A DNA stretch of 64,000 bases from contig JACJGO010000016.1 in the NCBI GenBank assembly GCA_014163555.1, positions 1 to 64,000 of the forward strand. The letters are read 5' to 3'. Origin of the DNA: Flavisolibacter longurius. Lineage in GTDB: Bacteria > Bacteroidota > Bacteroidia > Chitinophagales > Chitinophagaceae. Of this stretch, positions 1-64,000 are shown piece after piece. Position numbers and translations under genes: made by a program. How positions within the stretch are numbered: the stretch's first letter is position 1; each line of letters opens with the position of its first letter. Below the pieces are notes generated by a model that had not been told where the DNA came from, searched no databases, and saw only the letters and a list, made by a program, of their open reading frames with translations.

Positions 1-585
1 GTTGAACTGTTCAGCATCGGGTAAGAAAAGGGCGGTGATGATCATGTTAGAGAAGCTTCAAAGCTTATGCGGTTTTAACATCTTACTCCGCCCTTTGTTC
101 TTTCGAAATATTGGCTTAACCTCTTCCTTGAATTTACTCAATTGTAAACATAGGATCGGTTTGCTGCTATGCCGGCAGACGAAACGCCTCATCAGCTTTT
201 TGTTCGGTTATCAGCTGCGGTTCCGGCTGACCGAACGTAGATGAACGATATAATATATTTTGTACTTTGGTTTTTCAAAGGGCTTCAGTTGCCAAGCTGA
301 AGAATAAAAATTATAGGCACAGCAGCAAGCCGTTTACCGTTGTACATAAAACTCCTAGTTGTGCCAAGTGTTCTTTGCAACCCGTCATTCAACTAAAGAT
401 TATAGACCAGAAGGCGTCGGTGCCAACATGCTGGAAAAACATTGTTCCCCAATCCAACAAGAGCAGCGGTCCACCGGAGCGCCAGCAGCATCAACTAACC
501 ACCTGTAAAATAGCTACAACCAACCATGATTTGAACACACCACCCGTTGCGGGCCGGCGGACCTTTGTGGTCAAAAATTGACAAC
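1..585. other. Gap with no supported gene at the window start
   Basis: No convincing gene was found here. Two short open frames (2-244 and 267-581, plus strand) lack recognisable motifs and have a composition unlike neighbouring proteins, so they were not called. A possible Bacteroidota -7 element (GTACTTTG) sits near 259-266, but no gene starts just after it. Confidence 0.6.
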
Positions 586-1593
586 ATGGAACAAGTAAAA
601 AAGATAGCGCTGGGTACACAGGGTTTACAAGTCCCGCAGATCGGTTTGGGCTGCATGGGCATGACCGGTTTTGGTGAAGCGGATATGTACGGCAAGGCTG
701 ATGAAAGGGAAGCCATTGCCACCATCCATCGCTCCTTTGAGCTGGGCGGAAATTTCCTGGACACGGCCGATCTGTACGGCCCCTTCGAGAATGAACGATT
801 GATTGCCCAAGCGGTTGGGGGCAAACGCAGCCAGTATATCCTTGCCACCAAGTTTGGCTGGGAAATAAACGACGCCGGGCAGGTGACCTGGCAGATTAAC
901 GGCAAGCCTGACTACGTACGCAAATCCGTGGAGCGGTCACTAAAATACCTGGCTACAGACTACATTGACCTGTGGTACCTGCACCGGCTGGATAAAAGCA
1001 CACCGATCGAAGACACGGTGGGTGCGATGGCCGACCTGGTGAAAGAAGGAAAGGTTCGTTACCTGGGGCTGTCGGAGATGTCGGCCGAAACGGTACAAAG
1101 GGCCCACGTAGTGCATCCCATCACGGCCTTGCAAACGGAATACTCCCTGTTTGAAAGGGGGGTGGAAGCCCGTGGCATTATGAAAGCAATGGCAGACATG
1201 GGCATTGGCTTTGTCGCGTATTCGCCCTTGGGCAGGGGCTTTCTTTCCGGCAACATCCGGAGCATCGATGATTTGCCAACCGATGATTTCCGGCGGGCCA
1301 TTCCCCGCTTTCAACCGCAGCACTTCGGTAAAAACCTGGAACTGCTCGACGCCATTGAAGCGCTGGCAAAAGAGAAGGGCATTACGCCTTCGCAAATTGC
1401 TTTGGCATGGACCATCCATAAAGGCGCCCTGCCCATACCCGGTACCAAACGAAGGGCCTACCTGGAACAGAACATCGCCGCTGCTTCAGTAACGCTCAGC
1501 GATGCGGAAATGGAAAGCCTGGAGCGCATCGTACCGCTGGGGATTGATACCGGCAACCGGTATGATGAATTCAGTATGGGGCTGCTGGACTAG
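586..1593 (+). CDS. Aldo/keto reductase
   Basis: NADPH-dependent aldo/keto reductase of 335 residues, the usual length for the AKR11/AKR13-like group that reduces aldehydes and ketones in the cytoplasm. The catalytic tetrad is visible as Asp59 and Tyr64 (in FLDTADLYG), Lys89 (ATKFGW) and His133 (WYLHRLD). The C-terminal half has the cofactor-binding IPGTKR segment. An upstream in-frame TTG would add 13 residues with no family similarity, so ATG at 586 (MEQVKKIALG) was chosen. The AraC regulator downstream on the same strand may control it, which is a common pairing, but this is inference. The physiological substrate cannot be told from sequence. Confidence 0.93.
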   Translation: MEQVKKIALGTQGLQVPQIGLGCMGMTGFGEADMYGKADEREAIATIHRSFELGGNFLDTADLYGPFENERLIAQAVGGKRSQYILATKFGWEINDAGQVTWQINGKPDYVRKSVERSLKYLATDYIDLWYLHRLDKSTPIEDTVGAMADLVKEGKVRYLGLSEMSAETVQRAHVVHPITALQTEYSLFERGVEARGIMKAMADMGIGFVAYSPLGRGFLSGNIRSIDDLPTDDFRRAIPRFQPQHFGKNLELLDAIEALAKEKGITPSQIALAWTIHKGALPIPGTKRRAYLEQNIAAASVTLSDAEMESLERIVPLGIDTGNRYDEFSMGLLD

Positions 1594-1745
1594 CGTCGTG
1601 AGTGGTGAGTAGTGAGCAGATGACGGATGAAAGATGATAGATGACCGTTGGTTGTTGGCCGACGACCTTCATCTGCCCATTGCCTTTTACGCATTGCTTA
1701 TTGCCGATTGCCCATTGTCCATTGCCACGTAGCCATCTTAATTTT
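1594..1745. repeat. Degenerate word-like intergenic repeats
   Basis: The gap between the reductase and the AraC gene is filled with short near-repeats. It starts with units like GTGAGTGGTGAGTAGTGAG, followed by ATGACGG/ATGATAG/ATGACCG units, then many ATTGCC-type units (1680-1730). The same word families recur in other intergenic gaps of this window, for example 9838-9898 and 63034-63160. Confidence 0.7.
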
Positions 1746-1750
1746 ATAGC

Positions 1751-2647
1751 ATGACCAACATTCAAACCATCACCCGGTTTCACCGGTTAACCTCGTTGCC
1801 GGATCCGCTGCATCCGCTGGTAAGCGTTGCCCGGTCGGAAGACTGCCGGTACGGGGCCGATGGCACCTGGGATCGGTTTATCACCCAGTTTTACTGCATT
1901 GCCTTGAAGCGGGATGTAAAGGGAAAGATGCGGTACGGCCAGCAGTTGTACGATTACGACAAAGGCGTGATGAGCTTTACGGCGCCCCGCCAGGTGCAGT
2001 CGCTGGATGTGCCGAACATGGAATGCGGGGCCGGTTTGCTCTTGTTTTTTCATCCCGACCTGCTGCTGAAACATCCCTTGGCAAAAACAATTACGCAGTA
2101 CGGTTTCTTTTCCTATGCCGTAAATGAGGCGTTGCACCTTTCCGCGGCAGAGGAAGCGGATATTGTCGCCATCATCCACAAGATTGAACAGGAGTCGAGG
2201 CACATTGACCGGCATACACAGGACATTATTGTCTCGCAGATTGACTTGCTGCTGGCGTATTCCAACCGCTTTTATGAGCGGCAGTTCATTACCCGCAAGG
2301 CGGCCCAGAGCGATTTGCTCACCCGGTTTGAAGCGGTTGTGGACGCCTGGTTTAGGGCCGGCGAAGGGGAAGAAAAAGGCCTGCTGACCGTGCAGCAGGT
2401 AGCGGCGGCCCTGCACCTTTCTCCCAACTATTTAGGTGATATGCTCCGAACGGTAACCGGGCAAAACGCACAGCAGCACATTCACCAAAAGCTCATTCAG
2501 CATGCCAAGGAAAAACTGTCCACCACCTCGTTATCCGTTGCCGAAATTGCCTATGCATTAGGGTTTGAACATGCGCAGTCGTTCAGCAAATTGTTTAAAA
2601 GCAAAACGGCGCAAAGCCCGCTGGCATTTCGGCAATCGTTCAATTAA
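1751..2647 (+). CDS. AraC family transcriptional regulator
   Basis: Transcription factor of 298 residues. The N-terminal two thirds form a sensor region with no assigned ligand. The C-terminal ~100 residues carry the two helix-turn-helix motifs of the AraC family: the first around VQQVAAALHLSPNYLGDML and the second around VAEIAYALGFEHAQSFSKLF, ending in the typical SPLAFRQSF. It lies 157 bp after the aldo/keto reductase on the same strand and is a plausible regulator of it. The signal it senses is unknown. Confidence 0.9.
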   Translation: MTNIQTITRFHRLTSLPDPLHPLVSVARSEDCRYGADGTWDRFITQFYCIALKRDVKGKMRYGQQLYDYDKGVMSFTAPRQVQSLDVPNMECGAGLLLFFHPDLLLKHPLAKTITQYGFFSYAVNEALHLSAAEEADIVAIIHKIEQESRHIDRHTQDIIVSQIDLLLAYSNRFYERQFITRKAAQSDLLTRFEAVVDAWFRAGEGEEKGLLTVQQVAAALHLSPNYLGDMLRTVTGQNAQQHIHQKLIQHAKEKLSTTSLSVAEIAYALGFEHAQSFSKLFKSKTAQSPLAFRQSFN

Positions 2648-2972
2648 AAGGAGTGCCCCGCTGCTAAAAATGGGTACAGCGGGAATCTATAAAAAGTTTC
2701 CTGCGAAACCCGGAAGGAAGTATAGGAGATTCCCCTGGCGTTACGTAGTGGTTCTTTCAACAAGTGGCTCAACTAAAAAGGATAGGCTTGCCGGCCCTCG
2801 CTGTTAGTAGTGTTCTTCCAATTGTAGAATTGCTTGTGTGAAGGATACCCTGCTCGCCTCCTTGCACCCTCCATTTCCTCAGACACCGTCACCCAGCCCG
2901 GCCCGAAAGCAAACGGCTGGGAAAACGACAGGCTGCATAAATTTTCTTAATCTTCTGCCATCGGGTAGCTTT

Positions 2973-3677
2973 ATGAAGCCGGCCCGGTTACTTTTGCGGC
3001 AACTTAAAAAAGCCCTCGTGGAAGCAATTCAAGCCATTATTGATTTTATTCTGCATATCGACAAGCACCTGGTAGCCATTGTCAGCGATTACAGAACCTG
3101 GACCTACCTGATCCTGTTCCTGATCATTTTTGCCGAAACAGGGCTGGTGGTAACGCCTTTCCTTCCCGGCGACTCCCTCTTGTTTGCCACCGGCGCTATC
3201 ATTGCCAAACCCGAAAGCGGGCTCAATATCCTGCTGATGACGGGAATCCTGATCGTTGCGGCTATCCTGGGCGACATGGTGAATTACCATGTGGGCAATT
3301 ATATCGGTCCTAAAGCCTTTAGTGGCCGGTACAAGCTGCTGAAAAAAGAATACCTCGAACGAACCCAGGCTTTTTACAATAAGCATGGCGGCAAAACCAT
3401 CATCTATGCCCGCTTTATTCCCATCATCCGCACCTTTGCTCCCTTTGTGGCCGGCGTGGGTACCATGTCGTATGGCCGCTTTGCCTATTACAATGTGATT
3501 GGTGCTGTGCTTTGGGTTGCCAGTTTTCTTTTCCTGGGCTATTTTTTTGGTGGCCTTCCCGTGATCAAAAACAATTTCACCTACGTGATCTTTGGTATCA
3601 TTATTCTTTCTGTGCTGCCGCCGGTGATCGAATTGCTGAAAGAAAAGCTCCGCAAAAAGAAAGAGATAAAAGGCTAA
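2973..3677 (+). CDS. DedA family membrane protein
   Basis: Polytopic inner-membrane protein of 234 residues in the DedA/SNARE-associated (VTT) family, linked to membrane lipid and proton homeostasis. The DedA signatures are clear: FLPGDS after the first membrane segment, GDMVNYHVGNYIG, then YARFIPIIRTFAPFVAG before the last helices. The C-terminus is a basic tail (EKLRKKKEIKG). The reading frame extends upstream to 2838, but the extra 45 residues are Pro/Ser-rich and unlike the family, so ATG at 2973 was preferred. Confidence 0.9.
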   Translation: MKPARLLLRQLKKALVEAIQAIIDFILHIDKHLVAIVSDYRTWTYLILFLIIFAETGLVVTPFLPGDSLLFATGAIIAKPESGLNILLMTGILIVAAILGDMVNYHVGNYIGPKAFSGRYKLLKKEYLERTQAFYNKHGGKTIIYARFIPIIRTFAPFVAGVGTMSYGRFAYYNVIGAVLWVASFLFLGYFFGGLPVIKNNFTYVIFGIIILSVLPPVIELLKEKLRKKKEIKG

Positions 3678-3792
3678 GGGCCCTGGCCTGGCCGGTTATT
3701 TCCCGTTCGTCACGGGGACGGGATTTGTAAGCGCCTGGCCGCCGTTAGTTGATAATCCGGCACAATCCCTCTGTCTTTGCGAAAGTTTAAAA

Positions 3793-3825
3793 TTGGCCAC
3801 CAATAAGGAGGAGGCCTTACCTTTG
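3793..3825 (+). promoter_or_regulatory. Candidate Bacteroidota promoter before the small secreted protein/czc operon
   Basis: A TTG at 3793-3795 and TACCTTTG at 3818-3825 match the -33 and -7 elements used by the Bacteroidota primary sigma factor, with a 22-bp spacer. The expected transcription start falls at or very near the GTG start codon at 3830, so the transcript may be nearly leaderless. Confidence 0.45.
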
Positions 3826-3829
3826 GGCC

Positions 3830-4213
3830 GTGAGAAAAGCTTTCGCCGCCTTTTTTCTAATCCTCATGCTCCTTGCGCAATCGCCCCTGCAGCAATTGCT
3901 CAAGCTTCCTGTGTTGCTGGAGCATTTCACCGAACACCAGATCCGCAGCTATGGCGAGACTTCTTTTTTCGAGTTTATCAACCATCACTATTTCACTACG
4001 CATCCCGATGACGGCGATGCCGAACGCGACCGGCAGTTGCCCTTCCGCTCCGGCGAGGTGATTATGATAAGCAGCACCGTGACGGTGCCCGAACAGATCC
4101 TTCCCGATTTTGAACCCCCGGTTTTCGAGGAAAAAACCTACCGGATTTTTAATACTTCAGGACCTTCTTCCCAGTTTGCCTGCGACATCTGGCAGCCGCC
4201 CAAATCCTGTTAA
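3830..4213 (+). CDS. Small secreted protein of unknown function beside the metal efflux operon
   Basis: Predicted 127-residue protein starting at GTG 3830. The N-terminus (about residues 1-20, basic then hydrophobic) looks like a signal peptide. The mature part has His-rich segments (EHFTEHQIRS, NHHYFTTHPDDGDAERD) and a single Cys pair region near the end (CDIWQPPKSC). It lies 82 bp before the CzcA-TolC fusion and probably shares its transcript. Its position suggests a periplasmic accessory, perhaps metal-binding given the histidines, but this is inference from context only. A longer in-frame alternative is unlikely because the -7 element overlaps that region. Confidence 0.65.
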   Translation: MRKAFAAFFLILMLLAQSPLQQLLKLPVLLEHFTEHQIRSYGETSFFEFINHHYFTTHPDDGDAERDRQLPFRSGEVIMISSTVTVPEQILPDFEPPVFEEKTYRIFNTSGPSSQFACDIWQPPKSC

Positions 4214-4295
4214 GCTTTTTTTTGTTCTTTCCTGAAGCCGGGCCCCTGCCGCGGCTCATCCTTATTTTTCACTGTATTCCTTTTCGTGATCCACC

Positions 4296-7200
4296 ATGTT
4301 ATCAAAGATCATTGCCTTTTCCATCCGCAATAAATTAATTGTGGGGCTGATGGTGATTGCCCTCACCGCTTACGGCGTGTACAACCTCACCAAGCTGCCC
4401 ATCGATGCGGTTCCCGACATCACCAACAACCAGGTGCTGGTGATGACGCCTTCGCCTTCGCTGGGTGCCGCCGACATTGAGCGGCTCATTACCTTTCCCA
4501 TCGAACAGGCCACCCGCAGCATCCCGGGCATTATCGAGCAGCGGTCGTTTTCCCGTTTCGGGCTTTCGCTGGTCACCATTGTATTCAACGACGAAACCGA
4601 TGTGTACTGGGCCCGCCAGCAGATCAGCGAAAAAATGGTGCAGCTGCAGGACCAGATTCCCCCCGAACTGGGTACGCCTACCCTGGGGCCCGTCACCACG
4701 GGGCTGGGTGAAATTTTCCAGTACGTGGTGCGGCCCAAACCCGGTTATGAAGCCCGGTACACGCCGCTGGAGCTGCGTACCATTCAGGACTGGATCGTTC
4801 GGCGGCAACTCCTGGGTACACCGGGTGTTGCTGATGTAAGCTCTTTTGGCGGCAAGCTGAAACAGTACGAGATCAGCGTCAACTACGACCGGCTGCAGGC
4901 CTACAACCTTACCATCGGCGATGTATTTACCGCCCTGGAAAGCAACAACCAGAACACCGGCGGCGCCTATATCGAAAAGGGCCCAACGGTGCTGTATATC
5001 CGTACCGAAGGCCTCATTCAAACCGAAGACGATATTGCCTCCATCACCATCAAACGGCTGGGCGACGGCACACCGGTATCGGTAGGCGATGTGGCCACAG
5101 TGCAGATCGGCCATGCCATCCGCTACGGGGCGGTGTCGTACAACGACAAGGGCGAAGTGGCTGGTGCGGTGGTGATGATGCTCAAGGGAGAGAACTCCAA
5201 CCAGGTGATCAAGGATGTAAAGGAAAAGATCACGCAGATTGAAAAGACCCTGCCCGAAGGCGTCATGATCGAAGCCTTCCTGGACCGCACCAAGATGGTG
5301 AACAACGCCATTGGAACGGTGGAGAAAAACCTGGCGGAAGGCGCCCTGATCGTGGTGTTTATCCTCGTGATCTTCCTGGGCAATATGCGGGCCGGGCTGC
5401 TGGTGGCATCGGTGATTCCGCTTTCCATGCTCTTTGCCGTCATCATGATGAACATATTCGGCGTCAGCGGAAACCTGATGAGTCTTGGTGCGCTGGATTT
5501 TGGGTTGATCATCGACGGCGCCGTGATTATTGTGGAAGCGGTGATGCACCGGCTTCATTCCAACAAAACCTTCCAGGGACTGGCGGGCATCAGCCAGAAA
5601 CAGATGGATGATGAAGTGGAATACTCTGCGGGCAAAATGATGAACGCCGCCGTGTTTGGACAGATCATCATACTCATTGTGTACCTGCCCATTCTTTCGC
5701 TGGAAGGCATTGAAGGCAAGATGTTCAAGCCCATGGCGCAAACGGTGGCTTTTGCCATTCTCGGCGCCTTCCTGCTTTCGCTTACCTATGTGCCGATGAT
5801 GAGTGCCCTGGTGCTGAGCAAAAAAATCCGGCACAAGCCAACCTTTTCCGATAAGATGATGACCCGGCTGGAGCGCTGGTACAAACGGGCCCTGGTGAAA
5901 GCACTGGTGATTCCCCGGCTGCTGGTGGGTGCTGCGTTTTCACTTTTTGTAGTGGCTGTTGTATTGCTGATGAACATGGGTGGTGAATTTATTCCAAAGC
6001 TGGAAGAAGGCGATTTTGCTATCGATACCCGGGTACTGACCGGCAGCTCGCTCACCACCACGATCAATTCAACCCAACAGGGAGCAAAGGTTCTCCTGCA
6101 AAAATTCCCCGAGGTGGAAAAAGTGGTCACCAAGATTGGCAGCGGTGAGATTCCCACCGATCCTATGCCCATGGAAGCTTCGGACCTGATGGTGATTCTG
6201 AAACCCAAAGATGAATGGACCTCTGCTGAAACCTTTGACGAACTGGCGGAAAAAATGAGCAAGGCGCTGGCGGCGGTACCGGGCATTACTACCGGTTTCC
6301 AATTCCCGGTGCAGATGCGTTTTAATGAGCTGATGACCGGCGGCCGGCAGGATGTGGTGGTAAAAATTTTTGGCGAAAACCTTGATACCCTGGCCCGCCA
6401 TGCCGAACGCATGGGGCAGATGGTGAACAGCGTGGACGGTGCCCGGGATGTGTATGTGGAAGCCATCACCGGCCTGCCGCAGATTGTAGTGGAATACAAC
6501 CGGGCGGCCCTGCGGCAGTTTGGTTTGAGCATCACCGATGTAAACAACACGCTGCAGGCGGCCTTTGCCGGCGCTGTCAGCGGACAGGTATTTGAAAACG
6601 AGCGTCGCTTTGACCTGGTGGTACGGCTGGAAGGTGACCTTCGGAAAGGAATTGACGACGTGCGGAACCTGCAACTGCAAACTGCTTCCGGCATGCAGAT
6701 TCCTTTGCAGCAGGTGGCTGCTGTCGATATCAAAGTAGGTCCCAACCAGATCCAGCGGGAAAATGCCCAGCGCCGGATCTCTGTCGGATTTAACGTCCGC
6801 GGCCGCGACGTGGAAAGCATCGTAAACGAATTGCAACAGAAAATAGACAGGGAGCTCAAACTGCCGGCAGGATATTATGTAACCTATGGCGGACAGTTTG
6901 AAAACCTGCTGGCCGCCAAAAAACGGTTAGGCATTGCCGTTCCCGTGGCCCTGCTGCTCATCTTCCTCATGCTGTATTTTGCTTTTGGCTCTATTAAGCA
7001 AGGTTTGCTGGTGTATTCGGCCATTCCGCTTTCGGCCATTGGTGGTGTATTTGCGCTGCTCCTGCGGGATATGCCGTTCTCCATTTCTGCCGGTATTGGC
7101 TTTATTGCCCTTTTTGGTGTGGCTGTGCTCAACGGCATTGTGCTTATCACTGAATTCAATCACCTGAAACAAACCGGTTTACACGATATCCGCGAACGCA

Positions 7201-8684
7201 TTTTTCACGGAACGCAAACCCGTTTGCGGCCGGTGCTCATGACGGCCTCCGTGGCTTCGCTGGGCTTTTTACCCATGGCCCTGAGCAATGGCGCCGGTGC
7301 CGAAGTGCAAAGACCCCTGGCCACCGTGGTGATTGGTGGTTTGATCACGGCTACGCTGCTTACGCTGTTTGTACTGCCGGTGCTCTACCGCTGGTCTGAA
7401 ACCAACAGCCAACTTTCCCTGCTGAAAAAAAACAAAATGAAAAAATCATTTACTGCCGTTAAGGCCTGGCTGCCCTTGCTTTTTGTCTTGCTGGCAGCCG
7501 CTAACGGCAAAGCACAAGCGCCAATAACGCTGCAGGCCGCGCTGGATACGGCGCTGTCCCGCAACTACAGCCTGCAGGCGGCCCAACTGCGTACCCTGGC
7601 GGCACAAAAAGCCGAAGGAACGGCCGTGGACCTCCCGGCCACCAACGGCACATTCGAGTACGGCAATTTCAACAGCGCCTACGCTGATACACGCCTGGGT
7701 ATATCGCAAAGCTTTTCCTTCCCGGTGGTGTATCGCCGGCAGCGGCAATTGTTGCAGGCACAAACCAATGCTTTGAAACTGGACGAAGCGGCCATTCGCT
7801 GGCAATTGCGCAAAGAAGTAACGGCGCTTTATTACCAGGTACTCCTGCTGCGGGAGAGGCGGTCGCTCTTGTTGCGGTCAGACAGCCTGTTCCAATCGTT
7901 TCTGGAACGGCAGGACCGCCGTTTTGCCGTTGGCGATATCAATGTACTGGAAAAAACAACCGCCGAAACCCAGCGCATGCAGATTGCGGCGCAGTTGCAA
8001 TGGCTGGAGGCCGACCTGGAGACAGCCCAAACGCAGTTCAGTATCCTGGTCAATACCGGAACCGTTTTGACACCGGTTGGCGACAGTGCCAAAGCTATCT
8101 TGACCGTTTTGCCGGATGTCTCTCTTCTTGTCAACCATCCTTCCCTCCGTGCCCTGAAGCAGGAACAGGAGGTGGCCGGGCGAAACATTGCCGTGCAGAA
8201 ATCAGGTCTGTTGCCACAGGTTTCGATTGGTTATTTCAACCAGTCGCTCCGCGGGGTGCAGAACATTGATGGCGTGGAAAAATTCTTTGGTGGCGGCAGC
8301 CGCTTTTCGTCGGTGCAGGCCGGCGTGAATATCCCGCTTTTCCGACAGGCACAAAAGGCCCGCATTGCTGCCAGCGAGATACAGTATGAAGCCACCGGTG
8401 CCGACTACAAAGAAGCCTATCGCCGTCAAAAGACGGTGCTGGAAAGCCTGCTGCTGCAATATGGCAAGGCCCAGGGCCAGGTCCGGTATTACGAGGAACA
8501 TGCCCTTCGCCAGGCCCGCCTCCTGCGGGAGCAGGCCAGCCTGAAACTGGGTAGCGGCGATATCAGTCACCTGGAATGGATCCTGCTGGTGAACCAGGCC
8601 ATTCAACTGGAAGCCGATTATTTTTCTACCCTGCAAACCTGGAACGAGACCGTCATTGAACTAGCTGCCTATTCCAACTATTAA
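4296..8684 (+). CDS. CzcA-type heavy-metal RND pump fused to a TolC-like outer membrane channel
   Basis: A single 1462-residue reading frame with two modules. Residues 1 to about 1040 are a heavy-metal efflux RND proton antiporter of the inner membrane. Its TM4 motif has Asp401, Asp407 and Glu414 (ALDFGLIIDGAVIIVE), the CzcA-type (Zn/Co/Cd or Ni) signature rather than the CusA type. From Met1048 (ATG at 7437) a new signal-peptide-like stretch (MKKSFTAVK, then a hydrophobic core, then GKAQA) starts a TolC/CzcC-like outer membrane factor of about 415 residues. The same fusion is known in many Bacteroidota, so it is not a sequencing artefact. The adaptor gene follows 12 bp later. It exports divalent metal ions across both membranes; the exact metal is inferred from the motif only. 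Confidence 0.92.
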   Translation: MLSKIIAFSIRNKLIVGLMVIALTAYGVYNLTKLPIDAVPDITNNQVLVMTPSPSLGAADIERLITFPIEQATRSIPGIIEQRSFSRFGLSLVTIVFNDETDVYWARQQISEKMVQLQDQIPPELGTPTLGPVTTGLGEIFQYVVRPKPGYEARYTPLELRTIQDWIVRRQLLGTPGVADVSSFGGKLKQYEISVNYDRLQAYNLTIGDVFTALESNNQNTGGAYIEKGPTVLYIRTEGLIQTEDDIASITIKRLGDGTPVSVGDVATVQIGHAIRYGAVSYNDKGEVAGAVVMMLKGENSNQVIKDVKEKITQIEKTLPEGVMIEAFLDRTKMVNNAIGTVEKNLAEGALIVVFILVIFLGNMRAGLLVASVIPLSMLFAVIMMNIFGVSGNLMSLGALDFGLIIDGAVIIVEAVMHRLHSNKTFQGLAGISQKQMDDEVEYSAGKMMNAAVFGQIIILIVYLPILSLEGIEGKMFKPMAQTVAFAILGAFLLSLTYVPMMSALVLSKKIRHKPTFSDKMMTRLERWYKRALVKALVIPRLLVGAAFSLFVVAVVLLMNMGGEFIPKLEEGDFAIDTRVLTGSSLTTTINSTQQGAKVLLQKFPEVEKVVTKIGSGEIPTDPMPMEASDLMVILKPKDEWTSAETFDELAEKMSKALAAVPGITTGFQFPVQMRFNELMTGGRQDVVVKIFGENLDTLARHAERMGQMVNSVDGARDVYVEAITGLPQIVVEYNRAALRQFGLSITDVNNTLQAAFAGAVSGQVFENERRFDLVVRLEGDLRKGIDDVRNLQLQTASGMQIPLQQVAAVDIKVGPNQIQRENAQRRISVGFNVRGRDVESIVNELQQKIDRELKLPAGYYVTYGGQFENLLAAKKRLGIAVPVALLLIFLMLYFAFGSIKQGLLVYSAIPLSAIGGVFALLLRDMPFSISAGIGFIALFGVAVLNGIVLITEFNHLKQTGLHDIRERIFHGTQTRLRPVLMTASVASLGFLPMALSNGAGAEVQRPLATVVIGGLITATLLTLFVLPVLYRWSETNSQLSLLKKNKMKKSFTAVKAWLPLLFVLLAAANGKAQAPITLQAALDTALSRNYSLQAAQLRTLAAQKAEGTAVDLPATNGTFEYGNFNSAYADTRLGISQSFSFPVVYRRQRQLLQAQTNALKLDEAAIRWQLRKEVTALYYQVLLLRERRSLLLRSDSLFQSFLERQDRRFAVGDINVLEKTTAETQRMQIAAQLQWLEADLETAQTQFSILVNTGTVLTPVGDSAKAILTVLPDVSLLVNHPSLRALKQEQEVAGRNIAVQKSGLLPQVSIGYFNQSLRGVQNIDGVEKFFGGGSRFSSVQAGVNIPLFRQAQKARIAASEIQYEATGADYKEAYRRQKTVLESLLLQYGKAQGQVRYYEEHALRQARLLREQASLKLGSGDISHLEWILLVNQAIQLEADYFSTLQTWNETVIELAAYSNY

Positions 8685-8696
8685 ATTCCTGAACGA

Positions 8697-9836
8697 ATGA
8701 AGAATAACCTTCTCCTCAGCATACTCCTTTTCAGCCTCTTTGCCTGTGGCAACAAAGAACAGGCAACCGTAAAAACCGAAACGACCACCACGGTAGATGA
8801 GAATACCGTGCTGCTGACAGCAGATGAAATGAAGCTGGCCGGCATGACCCTGGGCAAACCGGAAAAAGGTGTTACCAGTGCTACATTAAAAGTGGCCGGC
8901 ACCATCGAAGTGCCGCCGCAGAATATAGTTTCCGTCAGCTTTCCTATCGGCGGTTACCTCCTTTCTACCAAACTGATGCCGGGCATGTATGTGGGCCGCG
9001 GCCAGGTGCTGGCCGTCATGCAGGATCCTTCTATCATCCAGATGCAACAGGATTACCTGGTGGCCCGTTCAAGGGCCGGTTTCCTGCAGAAAGAATACGA
9101 GCGGCAGCGGCAACTCAATCTGACCAAAACAACCAGCGACAAGGTATTGGAACAGGTGCAGAGCGAATACCAGACGCAACGCATTATGGTAGGGAGCCTG
9201 CGTGAGAAACTACAGTTGCTGGGCATCAATGCGGCTTCGCTAACGGAGAACAACATACGCCGAACCGTTACCCTCAATGCACCCATCAGCGGGTATGTGT
9301 CGGCGGTGAATGTCAACATCGGTAAATACGTTAATCCTTCGGATGTTTTGTTTGAGTTGGTGAACCCTGCCGATATTCACCTGGCCTTAAAAGTTTTTGA
9401 AAAAGACCTGCCGCAGATTCAACAGGGACAACGGGTAAGCGTAACCCTGGCTAACAATCCTGGCCGCACTTACGAGGCGAGGGTAAAGCTGATCAGCCGC
9501 AACCTGGATAACGACCGCAGTGCCACCGTGCATTGTCATTTTACCGCTACGCACAAAGAACTGCTGCCCGGCATGTTTGCCAACGGCGTGATTGAAACCA
9601 CTACGAAGGAAGCCATTACCGTTCCCGAAGAAGCCGTGGTGCTTTGGGTAAACAATCACTACGTATTTGTACAGGAGGCGCCCGGCCAGTTTCGCATGCA
9701 GGCCGTAGTTGTAGGGACCACACAGGATGGGAAAACAGCCATTACATCAAACGAAACGGACCTGCTGAAGCAAACGGTGATCACGGCCAATGCCTACACG
9801 GCGCTGATGAAGCTGCAGAACAAGGCGGAGGAATAA
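8697..9836 (+). CDS. Periplasmic adaptor of the metal RND pump (CzcB/CusB-like lipoprotein)
   Basis: Membrane-fusion protein of 379 residues that joins the RND pump to the outer membrane channel. A lipoprotein signal ends at Cys17 (LFSLFAC), so it should be anchored by a lipid. The order is a beta-barrel/lipoyl N-half, a helical hairpin (about residues 110-180, DYLVARSRAGF to the REKLQLLG region), the second lipoyl half (NAPISGYVSAVNVNIGKYV) and a C-terminal beta-barrel. It starts 12 bp after the CzcA-TolC fusion, so the two are co-translated in one operon. No N-terminal His-rich metal-chaperone segment is visible. Confidence 0.93.
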   Translation: MKNNLLLSILLFSLFACGNKEQATVKTETTTTVDENTVLLTADEMKLAGMTLGKPEKGVTSATLKVAGTIEVPPQNIVSVSFPIGGYLLSTKLMPGMYVGRGQVLAVMQDPSIIQMQQDYLVARSRAGFLQKEYERQRQLNLTKTTSDKVLEQVQSEYQTQRIMVGSLREKLQLLGINAASLTENNIRRTVTLNAPISGYVSAVNVNIGKYVNPSDVLFELVNPADIHLALKVFEKDLPQIQQGQRVSVTLANNPGRTYEARVKLISRNLDNDRSATVHCHFTATHKELLPGMFANGVIETTTKEAITVPEEAVVLWVNNHYVFVQEAPGQFRMQAVVVGTTQDGKTAITSNETDLLKQTVITANAYTALMKLQNKAEE

Positions 9837-9837
9837 G

Positions 9838-9898
9838 TTCAATTGGCAATAAGCAACTTGCAAATTGCCCATTGTCAATTGCCTATTGCCTATTGGCC
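9838..9898. repeat. ATTGCC-type word repeats
   Basis: After the adaptor stop codon lies a run of units such as CAATTGGCAATAAGCAA and ATTGCCCATTGTCAATTGCC. It resembles the second half of the 1594-1745 gap and extends to the end of the convergent SRPBCC gene. Confidence 0.65.
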
Positions 9899-10330
9899 AG
9901 ACTGTTCGGCGAGGGTTTTCACGGCCTGGTTCATGCGAATGAAATTGGTACGGGTGTCCTCGCCGATCTTTTTCAGGATGGCACCGGAAAGAATCCCGGA
10001 GAAGGTTTCGCCATGAATCAGCTTTACCTGGTTGGCGCCCAGTTCTTCAATCTCGAAAGAATGATGTCCATCAAAAACTCCCTTCACAAAAAGGCTGCCC
10101 AGCCAGTCGAAGTACCGGTAAGGCACAACCGAAAGAACCGTGGGTTTGAACACCATGGTTTTTTCACCGTTTCGAAGGGTGTTTTTTAGTTTTTTGCCTT
10201 TGGCCAGTTGTCCTTCCACGTTCACGATAAACGGGTTCCAGTTTGAATACCTTGGGAAATCCGTGAGAATGTTCCAGACTTTTTCTTTGGATGCGTTGAT
10301 AACTATTTCTGTTTTGATTTGCCTGTTCAT
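9890..10330 (-). CDS. SRPBCC domain protein (polyketide cyclase/START-like)
   Basis: Cytoplasmic protein of 146 residues with the SRPBCC fold, a hydrophobic-ligand-binding helix-grip fold. The N-terminal EIVINASKEKVWNILTDFPRY and WNPFIV segments are typical, and the C-terminal long helix closes the pocket. ATG 10330 (MNRQIKTEIVINA) was chosen over 10351 because a -7 element (TACTTTTG at 10349-10356) covers the longer start. It converges with the metal efflux operon and seems independent of it. The ligand is unknown. Confidence 0.85.
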   Translation of the reverse strand: MNRQIKTEIVINASKEKVWNILTDFPRYSNWNPFIVNVEGQLAKGKKLKNTLRNGEKTMVFKPTVLSVVPYRYFDWLGSLFVKGVFDGHHSFEIEELGANQVKLIHGETFSGILSGAILKKIGEDTRTNFIRMNQAVKTLAEQSGQ

Positions 10331-10564
10331 GTTCTTTGTTTGATGAGACAAAAGTAGAAGCGAGGGCAGCCTTGAACCATTAACAATTGTAAAGAAATGG
10401 GTGGTTGGATAGTGGATAATGGATAGTTGCTATTGGATATTCGCTAGTAGGTTGGTAAATAGAACTGTTCTTTCTCAAACGGGAATGCTGTGACGGTTTG
10501 TGCTTCTTGCTATTCTTCCTTCCGGTAACAGTGTCTGGAGGTGACATGTTCATTTGAATTTTTA

Positions 10565-10590
10565 GGACAAGCCAGCGGCGTGTCCCTACG
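10565..10590 (-). repeat. REP-like hairpin with GTAG head (copy 1)
   Basis: On the minus strand it reads GTAG followed by GGACACGCC, a short loop, and a nearly complementary arm. It has the layout of REP elements mobilised by RAYT transposases: a GTAG tetranucleotide next to an imperfect stem-loop. Sister copies lie at 10990, 20556 and 52569, and a variant pair sits next to the RAYT gene. Confidence 0.7.
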
Positions 10591-10989
10591 TTGGTAAATA
10601 ATTTCAAACAACATTTTCTACATATCCCTTTACCCCCTGGTTCAGCGCCTTATTGCGCATGGGCTAACGCATCTTATTGCTGTAGGAAAAGAATAGTGCA
10701 ATACAGCGCCTGCAGTAGCTTACTTCAAAAGCCAGTAAAAGGGAATAACCTCATGCAACCTGTAGTAAAGATTATGGGTGAAAAAAGAGGGTGTCAATAG
10801 AGAAACAAGCAACGTGTAATGCATGCCTGTTGTGCGCTGGCTTGGAAAAGGCAGCGGAGCATTTGCCTTTTCCTTGAACTTTTGGCTCCACCTTTTCTTT
10901 CCAAGAGAAAAGGTGGAAAGAAAAACTACCTAACGAAAAACCTGTTTGCAAGCAGATGATTGCTAAAAATCTCAACGCACAAATTCAAA

Positions 10990-11015
10990 GGACACGCCAG
11001 GAGCGTGTCCCTACG
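10990..11015 (-). repeat. REP-like hairpin with GTAG head (copy 2)
   Basis: GGACACGC at 10990-10997 pairs perfectly with GCGTGTCC at 11003-11010 over 8 bp and is followed by CTAC, that is GTAG at the 5' side on the minus strand. It lies just after the end of the Crp/Fnr gene, a usual place for REPs. Confidence 0.75.
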
Positions 11016-11026
11016 GGCAGCCAACA

Positions 11027-11599
11027 TCACCCAAGCATTCGTTTCCGAATGCGACTCAACGATACCGGTGTAATGCCTAAATACGACGCAATCATATGAT
11101 GCGGCACCCGCAGCAACAAATCGCTGTGCTGCGCTCTAAATTTGCGGTAGCGTTCTTCCGGGCTGTCAAGGATAAAAGATGAAAGCACCTGCTGCGCATT
11201 GATAAAACGCTGCTCGGCAATTTTGCGCACCACGATATTCATTTTGGGAAGCTCCTCGTACAACTGTTGCAGCCGGTTGTAAGAGATCACCAACAGGTCG
11301 CAGTCTTCCAGCGTTTCCAGGGTTTGAATGCTCGGCGCCTGCCGCAAAAAACTATCGTAGCTGCTGGCAAACAATCCTTCGCGAAAAATAAATCCTGTGA
11401 TCTCTTCGCCGTCTTTGGTATAGTACAACCGCACCAGTCCTTTTACAATAAAATAAAGCTCCCGTGAAATCCTGCCTTCTTCAGCCAAAACAAATTTTTT
11501 TGGCACCTGTCGAAAGGTGAACGCCTCTTCAAAAAGCGCTTTTTCTTTTTCGGTAAGCGACACAAACGAAAGAATGTAACGGTAGATCGATTCGAACAT
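11027..11599 (-). CDS. Crp/Fnr family transcriptional regulator
   Basis: Regulator of 190 residues with an N-terminal cyclic-nucleotide-binding-like beta roll (FVLAEEGRISRELYFIVKG, then LVRLYYTKDGEEITGFIF) and a C-terminal winged-helix end (MIASYLGITPVSLSRIRKRM). This is the short Bacteroidota form that usually senses unknown small molecules. No Cys cluster for an iron-sulfur centre is seen. An alternative ATG at 11605 would add two residues. It is divergent from the two-component pair at 11759. Confidence 0.9.
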   Translation of the reverse strand: MFESIYRYILSFVSLTEKEKALFEEAFTFRQVPKKFVLAEEGRISRELYFIVKGLVRLYYTKDGEEITGFIFREGLFASSYDSFLRQAPSIQTLETLEDCDLLVISYNRLQQLYEELPKMNIVVRKIAEQRFINAQQVLSSFILDSPEERYRKFRAQHSDLLLRVPHHMIASYLGITPVSLSRIRKRMLG

Positions 11600-11758
11600 A
11601 AGCATGGTGGCAACCGGGTAAAAATATTCTCTTTCGGTGAATGACTGCTAATTGCGCTGTTGAAGGTTGTATGGCGACAGAAGCTTTTCCAACGTGGTAA
11701 CACAGGGTGGCAAGAAAGTTTTAGTAGTGTTGGCATTGCAAGACGTTTAAGAAAATTC

Positions 11759-12436
11759 ATGAAGATTTTGGTGATAGAAGACGAACCTGAAATGCGGGAA
11801 AACATTGTGCGGTCGCTGGAAACAGAAGCCTATGTAGTAGAGACGGCCGGCAACTATGACGCGGCCCGGGAAAAACTGGGTGTGTACCAGTACGACTGTA
11901 TTCTGTTGGACATTGGCCTGCCGGGTGGCAATGGCCTTTCCCTGCTGGAGGAATTAAAGCAGGACGGCACACAAAGCGGGGTGATCATTGTTTCGGCCAA
12001 AGGTTCTATCGACGACAAAGTGGCCGGCTTAAACCTGGGGGCTGATGACTACCTGCCCAAACCTTTCCACATGGCCGAACTGCATGCCCGGGTAAAATCC
12101 ATCATTCGCCGCAAAACCCTTGGGGGAAGCACCGTGGTGGAACTGGGTAACCTGCGCATCGACACCGAAGGCCGCACAGCCAGTGTCAACGACCAGCAGC
12201 TTTCGCTCAACCGCAAGGAATACGATGTGTTGCTTTACCTCGTGACCAACAAAAATCGCCTTGTGGCCAAAACAGCGCTGGCCGAACATGTGTGGGGCGA
12301 TACCATCGACGAAGCCAACAGCTTTGATTTTATTTATTCGCAGATCAAAAACCTGCGCAAAAAACTGAAAGACCATGGCGCCACAGCCGAGATCAGCGCC
12401 GTGTATGGCGTAGGGTATAAACTGGTGGAAACATGA
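11759..12436 (+). CDS. Response regulator, OmpR/PhoB type
   Basis: 225-residue transcription factor. The receiver domain (residues 1 to about 118) shows the acidic pair in VIEDEPE and phospho-acceptor Asp51 (CILLDIGLPGG), with the conserved Lys in IIVSAKGS. The C-terminal half is an OmpR winged helix (SLNRKEYDVLLYLVTNKNRL, then VYGVGYKL). The start at 11759 begins right at the receiver fold; upstream frame extension lacks family similarity. The stop overlaps the kinase start by 4 bp (ATGA), so the pair is translationally coupled. Bacteroidota homologues often respond to metals or envelope stress, and the metal efflux operon lies nearby, but a link is only a suggestion. Confidence 0.94.
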   Translation: MKILVIEDEPEMRENIVRSLETEAYVVETAGNYDAAREKLGVYQYDCILLDIGLPGGNGLSLLEELKQDGTQSGVIIVSAKGSIDDKVAGLNLGADDYLPKPFHMAELHARVKSIIRRKTLGGSTVVELGNLRIDTEGRTASVNDQQLSLNRKEYDVLLYLVTNKNRLVAKTALAEHVWGDTIDEANSFDFIYSQIKNLRKKLKDHGATAEISAVYGVGYKLVET

Positions 12437-13698
12437 AGCTGCTGAATTATACCACGACTTATTTAGCTGGTGTATTGCTGGTGATCATCTCCATTTGGGC
12501 AGCCCTGTTTTATTATGCCATGCTCGATGAAATTTACGACAGCATTGATGATGGTCTCGATAACCAGAAAGGTCTGATCATCCAAAAAATAACCGTTGAT
12601 TCCACACTGCTGAAACAGCAGGATTTTATTGAAGGTGGTTTCCTGATCCGGGAGATCAGTGCGGAAAAGGCTCTCAATTTTCGGGACCAGTACATCGACA
12701 CCACCATGTACATGCAGAACGAAAAAGAGTACGAACCGGTGCGCCTTTTGCGAACCGTTTTCTTACACAAAGAACGCTATTACCAAATGAGTGTCTACAC
12801 CTCTATGGTAGAAGAAGACGACCTGGTGCTGGAACTTTTTTATGCCCTGCTCTGGCTTTATTTCGGGTTGCTTGCTACTATTCTTCTCCTGAACAACGTG
12901 GTGCTCAAGCGCATCTGGAAACCGTTTTACCGCTTGCTCAAACAATTAAAAACATTCCGGCTGGAAAAGCCATCGCTTGAACTGCCTCCGGCGCGGATCG
13001 AAGAATTTCGTTTGCTGAACGATGCGGTACAGCGACTGTTGCAAAGCAATATTCACAGCTACAACAGCCAGAAGCACCTGATAGAAAATGTGTCGCACGA
13101 ATTGCAAACCCCACTGGCCATCAGCATCAACAAACTGGAAGCGCTGGCAGAAACGGGCAGCCTGAATGATGAACAATCGCGACTGCTGGCGGCAGCCCTG
13201 GATAACCTGGAACGGCTCACACGCCTTAACCGGTCATTGCTCCTGTTGTCGCGTATCGAAAACCGGCAGTTTACGGAAACAGAATCGGTCAACCTGAATG
13301 AAGTGGTAAAGAGGCTTGCTGCTGATTTTGAAGACCAGTTTGCTTTCCGCCAGATTACGGTTTCATTGCGGGAAGAAGCAATCATTGTTCTGCAGATGAA
13401 TGCTGACCTGGCGGCCATTCTTGTTACCAATTTATTAAAAAATGCGCTGGTGCATAATCAGGCCGGGGGTTCGATAGAGGTAATGTTGCAGGAAAATTTT
13501 CTCCACGTTTCCAATACAGGAGGTGAGACAGCTTTGTACGGCGATACCCTTTTCACCCGCTTTCATAAGCAATCTACCTCCGGGGCCTCTACTGGTCTTG
13601 GTCTATCCATTGTTAAAGCAATAGCCGATCTCTACGGTTTTAGTATATCCTACCAATTTTCCGGTAAGCATAATTTTAACGTGCAGTTTTCCCGATAA
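12433..13698 (+). CDS. Sensor histidine kinase, partner of the upstream regulator
   Basis: Inner-membrane kinase of 421 residues. TM1 is at about residues 11-30 and TM2 at about 135-158, bounding a ~100-residue periplasmic sensor. The dimerisation H-box has His222 (NVSHELQTPLA). The ATPase domain shows the N box (TNLLKNALVHN) and G2 box (STGLGLSIVKAIADL). The G1 region is shortened (VSNTGGETALY), a common trait in this family. It overlaps the response regulator by 4 bp and should phosphorylate it. The ligand of the periplasmic domain is unknown. Confidence 0.93.
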   Translation: MKLLNYTTTYLAGVLLVIISIWAALFYYAMLDEIYDSIDDGLDNQKGLIIQKITVDSTLLKQQDFIEGGFLIREISAEKALNFRDQYIDTTMYMQNEKEYEPVRLLRTVFLHKERYYQMSVYTSMVEEDDLVLELFYALLWLYFGLLATILLLNNVVLKRIWKPFYRLLKQLKTFRLEKPSLELPPARIEEFRLLNDAVQRLLQSNIHSYNSQKHLIENVSHELQTPLAISINKLEALAETGSLNDEQSRLLAAALDNLERLTRLNRSLLLLSRIENRQFTETESVNLNEVVKRLAADFEDQFAFRQITVSLREEAIIVLQMNADLAAILVTNLLKNALVHNQAGGSIEVMLQENFLHVSNTGGETALYGDTLFTRFHKQSTSGASTGLGLSIVKAIADLYGFSISYQFSGKHNFNVQFSR

Positions 13699-13758
13699 GG
13701 ATTTGCCATTCCCAATTCTTTCCAAATTTGGTTTGGAACTTTGTGATAAATAAAAGGA

Positions 13759-14217
13759 ATGTGTATGAAAGAAAAATTTGTTGGCTTTTTGGTAGTGGCA
13801 GGACTGTTAACGGCCTGCAGCAACCAGCAAATATCATCGAGCAAAGTACCCTCGGTGGTGCTGAATGCTATCAGCGAACAGTACCCGGCGAAAGATGACG
13901 TGGAATGGAAAAAGCTGGGCAATCTTTACGAAGCAGAAATTGACCTGAACGATAGTGTAGACGTAACCGTACAGGTGACCGAAGCAGGACAGGTGATGCT
14001 GCAAAAGCAGGATATAGCAACAGCAGAACTTCCGGCTTCTGTTCTTTCTTCGATTCAGGCGCAATATGCCGACTATACCATCGACGAAGTGGAAAAGGTA
14101 ACCAAAGGCAGTACCGTGTATTATCAATTGGAACTGGAAGCAAGTGGTAAAAAAGATAAAAAGCTTGTGCTTTTGGCAGATGGTAAAGAAGACAGCAGCA
14201 CTGCATTCTGGGATTAA
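13759..14217 (+). CDS. PepSY-like periplasmic lipoprotein
   Basis: Lipoprotein of 152 residues with lipobox LLTAC (Cys20) after an N-terminal hydrophobic segment. The mature part has two similar ~60-residue alpha-beta units (VVLNAISEQYPAKDDVEWKK and SVLSSIQAQYADYTIDEVEK), like the tandem PepSY_2/BLIP-like periplasmic proteins of Bacteroidota. These are often found beside two-component genes, as here (60 bp after the kinase). A role in sensing or modulating the kinase is inference. An alternative start two codons downstream (13765) is equally possible. Confidence 0.8.
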   Translation: MCMKEKFVGFLVVAGLLTACSNQQISSSKVPSVVLNAISEQYPAKDDVEWKKLGNLYEAEIDLNDSVDVTVQVTEAGQVMLQKQDIATAELPASVLSSIQAQYADYTIDEVEKVTKGSTVYYQLELEASGKKDKKLVLLADGKEDSSTAFWD

Positions 14218-14262
14218 GAAAACAGAGATAAACCTAATTTGTAAACAAATAAATAGAATTGT

Positions 14263-15162
14263 ATGCGGTTTGGATTGATAGTGATAATTGTAGTCCTTAT
14301 AGGCGGATTTATTTTTTGGCGGGATATTACCGGGGTGGTAAAAGGTGCAAAGTCCAATAATACGGCCGCCGTCATAACCGAAACAAAAACCGATCGTTCG
14401 GATAACGCCGCCTGGGCAGATGACATTAAAATTGCGCAGAAGTGGAACATGCCTGCCGTGTTAAAGGAAATCTCAGGCATTGCTTACATGGATGGTGAAC
14501 GGTTTGCCTGTGTTCAGGATGAACAAGGTATTATTTACATCTACAACACAGCAACGGGTAAAATAGAAAAAGAGATTCCGTTTGCAGGGGCCGGGGATTT
14601 TGAAGACATTGCCATGGTTGGTGAAACAGCCTGGGTGGTGCGTGCCGATGGAAAGTTGTTTGAAGTGGATATGAAAAGCGGGAAAGCAGCCCAGCACAAT
14701 ACCCCACTCACGGTGGAGCACAACGTAGAAGGCCTGGCTTACGATAAAGCCGCTAACCGTCTGCTGTTAGCCATCAAAGATGAAGAACCCAGTGGTGCCG
14801 ATTACAAAGGCATTTATGGTTTTGACCTGGCGACGAAAAAGCTGGCAAAAGACCCGGTTTATAAGATTGACCTGGCACACGAGCTCTTTGCTGACGGCAA
14901 AGGAAAAAAGGGCAAGAAAGGCAAGGCCGTCAAGCCTTCGGCCTTGGGTATTCATCCTTCCACAGGTGAGATTTATGTCACCGATGGTCCCAAATCACGC
15001 CTGCTGATCATAGATAGCAAAGGCGGCATAAAAAACCTGGTGCAACTGGACAAAACCTTTGAACAGCCCGAAGGACTCACCTTTAGCCCGCAGGGCGAAT
15101 TGTACATCTCTAATGAGGGTAACAAACAACCCGGAAATATACTGGCCGTAACATTGCCATAA
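14263..15162 (+). CDS. SdiA-regulated-type beta-propeller protein (YjiK-like)
   Basis: 299-residue protein with an N-terminal membrane or signal segment (residues 1-20, FGLIVIIVVLIGGFIFW) and then a propeller of the SdiA-regulated family. Repeated motifs of the form LKEISGIAYMDGERFACVQDE, GDFEDIAMVG, VEGLAYDKAANRLLLAIKDE and QPEGLTFSPQGELYISNEG mark the blades. A Lys-rich linker (GKKGKKGKAV) lies around residue 215. It probably sits in the periplasm, anchored in the inner membrane. Function is unproven in the family; calcium-dependent phosphodiesterase-like activity has been suggested for some relatives. Confidence 0.85.
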   Translation: MRFGLIVIIVVLIGGFIFWRDITGVVKGAKSNNTAAVITETKTDRSDNAAWADDIKIAQKWNMPAVLKEISGIAYMDGERFACVQDEQGIIYIYNTATGKIEKEIPFAGAGDFEDIAMVGETAWVVRADGKLFEVDMKSGKAAQHNTPLTVEHNVEGLAYDKAANRLLLAIKDEEPSGADYKGIYGFDLATKKLAKDPVYKIDLAHELFADGKGKKGKKGKAVKPSALGIHPSTGEIYVTDGPKSRLLIIDSKGGIKNLVQLDKTFEQPEGLTFSPQGELYISNEGNKQPGNILAVTLP

Positions 15163-15183
15163 GGATCATTGTAAAGCAGGAAG

Positions 15184-15213
15184 AAGTGCTTTCCAGTAGG
15201 GAAGCGCTTTTTA
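15184..15213 (+). terminator. Rho-independent terminator after the propeller gene
   Basis: Arms 15184-15194 and 15199-15209 pair over 11 positions with two G-U pairs and an AGTA loop, followed by T-rich DNA. It lies 22 bp after the stop of the plus-strand gene and just before the end of the convergent DUF1801 gene. Confidence 0.6.
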
Positions 15214-15223
15214 ATTTTGGTTA

Positions 15224-15625
15224 TTAGGATGTAGCGGCAAGCCATTGCCTGATAATCGTGGTAAGGTTTTCCTTGTTTTCTTCAATGGCTGTCCTGTTCC
15301 GGAAGGTAGCCACAGCCCGGTCATTTGTTTTCCACTCCAGCAGGCCACTGTTGTCTGTGATCAGCTTTTCTTTCGGAGCTTCCTTTTTTATCGCCCCACA
15401 ATGAAATATCAGTTGCACCTGTTTGGGCGGATGAATCCTTATGGTAATCCGGTCCTGGTTGGCCAGGCTGTAGTTGGGACCATTCCACTTAATGGTTTCC
15501 GTTAGTTCGGGATGCGCCGCTAAAATGCAGTGACGCAACTGTTCTATTTCCTTTCGGAAGGGATGCGGCTTACTATCTAGGAAAGTGGTGACTTCGTTGT
15601 TTAACGACGATTGAAGGGATCGCAT
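15224..15625 (-). CDS. DUF1801 domain protein
   Basis: 133-residue cytoplasmic protein of the DUF1801 (YdhG-like) family. Typical features are IEQLRHCILAAHPELTETIKW, the GPNYSLANQDRITIRIHPP stretch, and the C-terminal NLTTIIRQWLAA helix. Biochemical function is not established in this family. It stands alone on the minus strand. Confidence 0.85.
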   Translation of the reverse strand: MRSLQSSLNNEVTTFLDSKPHPFRKEIEQLRHCILAAHPELTETIKWNGPNYSLANQDRITIRIHPPKQVQLIFHCGAIKKEAPKEKLITDNSGLLEWKTNDRAVATFRNRTAIEENKENLTTIIRQWLAATS

Positions 15626-15738
15626 AAAGAAAGGTTTGCTGGTTCGTAAAATTCGTTGTTTAAAATAAGGAACAATTGGCGCTTTACCGTCCGATAACGT
15701 TTCACATCAAAAACAGTTATTACCTAAAATCTTTCTGA

Positions 15739-16698
15739 TTACTTTTTCTCCAGCCATAAGCTTCCGCCGGTGTTCTGATAGCAAAGCGGCATCCCGGCAA
15801 AAGCCTGTTGGTGGTGTCTGTGCAGGTAATCGGAGAACAGTCTGATCTCAAAATCCTGGTTATACATCAGGAAGGCTTTCAGGAAATAGCTTTCGTTCCA
15901 GTTGCGTCCATTGAAAACCCAGTTCTTTGGATACTCGAAGGGGTAAAATACATCGTGGAAGTGGATCAGTATACCCGGCTTTAAAAGCGGAAGAATATCG
16001 AAAAGAATATAATTGACATCGCTGCCGGTTTTCACCACATGCGAGCTGTCGATAAACAGGATATCGCCTGCTTCCAGTTGCGCAAATACATCGAGGGGCA
16101 CAGCCTGAACCCCTTGCTCTATTATAGTGGTAGCAGTTTTGTCCGCTTTCCGGATGAGGGAATACAACCGCTCCGGATACGGCTCAATAAAGGTCAACTG
16201 AACATTGTTCTGAAAAAAGATCTCGGCTGTATCCAGCATCACAGCGGACGAAAAGCCGGACCCGATTTCAATGATGCGCTTCGGCTTATAGTGCCGCATA
16301 AGGGAATAAAGCAGGATGCCGTCGGTATACGAAAAAAAATCGTTTTGTAAATAGTAGCGGAGATTTTTCTGCCGGGTAGAATGAAACGGAAGTTCCGGGT
16401 AATAGGCTTGCAGGCTATTGAGCAGTTGGATCTGCTTTTCTGCCTGCATGTCGATGCCTACAATGCCATCCTCTTTTTCTTTCTGCCAGATCTCGTTTTC
16501 TTTTGTCCGGATCTCCTCTACAGAAACAATTACGGAATAATAATGGCCGGGAGCATAGCAGGCATTTTTTTTAAAGTTTTGGTGTACGGCATACATCTCT
16601 TTCAGCGACGAAACACTACGCAGAAGGTTTTCAATACGTTTGTAAGGTCTCATGAAGTTGGGCTTTGGTTTGTTGGTTGTGTTTCCATAACGAGCCAT
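15739..16698 (-). CDS. Class I SAM-dependent methyltransferase
   Basis: 319-residue methyltransferase. The SAM-binding motif I is RIIEIGSGFSSAVMLDTAE; the acidic motif II is LTFIEPYPERL; GDILFIDSSHVVKTGSD is the post-motif strand, followed by HFHDVFYPFEYP. The middle resembles cephalosporin-hydroxylase/rhamnosyl-methylase-type enzymes of the Methyltransf_24 group. The substrate is unknown. An alternative start at 16653 (MRPYKRIENLL) would drop 15 residues. It is a single gene. Confidence 0.85.
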   Translation of the reverse strand: MARYGNTTNKPKPNFMRPYKRIENLLRSVSSLKEMYAVHQNFKKNACYAPGHYYSVIVSVEEIRTKENEIWQKEKEDGIVGIDMQAEKQIQLLNSLQAYYPELPFHSTRQKNLRYYLQNDFFSYTDGILLYSLMRHYKPKRIIEIGSGFSSAVMLDTAEIFFQNNVQLTFIEPYPERLYSLIRKADKTATTIIEQGVQAVPLDVFAQLEAGDILFIDSSHVVKTGSDVNYILFDILPLLKPGILIHFHDVFYPFEYPKNWVFNGRNWNESYFLKAFLMYNQDFEIRLFSDYLHRHHQQAFAGMPLCYQNTGGSLWLEKK

Positions 16699-16976
16699 TT
16701 CTTCATTCCGTGTTCTGTGAATTTCTTTTATATTTTATTTAAGAAAGATGGCGTTGCGTGATGACAATGGTTTTTCAACCTGTCCCTATTTACGGTTGTT
16801 TCTGCCCGTTACTGTATTGACTTTGGCAATGTTGCGCTTTCTTCAAGCCTTTCATGTTTTGTAAAAGAGGGTAGGGAAGTTTGGAGAAGTTCTTAAGCAG
16901 ATAATACCTTGCACGTCAGTTTTTGTTTAAATGATTGTGCAAGTTCTCTTCTTACAAAGCTGGCATATTCGTTACA

Positions 16977-17798
16977 CTATTCACCCATCTTTTCTACCTG
17001 GAAGAAAAGGAGAGCATGGTCGGAATAGGTATCAATCCACTTTACCTGTTCGGATTCTGTTTCCAACTGGGGCCATCCCCGGACGTCTACCGGAGCGCCG
17101 CCAAAATTTTTAAAGCGTAAGTGACTGGCTGCAATTACATGATCGAGGTTGCTGGGATCGAGCCTTCTTGTCCCATTCCACCAGGTGACGGGCTGGCTTT
17201 TATCAAGACGGATCATCTTTGCTTTTTTTGCGCTGTCGTCCAGTTTTCGCAGTTCGAAATCCACCATGATTTCCCGTTGGAAGGGGTAGCTCATGCCCAT
17301 CGTATTCAGGTCGCCCAAAAAAATATAATTGGCCGGACCCTCCCCGGCCGCAGCGGAAGCCTTGTCGAGCGTTTCCCGAAAAGCAAAGGCCCGTTCAAAC
17401 ATATCGTCCCGCAGGCCCAGACCTATGGGTTTGGTGCTGCTTTTTGTGTGTAGAAAAAGAATTGGGTAATCGGCGCCATCCACATTTACAGTTAGCAGGG
17501 CGCCAGGGCGCAGGTAGGTGTTGCCGGATTTAAAGGCAACCTTCTGTGTGAAAAATGCTGTTATCGTTTTTTTTACGCCAACAAGGATTTCCTGCGTTTG
17601 CGGCCCTTCGGTTATGTGAAACTGGTAATTGGGCATTTGGGCTACCAGCGCAGCGTAAACATCCGCGCTTTCCACTTCGTACAAGCCAAATACATCGGGG
17701 TTTTGTTCTTTTAAAAACTGCAATACCCGTATAATGCGGTCGGGATTGTTTTTAAAATGCTCAACATTCCAGGATGCTACAGTAAATGCCTTTGTCAT
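16977..17798 (-). CDS. Endonuclease/exonuclease/phosphatase family protein
   Basis: 273-residue metal-dependent phosphodiesterase or nuclease of the EEP (DNase I-like) superfamily. Active-site motifs are visible: Asn in SWNVEHF, Glu in LYEVES, Asp/Asn in FLGDLNTMG, SNLDHV, and the C-terminal DTYSDHALLF with the catalytic His. No signal peptide is present, so it is probably cytoplasmic. The substrate (DNA, nucleotide or phospholipid) cannot be told. Neighbours give no clue. Confidence 0.87.
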   Translation of the reverse strand: MTKAFTVASWNVEHFKNNPDRIIRVLQFLKEQNPDVFGLYEVESADVYAALVAQMPNYQFHITEGPQTQEILVGVKKTITAFFTQKVAFKSGNTYLRPGALLTVNVDGADYPILFLHTKSSTKPIGLGLRDDMFERAFAFRETLDKASAAAGEGPANYIFLGDLNTMGMSYPFQREIMVDFELRKLDDSAKKAKMIRLDKSQPVTWWNGTRRLDPSNLDHVIAASHLRFKNFGGAPVDVRGWPQLETESEQVKWIDTYSDHALLFFQVEKMGE

Positions 17799-18052
17799 TG
17801 ACGTAGAATTAAATCGGAAATGGGATACTGACAGCGTGGTAGAATTGTGCTGGTTGGCCTAATTTACAAAAAAATGCAGCCATATCTGTTCAGACAGAGG
17901 AAAGAAGGTGTTTTTCGAAACAGCCTTTGACTGTAATTGGAACGATCATCTGATGCCTTACCGTTAAAATTATGATGCTTTAACAGCGGTTTGCTGGCAA
18001 TTTTAGCGGTTTTCCACTACTTTCATCCTATTAAATCATCAATTTTTCCACC

Positions 18053-18505
18053 ATGAATAAAATTATGGGCCTTGCCCTTTCGGCCCTTGTCTTAGCCGCC
18101 TGCCAAAACTCGGGTACACCCAAAGAAGCGACACCGGATTCATCCGCCCCGGCTACATTCAATGCGCCAGCCCTTCCTGTAACCGGTTCTGGTCAAGCAA
18201 CACCTGCCGCACCGGTTACCCAACAGCCGGCTCCCAAAACAGCAACGGCAGGCCTTAATCCTGAACACGGCGCACCGGGACACCGCTGTGATATTCCGGT
18301 TGGTGCCCCGCTAAACAGTCCGGCTGGCAATGCCGCTGCCCCGGCCACAGGAACCAGCCCTTCACCTATCCAGTTGCAAACGCCGCCACCGGTACCGCCA
18401 CCCATCCTGACGCAGCCCGTCAACGGCAATGCTCGCCTCAATCCTGCCCACGGACAGCCCGGCCATGATTGCTCTATCCCCGTAGGACAGCCGCTGAAAA
18501 GCTAA
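18053..18505 (+). CDS. Lipoprotein with two His/Cys repeat motifs
   Basis: 150-residue lipoprotein: lipobox LVLAAC with Cys17, then a Pro/Ala/Thr-rich linker. Two copies of a 22-residue motif, at residues 68-89 and 129-150, share the pattern LNPxHGxPGHxCxIPVGxPL. The second motif ends the protein. Conserved His-x6-His-x-Cys spacing suggests a metal-binding or redox microdomain, but this is inference. I recognise the motif as recurring in Bacteroidota lipoproteins of unknown function. The terminator at 18569-18609 follows. Confidence 0.8.
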   Translation: MNKIMGLALSALVLAACQNSGTPKEATPDSSAPATFNAPALPVTGSGQATPAAPVTQQPAPKTATAGLNPEHGAPGHRCDIPVGAPLNSPAGNAAAPATGTSPSPIQLQTPPPVPPPILTQPVNGNARLNPAHGQPGHDCSIPVGQPLKS

Positions 18506-18568
18506 GGGTAAATGGCAGGAAGTAGGCGTTGCCAAATGGGTATCGTTATAAAAGACAAAACATAATTT

Positions 18569-18609
18569 AAAAGCAGGCATCGCTACTTTCAAGGGCGATG
18601 CCTGCTTTT
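18569..18609. terminator. Bidirectional terminator
   Basis: AAAAGCAGGCATCGC (18569-18583) pairs perfectly with GCGATGCCTGCTTTT (18595-18609), an 11-nt loop between them, with A-tract and T-tract on the flanks. It separates the plus-strand lipoprotein from the minus-strand ABC genes. Confidence 0.8.
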
Positions 18610-18702
18610 CTTTTTACAGGAAGTGAGCATCCCTTTTCTAAAGTGTACTCTTCTGCATGTCATTCCTTTTTCTTTGCTTTTGGTGATGCCTGTATTCGTT
18701 TC

Positions 18703-19470
18703 TTACGCTCTTGGCCTCCGCACCCGGAACTCCACAAAAGCCAGGACCAAAAACAACAGGCAATAGCCACCGGAGTACCAAAGCATCGTTGGTACTTTGC
18801 CGGCATATTTGGGATAAACACTCAGGAACGGGAAGGCAAATGGGAAGCGGTCGGCGTAGACCCATTTGTATTCAAACGCCAGCATGGCGGAAAGAATCCA
18901 AAGACCCACACCCAGGCCAATTGGCAGGATAAAACTTTTCGATCGCAGTCCCATCCAGAACTGAAAGCCGAGTATTCCCAGGATAGCACCCAAGGTTTGC
19001 CCGTTAAAGCGCAGCACATCTATCCAGTCAATAGGATGATCGGCCAGGCGTATGGTGGGGTATAGGGTTCCCAGCAGTACGGTAGCCATCATCAGCAGGG
19101 AATTAAACAACAACAAAAAAAGCAGGACCATAAAAAGGGGTACCGCTAGTTTGGACAGGAACAACTGTCCATAGGTTTGCGGTGCGGCCAGTACCTGCTT
19201 CCAGGTATTGTTGCGATACTCAATCTGTGGCAGCAGGGTGCACACCAGCACCGTAAACAGGGGCAGCATCAGGAGGTTCAGCATTTGTCCACCCAGCCGG
19301 TAAACCCGTTGCCAGGGCTCGGCCGCCAGCCGGCTGATTTCCTCGCTGTTATTGATGGTACTGAGTACCAGGATCGCCGGCACAACCAGGGCAATCAGCA
19401 CACAGGCGTACCAGATGGAGCTGCGTTTGGTTTTTAGCAGTTCGGAGCGGAAGCTAACGGCGATGTTCAT
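18703..19470 (-). CDS. ABC transporter permease
   Basis: 255-residue inner-membrane permease with about six hydrophobic helices, of the ABC-2/BcrB-like type (TKRSSIWYACVLIALVVPAI near the N-terminus, FLVLAFVEFRVRRP at the end). It overlaps the ATPase gene by 4 bp, so they form one exporter. It is typical of bacitracin/lantibiotic-resistance exporters, but the substrate is unknown. The LytS/LytTR pair divergent to it at 20721 may regulate it (inference). Confidence 0.88.
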   Translation of the reverse strand: MNIAVSFRSELLKTKRSSIWYACVLIALVVPAILVLSTINNSEEISRLAAEPWQRVYRLGGQMLNLLMLPLFTVLVCTLLPQIEYRNNTWKQVLAAPQTYGQLFLSKLAVPLFMVLLFLLLFNSLLMMATVLLGTLYPTIRLADHPIDWIDVLRFNGQTLGAILGILGFQFWMGLRSKSFILPIGLGVGLWILSAMLAFEYKWVYADRFPFAFPFLSVYPKYAGKVPTMLWYSGGYCLLFLVLAFVEFRVRRPRA

Positions 19471-20378
19471 ACGGGATTATTTGTCAGGTCAATAAATAAT
19501 TGTTCAAGGTTGTTGGCTTTGGGCTGCAGCAGAAACACATCCAGGTCATGGTTGATGAGCCGGCGATTGATGGCAGCGGCCTGGTGAGGATGTTCCACCC
19601 GTACCCACAGCGTATCGGGCAGCCATTCGGGCTGGTAGTCTTCCAGGATCCGGCTGGCCGCTTCGTTATCCGATGTATGGATCTGCAGAATGGACTGTCC
19701 CTGCTGCAGGCCCCGTAGCTCCGGCAGCGATCCCTGGAAGATCAGGCGGCCACCGGCGATGATACCCACATGACTCACCATTTTTTCCACTTCGGCCAGG
19801 ATGTGGCTCGACACCAGGATAGTCATGCCTTCTTCGCGGTTGAGAGTTTTGATCAGTTCCCGCAGTTCAATAATACCGTTGGGGTCAAGGCCGTTGGTGG
19901 GTTCGTCCAGAATAAGCAGCTCTGGTTTGGGCAACAGGGCAATCGCAACCGCCAGGCGTTGCTTCATCCCCAGCGAAAACCGTTTAACGGTTTTTTGCGA
20001 TACGGTTGCCAGGCCAACGGTTGCCAGCACTTCGGTTATGCGTTCTTTGCTTACGCCGTAAAGGCTGCGGTAGACCTCCAGGTTTTCGCGGGCCGTCAGG
20101 TGACCGTACAGGGACGGCGCTTCCACAAGCGAACCCAGTTTTTGCAGAATGCTTACCCGGTCTGTCCGGATATCCTGTCCAAAAATGTGAATGCTGCCTT
20201 TTTGCACCGGGAGGAGTCCCAGTAAAAGACTAAGCGTTGTGGTTTTGCCCGAGCCGTTTGGCCCTAAGAAACCATAAATCTGTCCCCGCTCCACGGTCAG
20301 GTCTATGCCTGTGAGGGTGGGTGCGCCTTTGGTATAGCTATGACAAAGGCCGTCGGTTTTAATGATAATGTTGCTCAC
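19467..20378 (-). CDS. ABC transporter ATP-binding protein
   Basis: ATPase of about 303 residues. It has Walker A (GFLGPNGSGKTTTLSLLLG), signature (RFSLGMKQRLAVAIAL), Walker B (ELLILDEPTNGLDP) and the H-loop (VSSHILAEVE). The C-terminal ~90 residues form the extra domain of the BcrA/NatA-like group. GTG 20378 (MSNIIIKTDGL) was chosen; an ATG at 20423 would add 15 residues without family similarity. It pairs with the permease downstream. Confidence 0.9.
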   Translation of the reverse strand: MSNIIIKTDGLCHSYTKGAPTLTGIDLTVERGQIYGFLGPNGSGKTTTLSLLLGLLPVQKGSIHIFGQDIRTDRVSILQKLGSLVEAPSLYGHLTARENLEVYRSLYGVSKERITEVLATVGLATVSQKTVKRFSLGMKQRLAVAIALLPKPELLILDEPTNGLDPNGIIELRELIKTLNREEGMTILVSSHILAEVEKMVSHVGIIAGGRLIFQGSLPELRGLQQGQSILQIHTSDNEAASRILEDYQPEWLPDTLWVRVEHPHQAAAINRRLINHDLDVFLLQPKANNLEQLFIDLTNNPV

Positions 20379-20720
20379 GCAATATTGTTTTAATGAAAGA
20401 ATAGGCGTTGCGATGTCAAACAAGATTAGCCTTCCATTCTTTGCGTGGCGACTGAATGTGATGAATCCTTACTCTTGTGTGATGAATCGGTTTCGGAATA
20501 TAAATCCGTCATTTTTGTTGCTACCGGCGGTTGCGGATATATTGTTGCCGTTTGCAGACACGCCATGGCCTGTCCCTACATTGCTTGTTGCTGATTGGTA
20601 ATTGTCGGTTGATCTGCCCGGCTTCATCACATAATCTTCCTTCTTCATCACTTTTGCTTTTGCGGTGCCCCAGAAAGTTTTTGTTTTACAGCATCAATTC
20701 GATTAGTCCTGAATATTGTA
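20379..20720. other. Divergent intergenic region with one REP-like hairpin
   Basis: 342 bp between the ABC ATPase (minus) and the LytS-type kinase (plus). It holds a REP-like hairpin at 20556-20580 and a possible -7 element CACTTTTG at 20649-20656 toward the kinase. Otherwise nothing is recognised. Confidence 0.5.
20556..20580 (-). repeat. REP-like hairpin with GTAG head (copy 3)
   Basis: AGACACGCC and GGCCTGTCC arms with a short loop, followed by CTAC (GTAG on the minus strand). Same family as the copies at 10565, 10990 and 52569; the stem has one mismatch. Confidence 0.65.
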
Positions 20721-21764
20721 ATGAAAATGATTAAAGCAATCAACCAAATCGCACAGATCAAACTTGCCGGCATGACCCGGAATATTTTCCTTGCCCTGGG
20801 TATGTGGGTCGTGACCATGCTGCTCTTAGCGTTCGGCGATGCTGAGCGGCCTATTCTTATTCTATGGAGTATCAGCGGGCCTTTCGGCATCCTGCTTTAT
20901 TACTGGTACTTTCAGTCGGTTATTCCCGCTGTACTGGGTAGAAAACGGGCTTTCCTCAATTATCTTTTCCGGTCGCTGCTGATCCTGGTTTTGTCCTGGC
21001 CACCGGTTGCTTTGTTATACACCCTGATGGGCGATCGTTACCACGCACCTGAGTTAGCGTCTATGAACGCCATGCTGCATTTCTTCCTGACCACCCCGCT
21101 GTTGTGGATCATATACCGCCGGCAGATGAAAACCACGGAGGAACTGGTTGTCCTGAAAAAAGAACTCGGTCGCTCCACTGCCAATTTTGATTTCCTGCGG
21201 TCGCAGATCAACCCGCATTTCCTGTTCAATGCACTGAATACGATTTACGGTACGGCCCTTCAGGAAGGTGCCCAACGCACCGGCGAAGGCATAGAAAAGC
21301 TGGGCGACATGATGCGCTTTATGCTGCACGAAAACATGCAGGAAAAAATATCGCTGGCCCGCGAAATCGATTACCTCAATAACTACATCAGCCTGCAGCG
21401 GCTTCGCACCGATGCTAACCCCATTGTAAAGATTGAAGCCAATATTGAACAGCCCCTGGCACCGGTGCAGATTGCGCCCATGCTGCTGATTCCGTTTGTA
21501 GAGAATGCGTTTAAGCATGGCATTTCTTTCCGTGAACCTTCGCATATTAAAATCACGCTGGAGGTAAGGGACAGAACACTCAATTTCGATGTGTACAACA
21601 GCAAGCACATTCGTCCGGAAAACGATCCGGAAAAAAACAAAAGCGGCATTGGATTGAACAATGTAAAACAGCGTTTGCAGCTTTTGTATCCCCGTCGTCA
21701 CGAGCTGATCATTCGCGAAACCGGCAAAGAGTTTTTTGTTCATCTTACCTTGCAGTTGCTATAA
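20721..21764 (+). CDS. LytS-type sensor histidine kinase (HisKA_7TM/His_kinase family)
   Basis: 347-residue membrane kinase. About four N-terminal hydrophobic helices (for example ALGMWVVTMLLLAF, LFRSLLILVLSWPPVALLY) are followed by the His_kinase motif RSQINPHFLFNALNTIY with the phospho-acceptor His. The ATPase domain has LLIPFVENAFKHGI (N box) and KSGIGLNNVKQRLQLLYP (G box). It lies 21 bp before the LytTR regulator and is its partner. Confidence 0.93.
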   Translation: MKMIKAINQIAQIKLAGMTRNIFLALGMWVVTMLLLAFGDAERPILILWSISGPFGILLYYWYFQSVIPAVLGRKRAFLNYLFRSLLILVLSWPPVALLYTLMGDRYHAPELASMNAMLHFFLTTPLLWIIYRRQMKTTEELVVLKKELGRSTANFDFLRSQINPHFLFNALNTIYGTALQEGAQRTGEGIEKLGDMMRFMLHENMQEKISLAREIDYLNNYISLQRLRTDANPIVKIEANIEQPLAPVQIAPMLLIPFVENAFKHGISFREPSHIKITLEVRDRTLNFDVYNSKHIRPENDPEKNKSGIGLNNVKQRLQLLYPRRHELIIRETGKEFFVHLTLQLL

Positions 21765-21785
21765 GCCAAAAACAAAAAAGCCGGA

Positions 21786-22466
21786 ATGAAAGCCATTGCT
21801 GTTGACGACGAACCCATCGCGTTGAACATTATTGAATCGCATGCTGCCAAGGTGCCTTTTATTGAACTGAAGGCTACGTTTACCGATGCCTTTAAGGCGA
21901 TGGAGTACCTGCAGAAAGAAAATGTGGACCTGATCTTTCTCGATATTAAAATGCCGGATATTTCGGGCATTGATTTCTACCAAAGCCTGAACAAAAAACC
22001 GCTGCTGATTTTTACCACAGCTTATTCGGAGCATGCTGTCACATCATTTGAACTAGATGCAGTAGATTATCTTCTCAAGCCGTTTTCGCTGGCCCGTTTT
22101 ATGAAGGCCTGCAACAAGGCCTTTGAATTGTACAACTTTCGCAACGCCGATGTGGCGGCCGATCATCTTTTTCTCAAAACCGGTTACGAGCAGGTAAAAG
22201 TGATGCTGGATGATATTCTTTACCTGGAAGCCGCCGGCAATTATGTGACGTTTGTTTTGACCGATAAAACCATTCTCACCCGTATGACTTTTGGCGAGGT
22301 AATGGCCCTCCTGCCTACGTCAAAATTTGTACGCATTCACCGCTCGTATATGGTAGCCGTTGCCAAACTCGACAAGGTTGAACGCCACCAGGTAAGCATT
22401 GGAAAACACAAAATTCCGGTGAGTGAAGTCTATGGACAAAATCTAACGGAAGCATTGAAACGATAA
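21786..22466 (+). CDS. LytTR family response regulator
   Basis: 226-residue regulator: receiver domain with acidic AVDDEP and Asp53 (FLDIKMPDISG), then a LytTR DNA-binding domain (LEAAGNYVTFVLTDKTILTR, and SKFVRIHRSYMVAVAKLDKV). It forms a two-gene operon with the preceding kinase. The divergent ABC exporter is a likely target by analogy to similar loci. Confidence 0.93.
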   Translation: MKAIAVDDEPIALNIIESHAAKVPFIELKATFTDAFKAMEYLQKENVDLIFLDIKMPDISGIDFYQSLNKKPLLIFTTAYSEHAVTSFELDAVDYLLKPFSLARFMKACNKAFELYNFRNADVAADHLFLKTGYEQVKVMLDDILYLEAAGNYVTFVLTDKTILTRMTFGEVMALLPTSKFVRIHRSYMVAVAKLDKVERHQVSIGKHKIPVSEVYGQNLTEALKR

Positions 22467-22532
22467 AGGTGTTTTGGTCGTATTCTTCCTTCTAAGCCCA
22501 TTGTGGTTATCACTATTCTGTTAATCATAAAA

Positions 22533-22560
22533 CCTGTCAGGCTGAGCTTGCCGAAGCCGA
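22533..22560. repeat. GTCAGGCTGAGC-type intergenic repeat
   Basis: CTGTCAGGCTGAGCTTGCCGAAG is close to a short repeat seen in intergenic DNA of many bacteria, including Bacteroidota. Only one copy was noticed in this window. The rest of the gap 22467-22717 shows no gene. Confidence 0.45.
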
Positions 22561-22717
22561 TTCCATGTCTTATGTACAAGGAAGCGCAACACCGTTTTAT
22601 ACCTGCCTCTGCACTTTCTCTATGTAATCAAATGCTGCAATGCCCATCGGCAAGGCAGGCTTTTTGCGGTGGGATAGACCGCAAATAAAATTGTTTCACC
22701 CTTAAAAACCTTTAACG

Positions 22718-23632
22718 ATGGCAATGAACAACCGCAACTGGGATGATAGTTCCCACTCTTACGACAAAGACTGGAGCCGCAACCGGTATAATGACAACGA
22801 AGAAAATCGCAACCGCTCACGCAACCAGAATTTTGGCGATGCCGGTTACAGTTCTTCTTATGACCGCAGTCGTCTTGAGCAGGATAACTATGGGTATGTT
22901 GGTGACCGGCGGCGCAACTATGAATATGAACATCAATACGGTTTAAATCGTAACAGCCGTAACGATAACGACAGGCCGGGAATGCAAAGCAACCAGTACC
23001 GCAACCAGATGCAAAGCATGAGCGGCAACCGTGATTTTGAAAGCTGGAACGACCGCAACAGGGACTATGGTAATCGTTCTAATTCTTCCTTCGGCAACGA
23101 CTACCGCAATACCGGCAATACAGCAAGAGAATATAACGACCGGTACAACCGGAGCTACCGCGGTGGGTACATGGGAACCGGTGGTTATAACAGCGATCGT
23201 AACCGCGACTGGTGGGATCGCACCAAAGACGAAGTATCTTCCTGGTTTGGCGATGATGATGCCGAACGTCGCCGGAACATTGACCGGGTGAGTGGCCCGC
23301 ACCGTGGGAAAGGACCGAAAGATTACAAACGTTCGGAAGACCGCATTCGCGAAGATGTTTGCGACCGGCTGAGTGAGGATGATCGCGTCGATGCGTCGAA
23401 TGTGCAGGTGCAGATTCAAAATAACGAGGTGATCTTAAGTGGCACCGTACGCAGCAAGGAAGAAAAGCGCCGGGCTGAAGACCTGGTGGAAGCTGTCTCC
23501 GGTGTTCGCAATGTAGAGAACCGTCTTCGGGTGAGCCGTGATGATGACAGTTCGTTGTTGGGCGGCAGTACAGGCAGTGCCCGAACCTACGGTACAGAAA
23601 GCACCGGTTCTGAAAGAGGACTGAACCGGTAA
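22718..23632 (+). CDS. BON domain protein with low-complexity N-terminal region
   Basis: 304-residue protein. Residues 1 to about 200 are highly biased to Asn, Arg, Asp, Tyr, Ser and Gly (for example NRNWDDSSHSYDKDWSRN) and lack a clear fold; no signal peptide is seen. A BON domain covers about residues 205-272 (EDRIREDVCDRLSEDD through VILSGTVRSKEEKRRAEDLV and GVRNVENRLRV). BON domains bind phospholipids or act in osmotic stress. Relatives with SWFGDDDAERRR and BON are found in Bacteroidota as stress-type proteins; a role in stress is inference. A terminator follows. Confidence 0.85.
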   Translation: MAMNNRNWDDSSHSYDKDWSRNRYNDNEENRNRSRNQNFGDAGYSSSYDRSRLEQDNYGYVGDRRRNYEYEHQYGLNRNSRNDNDRPGMQSNQYRNQMQSMSGNRDFESWNDRNRDYGNRSNSSFGNDYRNTGNTAREYNDRYNRSYRGGYMGTGGYNSDRNRDWWDRTKDEVSSWFGDDDAERRRNIDRVSGPHRGKGPKDYKRSEDRIREDVCDRLSEDDRVDASNVQVQIQNNEVILSGTVRSKEEKRRAEDLVEAVSGVRNVENRLRVSRDDDSSLLGGSTGSARTYGTESTGSERGLNR

Positions 23633-23988
23633 GCAATACCTTAAAACGAAAAAGCGCTTCTTGAAATGAGGCGCTTTTTTGTTTTTACAGGCAAACCTTC
23701 TCGGAATAGTGGTTTATGAGGACATAAGCCATGGCGGTTGATTGCAAACATCCTTAATCGTCACCGGCTGTATCTTCACAGCCGGCCATTACGCTGTACA
23801 AAATTTCTAAACCAACAGAACTTGCGTACACCAACTATAGCTGATTTGCAGATGATCTTTTTCTGTTCCAGAAAACGTTTTTCTCTCTCATGTCCACCGG
23901 AAGAAAATGCAAAATCTGCGGGAAAACAGGCGCTCTTGCTGCACCTTTGCAGGCCTGCTGAATGAAACGCCGGCCAGGGAAAAACACC
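23633..23988. other. Gap with a terminator, otherwise no gene
   Basis: A terminator occupies 23650-23680. Short open frames here lack motifs. CACCTTTG at about 23939-23946 resembles a -7 element for the helicase gene. If real, transcription would begin near 23953, favouring translation from ATG 23989 over 23962. Confidence 0.5.
23650..23682 (+). terminator. Rho-independent terminator after the BON gene
   Basis: AAAAGCGC (23650-23657) pairs with GCGCTTTT (23671-23678); TTCTTGAAATGAG is the loop, followed by more T residues. Confidence 0.75.
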
Positions 23989-25824
23989 ATGGCTTCTTCT
24001 TCCCAAACAAAAGAAAAACAACCCGCCTCTTTAAAACTTACCGCCGAACAGGAAGCGATTGTTCGTTCTACCGGCGATATCCGCATCAATGCCGTTGCCG
24101 GCTCGGGCAAAACCACCACCATTGTGCAGTATGCTGCTACACGGCCGGCGGGTTCCCGCATTTTGTACCTGGCTTATAACCGGTCGGTAAAAACAGAGGC
24201 GGTCAGGCGTTTTGCTGCACAAGGCCTTCACGGTGTAAAAGTAGAAACGGCGCATTCCCTGGCCTTTCGCCCGGTGGTGATTGCCAACAATTACAAAGTG
24301 CGCCAGCAGGATTACAAGATCTACGAGATTGCCGACATCCTGGGATTACAGGCGGGTGGCGAAAAACACGGCGAATACATCCTGGCCAATCACATACACA
24401 AGTTCACGCATTACTTCTGCAACAGCCGTGCAGCCAAAGTGCAGGACCTGAATTACCTCGATATTGTACAGGATGAAAAGGCCAAAACATTTGTGCGGAA
24501 TTTTTATGCGCACATCGAACAAGGCACCCGCCTGCTGCTGGGAAAAATGTACAAAGGGGAGATTGAAATCACGCATGATTTTTACCTGAAGCGTTTCCAG
24601 TTGATGAATCCTGTACTGCCTTACGATTGCATTCTTTTTGATGAAGGACAGGATGCTTCGCCGGCCATGCTCGACATCTTCCTGAACCAAAAAGCCACCA
24701 GGGTAATTGTTGGAGATACGCACCAACAGATCTATGCCTGGCGCCATGCGGTGAATTCACTGGAAAGTGCCGGCTTTGCCAGTTTCGATTTATCCACTTC
24801 CTTTCGGTTTCACCAGGATATTGCCGACCTGGCAAAGTCGGTGCTTTCGTGGAAAGGCCACCTGCAGGAAACAGCACCGGTTGTCATTACAGGAAAAGGC
24901 AGCCCGCCAAAAACAAAAACAAAAACAAAAGCCACGCTGGCCCGCACCAACCTGGGGCTGCTGATAAGAGCCATTACGTTTATAACCGAACATCCTACCA
25001 CCAAACATTTATATTTTGAAGGCAACATCAATTCGTATACGTATGCTGATGACGGGGCTTCTTTATACGATGTGCTGAGCCTGTACAATGGCAATACCAG
25101 TTCGATCCGCGACCAGTTGATCCGCTCCATGAAAAGCATGGAAGATTTAGAAGATTACATCGAAAAAACCGAAGATGTGCAACTGGGCATGATGGTAGAA
25201 CTGGTGGAAGAATATGGCAATGAGATTCCCTCGCTGATCCGTTCCCTAAAAAGCAAGCATGTAAGCGACGAAGAAAAGGAAAAGGCGGAGATGATTTTTT
25301 CAACTGTACACCGCGCCAAGGGCATGGAGTACGATGCGGTGCAACTGGTGGAAGATTTCATTACCGAAGCCCGCCTGCTAAAACTAAAAGGCGAAGCAGA
25401 GCTGAAAAAAGAGCCGCTCAATGGGGTAAAGTGGAATGAAGAGATTAACCTGCTTTACGTAGCCGTAACACGCACCAAAGGATTGCTGCGCATACCGGAA
25501 GCCTTGTTGCCGAAAGACTTTCCGGCCTCACCGCACATCCAGGTCATCAAAACCAAAGAGCAGGAGGGGAAGAGGGACGCAACCGGTAAAAAACCGTATG
25601 CATCCTCGCAAAAAGGTGGTAAGGATAAAACGCCGGCAAAGTCATATACTGAACGTCGCCTTGAACATAAAAATGCCTATGTGCCTTGGTCCGCCGACAC
25701 GGATGCCGAGTTGATTGAATTGTATGTTGGTGGCAGGGACCTCTCGGAACTAGCTGATTATTTCGGCCGTAACAAAGGCGCCATTTTTTCGCGGCTGAAA
25801 AAGCTGGGGTATGGGGAGGAGTAA
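23989..25824 (+). CDS. UvrD/Rep-like superfamily-1 helicase with C-terminal DNA-binding tail
   Basis: Predicted ATP-dependent DNA helicase of about 611 residues. Motifs in order: Q motif (LTAEQEAIVRS), Walker A (INAVAGSGKTTT), motif II (CILFDEGQDASPAM), motif III (VGDTHQQIYAWR), motif IV (STSFRFHQDIADLA), motif V (STVHRAKGMEYDAVQL) and motif VI (NLLYVAVTRTKG). It is shorter than UvrD. The last ~50 residues (TDAELIELYVGGRDLSELAD and YFGRNKGAIFSRLKKLGY) look like a helix-turn-helix, an extra DNA-binding tail. A Lys/Thr stretch is coded by ACAAAA hexamers at 24908-24931. ATG 23962 is an alternative start. It probably acts in DNA repair or recombination. Confidence 0.88.
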   Translation: MASSSQTKEKQPASLKLTAEQEAIVRSTGDIRINAVAGSGKTTTIVQYAATRPAGSRILYLAYNRSVKTEAVRRFAAQGLHGVKVETAHSLAFRPVVIANNYKVRQQDYKIYEIADILGLQAGGEKHGEYILANHIHKFTHYFCNSRAAKVQDLNYLDIVQDEKAKTFVRNFYAHIEQGTRLLLGKMYKGEIEITHDFYLKRFQLMNPVLPYDCILFDEGQDASPAMLDIFLNQKATRVIVGDTHQQIYAWRHAVNSLESAGFASFDLSTSFRFHQDIADLAKSVLSWKGHLQETAPVVITGKGSPPKTKTKTKATLARTNLGLLIRAITFITEHPTTKHLYFEGNINSYTYADDGASLYDVLSLYNGNTSSIRDQLIRSMKSMEDLEDYIEKTEDVQLGMMVELVEEYGNEIPSLIRSLKSKHVSDEEKEKAEMIFSTVHRAKGMEYDAVQLVEDFITEARLLKLKGEAELKKEPLNGVKWNEEINLLYVAVTRTKGLLRIPEALLPKDFPASPHIQVIKTKEQEGKRDATGKKPYASSQKGGKDKTPAKSYTERRLEHKNAYVPWSADTDAELIELYVGGRDLSELADYFGRNKGAIFSRLKKLGYGEE

Positions 25825-25902
25825 GGTGCAGGAATGTGCCGTGCAAAAGCGGGACTGTGCACTTGCTCTTAGTCTACTCACAAGCGGACGTTAGTTGAAA
25901 CC

Positions 25903-27801
25903 TTACATCAACTCCCATGCACTTTGATACCCTTCATGCTCCTGCGCATACTGGATAAAATCAGCATAAAATGAGAATTGTGAGAGGGTGGCACTGTCTC
26001 CCACCACCACCAGTTTTTTGCGGGCCCTTGTCATGGCCACATTCATGCGGCGGATATCGGAAAGAAAACCAATGGTACTGTCGACATTGCTGCGGGTAAG
26101 GGAAATAAACACCGCATCCCGTTCCTGTCCCTGGAAAGAATCAATTGTATTTACGGAAAAGGCCGATGCAAATTCCTGCAGATCGACGTCAGCCAAAACA
26201 AGTTCTTTTAGCACTTCCACCTGATGGCGATAAGGTGAGATCACCGCAATGGAAGGAAAGCTTTCTTTGTTATAAACAGCTTTCAGTCTTTCCACATAAT
26301 CGCGAACCTGTTTTATCAAAAACTGCGCTTCTTCGGGATTGCTGATGCGGGTGCCTTCATACACTTCTTCGTAGCCGCAACCGGCGGTATCGATAAATTG
26401 CAAAGGCGCATCGTTTTCCAGCAAACGCCAATGGGCAACCGAAGGCGCCGCCTTTAATTTACCCCCGTAAAATTCCTGCGAGGAAAAGCCAGCAATTACT
26501 TCGTGCATGCGGTATTGTTCTTCCAGCACTACTACGGCTTCGGGATGCAACGCAACGGCTTTTTCCATCAGCGTGATGCTTAGTTCTTTGGCGGCTGCAT
26601 CTGATTTAATAGTGGGCGGTAATTGCTGGTGATCGCCGGCCATCACCAGCTTTCTTGCTTTTAAAATCGGAATCCAGCAGGCCGGCTCCAGTGCTTGCCC
26701 GGCTTCATCAATTACAACGGTATGATAACGCAGGCTTCGCACGGTGTAATGATTGGCGCCTACCAGGGTGGCCGTGATCACATCAGCCCTGGAAAGAATA
26801 TCATCAACTATATACTGTTCTGTTTTTTCTACCTCGCGACTGATGTTGCGGGCTTCGGTAAAAAGGGCTTTGCGCTGTTCCCGTTCGGCCGCACCAAAAT
26901 TGCGTTTGTACTTCTGCGCCAGGTCGCGGTATTCAGCGGCCTGTTTGCGCAGCCGTTTAATTTCTTTAGCGCTGTTATGTGCCGCCACTTTGCTGTCCAG
27001 CGTCAAATTCATCTGCCGCTCATTCACCCGGGCCGGGTTTCCCACCCGAACCACATTCAGGCCTTCTTCCGACAAGCGTTCGCTGAGCATATCAACGGCT
27101 GCATTGCTGGGTGCTACCACCAATACCTTTTGCCGCTCCTGTTTTTGCAACGCTTTAATGGCCTGCACCAACGTAGTGGTTTTGCCGGTACCGGGCGGAC
27201 CGTGCACGATGGCCAGGTTTTCGGCCGCAAGAATTTTGGTTACGGCAGCTTGCTGGCTTTCGTTCAGTTTTGTGTGGGTAAAGTGGATGGCTTCACTGTG
27301 GAAGGTGGGTTTTTTTGCGCCGGTGAGAACCTGAACCAGCAATCCTTCTTCCCTCTTTTCGGCGACAGCCGGCGCCAGCTTCAGCGCTGCTTCCATTTCG
27401 GCGTAACTGTTTTCGTCAAACACAGCATCGATGCCCAGTTTGCCACTTCGGCTCCAATCGGGCAATTCATCTACCCGCAGGGAAAGTTTCAGTCGGTTGC
27501 CGCTGATGTGGGTAACGGTGCCTTCAACGCGGTCTTCTTTGGGTGAATGGTTGGAGAACAAGGCGGCGGTCATGCCAAAGCGAAACTGGTGGAGAAGATC
27601 CTGGTGGGTAGTGCGTTCCACTTCCACGGTCAGGTAATCGCCACGACCAATCTCGGTATCACGGATGGCGATGGGATACCAGGTCATACCGTTTTCCCTT
27701 CGCTCGGCCACAGGCAAGTGAGACGTCAGGCTTTCGTACTGCCGGCGGTCTTCTTCTTTCTCCATCTGCAACGGGTGGATGAGCCGCTTAAAATAATCCA
27801 T
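25903..27801 (-). CDS. UPF1/IGHMBP2-like superfamily-1 helicase
   Basis: 632-residue ATPase of the UPF1-like SF1B group, acting on DNA or RNA. After a ~170-residue N-terminal beta-barrel-like region come Walker A (VHGPPGTGKTTTLVQAI), motif II (VVIDEAGQALEPACW), motif III (VMAGDHQQLPPTIKS), motif V (VNTIDSFQGQERDAVF) and motif VI (RRMNVAMTRARKKLVVVGD). An upstream in-frame extension to 27876 was rejected: MDYFKRLIHPLQ at 27801 is the family N-terminus, and a -7 element sits just before it. Homologues are common single genes in Bacteroidota; their exact role is not settled. Confidence 0.92.
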   Translation of the reverse strand: MDYFKRLIHPLQMEKEEDRRQYESLTSHLPVAERRENGMTWYPIAIRDTEIGRGDYLTVEVERTTHQDLLHQFRFGMTAALFSNHSPKEDRVEGTVTHISGNRLKLSLRVDELPDWSRSGKLGIDAVFDENSYAEMEAALKLAPAVAEKREEGLLVQVLTGAKKPTFHSEAIHFTHTKLNESQQAAVTKILAAENLAIVHGPPGTGKTTTLVQAIKALQKQERQKVLVVAPSNAAVDMLSERLSEEGLNVVRVGNPARVNERQMNLTLDSKVAAHNSAKEIKRLRKQAAEYRDLAQKYKRNFGAAEREQRKALFTEARNISREVEKTEQYIVDDILSRADVITATLVGANHYTVRSLRYHTVVIDEAGQALEPACWIPILKARKLVMAGDHQQLPPTIKSDAAAKELSITLMEKAVALHPEAVVVLEEQYRMHEVIAGFSSQEFYGGKLKAAPSVAHWRLLENDAPLQFIDTAGCGYEEVYEGTRISNPEEAQFLIKQVRDYVERLKAVYNKESFPSIAVISPYRHQVEVLKELVLADVDLQEFASAFSVNTIDSFQGQERDAVFISLTRSNVDSTIGFLSDIRRMNVAMTRARKKLVVVGDSATLSQFSFYADFIQYAQEHEGYQSAWELM

Positions 27802-27806
27802 GGCGG

Positions 27807-27840
27807 CAAAGGTAGCGGGAGGTGGTTTTGCAAAAGCCAA
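27807..27840 (-). promoter_or_regulatory. Candidate promoter of the UPF1-like helicase
   Basis: On the minus strand, TTG at 27838-27840 (or 27831-27833) and TACCTTTG at 27807-27814. The -7 element ends only 5 nt before the ATG at 27801, so the transcript would be leaderless or nearly so. Confidence 0.5.
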
Positions 27841-27959
27841 AGCTTTATCCCTGTAGGCGCTTAGCATTTGCTGCAAGATTTTAAAGGTTTATTCCACCGT
27901 TCGGTACGCTGCAGCGTCGTTCCATTTTGCATAAATAGCAGTTCAATCATTTGTTGCTG

Positions 27960-27988
27960 TTTGCATTGGTCCTAAACCATCACTTTTG
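27960..27988 (+). promoter_or_regulatory. Candidate promoter of the cytochrome c gene
   Basis: TTTG at 27960-27963 and CACTTTTG at 27981-27988 are spaced by 17 bp and fit the Bacteroidota consensus apart from one base in the -7 element. The leader to the ATG at 28052 would be about 55-60 nt. Confidence 0.45.
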
Positions 27989-28051
27989 TCCGAACAAATT
28001 CAATTTTGAATTTCATCCTTAACCATCAAAACCTTTTCAAAACCGATTGTC

Positions 28052-28636
28052 ATGCTGCGTAAAATATTAAAATGGACAGGCCTCGTTATTTTGTTTTTGC
28101 TTGTTGGCGTAACCATTGCCACAGCGCTTCGTCAGCACCTTACATATGAGGCACCGTTTCCGGCTATCAAAGCTTCAACTGACAGTACCGTGATTGCAAA
28201 AGGAAAACAGCTGGCACTGGTCACAAAAGGCTGTGTGCACTGCCACAGTCCCATCAACAATATTGACTCGGTGTTAAAACTGGGAGGAGAACCTTCACTG
28301 GCCGGTGCTAAAAAATTTGAAACACCTTTCGGTACGTTTTATACGCCCAACCTGACGCCGGATGCCAAAACCGGCATTGGGGCCATGAGCGATGCCGCCA
28401 TAGCCCGTGTACTGCGCTACGGCGTAAAGAGCAATGGCGAAGCTGTACTGCCTTTTATGCAGGGACTTGATATGAGTGATGCGGACATGACGGCCGTGAT
28501 CTCCTACCTGCGATCACTGAAACCGGTAGAAACCCAGATACCTGAAAATGATTTTACCCTGGTGGGCCGCTTTGCCAAAGCGTTTATGGTCAAGCCATCG
28601 CTTCCGGCACCGCCACCGGCTACGGCAAAAAATTAA
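28052..28636 (+). CDS. Membrane-anchored cytochrome c
   Basis: 194-residue c-type cytochrome. An N-terminal membrane anchor (about residues 6-26, LKWTGLVILFLLVGVTIATA) is followed by a periplasmic single-heme domain. The heme site is CVHCH (Cys61, Cys64, His65). A Met in LPFMQGLDMSD is a candidate sixth ligand. The end is Pro/Ala-rich. It probably passes electrons in respiration or serves a dehydrogenase; no partner gene is adjacent. A terminator follows at 28675. Confidence 0.88.
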   Translation: MLRKILKWTGLVILFLLVGVTIATALRQHLTYEAPFPAIKASTDSTVIAKGKQLALVTKGCVHCHSPINNIDSVLKLGGEPSLAGAKKFETPFGTFYTPNLTPDAKTGIGAMSDAAIARVLRYGVKSNGEAVLPFMQGLDMSDADMTAVISYLRSLKPVETQIPENDFTLVGRFAKAFMVKPSLPAPPPATAKN

Positions 28637-28674
28637 ATCGCAGGAAACATCAAAGCCTATTTCTACAAAATGTA

Positions 28675-28709
28675 AATGTCACCATGTAAAAATGGTGACA
28701 TTCTTTTTA
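28675..28709 (+). terminator. Rho-independent terminator after the cytochrome gene
   Basis: AATGTCACCAT (28675-28685) and ATGGTGACATT (28692-28702) are perfect 11-bp arms with a 6-nt loop, followed by CTTTTTAT. Confidence 0.75.
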
Positions 28710-28773
28710 TGCCCATAAACAGGATACCTTTGGTGAAGAGCCGCCTAGTGCTGGCCTGCCGAAGCTTTCTATT

Positions 28774-29502
28774 ATGAAGATCTGTCTTGCGCAAATGCAA
28801 TCCCATCCCGGCGATATTGCCGCCAATGCAGACCGGCACCTGCAACTGATCCGGCTTGCTGCAGAGCAACGGGCCGATATGATCATCTTTCCTGAACTTT
28901 CTCTTACCAGTTACGAGCCCACGCTGGCCAATAAACTTGCTACAACACCGGAGGATAAGTGCTTTGCTGCCTTCCGGGAAATGAGTGTTGCACAGAACAT
29001 CATTATCGGTATTGGTGCACCGTTGCAACAAGCTGAAGGCATCACCATCGGGCTTCTACTTTTTCATCCCGATGAAAAAATGATCGTATATGAAAAGCAG
29101 TACCTGCATGCAGATGAATACCCTTTTTTTATTCCGGGTAAAAGCAATGACGGGTTGATAGGTGATGACACCAGGATTGCACTGGCCATCTGTTATGAAC
29201 TTTCTGTTCCGGCGCATGCCAAAGCGGCCCTTCAAAACGGTGCGCAAGTTTACCTGGCCAGTGTAGCCAAAACTGCAGAGGGTGTGACAAAGGCAGCGGA
29301 TCGTTTAGCCGGCCTTGCCAGGGAGCATGCCATCACAACGTTGCTGGTGAACTGCGTTGGGCCTTGCGATGGCGTTACCTGCGCCGGCCAATCGGCGGTT
29401 TGGAACAACAGGGGTGAATTGCTGTCGCAACTGGAGGAAAACAGGGAAGGACTCTTGCTGCTGGATACGGAAACCAACGAAGTTGAAACCATCGACTGCT
29501 GA
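28774..29502 (+). CDS. Carbon-nitrogen hydrolase (nitrilase superfamily)
   Basis: 242-residue cytoplasmic amidase-type enzyme. The nitrilase triad is visible as Glu41 (IIFPELSLTSYEP), Lys109 (YEKQYLHADE) and Cys141 (IALAICYELSVPAHA). It hydrolyses a C-N bond of an unidentified amide. It is a single gene, with a TACCTTTG -7 element at 28725-28732. Confidence 0.9.
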   Translation: MKICLAQMQSHPGDIAANADRHLQLIRLAAEQRADMIIFPELSLTSYEPTLANKLATTPEDKCFAAFREMSVAQNIIIGIGAPLQQAEGITIGLLLFHPDEKMIVYEKQYLHADEYPFFIPGKSNDGLIGDDTRIALAICYELSVPAHAKAALQNGAQVYLASVAKTAEGVTKAADRLAGLAREHAITTLLVNCVGPCDGVTCAGQSAVWNNRGELLSQLEENREGLLLLDTETNEVETIDC

Positions 29503-29603
29503 ACCTTCAAAACTTTTTTAAAAATATTTTTTGCCGCCTGTCCGGTTTGCGTCTTTTCATTCGTCAACGTAAAAACCATTTTTAAACACTTAAATCAACT
29601 GTT

Positions 29604-29942
29604 ATGGAAAAGTTCATGCTTATTTTTCACGGCGGCATCAAACAAGATGCATCTCCCGAAGACCTGCAAACGAATATGGACCAGTGGATGACCTGGGTAG
29701 ACAAACTGCAAAAGGAAGGCCGGTATGTTTCCGGCGAAGCCTTGTTGCCGGGTGGTAAACTGGTGAGCGGCAAATCGGCCGTTACCGATGGTCCTTATAC
29801 CGAAGGCAAAGAACTGGTTGGTGGCTTTTTTGTAATTGAAGCCGCTAACATGGACGAAGCGGTTGCCGAATGCCAGCATTATCCCGATTATGACTTTGGT
29901 GGCCAGGTGCAGGTTCGCCCGGTGATGAAGTTTGATATGTAA
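29604..29942 (+). CDS. YCII/DGPF domain protein
   Basis: 112-residue protein of the YCII/DGPF family. The diagnostic stretch is VTDGPYTEGKELVGGFFVIE, preceded by MLIFHGGIKQD. Catalytic or binding function is uncertain in the family. It lies 87 bp upstream of an ECF42-type sigma factor. DGPF genes are the known partners and targets of ECF42 sigma factors, so it is probably transcribed under that sigma factor. Confidence 0.9.
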   Translation: MEKFMLIFHGGIKQDASPEDLQTNMDQWMTWVDKLQKEGRYVSGEALLPGGKLVSGKSAVTDGPYTEGKELVGGFFVIEAANMDEAVAECQHYPDYDFGGQVQVRPVMKFDM

Positions 29943-30029
29943 ACCCAGTTCACGGGTTTACCTGCTCTCAAGTTCACATGTTTAAGAACTTGTAAACTCG
30001 TGAACCCGTGAATTTGTAAACTTGTCCTC
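29943..30029. repeat. GTGAAC/GTAAAC word repeats
   Basis: Units such as TTCACGGGTTTACC, AGTTCACATG, CTTGTAAACTCGTGAAC and CGTGAATTTGTAAACTTG form an imperfect inverted and direct repeat that fills the gap between the DGPF and sigma factor genes. Confidence 0.6.
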
Positions 30030-31307
30030 ATGCCCGGTTCTATCCAGCAGACAGTTGATCATTTTTTCCGGCATGAGTCGGGAAAGATGATCGCTGTTTT
30101 ATCAAAACTGTTAGGACTGCAGCATCTCCAGGCGGCACAGGACATTGCACAGGATACCTTGCTCCAGGCCCTGCAAACCTGGCGCATCAACGGACTGCCC
30201 GATAATCCCAGCGCCTGGCTATACCGGGTGGCCAAAAACAAAGCTGTTGATTATTTGCGCCGCGAAAAAACCTACCGCCGTGTAGAATCGGCGCAGGCCT
30301 ACCTTCTGCAATCCGAATTTGCCTTATACAATACCGTTAGCCAGATTTTTGAAGAAGACGCCATCACCGACAGCCAACTGCGGATGATCTTCGCCTGCTG
30401 CCATCCCTCCATCCCGGTGGAATCGCAAATTGCGGTGGCGCTGAAAACCCTCTGCGGGTTAAGCGTTTCAGAAATTGCCCGTGCTTTTCTGAAAGATGAC
30501 GAAACAATCGCCAAACGCATTTACCGTGCCAGGGAGAAAATGAAAGCAGAGAACATAACACTGGACCTGCCTTCTCCACGGGAATTACCCAAACGATTGG
30601 ATGCGGCCCTGCATTGTTTGTACCTGCTGTTCAACGAAGGCTATAATTCCTCACACCCGGAGCAACTGATCCGCGAAGACTTGTGTGAAGAAGCAATGCG
30701 TCTTGCTTACCTGCTTACACAAACAACATTGACCAATCTTCCCCGCACCAATGCTCTCCTGGCTCTTTTTTGTTTCCAGGCATCCCGCCTGCAGGCAAGA
30801 CTGGATGAAGGCGGGAATATCATCTTGCTAAAACACCAGGACCGGAGCAAGTGGTATCGTCCACTGATTCAAAAAGGATTTTCATTTTTGGATGCGGCCA
30901 CACAGGAAGAAACATCAATTTATCACCTTGAAGCGGCCATTGCTTACCTGCATGCGGTAGCACCTTCGTTTGAAGACACCGACTGGAAGGCGATCTATTA
31001 TCTCTACCAGGTTCTGGCCGATCATCACCCCAGTGTATTTGTTTTTTTGAACAAGGCCATCGCCGCTTCGTATGCTGTCGGAAAAGAAGAAAGCTTAAAA
31101 CAACTGGAAGCGATCAGAGGGTTGGAGAATTATTATCTCTATCATACTGCCATTGGCGAAATTTATGTTGGCCTGCAGCAGCCAGCCATAGCGAAGCAGC
31201 ATTTTCAGAAAGCGTTGTCACTGACACGGTCATTGGCGGAGCAACAGTTGTTGCAGGAAAAGATCAGGGCTTGTGCCGATGATCTCTCGGCGTTTTCGTT
31301 GTCTTAA
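30030..31307 (+). CDS. ECF42-type RNA polymerase sigma factor with long C-terminal extension
   Basis: 425-residue sigma factor. Region 2 (QDIAQDTLLQALQTW and PSAWLYRVAKNKAVDYLRR) and region 4 (LCGLSVSEIARAFLKDDETI, then AKRIYRAREKMK) lie in residues 1 to about 190. A ~230-residue C-terminal extension has LFNEGYNSSHP and helical repeats (TDWKAIYYLYQVL, PSVFVFLNKAIAASYAVGKE), the DUF6596/TPR-like part characteristic of ECF42. No anti-sigma gene is near, as is usual for this group, where the extension is thought to control activity. It should direct transcription of the adjacent DGPF gene and perhaps of the VOC/SRPBCC genes downstream. Confidence 0.92.
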   Translation: MPGSIQQTVDHFFRHESGKMIAVLSKLLGLQHLQAAQDIAQDTLLQALQTWRINGLPDNPSAWLYRVAKNKAVDYLRREKTYRRVESAQAYLLQSEFALYNTVSQIFEEDAITDSQLRMIFACCHPSIPVESQIAVALKTLCGLSVSEIARAFLKDDETIAKRIYRAREKMKAENITLDLPSPRELPKRLDAALHCLYLLFNEGYNSSHPEQLIREDLCEEAMRLAYLLTQTTLTNLPRTNALLALFCFQASRLQARLDEGGNIILLKHQDRSKWYRPLIQKGFSFLDAATQEETSIYHLEAAIAYLHAVAPSFEDTDWKAIYYLYQVLADHHPSVFVFLNKAIAASYAVGKEESLKQLEAIRGLENYYLYHTAIGEIYVGLQQPAIAKQHFQKALSLTRSLAEQQLLQEKIRACADDLSAFSLS

Positions 31308-31394
31308 GTGATTGAACCACGGAGGCACAAAGGCACGGAGGAACACATTGTCTCTGTGATACGCGGTGTTCTTCCTGTCCCTGTGGTGAAAAAA
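31308..31394. repeat. Word-like repeat (CACGGAGGCACAAAGG family)
   Basis: ACCACGGAGGCACAAAGGCACGGAG is followed by a loosely complementary GTTCTTCCTGTCCCTGTGGTG, making a large imperfect hairpin between the converging sigma factor and GlxA-like genes. It may help end transcription. Confidence 0.55.
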
Positions 31395-32384
31395 TTAATT
31401 CTCTACTAAAATTTCTCTCCGCACATATTTTGCCCGGTACTCCATCGGCGATAGACCCGTAAATTTTTTAAACGTGGTGCGAAAGGCTTTGCTGTCGCTG
31501 TAGCCGGCTTTGTACATGGCCTCATTCACATTCTCCCGTTCCCGCTCCAGTGTTTGTTTGGCGGCCTCTATACGTACCCGTTGCATGTACTCCACAATAG
31601 AATTGTACGTGGCCTTACGAAAACGGCGCTCCAGGTTGCGACGGCTCACACCCACTTCTTTTGCCAGGTCATCTACCGAAATCTTTTCGGCATAATTGGC
31701 TTCGATGTAGTCCTGCACTTTTTTCACCGCTTCGTCTTCGTGGCGTTTTTGCGGGCTGAAGATCATAAACGCCGATTGGTTGTTGCGTTCAATTTGTATT
31801 TCGAACACCTTGGAGCAGGTAATGGCCATATCACGGCCCGCCAGTTTTTCAACGATGTACAAAATAAGATTGAGCCAGGAGTAAGCACCGCCGCTGGTGT
31901 AAATGCCGCTGTCGTCGGTGATAATCTTTTCCGGTACCAGGTTTACATCCGGGAACATGCGCCGGAAGTTATCGGCTTCTACCCAGTGCGTTGCACAACG
32001 TTTGCCTTTCAGCAAGCCGGTTGCCGCCAACAGAAACACACCAATGCACAAGGACGCCACCGAAGCGCCGCCCTTGTACTGCTCCGCGATCCAGGGAAGA
32101 AACGCTTTGTTGTCCTCAATTACTTTTCCTTTTTCGCCGTGAATGGCCGGAATGATGATCAGGTCTGTTTGTTTTACATCGTCTATCAATACATCGGGAT
32201 GGATGCGAAACAGGCCGCGGTACATGGCCGTTTCCTGGCTTAACCCTACCAGTTGTACTTTAAACATCGGTGCCTTTCCGGCACGGGCCAGCATGGAATT
32301 GATCTCCGAAAAAATCTGGTGAGTGCCTTCGATGTTTACCAGGCTGCAGTTGCCTTCCGGAACCAGGATAGAGATGTGTTTCAT
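31395..32384 (-). CDS. GlxA-like AraC family regulator with DJ-1/PfpI domain
   Basis: 329-residue regulator. The N-terminal ~200 residues are a DJ-1/PfpI (glutamine amidotransferase-like) sensor domain, with the nucleophile-elbow-like ASLCIGVFLLAATGLLKGK and THWVEAD. The C-terminal AraC domain has VDDLAKEVGVSRRNLERRF and ANEAMYKAGYSDSKAFRTTF-like second HTH (NEAMYKAGYSDSKAFRTTFK), ending FTGLSPMEYRAKY. It is divergent from the VOC gene at 32511, which it may control (inference). Confidence 0.91.
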   Translation of the reverse strand: MKHISILVPEGNCSLVNIEGTHQIFSEINSMLARAGKAPMFKVQLVGLSQETAMYRGLFRIHPDVLIDDVKQTDLIIIPAIHGEKGKVIEDNKAFLPWIAEQYKGGASVASLCIGVFLLAATGLLKGKRCATHWVEADNFRRMFPDVNLVPEKIITDDSGIYTSGGAYSWLNLILYIVEKLAGRDMAITCSKVFEIQIERNNQSAFMIFSPQKRHEDEAVKKVQDYIEANYAEKISVDDLAKEVGVSRRNLERRFRKATYNSIVEYMQRVRIEAAKQTLERERENVNEAMYKAGYSDSKAFRTTFKKFTGLSPMEYRAKYVRREILVEN

Positions 32385-32444
32385 TTTTTAAAAATACGGG
32401 AACTCTTTGGCGTAATCAACCCCTTTAATCGGCGCATTTGCACA

Positions 32445-32475
32445 TTGCAAATGGTAAAAAAGCGGCGCACCTTTG
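32445..32475 (+). promoter_or_regulatory. Candidate promoter of the VOC gene
   Basis: TTG at 32445-32447 and CACCTTTG at 32468-32475, with a 20-bp spacer; the -7 element has one mismatch to TAnnTTTG. The leader would be about 30 nt. Confidence 0.4.
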
Positions 32476-32510
32476 TTGTGTGATGACGCTCTTTTCAAAA
32501 TCCTCCAAGC

Positions 32511-32879
32511 ATGAGCAACCGGGTCATTTATTTTGAGATTCCTTCTGCCAACCCCGATGCCAACCGGCAGTTTTATGAGCAGGTGTTTGGCTGGCAGTTT
32601 CAGCAGTGGGGAGCACAGGACTACTGGTTTGCCAATACCGGCGATGATGGGGAACGTGGCATTAACGGCGCCGTGATTCGTGAAGTGGGGCCGCAGCAAC
32701 CGGTGATCAACACCATTTCGGTGGACGATATTGACGAAGCTGTAAAACGCATTACCCAAGCCGGCGGCACGGTGTACAGGCCAAAAAAAGCCATACCAAC
32801 CGTTGGATGGATTGCGTTCTTTACCGATCCTGACGACAATATTTTTGGCCTGCTGCAGGAAGACAGGGAAGCGAGGTGA
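32511..32879 (+). CDS. VOC family protein (glyoxalase/bleomycin-resistance fold)
   Basis: 122-residue protein with the beta-alpha-beta-beta-beta fold: VIYFEIPSANPDANRQFYEQ, FGWQFQQWG, then the second half DEAVKRITQAGGTVYRPKKA and FTDPDDNIFGLLQE. This family binds metals and small molecules; the substrate is not known. It opens a run of small VOC/SRPBCC genes in the neighbourhood of the ECF42 sigma factor. Confidence 0.88.
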   Translation: MSNRVIYFEIPSANPDANRQFYEQVFGWQFQQWGAQDYWFANTGDDGERGINGAVIREVGPQQPVINTISVDDIDEAVKRITQAGGTVYRPKKAIPTVGWIAFFTDPDDNIFGLLQEDREAR

Positions 32880-32941
32880 GTGCAAGAGGCAATTGACAAC
32901 AAGCAATCGGCAAATAGCTATCACGATAACAACCATCAGTT

Positions 32942-33358
32942 ATGACACAGATCAATGCTTATCTCAATTTCAACGGCAACTGCCGTGAAGCCATGCAATT
33001 TTACAAAGACTGTTTTGGCGGTGAACTTTTTCTGCAGCCGATCAAAGACACGCCAATGGAAGCGCAATGCCCGGCGGGAAAGGAAAACGATATCATGCAT
33101 GCATCGCTTACCGGCGACGGCTTTGTGCTGATGGCTTCAGATATGATCGGTCCGCAGGGTTATCAACCGGGAAATAATTTTTCACTCAGCATCAATTGCC
33201 AGAGTGAAGAGCAGTTGCGATCATTGTTTGGTAAACTTTCCGAAGGCGGACAGGTGTTCATGCCCGTTCGTGAGCAGTTCTGGGGAGCTTTGTTTGGAGC
33301 GCTGTCTGATAAATTCGGTACTCAATGGATGTTAAACTACGATAAACCCAAAGCATAA
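32942..33358 (+). CDS. VOC family protein, PhnB-like
   Basis: 138-residue protein of the PhnB/3-demethylubiquinone-methyltransferase-like VOC group: INAYLNFNGNCREAMQFYKD at the start, DIMHASLTGDGFVLMASDM in the middle, and FWGALFGALSDKFGTQWML at the end. It is not expected to be a methyltransferase. The gap from 32880 has short CAATTG/CAATCGG repeats. It is 18 bp before the SRPBCC gene and probably in one operon with it. Confidence 0.9.
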   Translation: MTQINAYLNFNGNCREAMQFYKDCFGGELFLQPIKDTPMEAQCPAGKENDIMHASLTGDGFVLMASDMIGPQGYQPGNNFSLSINCQSEEQLRSLFGKLSEGGQVFMPVREQFWGALFGALSDKFGTQWMLNYDKPKA

Positions 33359-33376
33359 AACCAAAAACCATACATC

Positions 33377-33907
33377 ATGAAAATTTTAAAACGCATCCTG
33401 ATCGGCATTGTTGCCATTATAGCGGTATTGCTCCTGACAGCATTATTCGTTAACAAAGATTATAACGTAGAACGTTCGGTTTCCATCAACAAACCCAAAG
33501 AGCAGGTATTCTCTTTTGTAAAGCAGGCAAGAAACCAGGACCAGTATAACAAGTGGATCCAGGCCGATCCGCAGGTGAAAAAAACGTATCGCGGTGAAGA
33601 TGGAACGGTGGGTTTTGTATATGCCTGGGAAAGCAATGAAGTAGGAAAGGGCGAACAGGAAATCAGCAGCATTCGTGAGGGTGAGCAGATTGATTTTGCC
33701 CTGCGTTTCAAAGAACCGTTTGAAAGCAACGCCGCTGCCCGCATGATCACTGAAACCGTTGCCGACAACCAAACCAAAGTAAGCTGGCGCATGGAAGGCA
33801 GCAGTCCTTATCCCATGAACCTGATGAATCTTTTTGTGCCTTCTGTTTTGGGAAAAGATCTTGAAACCAGTCTGGCAAATTTGAAAACGGTGCTGGAAAA
33901 ACAATAA
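33377..33907 (+). CDS. SRPBCC family protein with N-terminal membrane anchor
   Basis: 176-residue protein. Residues 5-26 form a hydrophobic anchor (ILIGIVAIIAVLLLTALFV). The rest is a polyketide-cyclase-like SRPBCC domain (VERSVSINKPKEQVFSFVKQ, DGTVGFVYAWES, TKVSWRMEGSSPYPMNLMN). It probably binds a hydrophobic ligand near the membrane. It lies 18 bp after the PhnB-like gene. Confidence 0.88.
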   Translation: MKILKRILIGIVAIIAVLLLTALFVNKDYNVERSVSINKPKEQVFSFVKQARNQDQYNKWIQADPQVKKTYRGEDGTVGFVYAWESNEVGKGEQEISSIREGEQIDFALRFKEPFESNAAARMITETVADNQTKVSWRMEGSSPYPMNLMNLFVPSVLGKDLETSLANLKTVLEKQ

Positions 33908-33987
33908 GAGCAGTATTTTTCAAAATCACTTTCGACTTCTAACACTTCACATGTAAACCTTATTCATTCACCTTTTAATTCATAACA

Positions 33988-34428
33988 ATGGCAACCATGA
34001 TTTTTATCAACCTGGCGGTAAAGGATCTGCAACGTTCGATGGATTTTTTTACGCAGTTAGGGTACACGTTCAACAAACAATATACCGACGAGAAAGCGGC
34101 CTGCCTGGTGATCAGCGATACCATTTATGCCATGCTATTGACGGAACCATTCTTCAAAGGGTTTATCCCTGGAAAAGAGCTTGCCGATACCAGCAAAACA
34201 AAAGAAGTGTTGCTGGCGCTTTCTTCAGACAGCAAGGATGGTGTGAATGATTTAGCCGACAAGGCCATTGCGGCCGGTGGCAAACAGTTCCGCGATCCCG
34301 AAGACCATGGCTTTATGTACAGCCGCAGCTTTGAAGACCTGGATGGGCATGTGTGGGAAGTGGTATGGATGGACCCGGCTGCAGAGATGCCGCAGGAAGC
34401 CGCAACACCGGAAGTGGCGGCGCAATAG
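33988..34428 (+). CDS. VOC family protein
   Basis: 146-residue VOC protein: MIFINLAVKDLQRSMDFFTQ, LGYTFNKQYTDEKAACLVIS, and the second half DKAIAAGGKQFRDPEDHGFM, SRSFEDLDGHVWEVVWMD. The Glu in HVWEVVWMD is the usual metal ligand position. The tail is Ala/Glu-rich. It is likely co-regulated with the genes before it. Confidence 0.9.
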   Translation: MATMIFINLAVKDLQRSMDFFTQLGYTFNKQYTDEKAACLVISDTIYAMLLTEPFFKGFIPGKELADTSKTKEVLLALSSDSKDGVNDLADKAIAAGGKQFRDPEDHGFMYSRSFEDLDGHVWEVVWMDPAAEMPQEAATPEVAAQ

Positions 34429-34476
34429 GCAATTCGCAAAATGGAATAACATTTATAATATTCAATTGAAGAGAAC

Positions 34477-34510
34477 AAAAAGCGCATTCGAACCGGATGC
34501 GTTTTTTGTT
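34477..34510 (+). terminator. Rho-independent terminator after the VOC gene
   Basis: Arms 34477-34490 and 34494-34507 pair with one mismatch and one G-U pair (core GCATTCG/CGGATGC), followed by TTTTTTGTTTTT. It ends the VOC/SRPBCC run. Confidence 0.65.
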
Positions 34511-34639
34511 TTTAGGTCGCTACTGATTTGTTCCGCTACTTCAACACGGCTTTGTAAGGTTCAACATCATTGTGTAAAACATTTAACGGCCCTAAACCTC
34601 CTTTACAGTAAATTCAACCTTTCTTAAAAAGATCAGATC

Positions 34640-35047
34640 ATGTCCACGCAAAGCCGCAAATCATTTTTGACAACATCTGCTGTTATTACGGCCGGACTGG
34701 CCGCCAATGTGCTTTCCGCTTTTTCGGAGCCCGAAAAAAAAGGTATTATTCACCACGTATTTTTTTGGCTGAAGAACCCGGATTCAAAAGAGGACCTGGC
34801 AAAACTGCTTGCCGGGCTGGAAACCCTTCGCAAGATCAAGCAGATCAAAAAACTCTACATCGGCGTGCCGGCCGCTACCGAAAAACGCGATGTGGTGGAC
34901 CACAGCTACCAGGCTTCCGAACTGATGTTCTTCGATAACCTTGCCGACCAAAAGTCCTACCAGGACGATCCCATTCACCAGAAATTTATCGCCGATTGTT
35001 CGCACCTCTGGAGCAAGGTGGTGGTGTATGACGTGCAAGACATTTAA
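34640..35047 (+). CDS. Dabb (stress-responsive alpha-beta barrel) protein with signal peptide
   Basis: 135-residue protein. The N-terminus (QSRKSFLTTSAVITAGLAAN) is a Tat-like signal with a Ser-Arg-Lys-Ser-Phe core rather than a full twin-arginine motif. The mature part is a Dabb domain (IHHVFFWLKNPDSKEDLAKL, then VDHSYQASELMFFDN and YQDDPIHQKFI). The family forms dimeric ferredoxin-like barrels of mixed function. It is probably periplasmic. Confidence 0.87.
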   Translation: MSTQSRKSFLTTSAVITAGLAANVLSAFSEPEKKGIIHHVFFWLKNPDSKEDLAKLLAGLETLRKIKQIKKLYIGVPAATEKRDVVDHSYQASELMFFDNLADQKSYQDDPIHQKFIADCSHLWSKVVVYDVQDI

Positions 35048-35154
35048 ACACGGATTTTTACACGGATGGCACGAATTGTCATTGCTTGCATGCGGTTAAC
35101 CCGGGATGCCAGGCTTGTTGATCTGCGGTGGCTGGGTGAAAAATTTCTTTACAG

Positions 35155-35373
35155 TTACAAGTACTTCTTTAAAAACAGGAAGAGGCGCTGCCGAATCTCC
35201 GGGGCATCAAACATCGGCCCGTAATGCGGGGCACCGGGAACAATGATCAATTCATTCGGCACGCCGTTTACATTGAGCCAGCCACTCAGCAACCGCGATT
35301 GCGTGTTGGCGACAGATTCATCTTTCTCCCCGTTTACGATCAGGAAAGGCGGATCGCCTTTGTCCACATAGCT
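35155..35373 (-). pseudogene. C-terminal fragment of the alpha/beta hydrolase gene split by the IS110 element
   Basis: The last 73 codons of the hydrolase, cut from its 5' part by the insertion at 35374/36689. It carries the Asp of the triad (FLIVNGEKDESVA) and the His (PGAPHYGPMF). Without the element the frame runs straight from the fragment at 36691. A GTG at 35367 could start a 70-residue peptide, but it would lack the nucleophile and oxyanion hole. Confidence 0.88.
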
Positions 35374-35399
35374 GATTGCTATGGTAAAACCAAATGTTT

Positions 35400-36422
35400 T
35401 TAAATCGCTGTGGATAGTGGTGCCACATAGGGTTGCTGTTTGTTGACAACGGCTACCACACGCAATGCAATCTTGTTTCGAACGGCATTGAGAACGCTCA
35501 TGGTGTGTTTGCCTTCCGCTCGTTTTCGCTCGTAGTAGTGTTTAAACTCAGGGTAGTAGCGGACGGCAATGAGGGCACATAAGTGGAGCATGCATTTCAG
35601 TTCTTTATTGGCCATGGAATGAACCCGGTTGCGCCCTTTTATACTAATGCCGCTTGTATGTTGGAATGGCACCACACCAGCATAGGAGCCCAGCTGCTTG
35701 CCGCTGACCTTGAGAGCAAAGTTGTTCGTGCACCTGATGATGTGCAGGGCTGTTACATGTCCCACGCCTGGAACACTCACCAGGAGCTGATAGTTTCTGC
35801 GGATGCGCTCATCTTCTTGGACAAGTTGTTTTAACTGCTTTTCAATTTCCAAGATGGATTTTTTCAGCCCTTCAATCGCTGCTTTGTGGGCTTTTTCCAT
35901 GAGCGTTTGTACTGAGGCAGGATTGGAGAGCTTCAACTCTTTCAGATACGTCAAGATGCCATTCAGCTGGGTGAGAAGTTTACTGCGTGAGGCTAGCAGG
36001 TCTTTTAGCTTTAGAAATACGGGATCTAATACTGGCGTGGCTTTCAGCTCATCGGCGTGTTTGAGGGCATAACTGCACAGGCGCTGACTGTCCACTTTAT
36101 CGTTCTTGCCTCGAGCAATACCAAAGCTCCACTTGATGTGGGCTGCGTTGCCGATGTGAATGGGCAATCCATGTTCGCTGCAGTATTTCCAAAGCAGGCG
36201 GTGATACATGCCCGTGTTTTCAATCACCAGCAGGCTGTACTCATTAAAGTTCACCTTGAGCGATACCAGCCATTTGTGGAATGCTTTCAGCCCAGCAGCG
36301 GTATTGGAAAAGCGTTCCGTTAGCATAGGTTGCTTTTGGTGATTAACAACTTTTACGACCGACACATCAAAGTGCGGTTTGGAAACATCGATGCCTAGGA
36401 AAGTTTTTGTGTGCTGTACCAT
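35400..36422 (-). CDS. IS110-family transposase (recombinase)
   Basis: 340-residue recombinase, complete. The N-terminal RuvC-like DEDD domain shows Asp in FLGIDVSKPHFDV, Glu in VIENTGMYHRLLW and the Asp pair in GKNDKVDSQRL. A coiled-coil linker spans about 140-200. The C-terminal transposase_20 domain has LVSVPGVGHVTALHIIR and YAGVVPFQHTSGISIKGRNR, whose Ser (TSG) is the expected catalytic nucleophile. These enzymes join DNA with a bridge RNA guide rather than through terminal inverted repeats. All key residues are present, so the element may be active. Confidence 0.95.
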   Translation of the reverse strand: MVQHTKTFLGIDVSKPHFDVSVVKVVNHQKQPMLTERFSNTAAGLKAFHKWLVSLKVNFNEYSLLVIENTGMYHRLLWKYCSEHGLPIHIGNAAHIKWSFGIARGKNDKVDSQRLCSYALKHADELKATPVLDPVFLKLKDLLASRSKLLTQLNGILTYLKELKLSNPASVQTLMEKAHKAAIEGLKKSILEIEKQLKQLVQEDERIRRNYQLLVSVPGVGHVTALHIIRCTNNFALKVSGKQLGSYAGVVPFQHTSGISIKGRNRVHSMANKELKCMLHLCALIAVRYYPEFKHYYERKRAEGKHTMSVLNAVRNKIALRVVAVVNKQQPYVAPLSTAI

Positions 36423-36459
36423 CGTTTAGGTTTTGCTTTCACGGCAAATGAGCCAACCA

Positions 36460-36605
36460 TTTTACCTCATCGTCCTAGTCCTTGATAATGGGTCTAAAAG
36501 CCCGAATTGCTATAGGGACACTAAGGAAAAAACAGGCCGCGGATTGCATCAGCTAATGAGCCTGAAAGCTCTGACCGGACCTTAATGTGCCGCTGCCTGT
36601 GGTTA
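36460..36605 (-). ncRNA. Predicted bridge RNA of the IS110 element
   Basis: On the minus strand, ACAGGCAGCGG (36590-36600) pairs with CCGCGGCCTGT (36532-36542) over 10 of 11 bp and encloses an internal loop and an inner hairpin (GAGC 36568-36571 with GCTC 36558-36561). The loop sides carry candidate target guides: TAGCTGA (36549-36555), exactly complementary to the core plus right target of the insertion, and TCCGGTC (36573-36579), which matches the left target at 5 of 7 positions. A second hairpin (GGG/CCC, about 36492-36505) is flanked by ATAGCAAT (36506-36513), identical to the element's right end, and by AAGGA (36479-36483), complementary to its left end. This is the two-loop layout of IS621-type bridge RNAs. 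Ends are approximate. Confidence 0.75.
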
Positions 36606-36690
36606 GGTTTATTCACATGAAAAGGTGAAAAAGAAAGTAAGTAATGCTAATTTGCTGATAAGGGTATTACCATCATGCAAACCTAAAGGA

Positions 36691-37384
36691 CAGGGCTGGC
36701 CTTTTTCGCCAGGTCGGGTCGCTCAACCGGCACAGCGCCCAAGAGCATGGCAATGGAACTGCGGGCATTGTTTTCGGCCGTATCGGTACTCATCGAAGCC
36801 GCTACCAGGTCGGCCGGTCCATAAAAATCCAGCACGCATTTGATGTTGAAGGCAGGCTTGTTGCCACCGGTATAAAAATCAGGAATGCTGTTGTTCTGCG
36901 AAAGCCCGATCAGGGAAGCCAGGTGGCCGCCGGCCGAAAAGCCGATCAAGGCTATCCGGTTTTTGTCGTAGCCGTATTTACCGGCCTGGCGGTACAAAAA
37001 ATCCAAGGCCTGGTTGCAGTCCTGCACCTGCGCCGGGAAAGGTGCCGTTGTGCTAAAACGGTAATCGATGGAAGCCAGCGCATAACCACTATCAACAAAC
37101 GCTTTTACGGTCTGGCGCATGTAGCCCATGTCGGCATAATTGTCATTGTGGTTCCAGGCCCCGCCATGAATCCAAACCACCAGCGGATGATCCTTTTTAT
37201 TGCCAGCCGGGAGGTAGAGATCCAGCAGGTGTTTATCATGCGAATCACCGGCGTACGAAAGATTGCTGTGAAAAACCGTTCCCGGTGAAAAAAAAGATTG
37301 GATGGTTGTGGCTGCGTTTTGTGTCGATCCGTTTGAAAACACAAATAACAACTGTGCAAGAATGAAGAATGATTTTTGTTTCAT
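36691..37384 (-). pseudogene. N-terminal fragment of an alpha/beta hydrolase interrupted by IS110
   Basis: Signal-peptide-like N-terminus (KQKSFFILAQLLFVFSNGS) and an esterase/lipase fold of the BD-FAE type. The oxyanion motif is VVWIHGGAWNHN; the nucleophile is Ser in LIGFSAGGHLASL. The coding part stops at codon Pro-Val of KKASPV, where the element enters; translation would run on two codons into the element. Joined with 35155-35373 through the TC core it makes 915 bp, or 304 residues, a normal length for the family. The insertion separates Ser from Asp and His, so the product should be inactive. Confidence 0.9.
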
Positions 37385-37555
37385 AGCAATTGCAATGAAT
37401 TAAAAATAACGAATTCAAGGCAGGCTAAGAATGGATGGTTCTGGAACCTCAATCCTTTCTTACCGCTATTACCCTAACATTTTGCTAGGATTTGCGGCCC
37501 TTCCTTAATAGTTTCTTCACCTTTTCCGGTGTTGTGTTTGCTGATAGGATTGGCC

Positions 37556-38719
37556 ATGTCAATTAAAAATCTTCCCTTTCTTTTTATCCTGTTGTCGCTA
37601 TATAGTTTCTCCTGCGGAACTTCTGTTCGCAACATTTTCGGTACCGAAACACCACACGAGGCTTATGCCGAAGGTCTGGACGACCGCGGGCTGGACAAAA
37701 CGCCTGAGGGGCGGGCCTGGCTGGCGGCTTCAAAAGCGGCTTTGGAAGCACCCGTGACCGTTGCCTTGCCCTACCGGCAGCAGGGTTATTTTCATGCTGA
37801 CAAACCCCGGGCCCTGGGACTGCAGTTTGCCGCCAGGCGTGGGCAACGAATCAGCTTTACCCTTACTGGTAAAAGCGACAGCCTGCCCCTGTATGCCGAT
37901 ATATTCAGAGCGGGTGAAACCGGGGCACCCTTGCATTCGGCCGATACCAGTACCACCGCTTTCCATTTTGATGTTGACGAAGCCGGCGAGTATGTATTGC
38001 GGCTGCAACCGGAGTTATTTCGTAACGGCGAATACACCCTCTCGGTTTCGGTGGGCCCTTCGCTGGGCTTCCCGGTTTCCGGTAAAAAAGCCAGTGTAGG
38101 CAGTATCTGGGGTGATCAACGGGATGGCGGTAAACGCAGTCACGAAGGCATTGATATTTTCGCTCCTAAACTAACGCCGACGGTGGCTGCGGCAGATGGT
38201 TACATTACCGGTGTGCGGGAAGGTGGTATTGGTGGCAAAGTTGTTTGGCTGCGGCCTGAAGGAAAGCCCTATACCTTGTATTATGCCCACCTTGATCAGC
38301 AACTGGTGCAGGAAGGGCAGCGGGTGAAAAAAGGGGATGTGATAGGACTGGTGGGGAATACCGGCAATGCCCGCACCACACCAGCGCACCTGCATTTCGG
38401 CATTTATGGTTATGGCGGCGCCATTGATCCGTTGCCCTTTGTCAACCCTATGGTGAAAACGGCGGCGGCTGTAAAGGATAAAAAACTTACGACACAACTG
38501 AAACTGACAAAAGCACAAAAGCTTGCCGATGGAGGTTTGGTAAAGGCAGCCACCTACCTGGTACCGCTGGCGGCCAATGCCTCCGGTTATCTGGCCGAAG
38601 CCCCGGATGGAAGTCTTTTGCAGGTGCCATACAGCGCTGTGCAGGTAACTAAAGAGGCTGTAAAAAAGCTGGCTGATGTTGCATTAACAGGATCTGAAGC
38701 GGCGACCAAAAAATCCTGA
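37556..38719 (+). CDS. M23 family metallopeptidase lipoprotein
   Basis: 387-residue predicted peptidoglycan endopeptidase. Lipobox LYSFSC places it in the envelope. Residues ~40-180 form a beta-rich region; the M23 domain follows with RSHEGIDIFAPKLTPTVAAA (zinc ligands His and Asp) and TPAHLHFGIYGYGGAIDP (HxH). A C-terminal ~90-residue beta domain (SH3-like, LVPLAANASGYLAEAPDGS) could bind the wall. An upstream GTG at 37529 would add nine residues; ATG 37556 gives the better signal peptide. It is a single gene. Confidence 0.9.
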   Translation: MSIKNLPFLFILLSLYSFSCGTSVRNIFGTETPHEAYAEGLDDRGLDKTPEGRAWLAASKAALEAPVTVALPYRQQGYFHADKPRALGLQFAARRGQRISFTLTGKSDSLPLYADIFRAGETGAPLHSADTSTTAFHFDVDEAGEYVLRLQPELFRNGEYTLSVSVGPSLGFPVSGKKASVGSIWGDQRDGGKRSHEGIDIFAPKLTPTVAAADGYITGVREGGIGGKVVWLRPEGKPYTLYYAHLDQQLVQEGQRVKKGDVIGLVGNTGNARTTPAHLHFGIYGYGGAIDPLPFVNPMVKTAAAVKDKKLTTQLKLTKAQKLADGGLVKAATYLVPLAANASGYLAEAPDGSLLQVPYSAVQVTKEAVKKLADVALTGSEAATKKS

Positions 38720-38767
38720 CCGGTTTTGAAGAGTGCGGGGTAAATTAGAGTAACCAAACAGAACACT

Positions 38768-39001
38768 ATGCCACAAAGCCGCAACCGTCCCGGTCACCGC
38801 TACCAAAAACCCGCCGATGTACCCGCCAGCCAACGGGTACGCGGCCGCGTTATCTGGGCTATTCTCTTTGCCATCTTTGGTTTGGGAATTGCCTATTTCG
38901 CCGCCGGTGCTAGTTATTTGGTCATGGCGCTGGGAACTTTAGTAGGAGCCGCCATTGGTTACTACGCCGGAAAAAGCATGGAGCAGGATGCCAGGACGTG
39001 A
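38768..39001 (+). CDS. Small membrane protein of unknown function
   Basis: 77-residue protein with a basic N-terminal ~28 residues and two closely spaced hydrophobic helices (about 29-48 and 50-67, with glycine-rich GTLVGAAIGYYAGK). No family is recognised. It lies 48 bp after the M23 peptidase and may be on the same transcript. Confidence 0.7.
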   Translation: MPQSRNRPGHRYQKPADVPASQRVRGRVIWAILFAIFGLGIAYFAAGASYLVMALGTLVGAAIGYYAGKSMEQDART

Positions 39002-39035
39002 AACGGCAAACGTGAGAGGTGAAACCAATGGCCGT

Positions 39036-39389
39036 TTATTGCTCAATCATTCTTGATAACATTGCAAAGCATTTGTTCAGGCTTTCGCCTGTAGCACTAA
39101 GTTGTTCTTGTTTGAAGTAGCCCAGGTCGCATGCTGTCTCCAATGCTGCATCAATTTCTACTACTGAACCCCTGGCAACTTCAATAAAACGATTTCTTTC
39201 TGCTACCGACCGGCGAGAAGCACCCTCGGCTAAATTTAGCTTTACAGATAATGCCGCTCTTCTCATCTGGAGCACCATATTGAATTTTTCTTCTGCAGGA
39301 AGAAGTTTTGTTATCGTGTAAACTGCTCTCACAAGTTCACGGGTAGCTGCGTAAACATGAAGCGACTTATGAGCAAGGCTTAAGAACAT
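39036..39389 (-). CDS. Four-helix bundle protein (23S rRNA intervening-sequence protein family)
   Basis: 117-residue helical protein of the four-helix-bundle family (TIGR02436/S23 type), with KSLHVYAATRELVRAVY, the RAALSVKLNLAEGASRR motif and ARGSVVEIDAALETACDLG. Family members are encoded in rRNA intervening sequences or as free genes, as here; function is unclear. It is alone on the minus strand. Confidence 0.88.
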   Translation of the reverse strand: MFLSLAHKSLHVYAATRELVRAVYTITKLLPAEEKFNMVLQMRRAALSVKLNLAEGASRRSVAERNRFIEVARGSVVEIDAALETACDLGYFKQEQLSATGESLNKCFAMLSRMIEQ

Positions 39390-39451
39390 ATAGTATAGTT
39401 TTGGTTAAACGATTCTACTGTTTCACGTCTCACGTCTGCCCTTTGACGTCC

Positions 39452-39874
39452 TCACATCACATTCCACCGGTTGCGCATCAGGAAAGTAGTGATCATCACC
39501 CGCATCAGTTCAATGGAGATGCCCAAATGAAGGGCGGCAATACCCAAAACCTCGCTTTCGCTTTCCAATAGCTCCCCGTTAGCCGTTAGCAGTTCGCAGA
39601 GCATGGCAAAAAGGGTTTCTTTAAAATTATCCGGAATAAATGGTGCGCAGTATTCAATTACTTTCTGGTTGCCATAAGCGGCCAGCAGGGGCATGGCTTT
39701 ACCGGCCATGTGTTCAAGTGAATGATGCTGGAATTTCAGCGAAAGCGAAAGCATGAGCGAAAGACGACGGAACTGGAAATCGATCACCTGTTGGTCGGGC
39801 TGGCCAACCATGCAGCTTAAAATAATGGCAACAGAAGCTTCCTGCTCGTTTTCGATGGCAAGAGGTATTGTCAT
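39452..39874 (-). CDS. TerB-like helical protein of unknown function
   Basis: 140-residue all-helical protein. The C-terminal part (AMLCELLTANGELLESESEV, then LGIAALHLGIS) resembles the TerB-like tellurite-resistance helical fold with acidic residues that could bind a metal. No other ter genes are near, so tellurite resistance should not be assumed. Confidence 0.65.
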   Translation of the reverse strand: MTIPLAIENEQEASVAIILSCMVGQPDQQVIDFQFRRLSLMLSLSLKFQHHSLEHMAGKAMPLLAAYGNQKVIEYCAPFIPDNFKETLFAMLCELLTANGELLESESEVLGIAALHLGISIELMRVMITTFLMRNRWNVM

Positions 39875-40011
39875 GGGATAATTGATTAGAACACCAACAA
39901 GATACAGAACTGTTCTGAAGTTTTCTGCTTTGTGCAGGAATTACCGTAGGTAGCCCGGGTGTTTGAAACCGGGCCCGTTTCTTCGCCTATTTTTACAGCA
40001 ATCTTTCCAAT

Positions 40012-40500
40012 ATGAGCATCCGGATTTTTATTACAGGCGGAACCTTCGACAAAGAGTACAATGAACTGGACGGCCAGCTGTTTTTTAAAGATTCGCACCT
40101 GCCCGAAATGCTGGAACTGGGCCGCAACCTGGTGCCAGTGGAGGTCCGAACGCTGATGATGGTGGACAGCCTGGAAATGACCGACGATGACCGTGACCTG
40201 ATTGCAGAGCATTGCCGCAAAAGCAAGGAAGATAAAATCATCATCACCCACGGCACCGATACCATGGCCGATACCGCAAAGCTGCTGGCCAACAAGGTGA
40301 AGGATAAAACCATTGTCATTACCGGCGCCATGATCCCCTATAAATTCGGTTCATCGGACGGATTGTTTAACCTGGGCAGCGCCATGGCCTTTGTGCAGAC
40401 CCTTCCCCCCGGTGTGTACGTCGCCATGAACGGCCGCTATTTTAATGCGGAGAATGTGCGCAAGAATAAGGAGACCGGCGTGTTTGAAGAACTGGATTGA
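40012..40500 (+). CDS. Asparaginase-like protein, N-terminal domain only
   Basis: 162-residue protein matching only the N-terminal half of type I L-asparaginases (normally about 330 residues). It keeps ITGGTFDKEYNE with the Thr nucleophile position, and IITHGTDTMADTAKLL with the second Thr-Asp motif, plus VITGAMIPYKFGSSDG. The C-terminal domain is missing but the stop codon is clean. Short forms of this kind are known as stand-alone genes in Bacteroidota, so I read it as an intact gene. Activity as an asparaginase is uncertain. Confidence 0.85.
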   Translation: MSIRIFITGGTFDKEYNELDGQLFFKDSHLPEMLELGRNLVPVEVRTLMMVDSLEMTDDDRDLIAEHCRKSKEDKIIITHGTDTMADTAKLLANKVKDKTIVITGAMIPYKFGSSDGLFNLGSAMAFVQTLPPGVYVAMNGRYFNAENVRKNKETGVFEELD

Positions 40501-40601
40501 TTCTTGAAGAAAGCCATCGGGTAATAAAGCATCCGGAAGAGAAATTTTTTTGATGAGAAGGGTGGCAACACTCACCACTGACCACTCACCATAACGGTGT
40601 C

Positions 40602-41639
40602 ATGAAAGCTGCAATGGCTGTCATATCTTTTTTGCTTTTGTTTTTGTTGTCAACGGCACTTGCTTTTGCGCAAGTGAGCGGCTGTACCGATCCTGCGGCG
40701 CTAAATTATAATCCCTCTGCTACGGTCAACGATGGCAGTTGCACCTATCCTAAAACAATCTATGCGCCACCTGTAAAAACGGACCCGCTTTCCGCTGTGC
40801 TGGACGAAAGCAGCGGCCTGCAGTGGGCCGGCGGCAGCCTGTGGAGCTTTAATGATGGCGGCAATGCGGCAGTGCTGTTCCGCATGGATACGGCATCGGC
40901 AAAAATTTTACAAACGGTTACGCTGGAAGGCGCCACCAATGTGGATTGGGAAGACATCGCATTTGACGGCACCCACCTGTACATTGGTGATTTTGGAAAC
41001 AATGCCGGCAACCGCAAGGATCTGAAAATTTACCGGTTCCCATTGCAAGTTATTCCGGACCCCAAACTGGAAAAATCATTTCAGGTTCCTTCCAAAAATA
41101 TTGAGGTGATCAGCTTTCGATATGTCGATCAATCACAACCGCCTGTTGGCAATAGTGTCAATCGCACAAAATTCGATTGCGAAGCCATGATCGTTGCCGG
41201 TGGAAAGATTCACCTGTTTACCAAGAACTGGATCGACAACAATACCACGCATTATGTGATCGATAGTGTGAAGGAAGGCAACTATATCGCTAAACCCCTG
41301 GAAACACTTGCTACCAATTACCTGGTGACGGCTGCTGATCAATGGCCGGGATCGGACACAGTAGTACTGATCGGTTACCAAGCCCGCGGTACCGGTGCTC
41401 ATTTTATTCACCTGCTTACTGGTTTTGGCAAGGGGCTTTATTTCAACGGAAACAAACGCCGCATCGATCTACCCAGCGTGGCTGAAATTGGCCAGGTGGA
41501 AGGCCTTACGTTTCGCAACAACCGTTACGGCTATATCAGCAATGAAAAATTTGAGCGGACAATGTTTGGATTAACGCTTTCTGTCCCTCCAAAGCTGCAT
41601 GCTTTTCATATCGATCAGCTAGTCGGTGACAAACCCTGA
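40602..41639 (+). CDS. Secreted propeller-like protein with Cys motif
   Basis: 345-residue secreted protein. A signal peptide (about 1-23, ending in LAFAQ) is followed by the motif GCTDPAALNYNPSATV with DGSC, a Bacteroidota surface-protein motif. The rest is a propeller-like domain with LDESSGLQWAGGSLWSFND, NVDWEDIAFDGTHLYIGDFG and VEGLTFRNNRYGYISNEKF. No C-terminal T9SS sorting domain is seen on this copy. A decayed paralogue follows at 41755. Enzymatic function is unknown. Confidence 0.82.
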   Translation: MKAAMAVISFLLLFLLSTALAFAQVSGCTDPAALNYNPSATVNDGSCTYPKTIYAPPVKTDPLSAVLDESSGLQWAGGSLWSFNDGGNAAVLFRMDTASAKILQTVTLEGATNVDWEDIAFDGTHLYIGDFGNNAGNRKDLKIYRFPLQVIPDPKLEKSFQVPSKNIEVISFRYVDQSQPPVGNSVNRTKFDCEAMIVAGGKIHLFTKNWIDNNTTHYVIDSVKEGNYIAKPLETLATNYLVTAADQWPGSDTVVLIGYQARGTGAHFIHLLTGFGKGLYFNGNKRRIDLPSVAEIGQVEGLTFRNNRYGYISNEKFERTMFGLTLSVPPKLHAFHIDQLVGDKP

Positions 41640-41754
41640 TATGAGTAAATGCTCGCCGCTTTTTATACTTCCGCCATCTGTTCGTTTGTTTAAAAAACCT
41701 TGTATCCGTTTTTATTGTACGTTGTTCGCTATTAACAGCCACCCATCAGTACTT

Positions 41755-42259
41755 ATGAGAATGAATAACGTGCAGAAATATATCGCCATGTTCGCGATGG
41801 CCAATCTGGCCCTGGTACAAGTTAGCAGTGCGCAAATCAGTGGTTGCACAGATCCCCGGCAGCGAATAATCATAATGCCGGCGCTACGGTCAACAACAGA
41901 AGTTGCGAGTACAATCCTACGTATTATACACCGGAAATAAAGCTTAATCCACTTTGCAGTACACTCAACGAAACCAGTGCCCTGCAAATGCCCGGCGGTT
42001 CGTTATGGACCCTGAACGATGGTTGCGGTGCCGCAGCCATCTACCGGATTGATACCACGGCCGGTACCGGAAATGAACGTTACGCTTTCGGATTTTGTCA
42101 ACAGATGGCAAACTGCTGACGGAAATAAGAGGCCAGCAACTGACTGCCGGCACCAACCGGGTTCGTTTCCCAAAAACATTCAATCGGCATACAACAGTGG
42201 TGTTGGAAATAGTGAGCTGCGGCGAAAGTGAGGCGATGCTGGTCAGCGTGCAGCAATAA
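41755..42259 (+). pseudogene. Decayed paralogue of the propeller-like gene with a T9SS-type tail
   Basis: Three reading frames carry successive parts. Frame 1 (41755-41857) has a signal peptide and QISGCTDP. A 2-bp insertion near 41855-41860 shifts to a frame with AANNHNAGATVNNRSC and LNETSALQMPGGSLWTLNDG, parallel to the intact gene at 40602. Most of the propeller is then missing. A third frame (about 42077-42259) reads LSTDGKLLTEIRG, QQLTAGTNRVRF and EAMLVSVQQ before TAA, resembling a T9SS type A sorting tail. It thus has two frameshifts and an internal deletion. Confidence 0.8.
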
Positions 42260-42292
42260 GCAATATCTCATTCTCACATTGAAAGTTTGGAC

Positions 42293-42330
42293 ATAAAAAA
42301 AGCGACCGTACAACCGGTCGCTTTTTTCGT
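42293..42330. terminator. Bidirectional terminator between the pseudogene and tsf
   Basis: AGCGACCG and CGGTCGCT arms around a TACAAC loop, with AAAAAA before and TTTTTT after. It serves both the minus-strand ribosomal operon and the plus-strand side. Confidence 0.85.
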
Positions 42331-42344
42331 ATTGTGAAGTCACC

Positions 42345-43184
42345 TTATCCCAGCGCTACACGCTTGAATTCAGTTACTTTCAAGTCACCATTTACAGACT
42401 TCAGGTAGTCAGCAACAGATTTGGAGCTGTCTTTCACAAAAGGCTGTGCCAGCAGGGTGCTTTCTTTGAAGAAGGCATTCAGTTTACCTTCTGCAATCTT
42501 CGACAACATATCGTCGTTTTTGCCGGCCATTTTCGGATCCTGGCGCATTTGCTCCATAACGATGTCTCTTTCACGGGTAACCGTTTCGGCAGGAACAGAA
42601 GAAGGATCAACAGCTACTGGGTTCATAGCGGCAATTTGCATGGCCACGTCTTTGCCAGCCTCAGGTGCTTCGGCAGTCAGTCCTACCAGTACGCCCATGC
42701 GGTAAGCACCGTGGATGTAAGAAGCTACGTAAGGGGCTTCAATTCTTTCAAAGCGACCGATACCGATCTTTTCACCGATAGAAGCCAGTTTGTCGTTGAT
42801 CAGGTCAGCAACCTTCTGTCCGTTTACGCTTACTTCGTTCAGTTCTTCGGCGCTTTTTACATTGTTGGCAACGGCGGCATCGGCAATGCTTTGGGCAAAG
42901 GCAACGAAGTCGGCGTTTTTAGAAACGAAATCCGTTTCACAAGTAATGGAAACAACAAAGCCGGTTTTGTTATCAGCCGTTGTTTTGGCCACAACAACAC
43001 CTTCTTTGGCTTCGCGGTCGCTACGCTTGGCCGCTACTTTTTGTCCTTGCTTGCGCAACCAGTCGATGGCTGCTTCAAAATCACCGTTTGTTTCGGTCAG
43101 GGCTTTGCGGCAATCCATCATACCGGCGCCGGTAGCCTGACGAAGTTTATTGATATCCTGTGCTGTAATTTGTACAGTAGACAT
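42345..43184 (-). CDS. tsf: Elongation factor Ts
   Basis: 279-residue nucleotide exchange factor for EF-Tu. The N-terminal UBA-like helix bundle (INKLRQATGAGMMDCRKALT) and the TDFVSKN motif in VSITCETDFVSKNADFVAF identify it. It is the last gene of the rplM-rpsI-rpsB-tsf block on the minus strand, separated from rpsB by 234 bp of word-like repeats. Confidence 0.98.
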   Translation of the reverse strand: MSTVQITAQDINKLRQATGAGMMDCRKALTETNGDFEAAIDWLRKQGQKVAAKRSDREAKEGVVVAKTTADNKTGFVVSITCETDFVSKNADFVAFAQSIADAAVANNVKSAEELNEVSVNGQKVADLINDKLASIGEKIGIGRFERIEAPYVASYIHGAYRMGVLVGLTAEAPEAGKDVAMQIAAMNPVAVDPSSVPAETVTRERDIVMEQMRQDPKMAGKNDDMLSKIAEGKLNAFFKESTLLAQPFVKDSSKSVADYLKSVNGDLKVTEFKRVALG

Positions 43185-43189
43185 GAGTG

Positions 43190-43275
43190 TAGAGTTTAAA
43201 GTTCAAAGTTTACAGTTCAACGTTGAGTGTCCTCAGTTGTGAACTTTTTCACTGTTCATTCGGGTTCTGAACGTT
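43190..43275. repeat. AGTTTAAAGTTCAAAG word repeats between rpsB and tsf
   Basis: Units such as GAGTTTAAAGTTCAAAG, TTTACAGTTCAACG and GTGAACTTTTTCACTG form imperfect direct and inverted repeats inside the ribosomal operon. The remainder of the gap to 43418 holds no gene. Confidence 0.6.
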
Positions 43276-43418
43276 GAAGAGTGCGACGCAACAGAAGTTC
43301 AATAGCGATATTCTGCTGGTCCCCAAAAAAATCAACGTGAAGTAGAAAGAACTATTTAAGGAATGTGATAATGACTGCGGGAGTCATTATCACATTATCG
43401 AATTGGTACATTGGCTAA

Positions 43419-44351
43419 TTAACGGCGTCCGCCACCAGGACCACGGCCCGGGCCACGGCTTCCTGCTCCGGCACCGCCACGACGCTGTCCGCCAGGACCG
43501 CCGGCACCAGGACCACGTCCGGGACCGCCTTGTCCGCCACGGTTAGCACCACCACGGCCACGACCACCTGCTTCCTGCTGTGCTTCCGCTTCCAGGCGGG
43601 CTGCACGGCGCTCGTTTTCGGCGTCGGTTTGGTCTTCACCTTCATCATCTTTGGCAGCCTGACGCTCAGCCAGACCTTCGGCGATGGCCGCGGTGATGTA
43701 GTTGGTGATGATAGCGATAGATTTTGTTGCATCGTCGTTACCAGGGATAGCGAAATCAACTTTGTTGGGATCGCAGTTGGTATCCACAACGCCAAAGGTG
43801 GTTACGTTCAGGCGCTTGGCTTCTGCCAGGGCAATGTGCTCGTGGCCGATGTCAACGATAAACAGGGCTGCCGGAACACGTCCCAGGTTGGCGATACCAC
43901 CCAGAACTTTTTCCATTTTGTCCTTGTCGCGGCTCAGGGTCAAACGCTCTTTCTTGGTGATAGAGTCGAAAGAACCATCGTTCAGCATTTTGTCGATGCT
44001 CTGCATTTTCTTCACGCTCTTACGAACGGTGTTGAAGTTGGTCAGCATGCCACCCAGCCAACGCTCGGTAACATAAGGCATCTGCACACGCTGTGCGCAT
44101 TCGGTAACAATATCTTTTGCCTGCTTTTTGGTACCTACGAAAAGGATTTTCTTACCGCTGCGGGCAATCTGCTTCATGGCAGCCGCCGCTTCCTGCAGAT
44201 GTTCGGTTGTTTTATTGAGGTCAATGATGTGAATGCCTTTCTTCTCGGCGAAGATGTAAGGCAGCATCTTGGGGTTCCACTTCTTCTTCAGGTGACCGAA
44301 ATGTACACCGGCTTCCAGAAGCTGCTGTTGTAGTGAAGTGTTTTGTTCCAT
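43419..44351 (-). CDS. rpsB: 30S ribosomal protein S2 with Gly/Arg-rich tail
   Basis: 310-residue S2. The core (residues 1 to about 245) is standard: LLEAGVHFGHLKKKWNPKM, FVGTKKQAKDIV, ERWLGGMLTNF, FGVVDTNCDPNKVDFAIPGN. The last ~60 residues are a low-complexity tail rich in Gly, Arg, Pro and Ala (for example GGRGRGGANRGGQGG, and GPGRGPGGGRR at the end), which most S2 proteins lack. ATG 44351 (MEQNTSLQQQLL) was chosen; a frame extension to 44420 is not family-like and runs through word repeats. Confidence 0.97.
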   Translation of the reverse strand: MEQNTSLQQQLLEAGVHFGHLKKKWNPKMLPYIFAEKKGIHIIDLNKTTEHLQEAAAAMKQIARSGKKILFVGTKKQAKDIVTECAQRVQMPYVTERWLGGMLTNFNTVRKSVKKMQSIDKMLNDGSFDSITKKERLTLSRDKDKMEKVLGGIANLGRVPAALFIVDIGHEHIALAEAKRLNVTTFGVVDTNCDPNKVDFAIPGNDDATKSIAIITNYITAAIAEGLAERQAAKDDEGEDQTDAENERRAARLEAEAQQEAGGRGRGGANRGGQGGPGRGPGAGGPGGQRRGGAGAGSRGPGRGPGGGRR

Positions 44352-44394
44352 TTGTAGTTTATTAAAGTAGTTGAATGTTTTTGTTAAGCTGCGA

Positions 44395-44460
44395 GCCGTG
44401 AGCTTTGAGCCATGAGCCAATGAACAAAACGCTCACAACTCATAGCTCGATGCTCAAAGC
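44395..44460. repeat. GAGC-type word repeats between rpsI and rpsB
   Basis: CGTGAGCTTTGAGCCATGAGCC followed by GCTCACAACTCATAGCTCGATGCTC: GAGC and GCTC words in opposite orientations that could fold into a loose hairpin. A related block lies at 44868-44936. Confidence 0.65.
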
Positions 44461-44462
44461 TG

Positions 44463-44852
44463 TTATCGTTTAGAGAACTGGTAGCTTCTGCGGGCTTTTT
44501 TCTTACCGAATTTCTTACGCTCAACAGAACGGGGATCGCGTTTCAGCAGGCCAGCGGCTTTCAGCGCCGGACGGAAGTCGGCGTTGATCTCAACCAGGGC
44601 ACGGGCAATACCGAGCATGGCGGCTTCAGCCTGTCCTTTTACACCACCACCGGCAGCGTTGATCTTTACATCAAACTTATCGGCAGCTTCAATGGTTTTC
44701 AGCGGACGCTCCACCTGGTTTTGCAGGTAAACCAGTGAAAAATATTGTTTGTAGTCTTTATCGTTTACAGTGATGTTACCGTTGCCTTTGGAGATGAACA
44801 CCCGTGTAACGGCTTCTTTCCGGCGACCAACACTATTTTTTTGTTTTTCCAT
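44463..44852 (-). CDS. rpsI: 30S ribosomal protein S9
   Basis: 129-residue S9 with GRRKEAVTRVFISKGNGNIT at the N-terminus, GGVKGQAEAAMLGIARAL in the middle and the basic C-terminal RRSYQFSKR reaching toward the P-site. It lies between rplM and rpsB in the conserved order. Confidence 0.98.
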   Translation of the reverse strand: MEKQKNSVGRRKEAVTRVFISKGNGNITVNDKDYKQYFSLVYLQNQVERPLKTIEAADKFDVKINAAGGGVKGQAEAAMLGIARALVEINADFRPALKAAGLLKRDPRSVERKKFGKKKARRSYQFSKR

Positions 44853-44867
44853 GTTTTAATTTTTTGG

Positions 44868-44936
44868 CTGCGAGCTGTGAGCTGCGAGCTGTGAGCTTTT
44901 CGGCTCGGGGCTCATGGCTCAACGCTCATGGCTAAA
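44868..44936. repeat. GCTGCGAGCTGTGAGC word repeats between rplM and rpsI
   Basis: Tandem-like GAGCTGTGAGCTGCGAGC units, then GGCTCGGGGCTCATGGCTC units. Same word family as the 44395-44460 block, indicating that the repeats invade the gaps of the ribosomal operon. Confidence 0.65.
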
Positions 44937-44937
44937 T

Positions 44938-45381
44938 TTAGAATTTCAGTTCTTTGGGTTGCTGTGCAGTGTGCGGATGTTGGTCTCCGGCGTACACAAA
45001 TAACTTTTTGTACATTTTGCGGCCCAGGCGGTTTTTCGGCAGCATGCCTTTTACGGCTCTTTCGATAATTACTTCCGGACGGCGCTTCAGCAGGTCCTTG
45101 GCAATTTCTTCTTTACGACCGCCGGGATAGCCGGTGAAGTGGTCATACACTTTTTCTTCCAGTTTGTTACCGGTGAACTTGATCTTGTCGGCGTTGGTAA
45201 CGATGACGAAATCGCCACAGTCAACGTGAGGCGTATAGTATGCCTTGTTCTTGCCACGGAGTACCGCTGCAATGCGGGCACACATACGTCCTACGGTTTG
45301 ATTGGTACCGTCCACAACATACCAGTTGCGCTGCACGGTAGCCGCGTTCGCATGCTTTGTTGTAAAATGTAATTTGCTCAT
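44938..45381 (-). CDS. rplM: 50S ribosomal protein L13
   Basis: 147-residue L13 with WYVVDGTNQTVGRMCARIA, AYYTPHVDCGDFVIVTNADK, VYDHFTGYPGG and RAVKGMLPKNRLGRKMYKKL. It is the first gene of the block. ATG 45381 (MSKLHFTTKHA) was preferred over the frame start at 45459, which overlaps the promoter. Confidence 0.97.
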   Translation of the reverse strand: MSKLHFTTKHANAATVQRNWYVVDGTNQTVGRMCARIAAVLRGKNKAYYTPHVDCGDFVIVTNADKIKFTGNKLEEKVYDHFTGYPGGRKEEIAKDLLKRRPEVIIERAVKGMLPKNRLGRKMYKKLFVYAGDQHPHTAQQPKELKF

Positions 45382-45743
45382 GAGATTGAAATTTGTGCTG
45401 CGGCCATCCCCGCAGCAGGATTTTTTAAATGAGGCGCAAAAGTACGCGATCAGGGTCATTCAACCCAAGAAAACAGGCTGTTATTTTGCAGTACACTTTT
45501 GTAACTGATTGATAAACAATAAATATTTTGACCGGTTTTGGAAAAGGTTAACGAAAGGAGAGGAGGCGGGAGAGAGAATTCGGGTGTCAGAAGAAAGAAA
45601 TGATAGATGTGTTGATGATTTTTTATTGTGACCAGCAGCAGAAAGCCGATGGAACTACGGTTGCGACGCTCCATTCATCGTTCGGAACTTTGATGAAACT
45701 AATTTTTCTATCCCCGCAGTATATTGGCAGCTTTAAGCAGATT
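45382..45743. other. Divergent region between rplM and the HD gene
   Basis: Holds the ribosomal operon promoter (45437-45468) and a likely -7 element AACTTTG near 45688-45694 for the HD gene. The frame that reaches back to 45600 was not used as coding because its start region is not family-like. No other gene is seen. Confidence 0.55.
45437..45468 (-). promoter_or_regulatory. Promoter of the rplM-rpsI-rpsB-tsf operon
   Basis: On the minus strand, TTG at 45466-45468 and a perfect TACTTTTG at 45437-45444, spaced by 21 bp. The leader to rplM would be about 50 nt, longer than for most genes in this window, leaving room for translational control by a ribosomal protein. Confidence 0.55.
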
Positions 45744-46352
45744 ATGACTGAAGCGAATTTAAACTTGGGCCGAACCACCTTCGGCGATCCCGCCAATACG
45801 GGCAACGTATTAACCGAACAGGAAGCACTGGAACTTTTAAGCAGTTGGGTAGAAAATGAGCGCCTTCGCCTGCACATGAAACAGGTAGGCGCCGTGATGA
45901 AAGCATGGGCCTTGGAAAGGGAAGGTCTTTCTGAAGAAGAAGCCCACAAATGGTGGCTGGCCGGTGTGCTGCACGATGCCGATTGGGAAAAATACCCGAA
46001 CGATCACTGTCGGATGATCATTGAAGAACTCGAAAGGAGGGCTATCGATCCGGCCGTTATCCGTTGTATCGCATCGCATGGACCCAAACACTTTGGCGTG
46101 GAGCCAGAAAGCCACATGGACCACATGATCTATGTGTTTGACGAGCTCTCGGGATTTATTCATGCCGCGGCCCTTATTCGTCCGGCCCGGTACGAGGGCA
46201 TGGATGTAAAAAGCATCCAGAAAAAATTAAAGACAGCATCCTTTGCAGCCCAGGTAAGCCGCGACGATATTCAGGATGCGGTCTCCCGGATTGATACGCC
46301 GCTGGAAGAGATTATTGATTTTATCATTAGTCATCAGAGGGATGTGAACTGA
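45744..46352 (+). CDS. HD domain protein
   Basis: 202-residue predicted metal-dependent phosphohydrolase. Residues His44 (RLHMKQVGAVMKAW), His77-Asp78 (AGVLHDADWEKYP) and a third His in RCIASHGPKHFG form the HD-type metal site. The C-terminal half is helical. ATG 45744 (MTEANLNLG) was chosen because the frame upstream covers a likely promoter. Substrate unknown, nucleotide-type by analogy. Confidence 0.88.
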   Translation: MTEANLNLGRTTFGDPANTGNVLTEQEALELLSSWVENERLRLHMKQVGAVMKAWALEREGLSEEEAHKWWLAGVLHDADWEKYPNDHCRMIIEELERRAIDPAVIRCIASHGPKHFGVEPESHMDHMIYVFDELSGFIHAAALIRPARYEGMDVKSIQKKLKTASFAAQVSRDDIQDAVSRIDTPLEEIIDFIISHQRDVN

Positions 46353-46408
46353 AAGGAATAGTAAGTATTGAATAGCGAGTGTCGTGTATCCATTATGGTT
46401 GAATAGTT

Positions 46409-46456
46409 CCTTCATAAAAAAACCTCCTGAATATGCAGGAGGTTTTTTTATGAAGG
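46409..46456. terminator. Perfect 21-bp hairpin, bidirectional terminator
   Basis: Arms 46409-46429 and 46436-46456 are exact inverse complements (core AAAAAACCTCCTG/CAGGAGGTTTTTT) with a 6-nt loop. It separates the converging HD and TPR genes. Confidence 0.85.
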
Positions 46457-46469
46457 AAAGATATTGGTA

Positions 46470-46505
46470 GGTGGCTACTAGCTACTAACCACTCACTACT
46501 CGCTT
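46470..46505. repeat. ACTCACTACT word repeats
   Basis: TGGCTACTAGCTACTAACCACTCACTACTCGC, the minus-strand form of the GAGTAGTGAGTGGT word family, lies right after the TPR gene end. Confidence 0.6.
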
Positions 46506-47495
46506 TTAGCCGCCATAAAACTGCCCCTGGGGCATTTTAAAAACGCGGTTGCGCTGAAAGTTTGCAAACTTCTTGTAGGTCTCTGCATGAGTTTTTGTCC
46601 ACTGGTCAAAAATGGCCAGGTTATCAACCGGACCAAACAACCATTGGTTGTACGCTTCAAACATGCCTTCGCGAATCAGCTGGCGCTGGTAATCAAACAA
46701 ACGGTACGGGTGTTTCTCACCGTATTTGGCATACCAATCCAGGATAAATTTGGTGCGGATCATGGTCAGCGTTTCCACTGTCAGGCCTTTGTTGGTAAGT
46801 GATTGCTGCTTTCCAAACGTTTCCAATACCGCATTGGCAAAGGGGTTGCCCTTTTTGCCGCCATCTTCATTCGGTGCCAGGAAAAGCTTTTCCTTGTAAT
46901 CCTTGAGAAGCATCTTTTTTACTTCGGTGGCCCGTTCGGTCAGGTATTCCATGTTCACGAAGATTTCGCCATAGATCAGCGACCACACTTTGTCTTTTGT
47001 ATAATGATAATAGGTGGCAGCATGATAGTAGTTACCCGGATACGAAGGCGCCATCTCGATTCCTTTCTCCCATTGTTTGATGGCGTTTTCGTCATTTTTG
47101 CTCCAGAGCATTTCACCGTACTCGCTGTACAGGACTCCGCTGTTCGGGTATCGCTTAAGGGCTTTTTTATACAGTTTATCGGCTTCCTTGATTTCTTCCA
47201 GGGCACGGTAAACTGTACCCGAAATCTGGTACGAGGTAACATCAATATCGTCGCGTTCCGTAAGTTTTTTAACATAGTTGCGGGCCTGCGAAAAATCTTT
47301 TTTATAATAATAAGCGAGGGCAATATCCTGCAGCAACTGTTCGTTGTCGGGCTCATTCTGAATCGCCTTGTTCAGCACCAGGATCGCATTATCATGATCG
47401 CCGGTACGCATAAAACTGTAGGCTGTTTCGTGTGCCGACTGTCCAAAGGAAACCGTAGCCGTCAACAGCGCCAGCAAAAAAAAGAGGTGTTTCAT
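46506..47495 (-). CDS. TPR-containing secreted protein
   Basis: 329-residue protein with a signal peptide (residues 1-19, ending in VSFGQS). Tetratricopeptide-like repeats occupy about 20-180 (AYSFMRTGDHDNAILVLNKA, DIALAYYYKKDFSQARNYVK, ADKLYKKALKRYPNSGVLYS). The C-terminal half has no recognised fold. TPRs mediate protein contacts; it probably works in the periplasm or at the outer membrane. Partners are unknown. Confidence 0.88.
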   Translation of the reverse strand: MKHLFFLLALLTATVSFGQSAHETAYSFMRTGDHDNAILVLNKAIQNEPDNEQLLQDIALAYYYKKDFSQARNYVKKLTERDDIDVTSYQISGTVYRALEEIKEADKLYKKALKRYPNSGVLYSEYGEMLWSKNDENAIKQWEKGIEMAPSYPGNYYHAATYYHYTKDKVWSLIYGEIFVNMEYLTERATEVKKMLLKDYKEKLFLAPNEDGGKKGNPFANAVLETFGKQQSLTNKGLTVETLTMIRTKFILDWYAKYGEKHPYRLFDYQRQLIREGMFEAYNQWLFGPVDNLAIFDQWTKTHAETYKKFANFQRNRVFKMPQGQFYGG

Positions 47496-47516
47496 ACATC
47501 AAATTAAATGATAAAA

Positions 47517-47551
47517 CAGACCTGACAGGTCGCAAAGACTCGTCAGGTCTG
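47517..47551. repeat. CAGACCTGAC hairpin repeat
   Basis: CAGACCTGAC (47517-47526) pairs perfectly with GTCAGGTCTG (47542-47551) and lies between DUF1015 and the TPR gene, both on the minus strand. Related palindromes are frequent between genes in Bacteroidota; it may act as a terminator for DUF1015. Confidence 0.6.
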
Positions 47552-47589
47552 CCTATTTAAGACTTTATAAAGATTTCAACCGTTGCTTT

Positions 47590-48810
47590 TTAAATGCGGT
47601 GTGTGAGCAGGCCATCCCGCAGCTTGGGTTCAAACCAAGTGCTTTTGGGTGGCATTACCTGCCCGCTGTCGGCAATATCAAACAACTGCTGAATGCTCAC
47701 GGGGTGCAAACTGAATGCCACCTTTGCCTCGCCGCTGTCAACACGCTTTTCCAGTTCGCCCAGTCCACGAATGCCGCCTACAAAATCAACGCGGTTATCA
47801 GTACGGGGATCCTGGATGCCTAAGATTTTATCCAGAACTGTTTCCTGAAGAATCGTAACATCCAGAATGCCGATAGGATCGTTGCGGTAGGTTCCTTCCT
47901 TTGCGGTTAGGCTATACCACTGCCCATTGAAATACATACCAAACTGGTGCAGGCTTTCCGGGCGAACAGCGTCTTCTGCTTTTGTGACGTCAAACGTTTC
48001 GGAGAGCTTCTGTATGAATTCTTCGTTGCTCAAGCCGTTCAGGTCCTTGGCAATGCGGTTGTAATCGAGAATGGCCAGTTGGTTGGCCGGGAAAATGGTA
48101 GTCAGGAAATAGGTTGCGTCTTCGCTGTCCAGCAGGTCTTTGCTCACTTTGGCAGCGGACGCAGCCCGGTGGTGCCCGTCGGCAATATAGGTGGCCGGAA
48201 CTTTTTCGGCAAACAGGTTGGTGATGATGTCAATGGTAGCAAGATCATTCACAACCCAAATGGCATGCGTGACGCCATCGGCTGCAGTAAACAGGTATTC
48301 AGCGTTGTTTTGTTTTTTCCATAGTTCAAAAAGATCATCCAGGTCTTTCAGATCTTTGCAGGCCAGAAACACATTGCCGGTTTGTGCACGGATGGTGCGC
48401 ATATGGTCGATACGGTCTTTTTCTTTCTCCGGCCGGGTGAATTCATGTTTCTTGATCACATCATTGAAATAATCTTCTACTGAGGAAACACAAACCAACC
48501 CGGTTTGGGTGCGGCCTTTCCAGGCCAGTTCATAAATGTAATAGCGAGGATTTTCATCCTGGAACAGCACTTTCTTTTCGATCAAATTCTGCAGGTTGTC
48601 CGATGCTTTCTGATACACGGCATCGCTATGAATATCTACATCCGGGGGAAGATCAATCTCCGCTTTTGTTACATGCAAAAACGAAAGCAGATTGCCTTCC
48701 GCTTCTTTGCGGGCTTCTTCCGAATTCAAAACATCATACGGACGCGATGCTACCTGTGCGGCATACTGGTTGTGCGGACGCAGGGCCCGGAAAGGTTTGA
48801 TTGTTGCCAT
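47590..48810 (-). CDS. DUF1015 family protein
   Basis: 406-residue protein of the DUF1015 family. Signatures are IKPFRALRPHNQYAAQVASR and YDVLNSEEARKEAEGN, the core YIADGHHRAASAAKVSKDLL, and the C-terminal VAFSLHPVSIQQLFDIADSG. In Bacteroidota it is usually found with serC and serA. Here serC is 0.9 kb away but serA is absent from the interval. Function is not established; a link to serine metabolism is by context. A TAATTTTG element ends 5 nt before its ATG (48816-48823). Confidence 0.9.
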   Translation of the reverse strand: MATIKPFRALRPHNQYAAQVASRPYDVLNSEEARKEAEGNLLSFLHVTKAEIDLPPDVDIHSDAVYQKASDNLQNLIEKKVLFQDENPRYYIYELAWKGRTQTGLVCVSSVEDYFNDVIKKHEFTRPEKEKDRIDHMRTIRAQTGNVFLACKDLKDLDDLFELWKKQNNAEYLFTAADGVTHAIWVVNDLATIDIITNLFAEKVPATYIADGHHRAASAAKVSKDLLDSEDATYFLTTIFPANQLAILDYNRIAKDLNGLSNEEFIQKLSETFDVTKAEDAVRPESLHQFGMYFNGQWYSLTAKEGTYRNDPIGILDVTILQETVLDKILGIQDPRTDNRVDFVGGIRGLGELEKRVDSGEAKVAFSLHPVSIQQLFDIADSGQVMPPKSTWFEPKLRDGLLTHRI

Positions 48811-48815
48811 GGCTG

Positions 48816-48823
48816 CAAAATTA
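48816..48823 (-). promoter_or_regulatory. Candidate -7 element before DUF1015
   Basis: TAATTTTG on the minus strand fits TAnnTTTG and ends 5 nt before the start codon (48810), suggesting a leaderless transcript. No clear -33 TTG is seen at the usual distance. Confidence 0.4.
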
Positions 48824-48951
48824 GGGGGATCGCCACTGTGCTAAGAAATTCCTAATACGGGGCTAAGGATTTCTTAATTCAAAAAGCCTTAACAGGTTTT
48901 CAATTTTTTCTGCATTTGCTTTAAGGCATCAATTAACCAAACACTTTTCGT

Positions 48952-49626
48952 ATGAGAATTTTTTACCTAACCGTCCTATCTTTTCTTATTATTTCCTGCG
49001 GCACAAACAAGGCCATCTACAAGTCGCCCGATTTTGAACAGCAAACAGCCCGGCACAAAACCGTAGCCATTTTGCCGGTTTACATTGTACAAACCGGGCA
49101 TATACCCAAAGATGTTTCCGAAGAGGAGATAAAAGCCGCCAATGAAAAACTGGGCTATGTATTCCAGGAATCACTGCAATCCTATATCCTGAAGCAAACA
49201 CAAAAAAACAGGAAGGGCCAAATGGTGAGCTTTCAGGCCACGCAAAAAACAAACGCGTTGCTGAAAGAACAAAACCTGACGGTAGAAAGCCTGTACAGCA
49301 AGCAACCGGAAAATATTGCCCGCCTGCTGGGTGTGGATGCCGTGATCATGACCAACATGAACCACAACAAAAACCTCAGCGACGGCTTTGCCTATGGATT
49401 GGCTGCGGCACGAACAGTTGTTACTGTTTTATCAAAAACCTCAACGGTAGGTGCGGGAATCCGTGCATCGGATGTGAACATTAACTGCTCGCTGTACGAT
49501 GCGGAGGACAGTAGACTTCTCTGGAAAACTTATCGTGAAGGCGCCACCAATGTGCCGGCTAATGTGAACGGGTTGCTTGATCACTACAGCCACTGGATTG
49601 CCAAAAAGTTGCCGTACAAAAGCTAA
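48952..49626 (+). CDS. Lipoprotein of unknown function, LpoB/CsgG-like fold possible
   Basis: 224-residue lipoprotein with lipobox FLIISC (Cys16). The mature part alternates strands and helices (KTVAILPVYIVQTG, IARLLGVDAVIMTNMNHN, NINCSLYDAEDSRLLWKTYR), a pattern seen in CsgG/LpoB-like periplasmic proteins. Family membership is not certain. It lies between DUF1015 and serC on the opposite strand. Confidence 0.7.
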   Translation: MRIFYLTVLSFLIISCGTNKAIYKSPDFEQQTARHKTVAILPVYIVQTGHIPKDVSEEEIKAANEKLGYVFQESLQSYILKQTQKNRKGQMVSFQATQKTNALLKEQNLTVESLYSKQPENIARLLGVDAVIMTNMNHNKNLSDGFAYGLAAARTVVTVLSKTSTVGAGIRASDVNINCSLYDAEDSRLLWKTYREGATNVPANVNGLLDHYSHWIAKKLPYKS

Positions 49627-49713
49627 AACCGTGAGGCGTATCGCCCACGTTTCTATAACGTCCGACACCCGTACGGAATCAGTAAGTATGCGAACCATGA
49701 AATAACACCAAAG

Positions 49714-49743
49714 AAAAAGGCTGAGCATTGACTCAGCCTTTTT
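49714..49743. terminator. Terminator hairpin overlapping the serC stop codon
   Basis: AAAAAGGCTGAG (49714-49725) and CTCAGCCTTTTT (49732-49743) are exact arms. The serC stop codon (49733-49735, minus strand) lies inside the second arm, so the last codons of serC are part of the hairpin. It also serves the lipoprotein gene from the other side. Confidence 0.75.
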
Positions 49744-50851
49744 TCTGTGCAAAATATTTCATCAGGTCAGTAAGCGTCTTTACACTCTCCAATGGCAGGG
49801 CATTGTACATGGAAACGCGGAAGCCACCTACGGAACGGTGACCTTTTACACCAATCATGCCTTCGGCTTCGCAAAGAGCCATAAATTCTTTTTCCGTGGC
49901 TTCGTCCGGAACCAAAAAGCAGGCGTTCATTTTGCTGCGGTCCTCCTTGGCAACGGTACCGCTGAACAGAGGCAGTGCATCCACGGTGCTGTAAAACAAC
50001 TCCGCTTTTTCGTTATTGATCTTTTCAATAGCAGCTACACCTCCCAGGTTCTTTAACCAGCGTAACGTAAGCATACATACGTAAATGGAAAACACCGGCG
50101 GCGTATTCAGAAGTGAACCGGCTTCGATGTGGTTACGGTAGTCCATCATCGTTGGTAGTTGACGACTCACTTTCCCGAGGATATTTTTATTTACTACTAC
50201 CACATTCACACCGGCGGCGCCAATGTTCTTTTGTGCTCCGGCATAAATAAGGTCAAAGCGGTTAAAATCCAACTGGCGGCTTAAGATATCCGAGCTCATA
50301 TCGGCTACCAGTGGTACGCCTTTTTCATAAAAGGGCAAAAAGTTCTGCCACTGTGTACCGTAGATGGTGTTATTGCTGGTGAGGTGCAGGTAAACGCTGT
50401 CTTTTTTTACCTCGAACTGCTTGGGCAGATAGGTGTAGTTATCAGCTTTTGAACTGCACACCACATCTACCGTGCCATACAGCTTTGCTTCCTTGATGGC
50501 TTTGGCACCCCATACGCCAGTATCGGTGTATGCTGCTGTAGCTTTTCCGTCCAGCAGATTCATGGGCACTTGGAAGAATTGCGTGGAGGCACCGCCGTGA
50601 AGGAAAAGAACTTCATGGTCGCTGTCAAGTGCCATTAGTTCACGCAAATTGTTCATTGCTTCATCAATCACCGCCTGAAAGGTTTTGGTGCGATGACCAA
50701 TCTCCAGGATCGACAGGCCGGTGTCATTGTAGTTCACTACAGCACGGCCGGCTTCTTCAAACACTTCTTTTGGTAGAATGGAAGGACCCGCGCCAAAATT
50801 ATGTTTGGTAAGGAGAGGAGTTTTTATGTGTTCAGTTGTATTCAGTGTCAT
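49733..50851 (-). CDS. serC: Phosphoserine aminotransferase
   Basis: 372-residue PLP enzyme that converts 3-phosphohydroxypyruvate to phosphoserine in serine synthesis, and has a role in pyridoxine synthesis in some bacteria. Signatures: HNFGAGPSILPKEVFEEAG, FLHGGASTQFFQVPMNL, and the PLP Lys208 in IYAGAQKNIGAAG. ATG 50851 (MTLNTTEHIKTPLL) follows a -7 element TATATTTG at 50869-50876; the frame start at 50890 lies upstream of the expected transcript. The 3' end is in a terminator. Confidence 0.96.
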   Translation of the reverse strand: MTLNTTEHIKTPLLTKHNFGAGPSILPKEVFEEAGRAVVNYNDTGLSILEIGHRTKTFQAVIDEAMNNLRELMALDSDHEVLFLHGGASTQFFQVPMNLLDGKATAAYTDTGVWGAKAIKEAKLYGTVDVVCSSKADNYTYLPKQFEVKKDSVYLHLTSNNTIYGTQWQNFLPFYEKGVPLVADMSSDILSRQLDFNRFDLIYAGAQKNIGAAGVNVVVVNKNILGKVSRQLPTMMDYRNHIEAGSLLNTPPVFSIYVCMLTLRWLKNLGGVAAIEKINNEKAELFYSTVDALPLFSGTVAKEDRSKMNACFLVPDEATEKEFMALCEAEGMIGVKGHRSVGGFRVSMYNALPLESVKTLTDLMKYFAQKKG

Positions 50852-50868
50852 GTTGCAAGGGTTAAGCA

Positions 50869-50876
50869 CAAATATA
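50869..50876 (-). promoter_or_regulatory. Candidate -7 element of serC
   Basis: TATATTTG on the minus strand, 17 nt before the serC ATG. No convincing -33 element at the usual spacing. Confidence 0.4.
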
Positions 50877-50929
50877 ACCCTCCTCTGCAAACAGGTTTCC
50901 TGTCCTGTGGGTCATCTGGTACGAAGTCC

Positions 50930-51901
50930 TTACTCGTCCTCTTCCTTTCTGCCAATCATACCGGCTGAGCGCCAGGCTTTGTTCATCTCTTCAAATTCTT
51001 TCAACTCGGCTTCTGAGAAAGCGGTACCGGTAAGTCTTGCCAGGTCCGGCTGACCAGCATCCACCCATGCCGTGTACCAGAAAGAAGCCACGGCAAAAAT
51101 GGATTGGCGCATGCGCCGTTCCACCATGCTGTTGAGAGCATTGTTGTAAGCAATGGAAAAGGGCCTGGAGTACTGCCGAAGTAAGGTGCCGTTGCGGTCT
51201 TCAAAAGCAAATTTTTTGTCGGCTGCAAATTGCATTGTCAGGTCTTTCTCAGCCCGAAGTACGGTATCAACTGCGGCAGCACTTTCCAGCACTCGCTTCC
51301 AGATAAAGTCTTGTGTATTGGGAATGTATTCGGCTTTGCCAATGAAAAAGTTCCATTCCTTATCGGCCAGCAATTCGGGGAGGCGGCTTTCCCAAAATCC
51401 ATGAATGCCTCTTTGACCCGTATGTTGCCCATTGTGATTGCTGCTGGCGTGCAGGGGCACATGTGCATCGGCAATGTAGTGGCCAATGTCGGCGGAAAGC
51501 TTTAAAATTTTGGCTGCATCTTTTTCCTTGAAAGCTGTTGTCAGCCGAAGTTTCATGATCTGTATCCACCAGGGCACGACGCCGTTGGCAGTCAATGTGT
51601 CTTCGCTAAATTTGGCCACAGCGCTGTCCCAGCGGCGGGGCAGTTCGTTGTATGGATACCTGCCATAACGATCGATGTCGATGTAGTGCCGGGGGCCTTC
51701 CACCGGGATCATGTAGCGACGTTTGTCGGGATCTACCGCATGTTCGGAAATGAACTGGATGTTGGGTTTGTAAAAAACGAGCATTTGTGGTGGCAGGAGG
51801 AATACGGCGTAATAATTTATTTTTTGATGGGCGAAAAAGCCCCAGCAGAAGGCTGAATGACTGAAAAATAAAATAGATAAAGACAATGCAAGCCGTATCA
51901 T
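50930..51901 (-). CDS. Zinc-dependent phospholipase C/S1-P1 nuclease-like protein
   Basis: About 323 residues with a signal peptide (MIRLALSLSILFFSHSAFC). The mature protein begins WGFFAHQKINY, giving the N-terminal Trp and His zinc ligands. Further metal-binding positions are in DIGHYIADAHVPLHASSNHN and GFWESRLPEL. This pattern fits the family of zinc-dependent phospholipase C and S1/P1 nucleases. It should act in the periplasm or outside the cell; substrate uncertain. An ATG at 51925 would add eight residues before the signal peptide. Confidence 0.87.
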   Translation of the reverse strand: MIRLALSLSILFFSHSAFCWGFFAHQKINYYAVFLLPPQMLVFYKPNIQFISEHAVDPDKRRYMIPVEGPRHYIDIDRYGRYPYNELPRRWDSAVAKFSEDTLTANGVVPWWIQIMKLRLTTAFKEKDAAKILKLSADIGHYIADAHVPLHASSNHNGQHTGQRGIHGFWESRLPELLADKEWNFFIGKAEYIPNTQDFIWKRVLESAAAVDTVLRAEKDLTMQFAADKKFAFEDRNGTLLRQYSRPFSIAYNNALNSMVERRMRQSIFAVASFWYTAWVDAGQPDLARLTGTAFSEAELKEFEEMNKAWRSAGMIGRKEEDE

Positions 51902-51915
51902 AAAAATTGCATTAT

Positions 51916-51940
51916 GTAGGGCCATGCTCCTGGCATGGCC
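51916..51940 (+). repeat. RAYT-linked REP hairpin, direct copy
   Basis: GTAG head followed by GGCCATGC-TCCTG-GCATGGCC, a perfect 8-bp stem. With the next copy it forms an inverted pair separated by 20 bp, downstream of the RAYT gene. Confidence 0.85.
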
Positions 51941-51960
51941 TGTTAACTTTCAATTAATGT

Positions 51961-51985
51961 GGCCATGCCAGGAGCATGGCCCTAC
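51961..51985 (-). repeat. RAYT-linked REP hairpin, inverted copy
   Basis: Exact inverse complement of 51916-51940 over 25 bp. Its GTAG head contains the TAG stop codon of the RAYT gene (51982-51984). Confidence 0.85.
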
Positions 51986-52473
51986 AGGTAAAATTTATCG
52001 GTTTGCCAATTGGATGGATTGTTGCTGATATAATTTTTAATGACCTGGTATTCTTCTGCGTTCCGAATAACATGATCATGAAATTTGGGTTGCCATTCGA
52101 ACTTATAATTGTGCAACCGACACCATTTACTGGTAGCGCCTTTGACTGCATTGATAATGATGGAAACCGAGCCGCTTCTGGGTTTTTGAAACTGGTTGCC
52201 TATATAGTTTCCATCATTCTTCGTAATAATAAGAATTGCATGGAAATGATTTGGCATCACGATAAATTCATCCAGGATAATGTTCGGATTGAGAACCGGA
52301 ATAGTCTGCAGGCGCAACGCCACATCATTCCCAATCTCGCTCAATCCGCAAATACCGTTTTTCACCCAACCCAATAAAGGCTCAAAATTCTTTTCGCAAA
52401 CCGTAATGAAATAAGCATTTGGAGAAGAATAATCAAATTCCCGTAACCGGATTTGTTTCCGTTGGTGGAACAT
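51982..52473 (-). CDS. REP-associated tyrosine transposase (RAYT, Y1 HUH)
   Basis: 163-residue single-strand-DNA transposase related to IS200/IS605 enzymes. The HUH motif is MPNHFHAILII; the catalytic Tyr is in EYQVIKNYISNNPSNW, the classic RAYT C-terminal signature. RAYTs cut and move REP hairpins carrying GTAG or similar heads. Two such REPs flank its 3' end as an inverted pair, and variant copies occur elsewhere in the window, so the gene and repeats form a REPtron. The gene looks intact. Confidence 0.93.
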   Translation of the reverse strand: MFHQRKQIRLREFDYSSPNAYFITVCEKNFEPLLGWVKNGICGLSEIGNDVALRLQTIPVLNPNIILDEFIVMPNHFHAILIITKNDGNYIGNQFQKPRSGSVSIIINAVKGATSKWCRLHNYKFEWQPKFHDHVIRNAEEYQVIKNYISNNPSNWQTDKFYL

Positions 52474-52568
52474 GGGTGCAGTTAGTAATTGGCCTATCCT
52501 AATTTACCGGAAAAAGGGCAACAATCAAAATAGCATGGGGAGATGACCATTTTTGGTCGTGTTGAGGA

Positions 52569-52592
52569 GGACAGGCCACGGCGTGTCCCTAC
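52569..52592 (-). repeat. REP-like hairpin with GTAG head (copy 4)
   Basis: GGACAGGCC and GGCGTGTCC arms with a one-base mismatch, followed by CTAC (GTAG on the minus strand). It overlaps the end of the DUF502 gene. Confidence 0.7.
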
Positions 52593-53212
52593 TTTTCTTC
52601 CAGCTCCGTCACACCGCCGCTGATGGCAAATTTCATGGCGTCGGTGGCATTGATATTGGTTACCAGCCGCACCCGGGCACGGGGCAGGAGGTAAACATTG
52701 CCGGCAATGGAGTACGACATTGGAATATAAACAGCAACATAATCGCTAAAGCCAAAGTCCTTGGCTTCTTCCTGCGTGATAAAGCCTACCCGCCAAACAT
52801 CATTGTCATCGATATTAGCCAGTACCGGCTTGTTGAATTTTTTCTTTTCTCCTGCAAAAGCTTCAAAAAATTCTTTGGTGGTGGAGTAGATAAAACGGAT
52901 GCCCGGGGTGCGTTTCAGCACACTGTCAAACAGGTTGAATATGCGGTTCTTGATAAAAAAGGAACTGAGATAACCAATAAGAATGATCCCGGCAATAACT
53001 GCTAAGAAGCCCAGGCCATAGTTGCGTACATAAACGTTTCCACCTTCATCTCTTGCGGTGAAAATGGGTACCTGGTTATCGATAAACGACACAATGGAGT
53101 ACACGGCATAAATGGTAACGGCAACCGGAGCAATCACCAGCAGGCCCTGTAAAAAATACTGCAGCAACTTGCCAAACTGAAACCCCCTGTCTTCTTTCTG
53201 TTCCTGGTTCAT
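52589..53212 (-). CDS. DUF502 family membrane protein
   Basis: 207-residue membrane protein of the DUF502 family. Two transmembrane segments (FLQGLLVIAPVAVTIYAVYS, and GLGFLAVIAGIILIGYLSSF) are followed by a soluble domain with TPGIRFIYSTTKEFFEAF and VYIPMSYSIAGNVYLLPRAR. Function is unknown. ATG 53212 (MNQEQKEDRGFQ) was chosen because a -7 element TACATTTG ends 4 nt before it. The frame upstream to 53302 crosses the promoter region shared with tetR. Confidence 0.9.
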   Translation of the reverse strand: MNQEQKEDRGFQFGKLLQYFLQGLLVIAPVAVTIYAVYSIVSFIDNQVPIFTARDEGGNVYVRNYGLGFLAVIAGIILIGYLSSFFIKNRIFNLFDSVLKRTPGIRFIYSTTKEFFEAFAGEKKKFNKPVLANIDDNDVWRVGFITQEEAKDFGFSDYVAVYIPMSYSIAGNVYLLPRARVRLVTNINATDAMKFAISGGVTELEEK

Positions 53213-53216
53213 GCCG

Positions 53217-53249
53217 CAAATGTACCTACCGCTCATCCCGGGAAAACAA
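53217..53249 (-). promoter_or_regulatory. Candidate promoter of DUF502
   Basis: TTG at 53247-53249 and TACATTTG at 53217-53224 on the minus strand, spaced by 22 bp. The -7 element ends 4 nt before the ATG, again giving an almost leaderless transcript. Confidence 0.5.
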
Positions 53250-53272
53250 GAATTTATCCAAAAAATAATAGC

Positions 53273-53309
53273 GGAAACTATTTTCACGTTCAAAGTTTCC
53301 ATAGTTTCG
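53273..53309 (+). promoter_or_regulatory. Candidate TetR operator overlapping the efflux operon promoter
   Basis: GGAAACT (53273-53279) and AGTTTCC (53294-53300) form an inverted repeat, and GAAACTAT (53274-53281) pairs with ATAGTTTC (53301-53308). The latter overlaps a -7-like TAGTTTCG (53302-53309). Three half-sites placed over the presumed promoter, 11 bp before tetR, suggest autoregulation by the TetR protein. Confidence 0.5.
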
Positions 53310-53319
53310 TGCCCGTTTT

Positions 53320-53934
53320 ATGGAAACAAAAGATCGCATACTGGTAAAATCACACGAGCAGTTCAACCGCTTTGGCATCCGCTCCGTATCCATGGATGAC
53401 ATTGCAACGGCTTTGGGCATGTCGAAAAAAACTCTCTATCAGCATTTTGCCGACAAAGAAGAACTGGTTTGCGCCTGCTTTTCGCAGGTAATGGAAACCA
53501 ACCGGCATCAATGCCTGGAGTACCAGAAAAAAGCCGAAAACCCGATACATGAAATCTTCCTGGCCTTTGACATGACGCAGGAAATGTTTGCCAAAATGAA
53601 CCCGGTGGTGATTTATGAAATGGAAAAATACCATCCGTCAGCCTACAACCGGTTCCAGGAATTTAAATACGGCTTTCTGTACAAAGTCATTTCCGACAAC
53701 CTGGAGCGGGGCATCCGCGAAGAGCTGTATCGTCCTGATGTGGATGTGGATATCATCACCCGATTCCGGATTGAAAGTGTGATGCTGCCTTTTAACGCAG
53801 GCATCTTTCCCAACAACCGCACCCAACTGATACACATCGAACAGCAATTGTTTGAACTCTTTTTATTCGGCCTGGCCACTACCAAAGGGCAAAAGCTGAT
53901 TCAGAAATATAAAAACCAACGGCAATCAAAATGA
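53320..53934 (+). CDS. TetR/AcrR family repressor of the efflux operon
   Basis: 204-residue regulator. The N-terminal HTH is RFGIRSVSMDDIATALGMSK and KTLYQHFADKEELVCACF; the rest is the helical ligand-binding and dimerisation domain. It overlaps tolC by 4 bp (ATGA), so repressor and pump are made together. It probably represses the operon and releases DNA on binding a drug-like inducer. The candidate operator lies just upstream. Confidence 0.93.
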   Translation: METKDRILVKSHEQFNRFGIRSVSMDDIATALGMSKKTLYQHFADKEELVCACFSQVMETNRHQCLEYQKKAENPIHEIFLAFDMTQEMFAKMNPVVIYEMEKYHPSAYNRFQEFKYGFLYKVISDNLERGIREELYRPDVDVDIITRFRIESVMLPFNAGIFPNNRTQLIHIEQQLFELFLFGLATTKGQKLIQKYKNQRQSK

Positions 53935-55322
53935 GACAGATGAACTTTCCCATGCTCTTTATACTGCTGCTTTTCGGCAGCTTGACAGAGGCGCAACAAC
54001 GGCACGAGCTTTCGGCCCGCCAGGCGGTGGCCTATGCCCGAAAGAACAATGTGCAAATTAAAAATGCCTTGCTTGATATCCAGATCCAGGAGCAAACCAA
54101 CCGCGAGGTAACGGCATCGGCCCTGCCGCAGATCAACGGAAGCGCCGGCCTGAATTATTTTCCCAATGTAGCGGTGCAGGTGCTGCCCAACTTTTTTGGT
54201 CCCGTTATCTACGGCATTCTTACCAACGAAGGTGTACAAAACGGCACCGGACAGCCCATTAAAAGCCCCAGCGATTTTGGTTATATCCAGGCGCAGTTTG
54301 GTACCAAGTTCAATAACTCGGTCGGGGTTAACCTTTCGCAACTGCTCTTCGACGGGCAGGTGTTTATTGGCCTGCAAGCCCGCAATGCCACAATGGCCTT
54401 TGCCCGCAAGGGCGCCGAAGTAACGGAGGAGAATATCCGTGCCAATGTGTACAAAGTGTATTATCAACTGTCAGCCAGCCGCAGCCAGATCGGTATCCTG
54501 GATGCCAACATTGCACGGGTGGAAAAGTTTCTTTCCGATACGCGAAAACTATACGAAAATGGCTTTGCTGAACGGCTCGACATTAGCAAGCTGGAAGTGC
54601 AACTGGCCAACTTACAAACGGAACGGTTGAAAGCGCTGAACAGCATCAGCAATGGTTATATCGGTTTGAAAGTATTGATAGGAATGCCCATCCAGGATTC
54701 GCTCATTTTAACCGACAGCATTACGTATGATGATATCCGTAATGGCGTGCTGGATGCAACGCAATTCAACTTTGCCGATCGGAAGGACTACCAATATGCG
54801 GAACTGGGAAAGGAACTAAGTGAATTTAATGTACGCCGTTACCATTTGAGCAAGCTACCCACGGTTTCGCTGAACTCCAATTACAACTATATAAGGCAAT
54901 CCAACACCTTTGGCTTTGGCGGTACATGGTTTCCGAGTTCACTGATCGGCGTGAGTGTGAATGTGCCCATTTTCAGTGGTTTTGCCCGGGAAGCCAGGAT
55001 TGATAAGGCCAAACTGGAACTGCAAAAAAACATTAACAACATCGAAGGCCTGAAACTGAACATCAACCGCGAGGTGGGTGAGGCTATCAATAATTACCGC
55101 AACGCACTGGCTACGCTGGATGTGCAACGTCGCAACATGGAACTGGCCGAAACGGTGTACAACCAAACCCGCCTGAAGTTTCAGAATGGAATTGGTTCCA
55201 ACACGGAAATCTCCACGGCCCAAAGCGATCTTTCGGTGGCGCAGAGCAATTACATCCTGGCAACCTACGATGCCATCAATGCGAAAATTGACTTTTTAAA
55301 AGCAACCGGTAAACTTCAATAA
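53931..55322 (+). CDS. TolC-family outer membrane efflux channel
   Basis: 463-residue outer membrane factor. A signal peptide (LFILLLFGSLTEAQ) precedes two long helical repeats. ELSARQAVAYARKNNVQIKN is the typical N-terminal start; QAAQSDLSVAQSNYILA-like end (STAQSDLSVAQSNYILATYD) closes the second repeat. It forms the trimeric channel for the pump genes that follow. It starts inside the tetR stop region and is followed by the adaptor after 30 bp. Confidence 0.94.
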   Translation: MRQMNFPMLFILLLFGSLTEAQQRHELSARQAVAYARKNNVQIKNALLDIQIQEQTNREVTASALPQINGSAGLNYFPNVAVQVLPNFFGPVIYGILTNEGVQNGTGQPIKSPSDFGYIQAQFGTKFNNSVGVNLSQLLFDGQVFIGLQARNATMAFARKGAEVTEENIRANVYKVYYQLSASRSQIGILDANIARVEKFLSDTRKLYENGFAERLDISKLEVQLANLQTERLKALNSISNGYIGLKVLIGMPIQDSLILTDSITYDDIRNGVLDATQFNFADRKDYQYAELGKELSEFNVRRYHLSKLPTVSLNSNYNYIRQSNTFGFGGTWFPSSLIGVSVNVPIFSGFAREARIDKAKLELQKNINNIEGLKLNINREVGEAINNYRNALATLDVQRRNMELAETVYNQTRLKFQNGIGSNTEISTAQSDLSVAQSNYILATYDAINAKIDFLKATGKLQ

Positions 55323-55352
55323 CAAACAATCCACTACAATAAACAGCAATCC

Positions 55353-56525
55353 ATGAGACAGTATCTGATTGGAGCCGTTTTGATTTCGCTGCTGGCGGCT
55401 TCATGCGGCGCAAGTAAAAAAGACGAAGCAGGTAATTTGAATGATAAAAAGGCGGAACTGCAAAAGCTGAAAGGCGAGCAGCAGCAACTGGCTACCCAGA
55501 TTTCTGCATTGGAAAAGGAGCTGGCAAAGCTGGATCCATCGGCTGCTGCCAAACCAAAACTGGTAGCCGTAACCGCCATCGATCCGCAAAATTTTGAGCA
55601 TTTTATTGAACTGCAGGGAAAGGTAGATGCCACCAACATCGCTTATGTGGCTCCACCCAACGGGCAGGGCGGTGTAGTGAAAGCGTTGTATGTACGGCAG
55701 GGTCAAGTTGTGCGCAAAGGCCAGGTGCTGGCCCGGTTGGATGATCAGTTGATCCGACAGCAGATTGCGCCGCTGCAGGTGCAGTTAACAACGGCCGAAG
55801 ACACGTACAAGCGTACCAAAAACCTGTTTGACCAGGGGATTGGTACCTATCAAAATGTTTTGAATGCGGAAACACAGGTAAAAACTTTGCGCCAGCAGAT
55901 TGGTGTGATTCAAAAACAGGCGGCCCTGATGACGGTAACAGCTCCCATGTCTGGTGTGGCGGAAAAAGTGGATGTCCGTGTGGGTGAAACCTTCACCGGC
56001 GTATCGGCTCTGGGTCCGCAAATTTCCATTGTAAATACCGGCAATCTGAAAATCACAGCACAGGTGCCTGAAAATTATCTGGGCCGTGTTGGTGTAGGTA
56101 CTACGCTGGAGGTGGCCTTGCCGGGCACCGGGAAAAGTCTTACCACAAAAGTGGCGGTAGCCGGAAAAATCATCGATCCTACCAGCCGTGCATTCCAGAT
56201 AGAAGCGCCGGTTCCTTCCGATCCTTCGCTGAAGCCAAACCAGATTGCCGTTGTAAAGATTCGTGACTATGCTTCGAGCAATGCCATTACCATTCCGCTG
56301 AACATCCTGCAAAATGATGAAGAAGGCAAATATGTGATGGTGGCTGCTAAAGAAGGTGCTAAAATGGTGGCCCGCAAGCGTCGTGTGGTAGTGGGCGAAC
56401 TGTATGGTGAGCGACTGGAAATCAAAAGCGGATTGCAGGCCGGTGATGTGATTGTAACCGAGGCGTACCAGGAATTGTACGAAGGCCAGCCTATCACCAC
56501 GGATGCAAACCTGGTTACCAAATAA
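55353..56525 (+). CDS. RND efflux periplasmic adaptor (membrane-fusion lipoprotein)
   Basis: 390-residue adaptor with lipobox LLAASC (Cys18). A short coiled coil (about 28-66, LNDKKAELQKLKGEQQQLAT) is an unusual addition before the lipoyl domain (VKALYVRQGQVVRKGQVLAR). A helical hairpin (about 130-190), the second lipoyl half (MTVTAPMSGVAEKVDVRVGE) and beta-barrel domains follow. It links the RND pump to the TolC-like channel. Confidence 0.94.
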   Translation: MRQYLIGAVLISLLAASCGASKKDEAGNLNDKKAELQKLKGEQQQLATQISALEKELAKLDPSAAAKPKLVAVTAIDPQNFEHFIELQGKVDATNIAYVAPPNGQGGVVKALYVRQGQVVRKGQVLARLDDQLIRQQIAPLQVQLTTAEDTYKRTKNLFDQGIGTYQNVLNAETQVKTLRQQIGVIQKQAALMTVTAPMSGVAEKVDVRVGETFTGVSALGPQISIVNTGNLKITAQVPENYLGRVGVGTTLEVALPGTGKSLTTKVAVAGKIIDPTSRAFQIEAPVPSDPSLKPNQIAVVKIRDYASSNAITIPLNILQNDEEGKYVMVAAKEGAKMVARKRRVVVGELYGERLEIKSGLQAGDVIVTEAYQELYEGQPITTDANLVTK

Positions 56526-56672
56526 TGACTGCCGGATAGGCTTCTGAGTATTCTGACAAACGAGCTGCCGGGCAGTGAGGCTGATTCCATGAACCAAATT
56601 ACCTGCACAGGGACTGGTATTGACCTTCCTGTGCCGGCACCAACGATCAACTGACACATTCAATGAATTTTT

Positions 56673-59600
56673 ATGAGCGTTAAAGAATACATGGGCGAAC
56701 GGTTCAAGCAATTTGGACCAACCACCTGGAGCATTAAAAATAAAACCACCATCTACCTGGTGATGGTGTTCATTACTCTCGCCGGGGTATGGCAGTTTAT
56801 TACCCTGCCGAAAGAACAGTTTCCCGATATTGTTATCCCTAACATTTATGTACAAACGATCAACTTCGGTAACTCGCCAAAGGATATTGAAAACCTGATC
56901 ACCCAGCCTATTGAAAAACAAATCAAGGGCATCACGGGTGCCAAAATCACAAAGCTTACCAGTACGTCGGTACAGGACTTCTCCGCCATCATGGTGGAGT
57001 TTGACACCAATGTGGAGGTGGACATTGCCCTGCAAAAAGTAAAGGACGCCGTGGACAAGGCAAAAACCGATTTGCCTACCGACCTTACGCAGGAGCCAAT
57101 CGTACAGGAGGTGAACTTTTCCGATCAGCCTATTATGTATGTCAATGTCAGCGGCGACTATGACGTGGTGAAATTGAAAAAGTATGCGGAGGATTTGCAG
57201 GATCAATTGGAAGAACTACCGCAACTAAACAGGGTGGACCTGGTAGGAGCGCCGGAACGGGAGTTCCAGATCAATGTAGATCCTTACCGTATGCAGGCGG
57301 CTTCCGTTACCTATGATGACATTGCCCGGTCGGTAGCCAATGAAAACCTGGATATTTCCGGTGGCCAGTTGGATGTAGGCAATATGCAGCGCAACTTGCA
57401 ACTGAAAGGACAGTTTAAATCGGCCTACGATATTCAGGGTGTGATTGTGCGCAACTCAAGCGGTGATGGCATTTACCTGAAAGACATTGCTACCATCAAA
57501 GACACCATCAAGGAAACTGAAAGTTATGCACGCCTGAACGGCAAAAAGGTTATCACTCTTAACATCGTAAAGCGGGCTGGCGAAAACCTGATTGAAACCT
57601 CGGAAGATGTGCGCCGGGTGATTGACGAGATGAAAGAAGCCGGCTCTCTACCGCCACAATTAAACGTGCTGGTGACCGGTGATCAAAGCATCACAACCAA
57701 AGTGTCGTTTAATGAATTGGTGAACTCCATCATTATCGGCTTTCTGCTGGTGTTGCTGATCCTGATGTTTTTTATGGGAGTGACCAACGCCTTTTTTGTG
57801 GCGCTGTCGGTACCTCTGTCCATGTTTATTGCCTTTCTCCTGTTGCCGCTTGCCGATATTATTGTTGGCGCCAACGTTACCCTCAACTTCATGGTGCTGT
57901 TTGCCTTGCTGTTTGGCCTGGGTATTATCGTCGATGATGCCATCGTGGTAATTGAAAACACCCACCGCATTTTCATGCAGGGTCGCGGCCTTATCAGCTC
58001 TGAAAAAAGCGCCATCATGGCCGCCGGCGAAGTATGGATACCTGTACTGGCGGGAACGCTGACTACACTGGCACCTTTTGTGCCGCTCCTGTTCTGGCCG
58101 GGCATTATTGGTAAGTTTATGATCTATCTGCCAACGATGCTCATCTTCACGCTGGCGGCATCCCTCATTGTGGCCTTTATCATGAACCCCGTGTTTGCGG
58201 TGGACTTTATGAACCATGAAGAAGGCGTTCCACAAAAAAAGTCAGCCATCTTTCGCAAGCCCTTGTTCTGGGCCTTTGTTGGCCTGGGTATTTTGCTGGA
58301 TGTAATGGGACTAACCTTTGCCGGCAACTTTATCCTGTTTATGGTACTTGTGGTATTGTTCAACCGCTTTTTACTGAGTGGGTGGATCAAGGCCTTTCAG
58401 GAAAGAGTATTGCCCGGCCTTATGAATCGTTACGAGCAATCCTTGCGATGGGCGCTGCACGGATGGCGTCCGGTAAAAATATTGTTTGGTGTATTTGGCT
58501 TGTTGCTCGTTACGTTGATGATTTTTGGCTGGGCGGCCAGCAGCGGCCGTACACAAGTGGTGTTCTTTCCGAGCGGCGATCCCAACCAGCTTTATGTCTA
58601 CCTGAAGCTGCCTACCGGTACCGATGTGGAATACACCGATTCCATCACCCGGGTACTGGAAGGCCGGGTAAACAAAGTGCTGGGTCTTGATAATGGCAAA
58701 ACAAATCCGGTAGTGGAAAGTGTGATCTCCAATGTAGCCGTTGGTGCCGCTGATCCCATGAGCGGCGACCGGAGTACAAGGCCGGAACTGGGCCGCATAC
58801 AGGTATCCTTTGTGGAATTTGAAAAACGCCACGGCGTTTCTACAAGGCCTTATCTTGATTCAGTGCGGGAAGTCGTAAAAGGCATTCCCGGTGCGGAACT
58901 TTCCGTTGACCAGGAATCATCCGGTCCGCCTACCGATCCGCCGGTTAATATTGAAATCGCCAGCGAAAACCTGGATAACCTGACACAAACCGCCACTGCC
59001 CTTAAAAACTATCTGGACTCGATAAGGGTGCCGGGTGTGGAAGAATTAAAAATGGATGTGGATCTGAAAAACCCGGAGTTAACGCTGAACGTTGACAGGG
59101 AAAGAGCCCTGATCGAAGGCATTTCGTCGGCGCAAATTGGAATGGCCATCCGCACGGCCTTGTTTGGCCGCGAGGTCAGCAAGATCAAGGAAGGGGAAGA
59201 CGAGTACAAAATCCAGTTGCGCAACAGTGAACTGCAGCGGAAAAACCTTTCCAACCTGCTGAACCTGAACATCCGCTTCCAGGATATGGCCAACCGTGGC
59301 GCCATTAAAAGTGTTCCGCTTTCCTCAGTAGTGGCAGTAGATTATACCAGTACGCTAGGCAGCGTAAAACGGAAAGACCAGAAGCGAACCATCTCCCTTC
59401 GGTCCAATGTATTGAGTGGTTATACACCCACTGCTGTAAACATTGCGCTGGCGCAACACATTTCCAATTTCACAGACAAACCTGCCGGTGTTACTATTTC
59501 CCAAACCGGCGAAGGCGAGCAGCAGGCTGAAACAGGAGCTTTCCTGGGAAAAGCATTGGTGATTGCACTGGCCCTGATTCTTCTCATTCTTGTACTGCAG

Positions 59601-60317
59601 TTTAACAGTGTAAGCAAACCGGTGATTATTCTGACGGAGATTCTTTTTAGTGTGATTGGTGTGCTGTTGGGCTTTGCTCTTTTTGGAATGACGGTAAGTG
59701 TGGTGATGACAGGTATCGGTATTGTGGGCCTGGCCGGTATTGTGGTGAAGAACGGGATTTTGGTGATTGAATTTGCCGATGAACTGCGGGCCCGCGGTAT
59801 GAAGACAAAAGAAGCCGTGATACAGGCGGGCAAAACCCGGATCATTCCGGTGTTGCTGACGGCTCTTGCTGCCATCCTAGCCCTGATTCCGTTGGCGGTG
59901 GGTTTCAACATCAACTTTGTAACCATGTTCTCGGAATTGAACCCGAACATATTTTTTGGTGGTGACAATGCCGTATTCTGGAATCCTTTGTCATGGACCA
60001 TTATCTTTGGCCTTATCTTCGCCTTTTTTATGACCCTGCTAGTGGTACCTGCTATGTACCTGATTGCGGAGCGATTAAAAAGGCCTATGCAAAATATGTT
60101 TGGTGGCAAGTGGGTCAGTATGTTTGGCTTGCTGCCGCCGGTAGGTGTAATCATGTTTGCCTTTGTGCATTGGACGGTAGCCCTGGCCATTATGCTAGCC
60201 TTCCCGATCATGATCGTGATTACTTGGATTAAACACAACCGCGACGCAGCCCGTCGCAGACGAATGCTGAAGAACGACCCAAATGTGAATAAATCTTTTA
60301 TTGGTAGTTGGTTTTAA
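56673..60317 (+). CDS. RND multidrug efflux permease (HAE-1 type)
   Basis: 1214-residue proton-driven pump, longer than the usual ~1040. The TM4 motif LGIIVDDAIVVIEN has the Asp pair of the HAE family, unlike the CzcA type at 4296. Porter-domain signatures include the N-terminal LPKEQFPDIVIPNIYVQTI and TSTSVQDFSAIMVEFD. Extra length comes from additional hydrophobic segments about residues 520-580 (KPLFWAFVGLGILLDVMGLT) and near the C-terminus. It is the last gene of the tetR operon and exports amphiphilic drugs or lipids; the substrate is unknown. Confidence 0.94.
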   Translation: MSVKEYMGERFKQFGPTTWSIKNKTTIYLVMVFITLAGVWQFITLPKEQFPDIVIPNIYVQTINFGNSPKDIENLITQPIEKQIKGITGAKITKLTSTSVQDFSAIMVEFDTNVEVDIALQKVKDAVDKAKTDLPTDLTQEPIVQEVNFSDQPIMYVNVSGDYDVVKLKKYAEDLQDQLEELPQLNRVDLVGAPEREFQINVDPYRMQAASVTYDDIARSVANENLDISGGQLDVGNMQRNLQLKGQFKSAYDIQGVIVRNSSGDGIYLKDIATIKDTIKETESYARLNGKKVITLNIVKRAGENLIETSEDVRRVIDEMKEAGSLPPQLNVLVTGDQSITTKVSFNELVNSIIIGFLLVLLILMFFMGVTNAFFVALSVPLSMFIAFLLLPLADIIVGANVTLNFMVLFALLFGLGIIVDDAIVVIENTHRIFMQGRGLISSEKSAIMAAGEVWIPVLAGTLTTLAPFVPLLFWPGIIGKFMIYLPTMLIFTLAASLIVAFIMNPVFAVDFMNHEEGVPQKKSAIFRKPLFWAFVGLGILLDVMGLTFAGNFILFMVLVVLFNRFLLSGWIKAFQERVLPGLMNRYEQSLRWALHGWRPVKILFGVFGLLLVTLMIFGWAASSGRTQVVFFPSGDPNQLYVYLKLPTGTDVEYTDSITRVLEGRVNKVLGLDNGKTNPVVESVISNVAVGAADPMSGDRSTRPELGRIQVSFVEFEKRHGVSTRPYLDSVREVVKGIPGAELSVDQESSGPPTDPPVNIEIASENLDNLTQTATALKNYLDSIRVPGVEELKMDVDLKNPELTLNVDRERALIEGISSAQIGMAIRTALFGREVSKIKEGEDEYKIQLRNSELQRKNLSNLLNLNIRFQDMANRGAIKSVPLSSVVAVDYTSTLGSVKRKDQKRTISLRSNVLSGYTPTAVNIALAQHISNFTDKPAGVTISQTGEGEQQAETGAFLGKALVIALALILLILVLQFNSVSKPVIILTEILFSVIGVLLGFALFGMTVSVVMTGIGIVGLAGIVVKNGILVIEFADELRARGMKTKEAVIQAGKTRIIPVLLTALAAILALIPLAVGFNINFVTMFSELNPNIFFGGDNAVFWNPLSWTIIFGLIFAFFMTLLVVPAMYLIAERLKRPMQNMFGGKWVSMFGLLPPVGVIMFAFVHWTVALAIMLAFPIMIVITWIKHNRDAARRRRMLKNDPNVNKSFIGSWF

Positions 60318-60342
60318 GGCTGGTAGATTACAACAGAAAGGT

Positions 60343-60370
60343 AGCGGCTCCGAAAGGGGCCGCTTTTTTG
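60343..60370 (+). terminator. Rho-independent terminator after the RND permease
   Basis: AGCGGCTCC and GGGGCCGCT arms (one G-U pair) around a GAAA loop, followed by TTTTTT. It ends the efflux operon. Confidence 0.8.
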
Positions 60371-60654
60371 GCCCCCTGTCCCCCGGTGGGGGAACTTAGG
60401 TCACTGAAACATTTCGTTTTTCAGTCCTTTATTTAGCAATAACTTTCTTTCAATAAAAAAATGCCTGTCGCGTAAACAGGCATTTTTCTTTTTTATGTAC
60501 TAAGCGGAAGTATTACTATTTGGCATCGGTTGCGTCGCACTCGTGTACTGTTGGTAATCCTAAGCAGCAAATGAAAAATCATTTTGCTGTAGGAAACTAT
60601 GAGGAGAAAAAGGAAACATCGGTCTAAGTGCCCCCACCGGGAGACAGGGGGCCT
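60371..60654. repeat. GC-rich inverted repeat pair
   Basis: GCCCCCTGTCCCCCGGTGGG (about 60371-60390) recurs in inverse orientation at about 60631-60652 (CCCACCGGGAGACAGGGGGC) with one mismatch over the paired region. The arms lie about 240 bp apart and could be a pair of mobile repeat copies; the second arm falls in the 3' end of the GH2 gene. Confidence 0.65.
60455..60490. terminator. Terminator-like hairpin
   Basis: AAAAATGCCTGT and ACAGGCATTTTT arms (about 60456-60487) around CGCGTAA, with A and T tracts on the two sides. It could act in both directions, including for the GH2 transcript. Confidence 0.65.
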
Positions 60655-62471
60655 CTTGAATTCAGCAATCCCTCCGGTACACTTAGTTCGCCGGTTTGCG
60701 GATCGATCAACCCGTTGCGTTCATCCTCGATGTTGGTGGCCTGTGTGTACACGTCACCAGCAATTTGGCGTTTGCGCATTTCTTCTTTAAAGGCTCTGAT
60801 AAGCGAAGCCCTTTCTTCTGCACCTTTTGGTCCGCCGTAATCCGAAAAACCAAAGCCACCCCATTCACTGATAATCACCGGTACCTGCCGGCGGAAAAAG
60901 AACGGATCACCCACGATCAGCGGAAAAGCTGCAACGCCTTCCAACCTTCCTTTCAGTAAATCATCCAGCATTTCCCGCCAGCGGCTGATGTCTGGCGTGT
61001 ACAGGTGCACCGTATACAGATCCGATTTCAATCGACCAGTGTAGGAGATATGCTGCCAGCCATCATTATCCACCACCAAAAACTGTGGATGGGCAATGTG
61101 CATGTAATGGAACATGTCCATGATGTACTGCCTTGTTTCCGGATTGGTGGCAATATCCTGTACACCCCAGTCTTCGTTGTACAAACTCCAGATGACAACC
61201 GATGGATGTGTTTCAATCAGCGACAACATTCGCATCAGTTCATCGCGGTGAAGCTGTCGGCTGCGGGGCGTGGACACATGGGGACTGGGAACTTCCACCC
61301 ACAACATCAGCCCCAGGGAATCGGCCAGGTTGTAAATGCGGGGATCCACGCCGGCAATATGAATGCGCACCAGGTTACAACCCAAAGCTTTCATGGCGTG
61401 CATGTGCCGGCTGATCTCTTCAAACGAGGCCGTGCCGGGCTGGTACAGGATGCCATCGAGGTACACCGCTTTGTTGTTTAAAAACACACAGCAACCCCTG
61501 GCTTCAATTTTCCGTAAACCAAAATGCGTTTCAATGGAGGCGGTATAGCCATTCTTGTCCACCAGTTCGGCTTTCAGTCCGTACAAGTGCGGCCGCTCCG
61601 GCGACCAGTGAATGGCATTGGGCACTTCAATCACTACCCGTTGCTGTTTTTCGCCGGCTTCCAGCCGCAGGGGATATTCATCAATCGCCACGGGTTCCAC
61701 ATCCGCTTCCTTGCGGTTGTACACTTTTAATCGCAGCAGGTAATCGCCGGGATCGTGGATACGGGTGGTCAGGTTAAAACGAACAAGATTGTCTTCTACC
61801 AGGCTTACCACACCCACCCGCGATCGCAGGCGGTTGCGTTCCACCGCTTCCAGCCAAACGCTGCGCACCGCACCGGTGTAGGTTTGGTACCAGATGCCAC
61901 CCCGTTTGTACACATGCGATTCCTGTTTACCGCGAGGAATATCGGCATCCATCGTGTCTTCAATGCGAACGGTAAGACGGTTCACCGGTTTCAGCAAATC
62001 CGGCGTCAGCTCGTAACTGAACGAAGTGTATTCACCCACATGCACCTGTTCGCCCTCAATGGTGCGCAGCAATTCGCCGTTGAGCCAAACCCGGGTTTCG
62101 TAGCCGCAGGCACCAAAGGTCAGTTGCAGCAGCGACCGTTTATCGCCATTTCCGTTACCCAATTCCGGCAAGGGAAATTCCCTTTCATACCAGGCAATCA
62201 CCCGGTCCCGCCAGCGTTCGCCGCCGCCAAACGTCATGTGTTCCTCGATAGAACCCGGCCAGTGAGCGGTTTGCTGATACTGGTGGCCCAGGTGCCAGCG
62301 GTCACGCAGGCCTTTGTTATCAGTATCGATGGCAAAACTCCATTCGCCATCCAATAAAATAAACGAATTGGAGCGCAGTACAGCCCGCGGCAGGGGATTG
62401 ACAAACTCTTCTTCAATCTGTCCTTCTTCTTTGCTCCGGGAGAGTCCATAGTTCGGGTGAAGTGTTTCCAT
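60624..62471 (-). CDS. Glycoside hydrolase family 2 protein
   Basis: About 615 residues. Beta-sandwich and sugar-binding domains (ACGYETRVWLNGELLRTIEG, YKRGGIWYQTYTGAVRSVWL) precede the TIM barrel. The acid/base is Glu443 (WSLYNEDWG) and the nucleophile Glu546 (VIISEWGGFG), as in beta-galactosidase and beta-glucuronidase relatives. No signal peptide, so it is probably cytoplasmic. The frame extends upstream to 62720 but ATG 62471 (METLHPNYGLSR) is the family-like start. The last ten residues (RGPLSPGGGT) come from a GC-rich repeat. The substrate is unknown. Confidence 0.9.
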   Translation of the reverse strand: METLHPNYGLSRSKEEGQIEEEFVNPLPRAVLRSNSFILLDGEWSFAIDTDNKGLRDRWHLGHQYQQTAHWPGSIEEHMTFGGGERWRDRVIAWYEREFPLPELGNGNGDKRSLLQLTFGACGYETRVWLNGELLRTIEGEQVHVGEYTSFSYELTPDLLKPVNRLTVRIEDTMDADIPRGKQESHVYKRGGIWYQTYTGAVRSVWLEAVERNRLRSRVGVVSLVEDNLVRFNLTTRIHDPGDYLLRLKVYNRKEADVEPVAIDEYPLRLEAGEKQQRVVIEVPNAIHWSPERPHLYGLKAELVDKNGYTASIETHFGLRKIEARGCCVFLNNKAVYLDGILYQPGTASFEEISRHMHAMKALGCNLVRIHIAGVDPRIYNLADSLGLMLWVEVPSPHVSTPRSRQLHRDELMRMLSLIETHPSVVIWSLYNEDWGVQDIATNPETRQYIMDMFHYMHIAHPQFLVVDNDGWQHISYTGRLKSDLYTVHLYTPDISRWREMLDDLLKGRLEGVAAFPLIVGDPFFFRRQVPVIISEWGGFGFSDYGGPKGAEERASLIRAFKEEMRKRQIAGDVYTQATNIEDERNGLIDPQTGELSVPEGLLNSRGPLSPGGGT

Positions 62472-62630
62472 ACTGGTTTGTTGTTGGCGGAAGTGCTGCG
62501 AATTTTGGGCCAGCGGTTGGAAAAGATATTGGGATAGTAGGATATTGGATATTTTTTGGGAGGACGTTTTCCTTTGCTTTTGCCTATTGAAATAAAAGGA
62601 ATGTAATCCTCTCGGCAGATATTTGCGGCT

Positions 62631-63032
62631 ATGATAAAAAAAGAGGAGTACAGGCTGGGAAATTACCTGATGCACAAAACCGGTGTTCGTATACTGACGG
62701 TGCGGTGCAACCTGGAGCATTTTGCCCTGATGGCAAAAGGCGGTGAAAAAGATTTGTTCCCGGTGGTGCTTTCGGCATCCATCCTGGAAAAATGCGGATT
62801 TACCGAGAATAAAAAATACCCCCTTCTTCCCGAAAGCCGGGAGTTTATCCTGGTACTACCGGTGATGGGTACCGGTGATATGGAAATAAGGGCTTATATC
62901 AAAAACAACAAAGAATGTTTTGGCCGGGTGATGATGAACGGCGTGCCGGTAAGCAACAACTTCTATCACCTGCACCAGTTGCAGAACGTATATTTTTCGC
63001 TTACGGGTGCGGAGTTGGCGATTAAGGATTAG
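62631..63032 (+). CDS. Conserved small protein of unknown function
   Basis: 133-residue protein, predicted soluble, starting MIKKEEYRLGNYLMH. It has no family I recognise. A central KCGFTENKKYPLLPESREF segment and the end FYHLHQLQNVYFSLTGAEL look like a beta-rich fold. Word-like repeats follow its stop. It is transcribed opposite to its neighbours and probably independently. Confidence 0.75.
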   Translation: MIKKEEYRLGNYLMHKTGVRILTVRCNLEHFALMAKGGEKDLFPVVLSASILEKCGFTENKKYPLLPESREFILVLPVMGTGDMEIRAYIKNNKECFGRVMMNGVPVSNNFYHLHQLQNVYFSLTGAELAIKD

Positions 63033-63033
63033 G

Positions 63034-63160
63034 TGTTGAGTTGTGAGTGGTCAGTGGTGAGTAGCCAGTTTCGAATAATAAATAATCAGTAATAAATAAT
63101 AGGTAGCGAGTGGTGAGTAAGAAATGACCCCAACTCACCACTGACCACTCACCACTCATC
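63034..63160. repeat. Large inverted pair of GAGTGGTCAGTGGTGAGT word repeats
   Basis: GAGTTGTGAGTGGTCAGTGG near 63037-63056 and its inverse complement (CCACTGACCACTCACCACTC) near 63138-63157 flank an AT-rich core with AATAATAAATAATCAG units. The loop is about 80 bp. It sits between converging genes and may help terminate both. Confidence 0.75.
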
Positions 63161-64000
63161 ATTTCGCTACCGCGATCTTGATCTTCTTGCCCTTCAGTTT
63201 TTCTTCCTTGATCAGTTGCAGAAAATGACTCACCCTGGGCTTTCTGACAGCGGCAAAGGCAAAAAAGTCTTTGACTTCAATAATACCGATATCTTCTTTT
63301 TTCAATTGCCCTTTGTTGGTGAAAAAGCCAACGATATCAACTTTGTTCACCTTGTCTTTTTTACCGGCAGCAATAAACAGCGTGGTCCATTTGGGTTTTT
63401 CGGGAAGGGTTAGCGGTGAAACCAATTCCAGTTCCGTAACCGGTGTTTTTAAATAAGCGGGCAGCTTTTCTTCTTGATTTAAGATCAATACTGCTGTTCC
63501 GGTTGCGTCCATGCGGGCCGTGCGGCCATTGCGGTGAGTAAAAACTTCTTCGGTAGCCGGCAGGTGATAGTGCACGATGTAGCGGATGTGGGCAATGTCC
63601 AGTCCACGGGAGGCCAGATCAGTAGTTACCAAAAAATTAGAGCTGCCGTTCCTGAATTTTGCCAGCGCCACTTCCCGTTCCCGCTGTTCCATGGCGCCAT
63701 GGTAAAATGTATTGACGATCCCTTTTTCAGTCAGCAGGTTGCTCACTCTTTCTACCGATTCGCGGTGATTGCAAAAAATAATGGTGGGCCTTGCCCCAAT
63801 ATGGCAAAGCAGGTTAAAGAGCGTATCGATCTTGTCCTTTTCCGGCGAATGAAGTGTATGCAGCGTTAAGCTTTCTTTGGGGGTTTCGCCTTCCGGCAAA
63901 TAATCCAGCCGCAGGGCATCGGATGCCTGGAGAAAATCAGGAATCTCCACCGCTTCGGTAGCGGAGGTAAGTACCTTTTTCTGCACCGCCGGCAGCGCTG
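63159..64000 (-). CDS. DEAD-box RNA helicase, N-terminal part outside the window
   Basis: C-terminal ~280 residues of a DEAD-box helicase; the 5' end is cut by the window edge. It begins in motif III (KKVLTSATEAVEIPD) and has motif IV (IIFCNHRESVERVSNLL), motif V (FLVTTDLASRGLDIAHIRY) and motif VI (HRNGRTARMDATGTAVL). The C-terminal DbpA-like RNA-binding end is visible (TTLFIAAGKKDKVNKVDIVG, then IEVKDFFAFAAVR), suggesting a role in ribosome assembly. The frame continues beyond 64000 without a start. Confidence 0.93.
   Translation of the reverse strand, partial: ALPAVQKKVLTSATEAVEIPDFLQASDALRLDYLPEGETPKESLTLHTLHSPEKDKIDTLFNLLCHIGARPTIIFCNHRESVERVSNLLTEKGIVNTFYHGAMEQREREVALAKFRNGSSNFLVTTDLASRGLDIAHIRYIVHYHLPATEEVFTHRNGRTARMDATGTAVLILNQEEKLPAYLKTPVTELELVSPLTLPEKPKWTTLFIAAGKKDKVNKVDIVGFFTNKGQLKKEDIGIIEVKDFFAFAAVRKPRVSHFLQLIKEEKLKGKKIKIAVAK

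Follow-up and report, generated by a model that had tools for sequence, protein, structure and literature searches.

A predicted bridge RNA in an IS110-group element of Flavisolibacter longurius has guides that covary with insertion sites among Bacteroidota relatives

The window, by which we mean the whole 64,000-nt stretch of Flavisolibacter longurius DNA analysed here, holds an IS110-group mobile element inserted into an alpha/beta-hydrolase gene. The ends of the element are conserved in aligned relatives. Its recombinase gene, the two copies of the core dinucleotide and the two parts of the interrupted gene lie as follows:

35155..35373, minus strand: interrupted alpha/beta-hydrolase gene, 3' part, ending with the stop codon at 35155-35157 (the joined translation ends ...LFLFLKKYL)
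35374..36688, minus strand: IS110-group element, 1,315 bp including the right-hand core TC at 35374-35375
35400..36422, minus strand: IS110-family DEDD recombinase, an open frame of 340 amino acids (PF01548, E 6.3e-19; PF02371, E 1.3e-16)
36689-36690, minus strand: left-hand core TC, outside the counted 1,315 bp
36689..37384, minus strand: interrupted alpha/beta-hydrolase (BD-FAE) gene, 5' part including the left-hand core (Pfam BD-FAE, E 7.7e-65)

Joined at their common TC, the flanks of the element read ...KKASPVSYVDKGDPP..., gapless at the site against the continuous orthologue in a congener (L097), and the rejoined hydrolase is a single open frame through ...KKASPVSYVDKGDPPFLIVNGEKD.... 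The congener's protein is 86% identical to the interrupted hydrolase. Orthologue alignments crossed the insertion site in all four compared (L097-L100), the base-by-base reading being for L097 only. Both the limits of the element and its empty site can be read from this sequence comparison. The left flank ends ...GCCCTG-TC and the right flank begins TC-AGCTATG..., with duplication limited to the core; a core dinucleotide common to target and donor, without target duplication, is a feature of the IS110 bridge-RNA group. Elsewhere in the window, 40602-41639 and 41626-42119 (plus strand) are neighbouring, similar reading frames (QVSGCTDP... and QISGCTDP...), the second of which appears fragmented.

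The recombinase is of the DEDD/RuvC-like kind, with a C-terminal Tnp domain and a catalytic serine, as in other members of the group. Its residues D12, E68, D108, D111 and S257 align with D11, E60, D102, D105 and S241 of IS621 and are invariant across 10 aligned recombinases (window included). We take D11, E60 and D105 to be further catalytic residues of IS621, beside D102 and S241. The latter two are described as catalytic in part of the published account of IS621. A PDB sequence search at E 0.001 matched only IS621 (8wt6, E 3.7e-21) and ISCro4 (9t56, E 7.9e-20), and Foldseek with the predicted recombinase model (mean pLDDT 81, the segment around S257 being poorly predicted) matched IS621 8wt9 along its length (E 2.9e-17, TM 0.70).

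To characterize the element's relatives, we searched several collections. Of 294 genomes sampled from the host family, 29, among them the element's own, had a recombinase relative at E 1e-30, the closer ones being 46-63% identical. The count for the host order at E 1e-80 was 4 of 396 genomes, again with its own included, and the same threshold gave nothing beyond the element itself in 395 class and 395 phylum genomes, which are samples of larger groups. The recombinase sequence alone, used as query, retrieved no relative from GTDB genome contigs or viral contigs. An alignment of ten recombinases (A1) returned 56 loci from GTDB contigs and one distant locus from viral contigs; as the 56 include Chitinophagaceae, Ferruginibacter, Pedobacter, Runella, Arcicella and Emticicia, the clade extends past one family. 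The plasmid collection yielded 939 matching records, every one below 60% identity. A literature search by title and abstract start, with most subscription papers outside its coverage, found nothing on this Bacteroidota IS110 clade.

From the 56 loci we dropped L040, whose upstream region is cut at a contig end, and L066, L067, L076 and L078-L089, which are fragments or distant. Copies L004-L009, L011, L012 and L033 gave way to GTDB genome-contig records of the same length. Extra copies of the L069 element (L070, L072, L073, L075 and L077) were used only for the comparison of repeat insertions, and the distant relatives L014-L031 and L090 were left out of the guide test described below.

The left end of the element, 5' of the recombinase gene, contains a predicted structured non-coding RNA, another feature of the group. 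An earlier note, made from the letters of the window, had proposed that this region folds into the target-loop and donor-loop layout of IS621-type bridge RNAs, and all of its coordinates proved correct when re-read on the sequence. The parts of the predicted structure are:

36450..36608, minus strand: body of the predicted bridge RNA, comprising the closing stem and the target- and donor-binding loops, from covariance model R1 (132.4 bits, E 7.1e-27)
36600..36606, minus strand: closing stem, 5' arm CTAACCA, pairing with 36453-36459 (helix 1, 84.5% of cells paired)
36453..36459, minus strand: closing stem, 3' arm TGGTTGG (helix 1)
36590..36598, minus strand: target-loop stem, 5' arm, pairing with 36534-36542 (8 of 9 standard pairs in the window, by reading)
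36534..36542, minus strand: target-loop stem, 3' arm (helix 2)
36516..36526, minus strand: donor-loop stem, 5' arm CCTTAGTGTCC, pairing with 36465-36475 (helices 5 and 6, with 85.4 and 85.6% of cells paired)
36465..36475, minus strand: donor-loop stem, 3' arm GGACGATGAGG (helices 5 and 6)

Aligned left ends of 39 elements, the window's among them, had a common order of closing stem, variable-loop stem, T-rich linker and conserved-loop stem. A covariance-model check, which the earlier note had suggested, was made with model R1, built on 33 relatives with the window left out; from relatives only, it found the window's RNA at 132.4 bits, the second-best match within the 64-kb window scoring 9.4 bits. 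Applied to 24 further loci, mostly more distant, R1 matched 14 at E 0.01 or better. The 2.8-kb locus L023 (G165:C38) had model matches at 92-251 (minus strand), 1294-1450 (minus strand) and 170-326 (plus strand; weak, E 0.004), which possibly represent two adjoining elements.

Covariation in homologues had been set beforehand as a test of the proposed fold, and it was found: in a structure of 35 pairs, 28 had changed on both sides, compared with 14.1 in shuffled alignments (0/500 shuffles as high). The proportion of cells paired (91.1% versus 81.6% shuffled) and the covariation score (0.300 versus 0.151) were likewise reached in 0/500 shuffles, and sliding the partners by 1-3 columns left at most 48.4% paired. 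Further pair types were barely raised (50 versus 45.0 shuffled, 18/500), which we count against the bridge-RNA reading. The 35 pairs were drawn by hand from the aligned sequences, so one of the controls leans towards that structure. RNAalifold, run on an alignment of 35 distinct RNAs (A2), gave 17 pairs, 15 of them with compensatory changes. The target-loop stem (helix 2) had double changes in 8 of its 9 pairs and 95.6% of cells paired. Across the relatives, then, the alignment shows a conserved structure.

The single-sequence fold of the window region was not better than shuffles (z -0.66; 51/200 as good or better), and Rfam gave 0 matches at the gathering score (30000-42000) and 0 up to E 1 (36300-36800). 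On the 5' side of the target loop, the window has a 5-bp hairpin (-3.2 kcal/mol) that is clear in some relatives and absent from others; that the IS621-type 5' stem-loop is weak or absent in many relatives also counts against our reading. At 36516-36542 (minus strand), the T run after the target-loop stem resembles an intrinsic terminator and is kept in relatives as the donor-loop linker.

Two segments of the target loop were read as guides for the insertion site:

36573..36580, minus strand: left target guide GTCCGGTC, read against GCCCTG plus core TC; not distinctive in the window alone
36549..36555, minus strand: right target guide TAGCTGA, complementary to core TC followed by AGCTA (5/5 non-core bases)

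The exact 7-nt complementarity on which the earlier note had built its case was borne out: reverse-complemented, TAGCTGA reads TCAGCTA, the core plus right target at 35369-35375. The partial left-target match that it had described is also present, re-read here as GTCCGGTC against GCCCTGTC, with 6 identities, 1 wobble and 1 mismatch in 8. Counted over non-core bases, the window's left guide matched 4/6 at its own site, 5/6 at the L045 site and 4/6 at the L048 site; because it fits the L045 site better than its own, it proves nothing by itself. For the right guide the score was 5/5 where the element sits and no higher than 3 at any of the other 30 sites. Of 20,000 7-mers drawn at random from the window, 415 had their reverse complement within the 266-nt region. 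The guide evidence from the window element alone is moderate, and the proof comes from relatives.

To compare guides with sites across the clade, we used 39 aligned rows, 35 of which had both flanks (without L037, L038, L059 and L064); removing four guide-pair repeats left 31. The left end of L042 was placed by hand, and the left flank of L053 is ambiguous (it has a second copy of the end motif). Over these 31 distinct guide pairs, the right target guide matched 4.61 of 5 non-core bases at the own site versus 1.80 when sites were swapped (0/100,000 permutations), with 143 matches in total against 86 in the best of 100,000 permutations. The left target guide matched 4.23 of 6 versus 2.45 swapped (0/100,000 permutations; 131 matches in total, best permutation 105). 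The right guide has a sharp edge, positions 1-5 from the core matching in 27, 30, 28, 29 and 29 of 31 elements and position 6 in 1 of 31. It scored 5/5 in 21 elements, 4/5 in nine and 2/5 in one (L065), the incomplete matches counting against the reading. L065 was the one clear exception in 31 when the other insertions were compared with their own guides, a comparison also suggested in the earlier note; the sites otherwise matched. Left guides were loose, matching 3, 4, 5 and 6 of 6 bases in 7, 13, 8 and 3 of 31 elements, and we count this against the reading.

Since the elements are kin, the permutation counts overstate independence, and a thinned set of nine elements at most 75% identical is the fairest; there, the right guide gave 0/20,000 and the left guide 1/20,000. 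Some registers had been set by hand, namely the left target guide of L010, L032, L062 and L013 and the right target and right donor guides of L069 and L074. Without the hand-adjusted rows (27 remain), both the right and the left guide gave 0/20,000 permutations. Moving the register of the right guide by 1-3 bases brought it down to the swapped level; for the left guide, a shift of one base left a small excess (1.78 versus 1.42) and a shift of two left none. Target-loop guides for both strands covary with the insertion site, as is characteristic of the group, the left guide more loosely than the right.

The element is the sole Transposase_20 match in its own 5.66-Mb genome, and its being single-copy there counts against the main reading. 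We also considered a repeated target: GNCCNGTCAGCTA had no further exact match in that genome and its 54 one-mismatch matches stood at the control level (55), so this candidate was rejected.

The second loop would read the joined ends of the element itself:

36505..36513, minus strand: left donor guide ATAGCAATT, read against right end ATAGCAA plus core T, the last base a wobble
36479..36483, minus strand: right donor guide AAGGA, complementary to core TC and the CTT that begins the left end
36478..36478, minus strand: handshake base C of the donor loop, complementary to the pre-core target G

Here too the earlier reading held, in that ATAGCAAT (36506-36513) is the right end plus the first core base and AAGGA, reverse-complemented, gives TCCTT, the core plus left end. 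Over its seven pre-core bases the left donor guide is identical to the right end in 38/38 rows (34 when repeat copies are left out), with three versions among them (ATAGCAA in 15, ATAACAA in 15 and ATAGAAA in 8), so that guide and donor covary as well. Donor-loop guides that read the joined ends of the element itself are a further feature of the group; the right donor guide was checked in the window.

The position after the right donor guide is the handshake guide in IS621, according to passages of PMC11208158. In our alignment this base pairs with the pre-core target base in 39/39 rows (C-G in 37, T-A in L013 and A-T in L037), giving three base-pair states and two informative changes. The clade thus offers a natural handshake test, in which both elements with a changed pre-core target base had also changed the handshake base. 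At the position of the second IS621 handshake base, pairing occurs in only 1/38 rows (donor loop) and 4/38 rows (target loop), a difference from IS621 that counts against the reading. The first target-loop base pairs with the donor in 38/38 rows but is invariant and therefore uninformative.

The core is TC in 33, AC in three and CC in three of 39 rows on the left side, and TC in 36 and AC in two of 38 on the right; its second base is C in every row, and the CT core of IS621 and close orthologues is absent here. The AC core of Chitinophaga sedimenti goes with joint changes in the RNA, the left target guide ending in GAC, the right target guide ending in GT and the right donor guide reading AAGGT. 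Four loci (L013, L057, L059 and L063) have AC or CC at the left junction, TC at the right junction in the three that are readable, and the left version in the left target guide. Left and right cores differ in L013, L057 and L063. The left target and right donor guides of L013 read AC and its right target guide TC, each fitting its own-side junction, while L057, L059 and L063 have CC in the left target guide and TC in the right donor guide.

These covariations bear on two other accounts of the upstream region. It might serve solely to regulate the recombinase gene, as a structured 5' leader or attenuator, the guide matches being due to chance; its place directly 5' of the recombinase gene, the terminator-like T run after the target-loop stem and a window-only fold no better than shuffles would all fit. 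A leader, however, has no reason to track flanking host DNA, and the covariation of the guides with insertion sites across elements (0/100,000 permutations) and of the donor guide with the right end (38/38 rows) makes this account very improbable. The region may have a regulatory side role besides guiding.

We consider it similarly improbable that protein-DNA contacts recognise the site and that the RNA matches the flanks through capture or copying of flanking sequence by the left end. Some rewriting process does exist, as target loops vary among close relatives, yet two separate segments match, of opposite sense and both enclosed by a covarying stem, where a captured flank would be one contiguous copy, and the right match has a sharp 5-base limit. 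Moreover, the recombinases are mostly 40-66% identical to the window's, yet their sites are quite different.

The bridge-RNA interpretation given in the earlier note is supported by these sequence comparisons, and the window element is very probably a mobile element of the IS110 group that works with a bridge RNA. Such an element may be expressed from a promoter formed when its ends are joined, and we located the two boxes of a candidate:

36678..36685, minus strand: TAGGTTTG, -7 box (TAnnTTTG) of the predicted junction promoter, by sequence reading
35391..35394, minus strand: TTTG, -33 box of the same predicted promoter, with 20 bp between it and the -7 box after end joining

Among 34 joined junctions, 30 had TTG at the exact 20-bp spacing and 30 the exact TAnnTTTG; the four without TTG and the four without exact TAnnTTTG count against the prediction. 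The full TTTG stood at the fixed spacing in 24/34 junctions, where 2,000 shuffles gave a mean of 0.15 and a maximum of 3. The Bacteroides fragilis primary sigma factor consensus is TTTG near -33 and TAnnTTTG near -7, and in Flavobacterium johnsoniae the -7 part was confirmed and the -33 part could not be identified, as stated in passages of PMC7366714. The joined ends of IS621 form a sigma-70-like promoter (part of PMC11208160). We predict that the joined ends of the window element would create a promoter of Bacteroidota type.

By analogy with IS621, the recombinase would excise the element as a circle. Its right end, core TC and left end would be joined into the promoter (TTTG, 20 bp, TAnnTTTG), which would transcribe the left end, and the RNA, predicted at about 220 nt, would bind the recombinase. 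The donor loop would pair with the joined ends via ATAGCAATT and AAGGA and the target loop with the site GCCCTG-TC-AGCTA via GTCCGGTC and TAGCTGA. The recombinase, having the catalytic residues of IS621, would then swap strands at the 2-bp core, the handshake base assisting. We infer the circle, the transcript, RNA binding and the chemistry from IS621.

It is well supported that the element is a case of a mechanism already published in 2024 and not a new kind of system. The recombinase is homologous end to end to that of IS621 from Escherichia coli (E 3.7e-21; TM 0.70), with about 22% identity in the structural alignment. The donor-loop and target-loop layout is that of IS621, as the earlier note had maintained, and strand logic and loop order agree with what passages of PMC11208160 and PMC11208158 describe for it: the RNA lies in the left end, with the target loop followed by the donor loop, and left guides pair with the bottom strand (thus having top-strand sequence) and right guides with the top strand. 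A common 2-bp core, one handshake base and a promoter from joined ends (predicted for the window) are likewise shared. Bridge RNAs have been predicted for 85.7% of catalogued IS110 elements (part of PMC11208160). ISCro4, for which a synaptic complex has been solved (PDB 9t56), is alike at the recombinase level (E 7.9e-20, TM 0.70-0.71).

Several traits nonetheless set the clade apart from IS621. The window core is TC (NC in the clade) versus CT in IS621, whose T is almost invariant; passages of PMC11208158 describe the CT core for IS621 and related orthologues, and none of the publications used here demands it of the group as a whole. The clade's right target guide spans five non-core bases, compared with the core plus two in the IS621 structure (part of PMC11208158). 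Orthologues are reported with four to seven right-side pairs (part of PMC11208160), and a 7-nt right guide is therefore inside the published range. The promoter is of predicted Bacteroidota type rather than sigma-70, and the target in the window is a coding gene rather than a REP element.

Foldseek also matched the recombinase model to TIGR-Tas proteins (TasR, TasH; E 6.5e-06, TM 0.53), which differ in combining a Tas protein with a tandem guide array and no transposon recombinase, according to part of PMC12045711. IS1111-group seekRNA elements (ISEc11) have in common with the window element the recombinase superfamily (DEDD) and the RNA-guided principle, their RNA being encoded by the element and addressing both strands of the target with segments of its own. 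They have RNA 3' of the gene, subterminal inverted repeats (7-17 bp) and reversed guide order (passages of PMC11187229). It is most improbable of all that the window element is of this type, as its RNA lies 5' of the gene, the stop codon is 26 bp from the element end, which leaves no IS1111-type RNA region downstream, and its bottom-strand-pairing guide comes before the top-strand one, the IS110 order in the same source.

The bridge-RNA reading of the clade has implications beyond the single locus, even though the mechanism itself is already published. About thirty natural insertions provide a clean comparative case for bridge-RNA targeting among elements of the Bacteroidota, here with a non-CT core and a predicted circle-junction promoter of the phylum's own type. 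Artificially lengthening the right-guide pairing of IS621 by three bases raised recombination (passages of PMC11208158); clade elements naturally bear a right guide of five non-core bases. With a recombinase about 22% identical to that of IS621 and another core, the element could be an orthogonal tool. We offer, as a tentative idea that we hold to be somewhat less likely than its negation, that the Bacteroidota clade reads DNA by rules unlike those of IS621: an NC core, specificity mostly from the 7-nt right guide, and left and right junction cores that may differ (AC or CC versus TC), each target guide tracking its own-side junction. If so, the clade would represent a naturally occurring form of bridge recombination that uses another core and targets from the right side, and would be useful as an orthogonal system.

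Repeat insertions gave a further view of targeting. Seven Chitinophaga sedimenti copies had GTGAC before the left end (7/7) and ACACAAC after the right end (6/7, the seventh one change off), and three Ferruginibacter copies had TTGTGTC and TCACTCA in common. Nine right-end fragments from two Pedobacter species, known from their flanks alone, each ran on into TCATGCTGA and then diverged. These come from Pedobacter psychrodurus (L080-L084, L086 and L087) and P. cryotolerans (L078 and L079), where contigs stop inside an IS110 element. Because some Pedobacter flanks run into palindrome-like sequence, the element there may target an intergenic repeat, as IS621 does with REP elements. The differences in target loops among close relatives point to some process that rewrites these loops, the donor guides meanwhile staying matched to the ends. 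In Pedobacter sp. Leaf41 (L053), the left-end motif CTTTAGATTTG occurs twice, the second copy 19 nt upstream of the one that belongs to the element. The arrangement looks as though one element had inserted beside the end of another.
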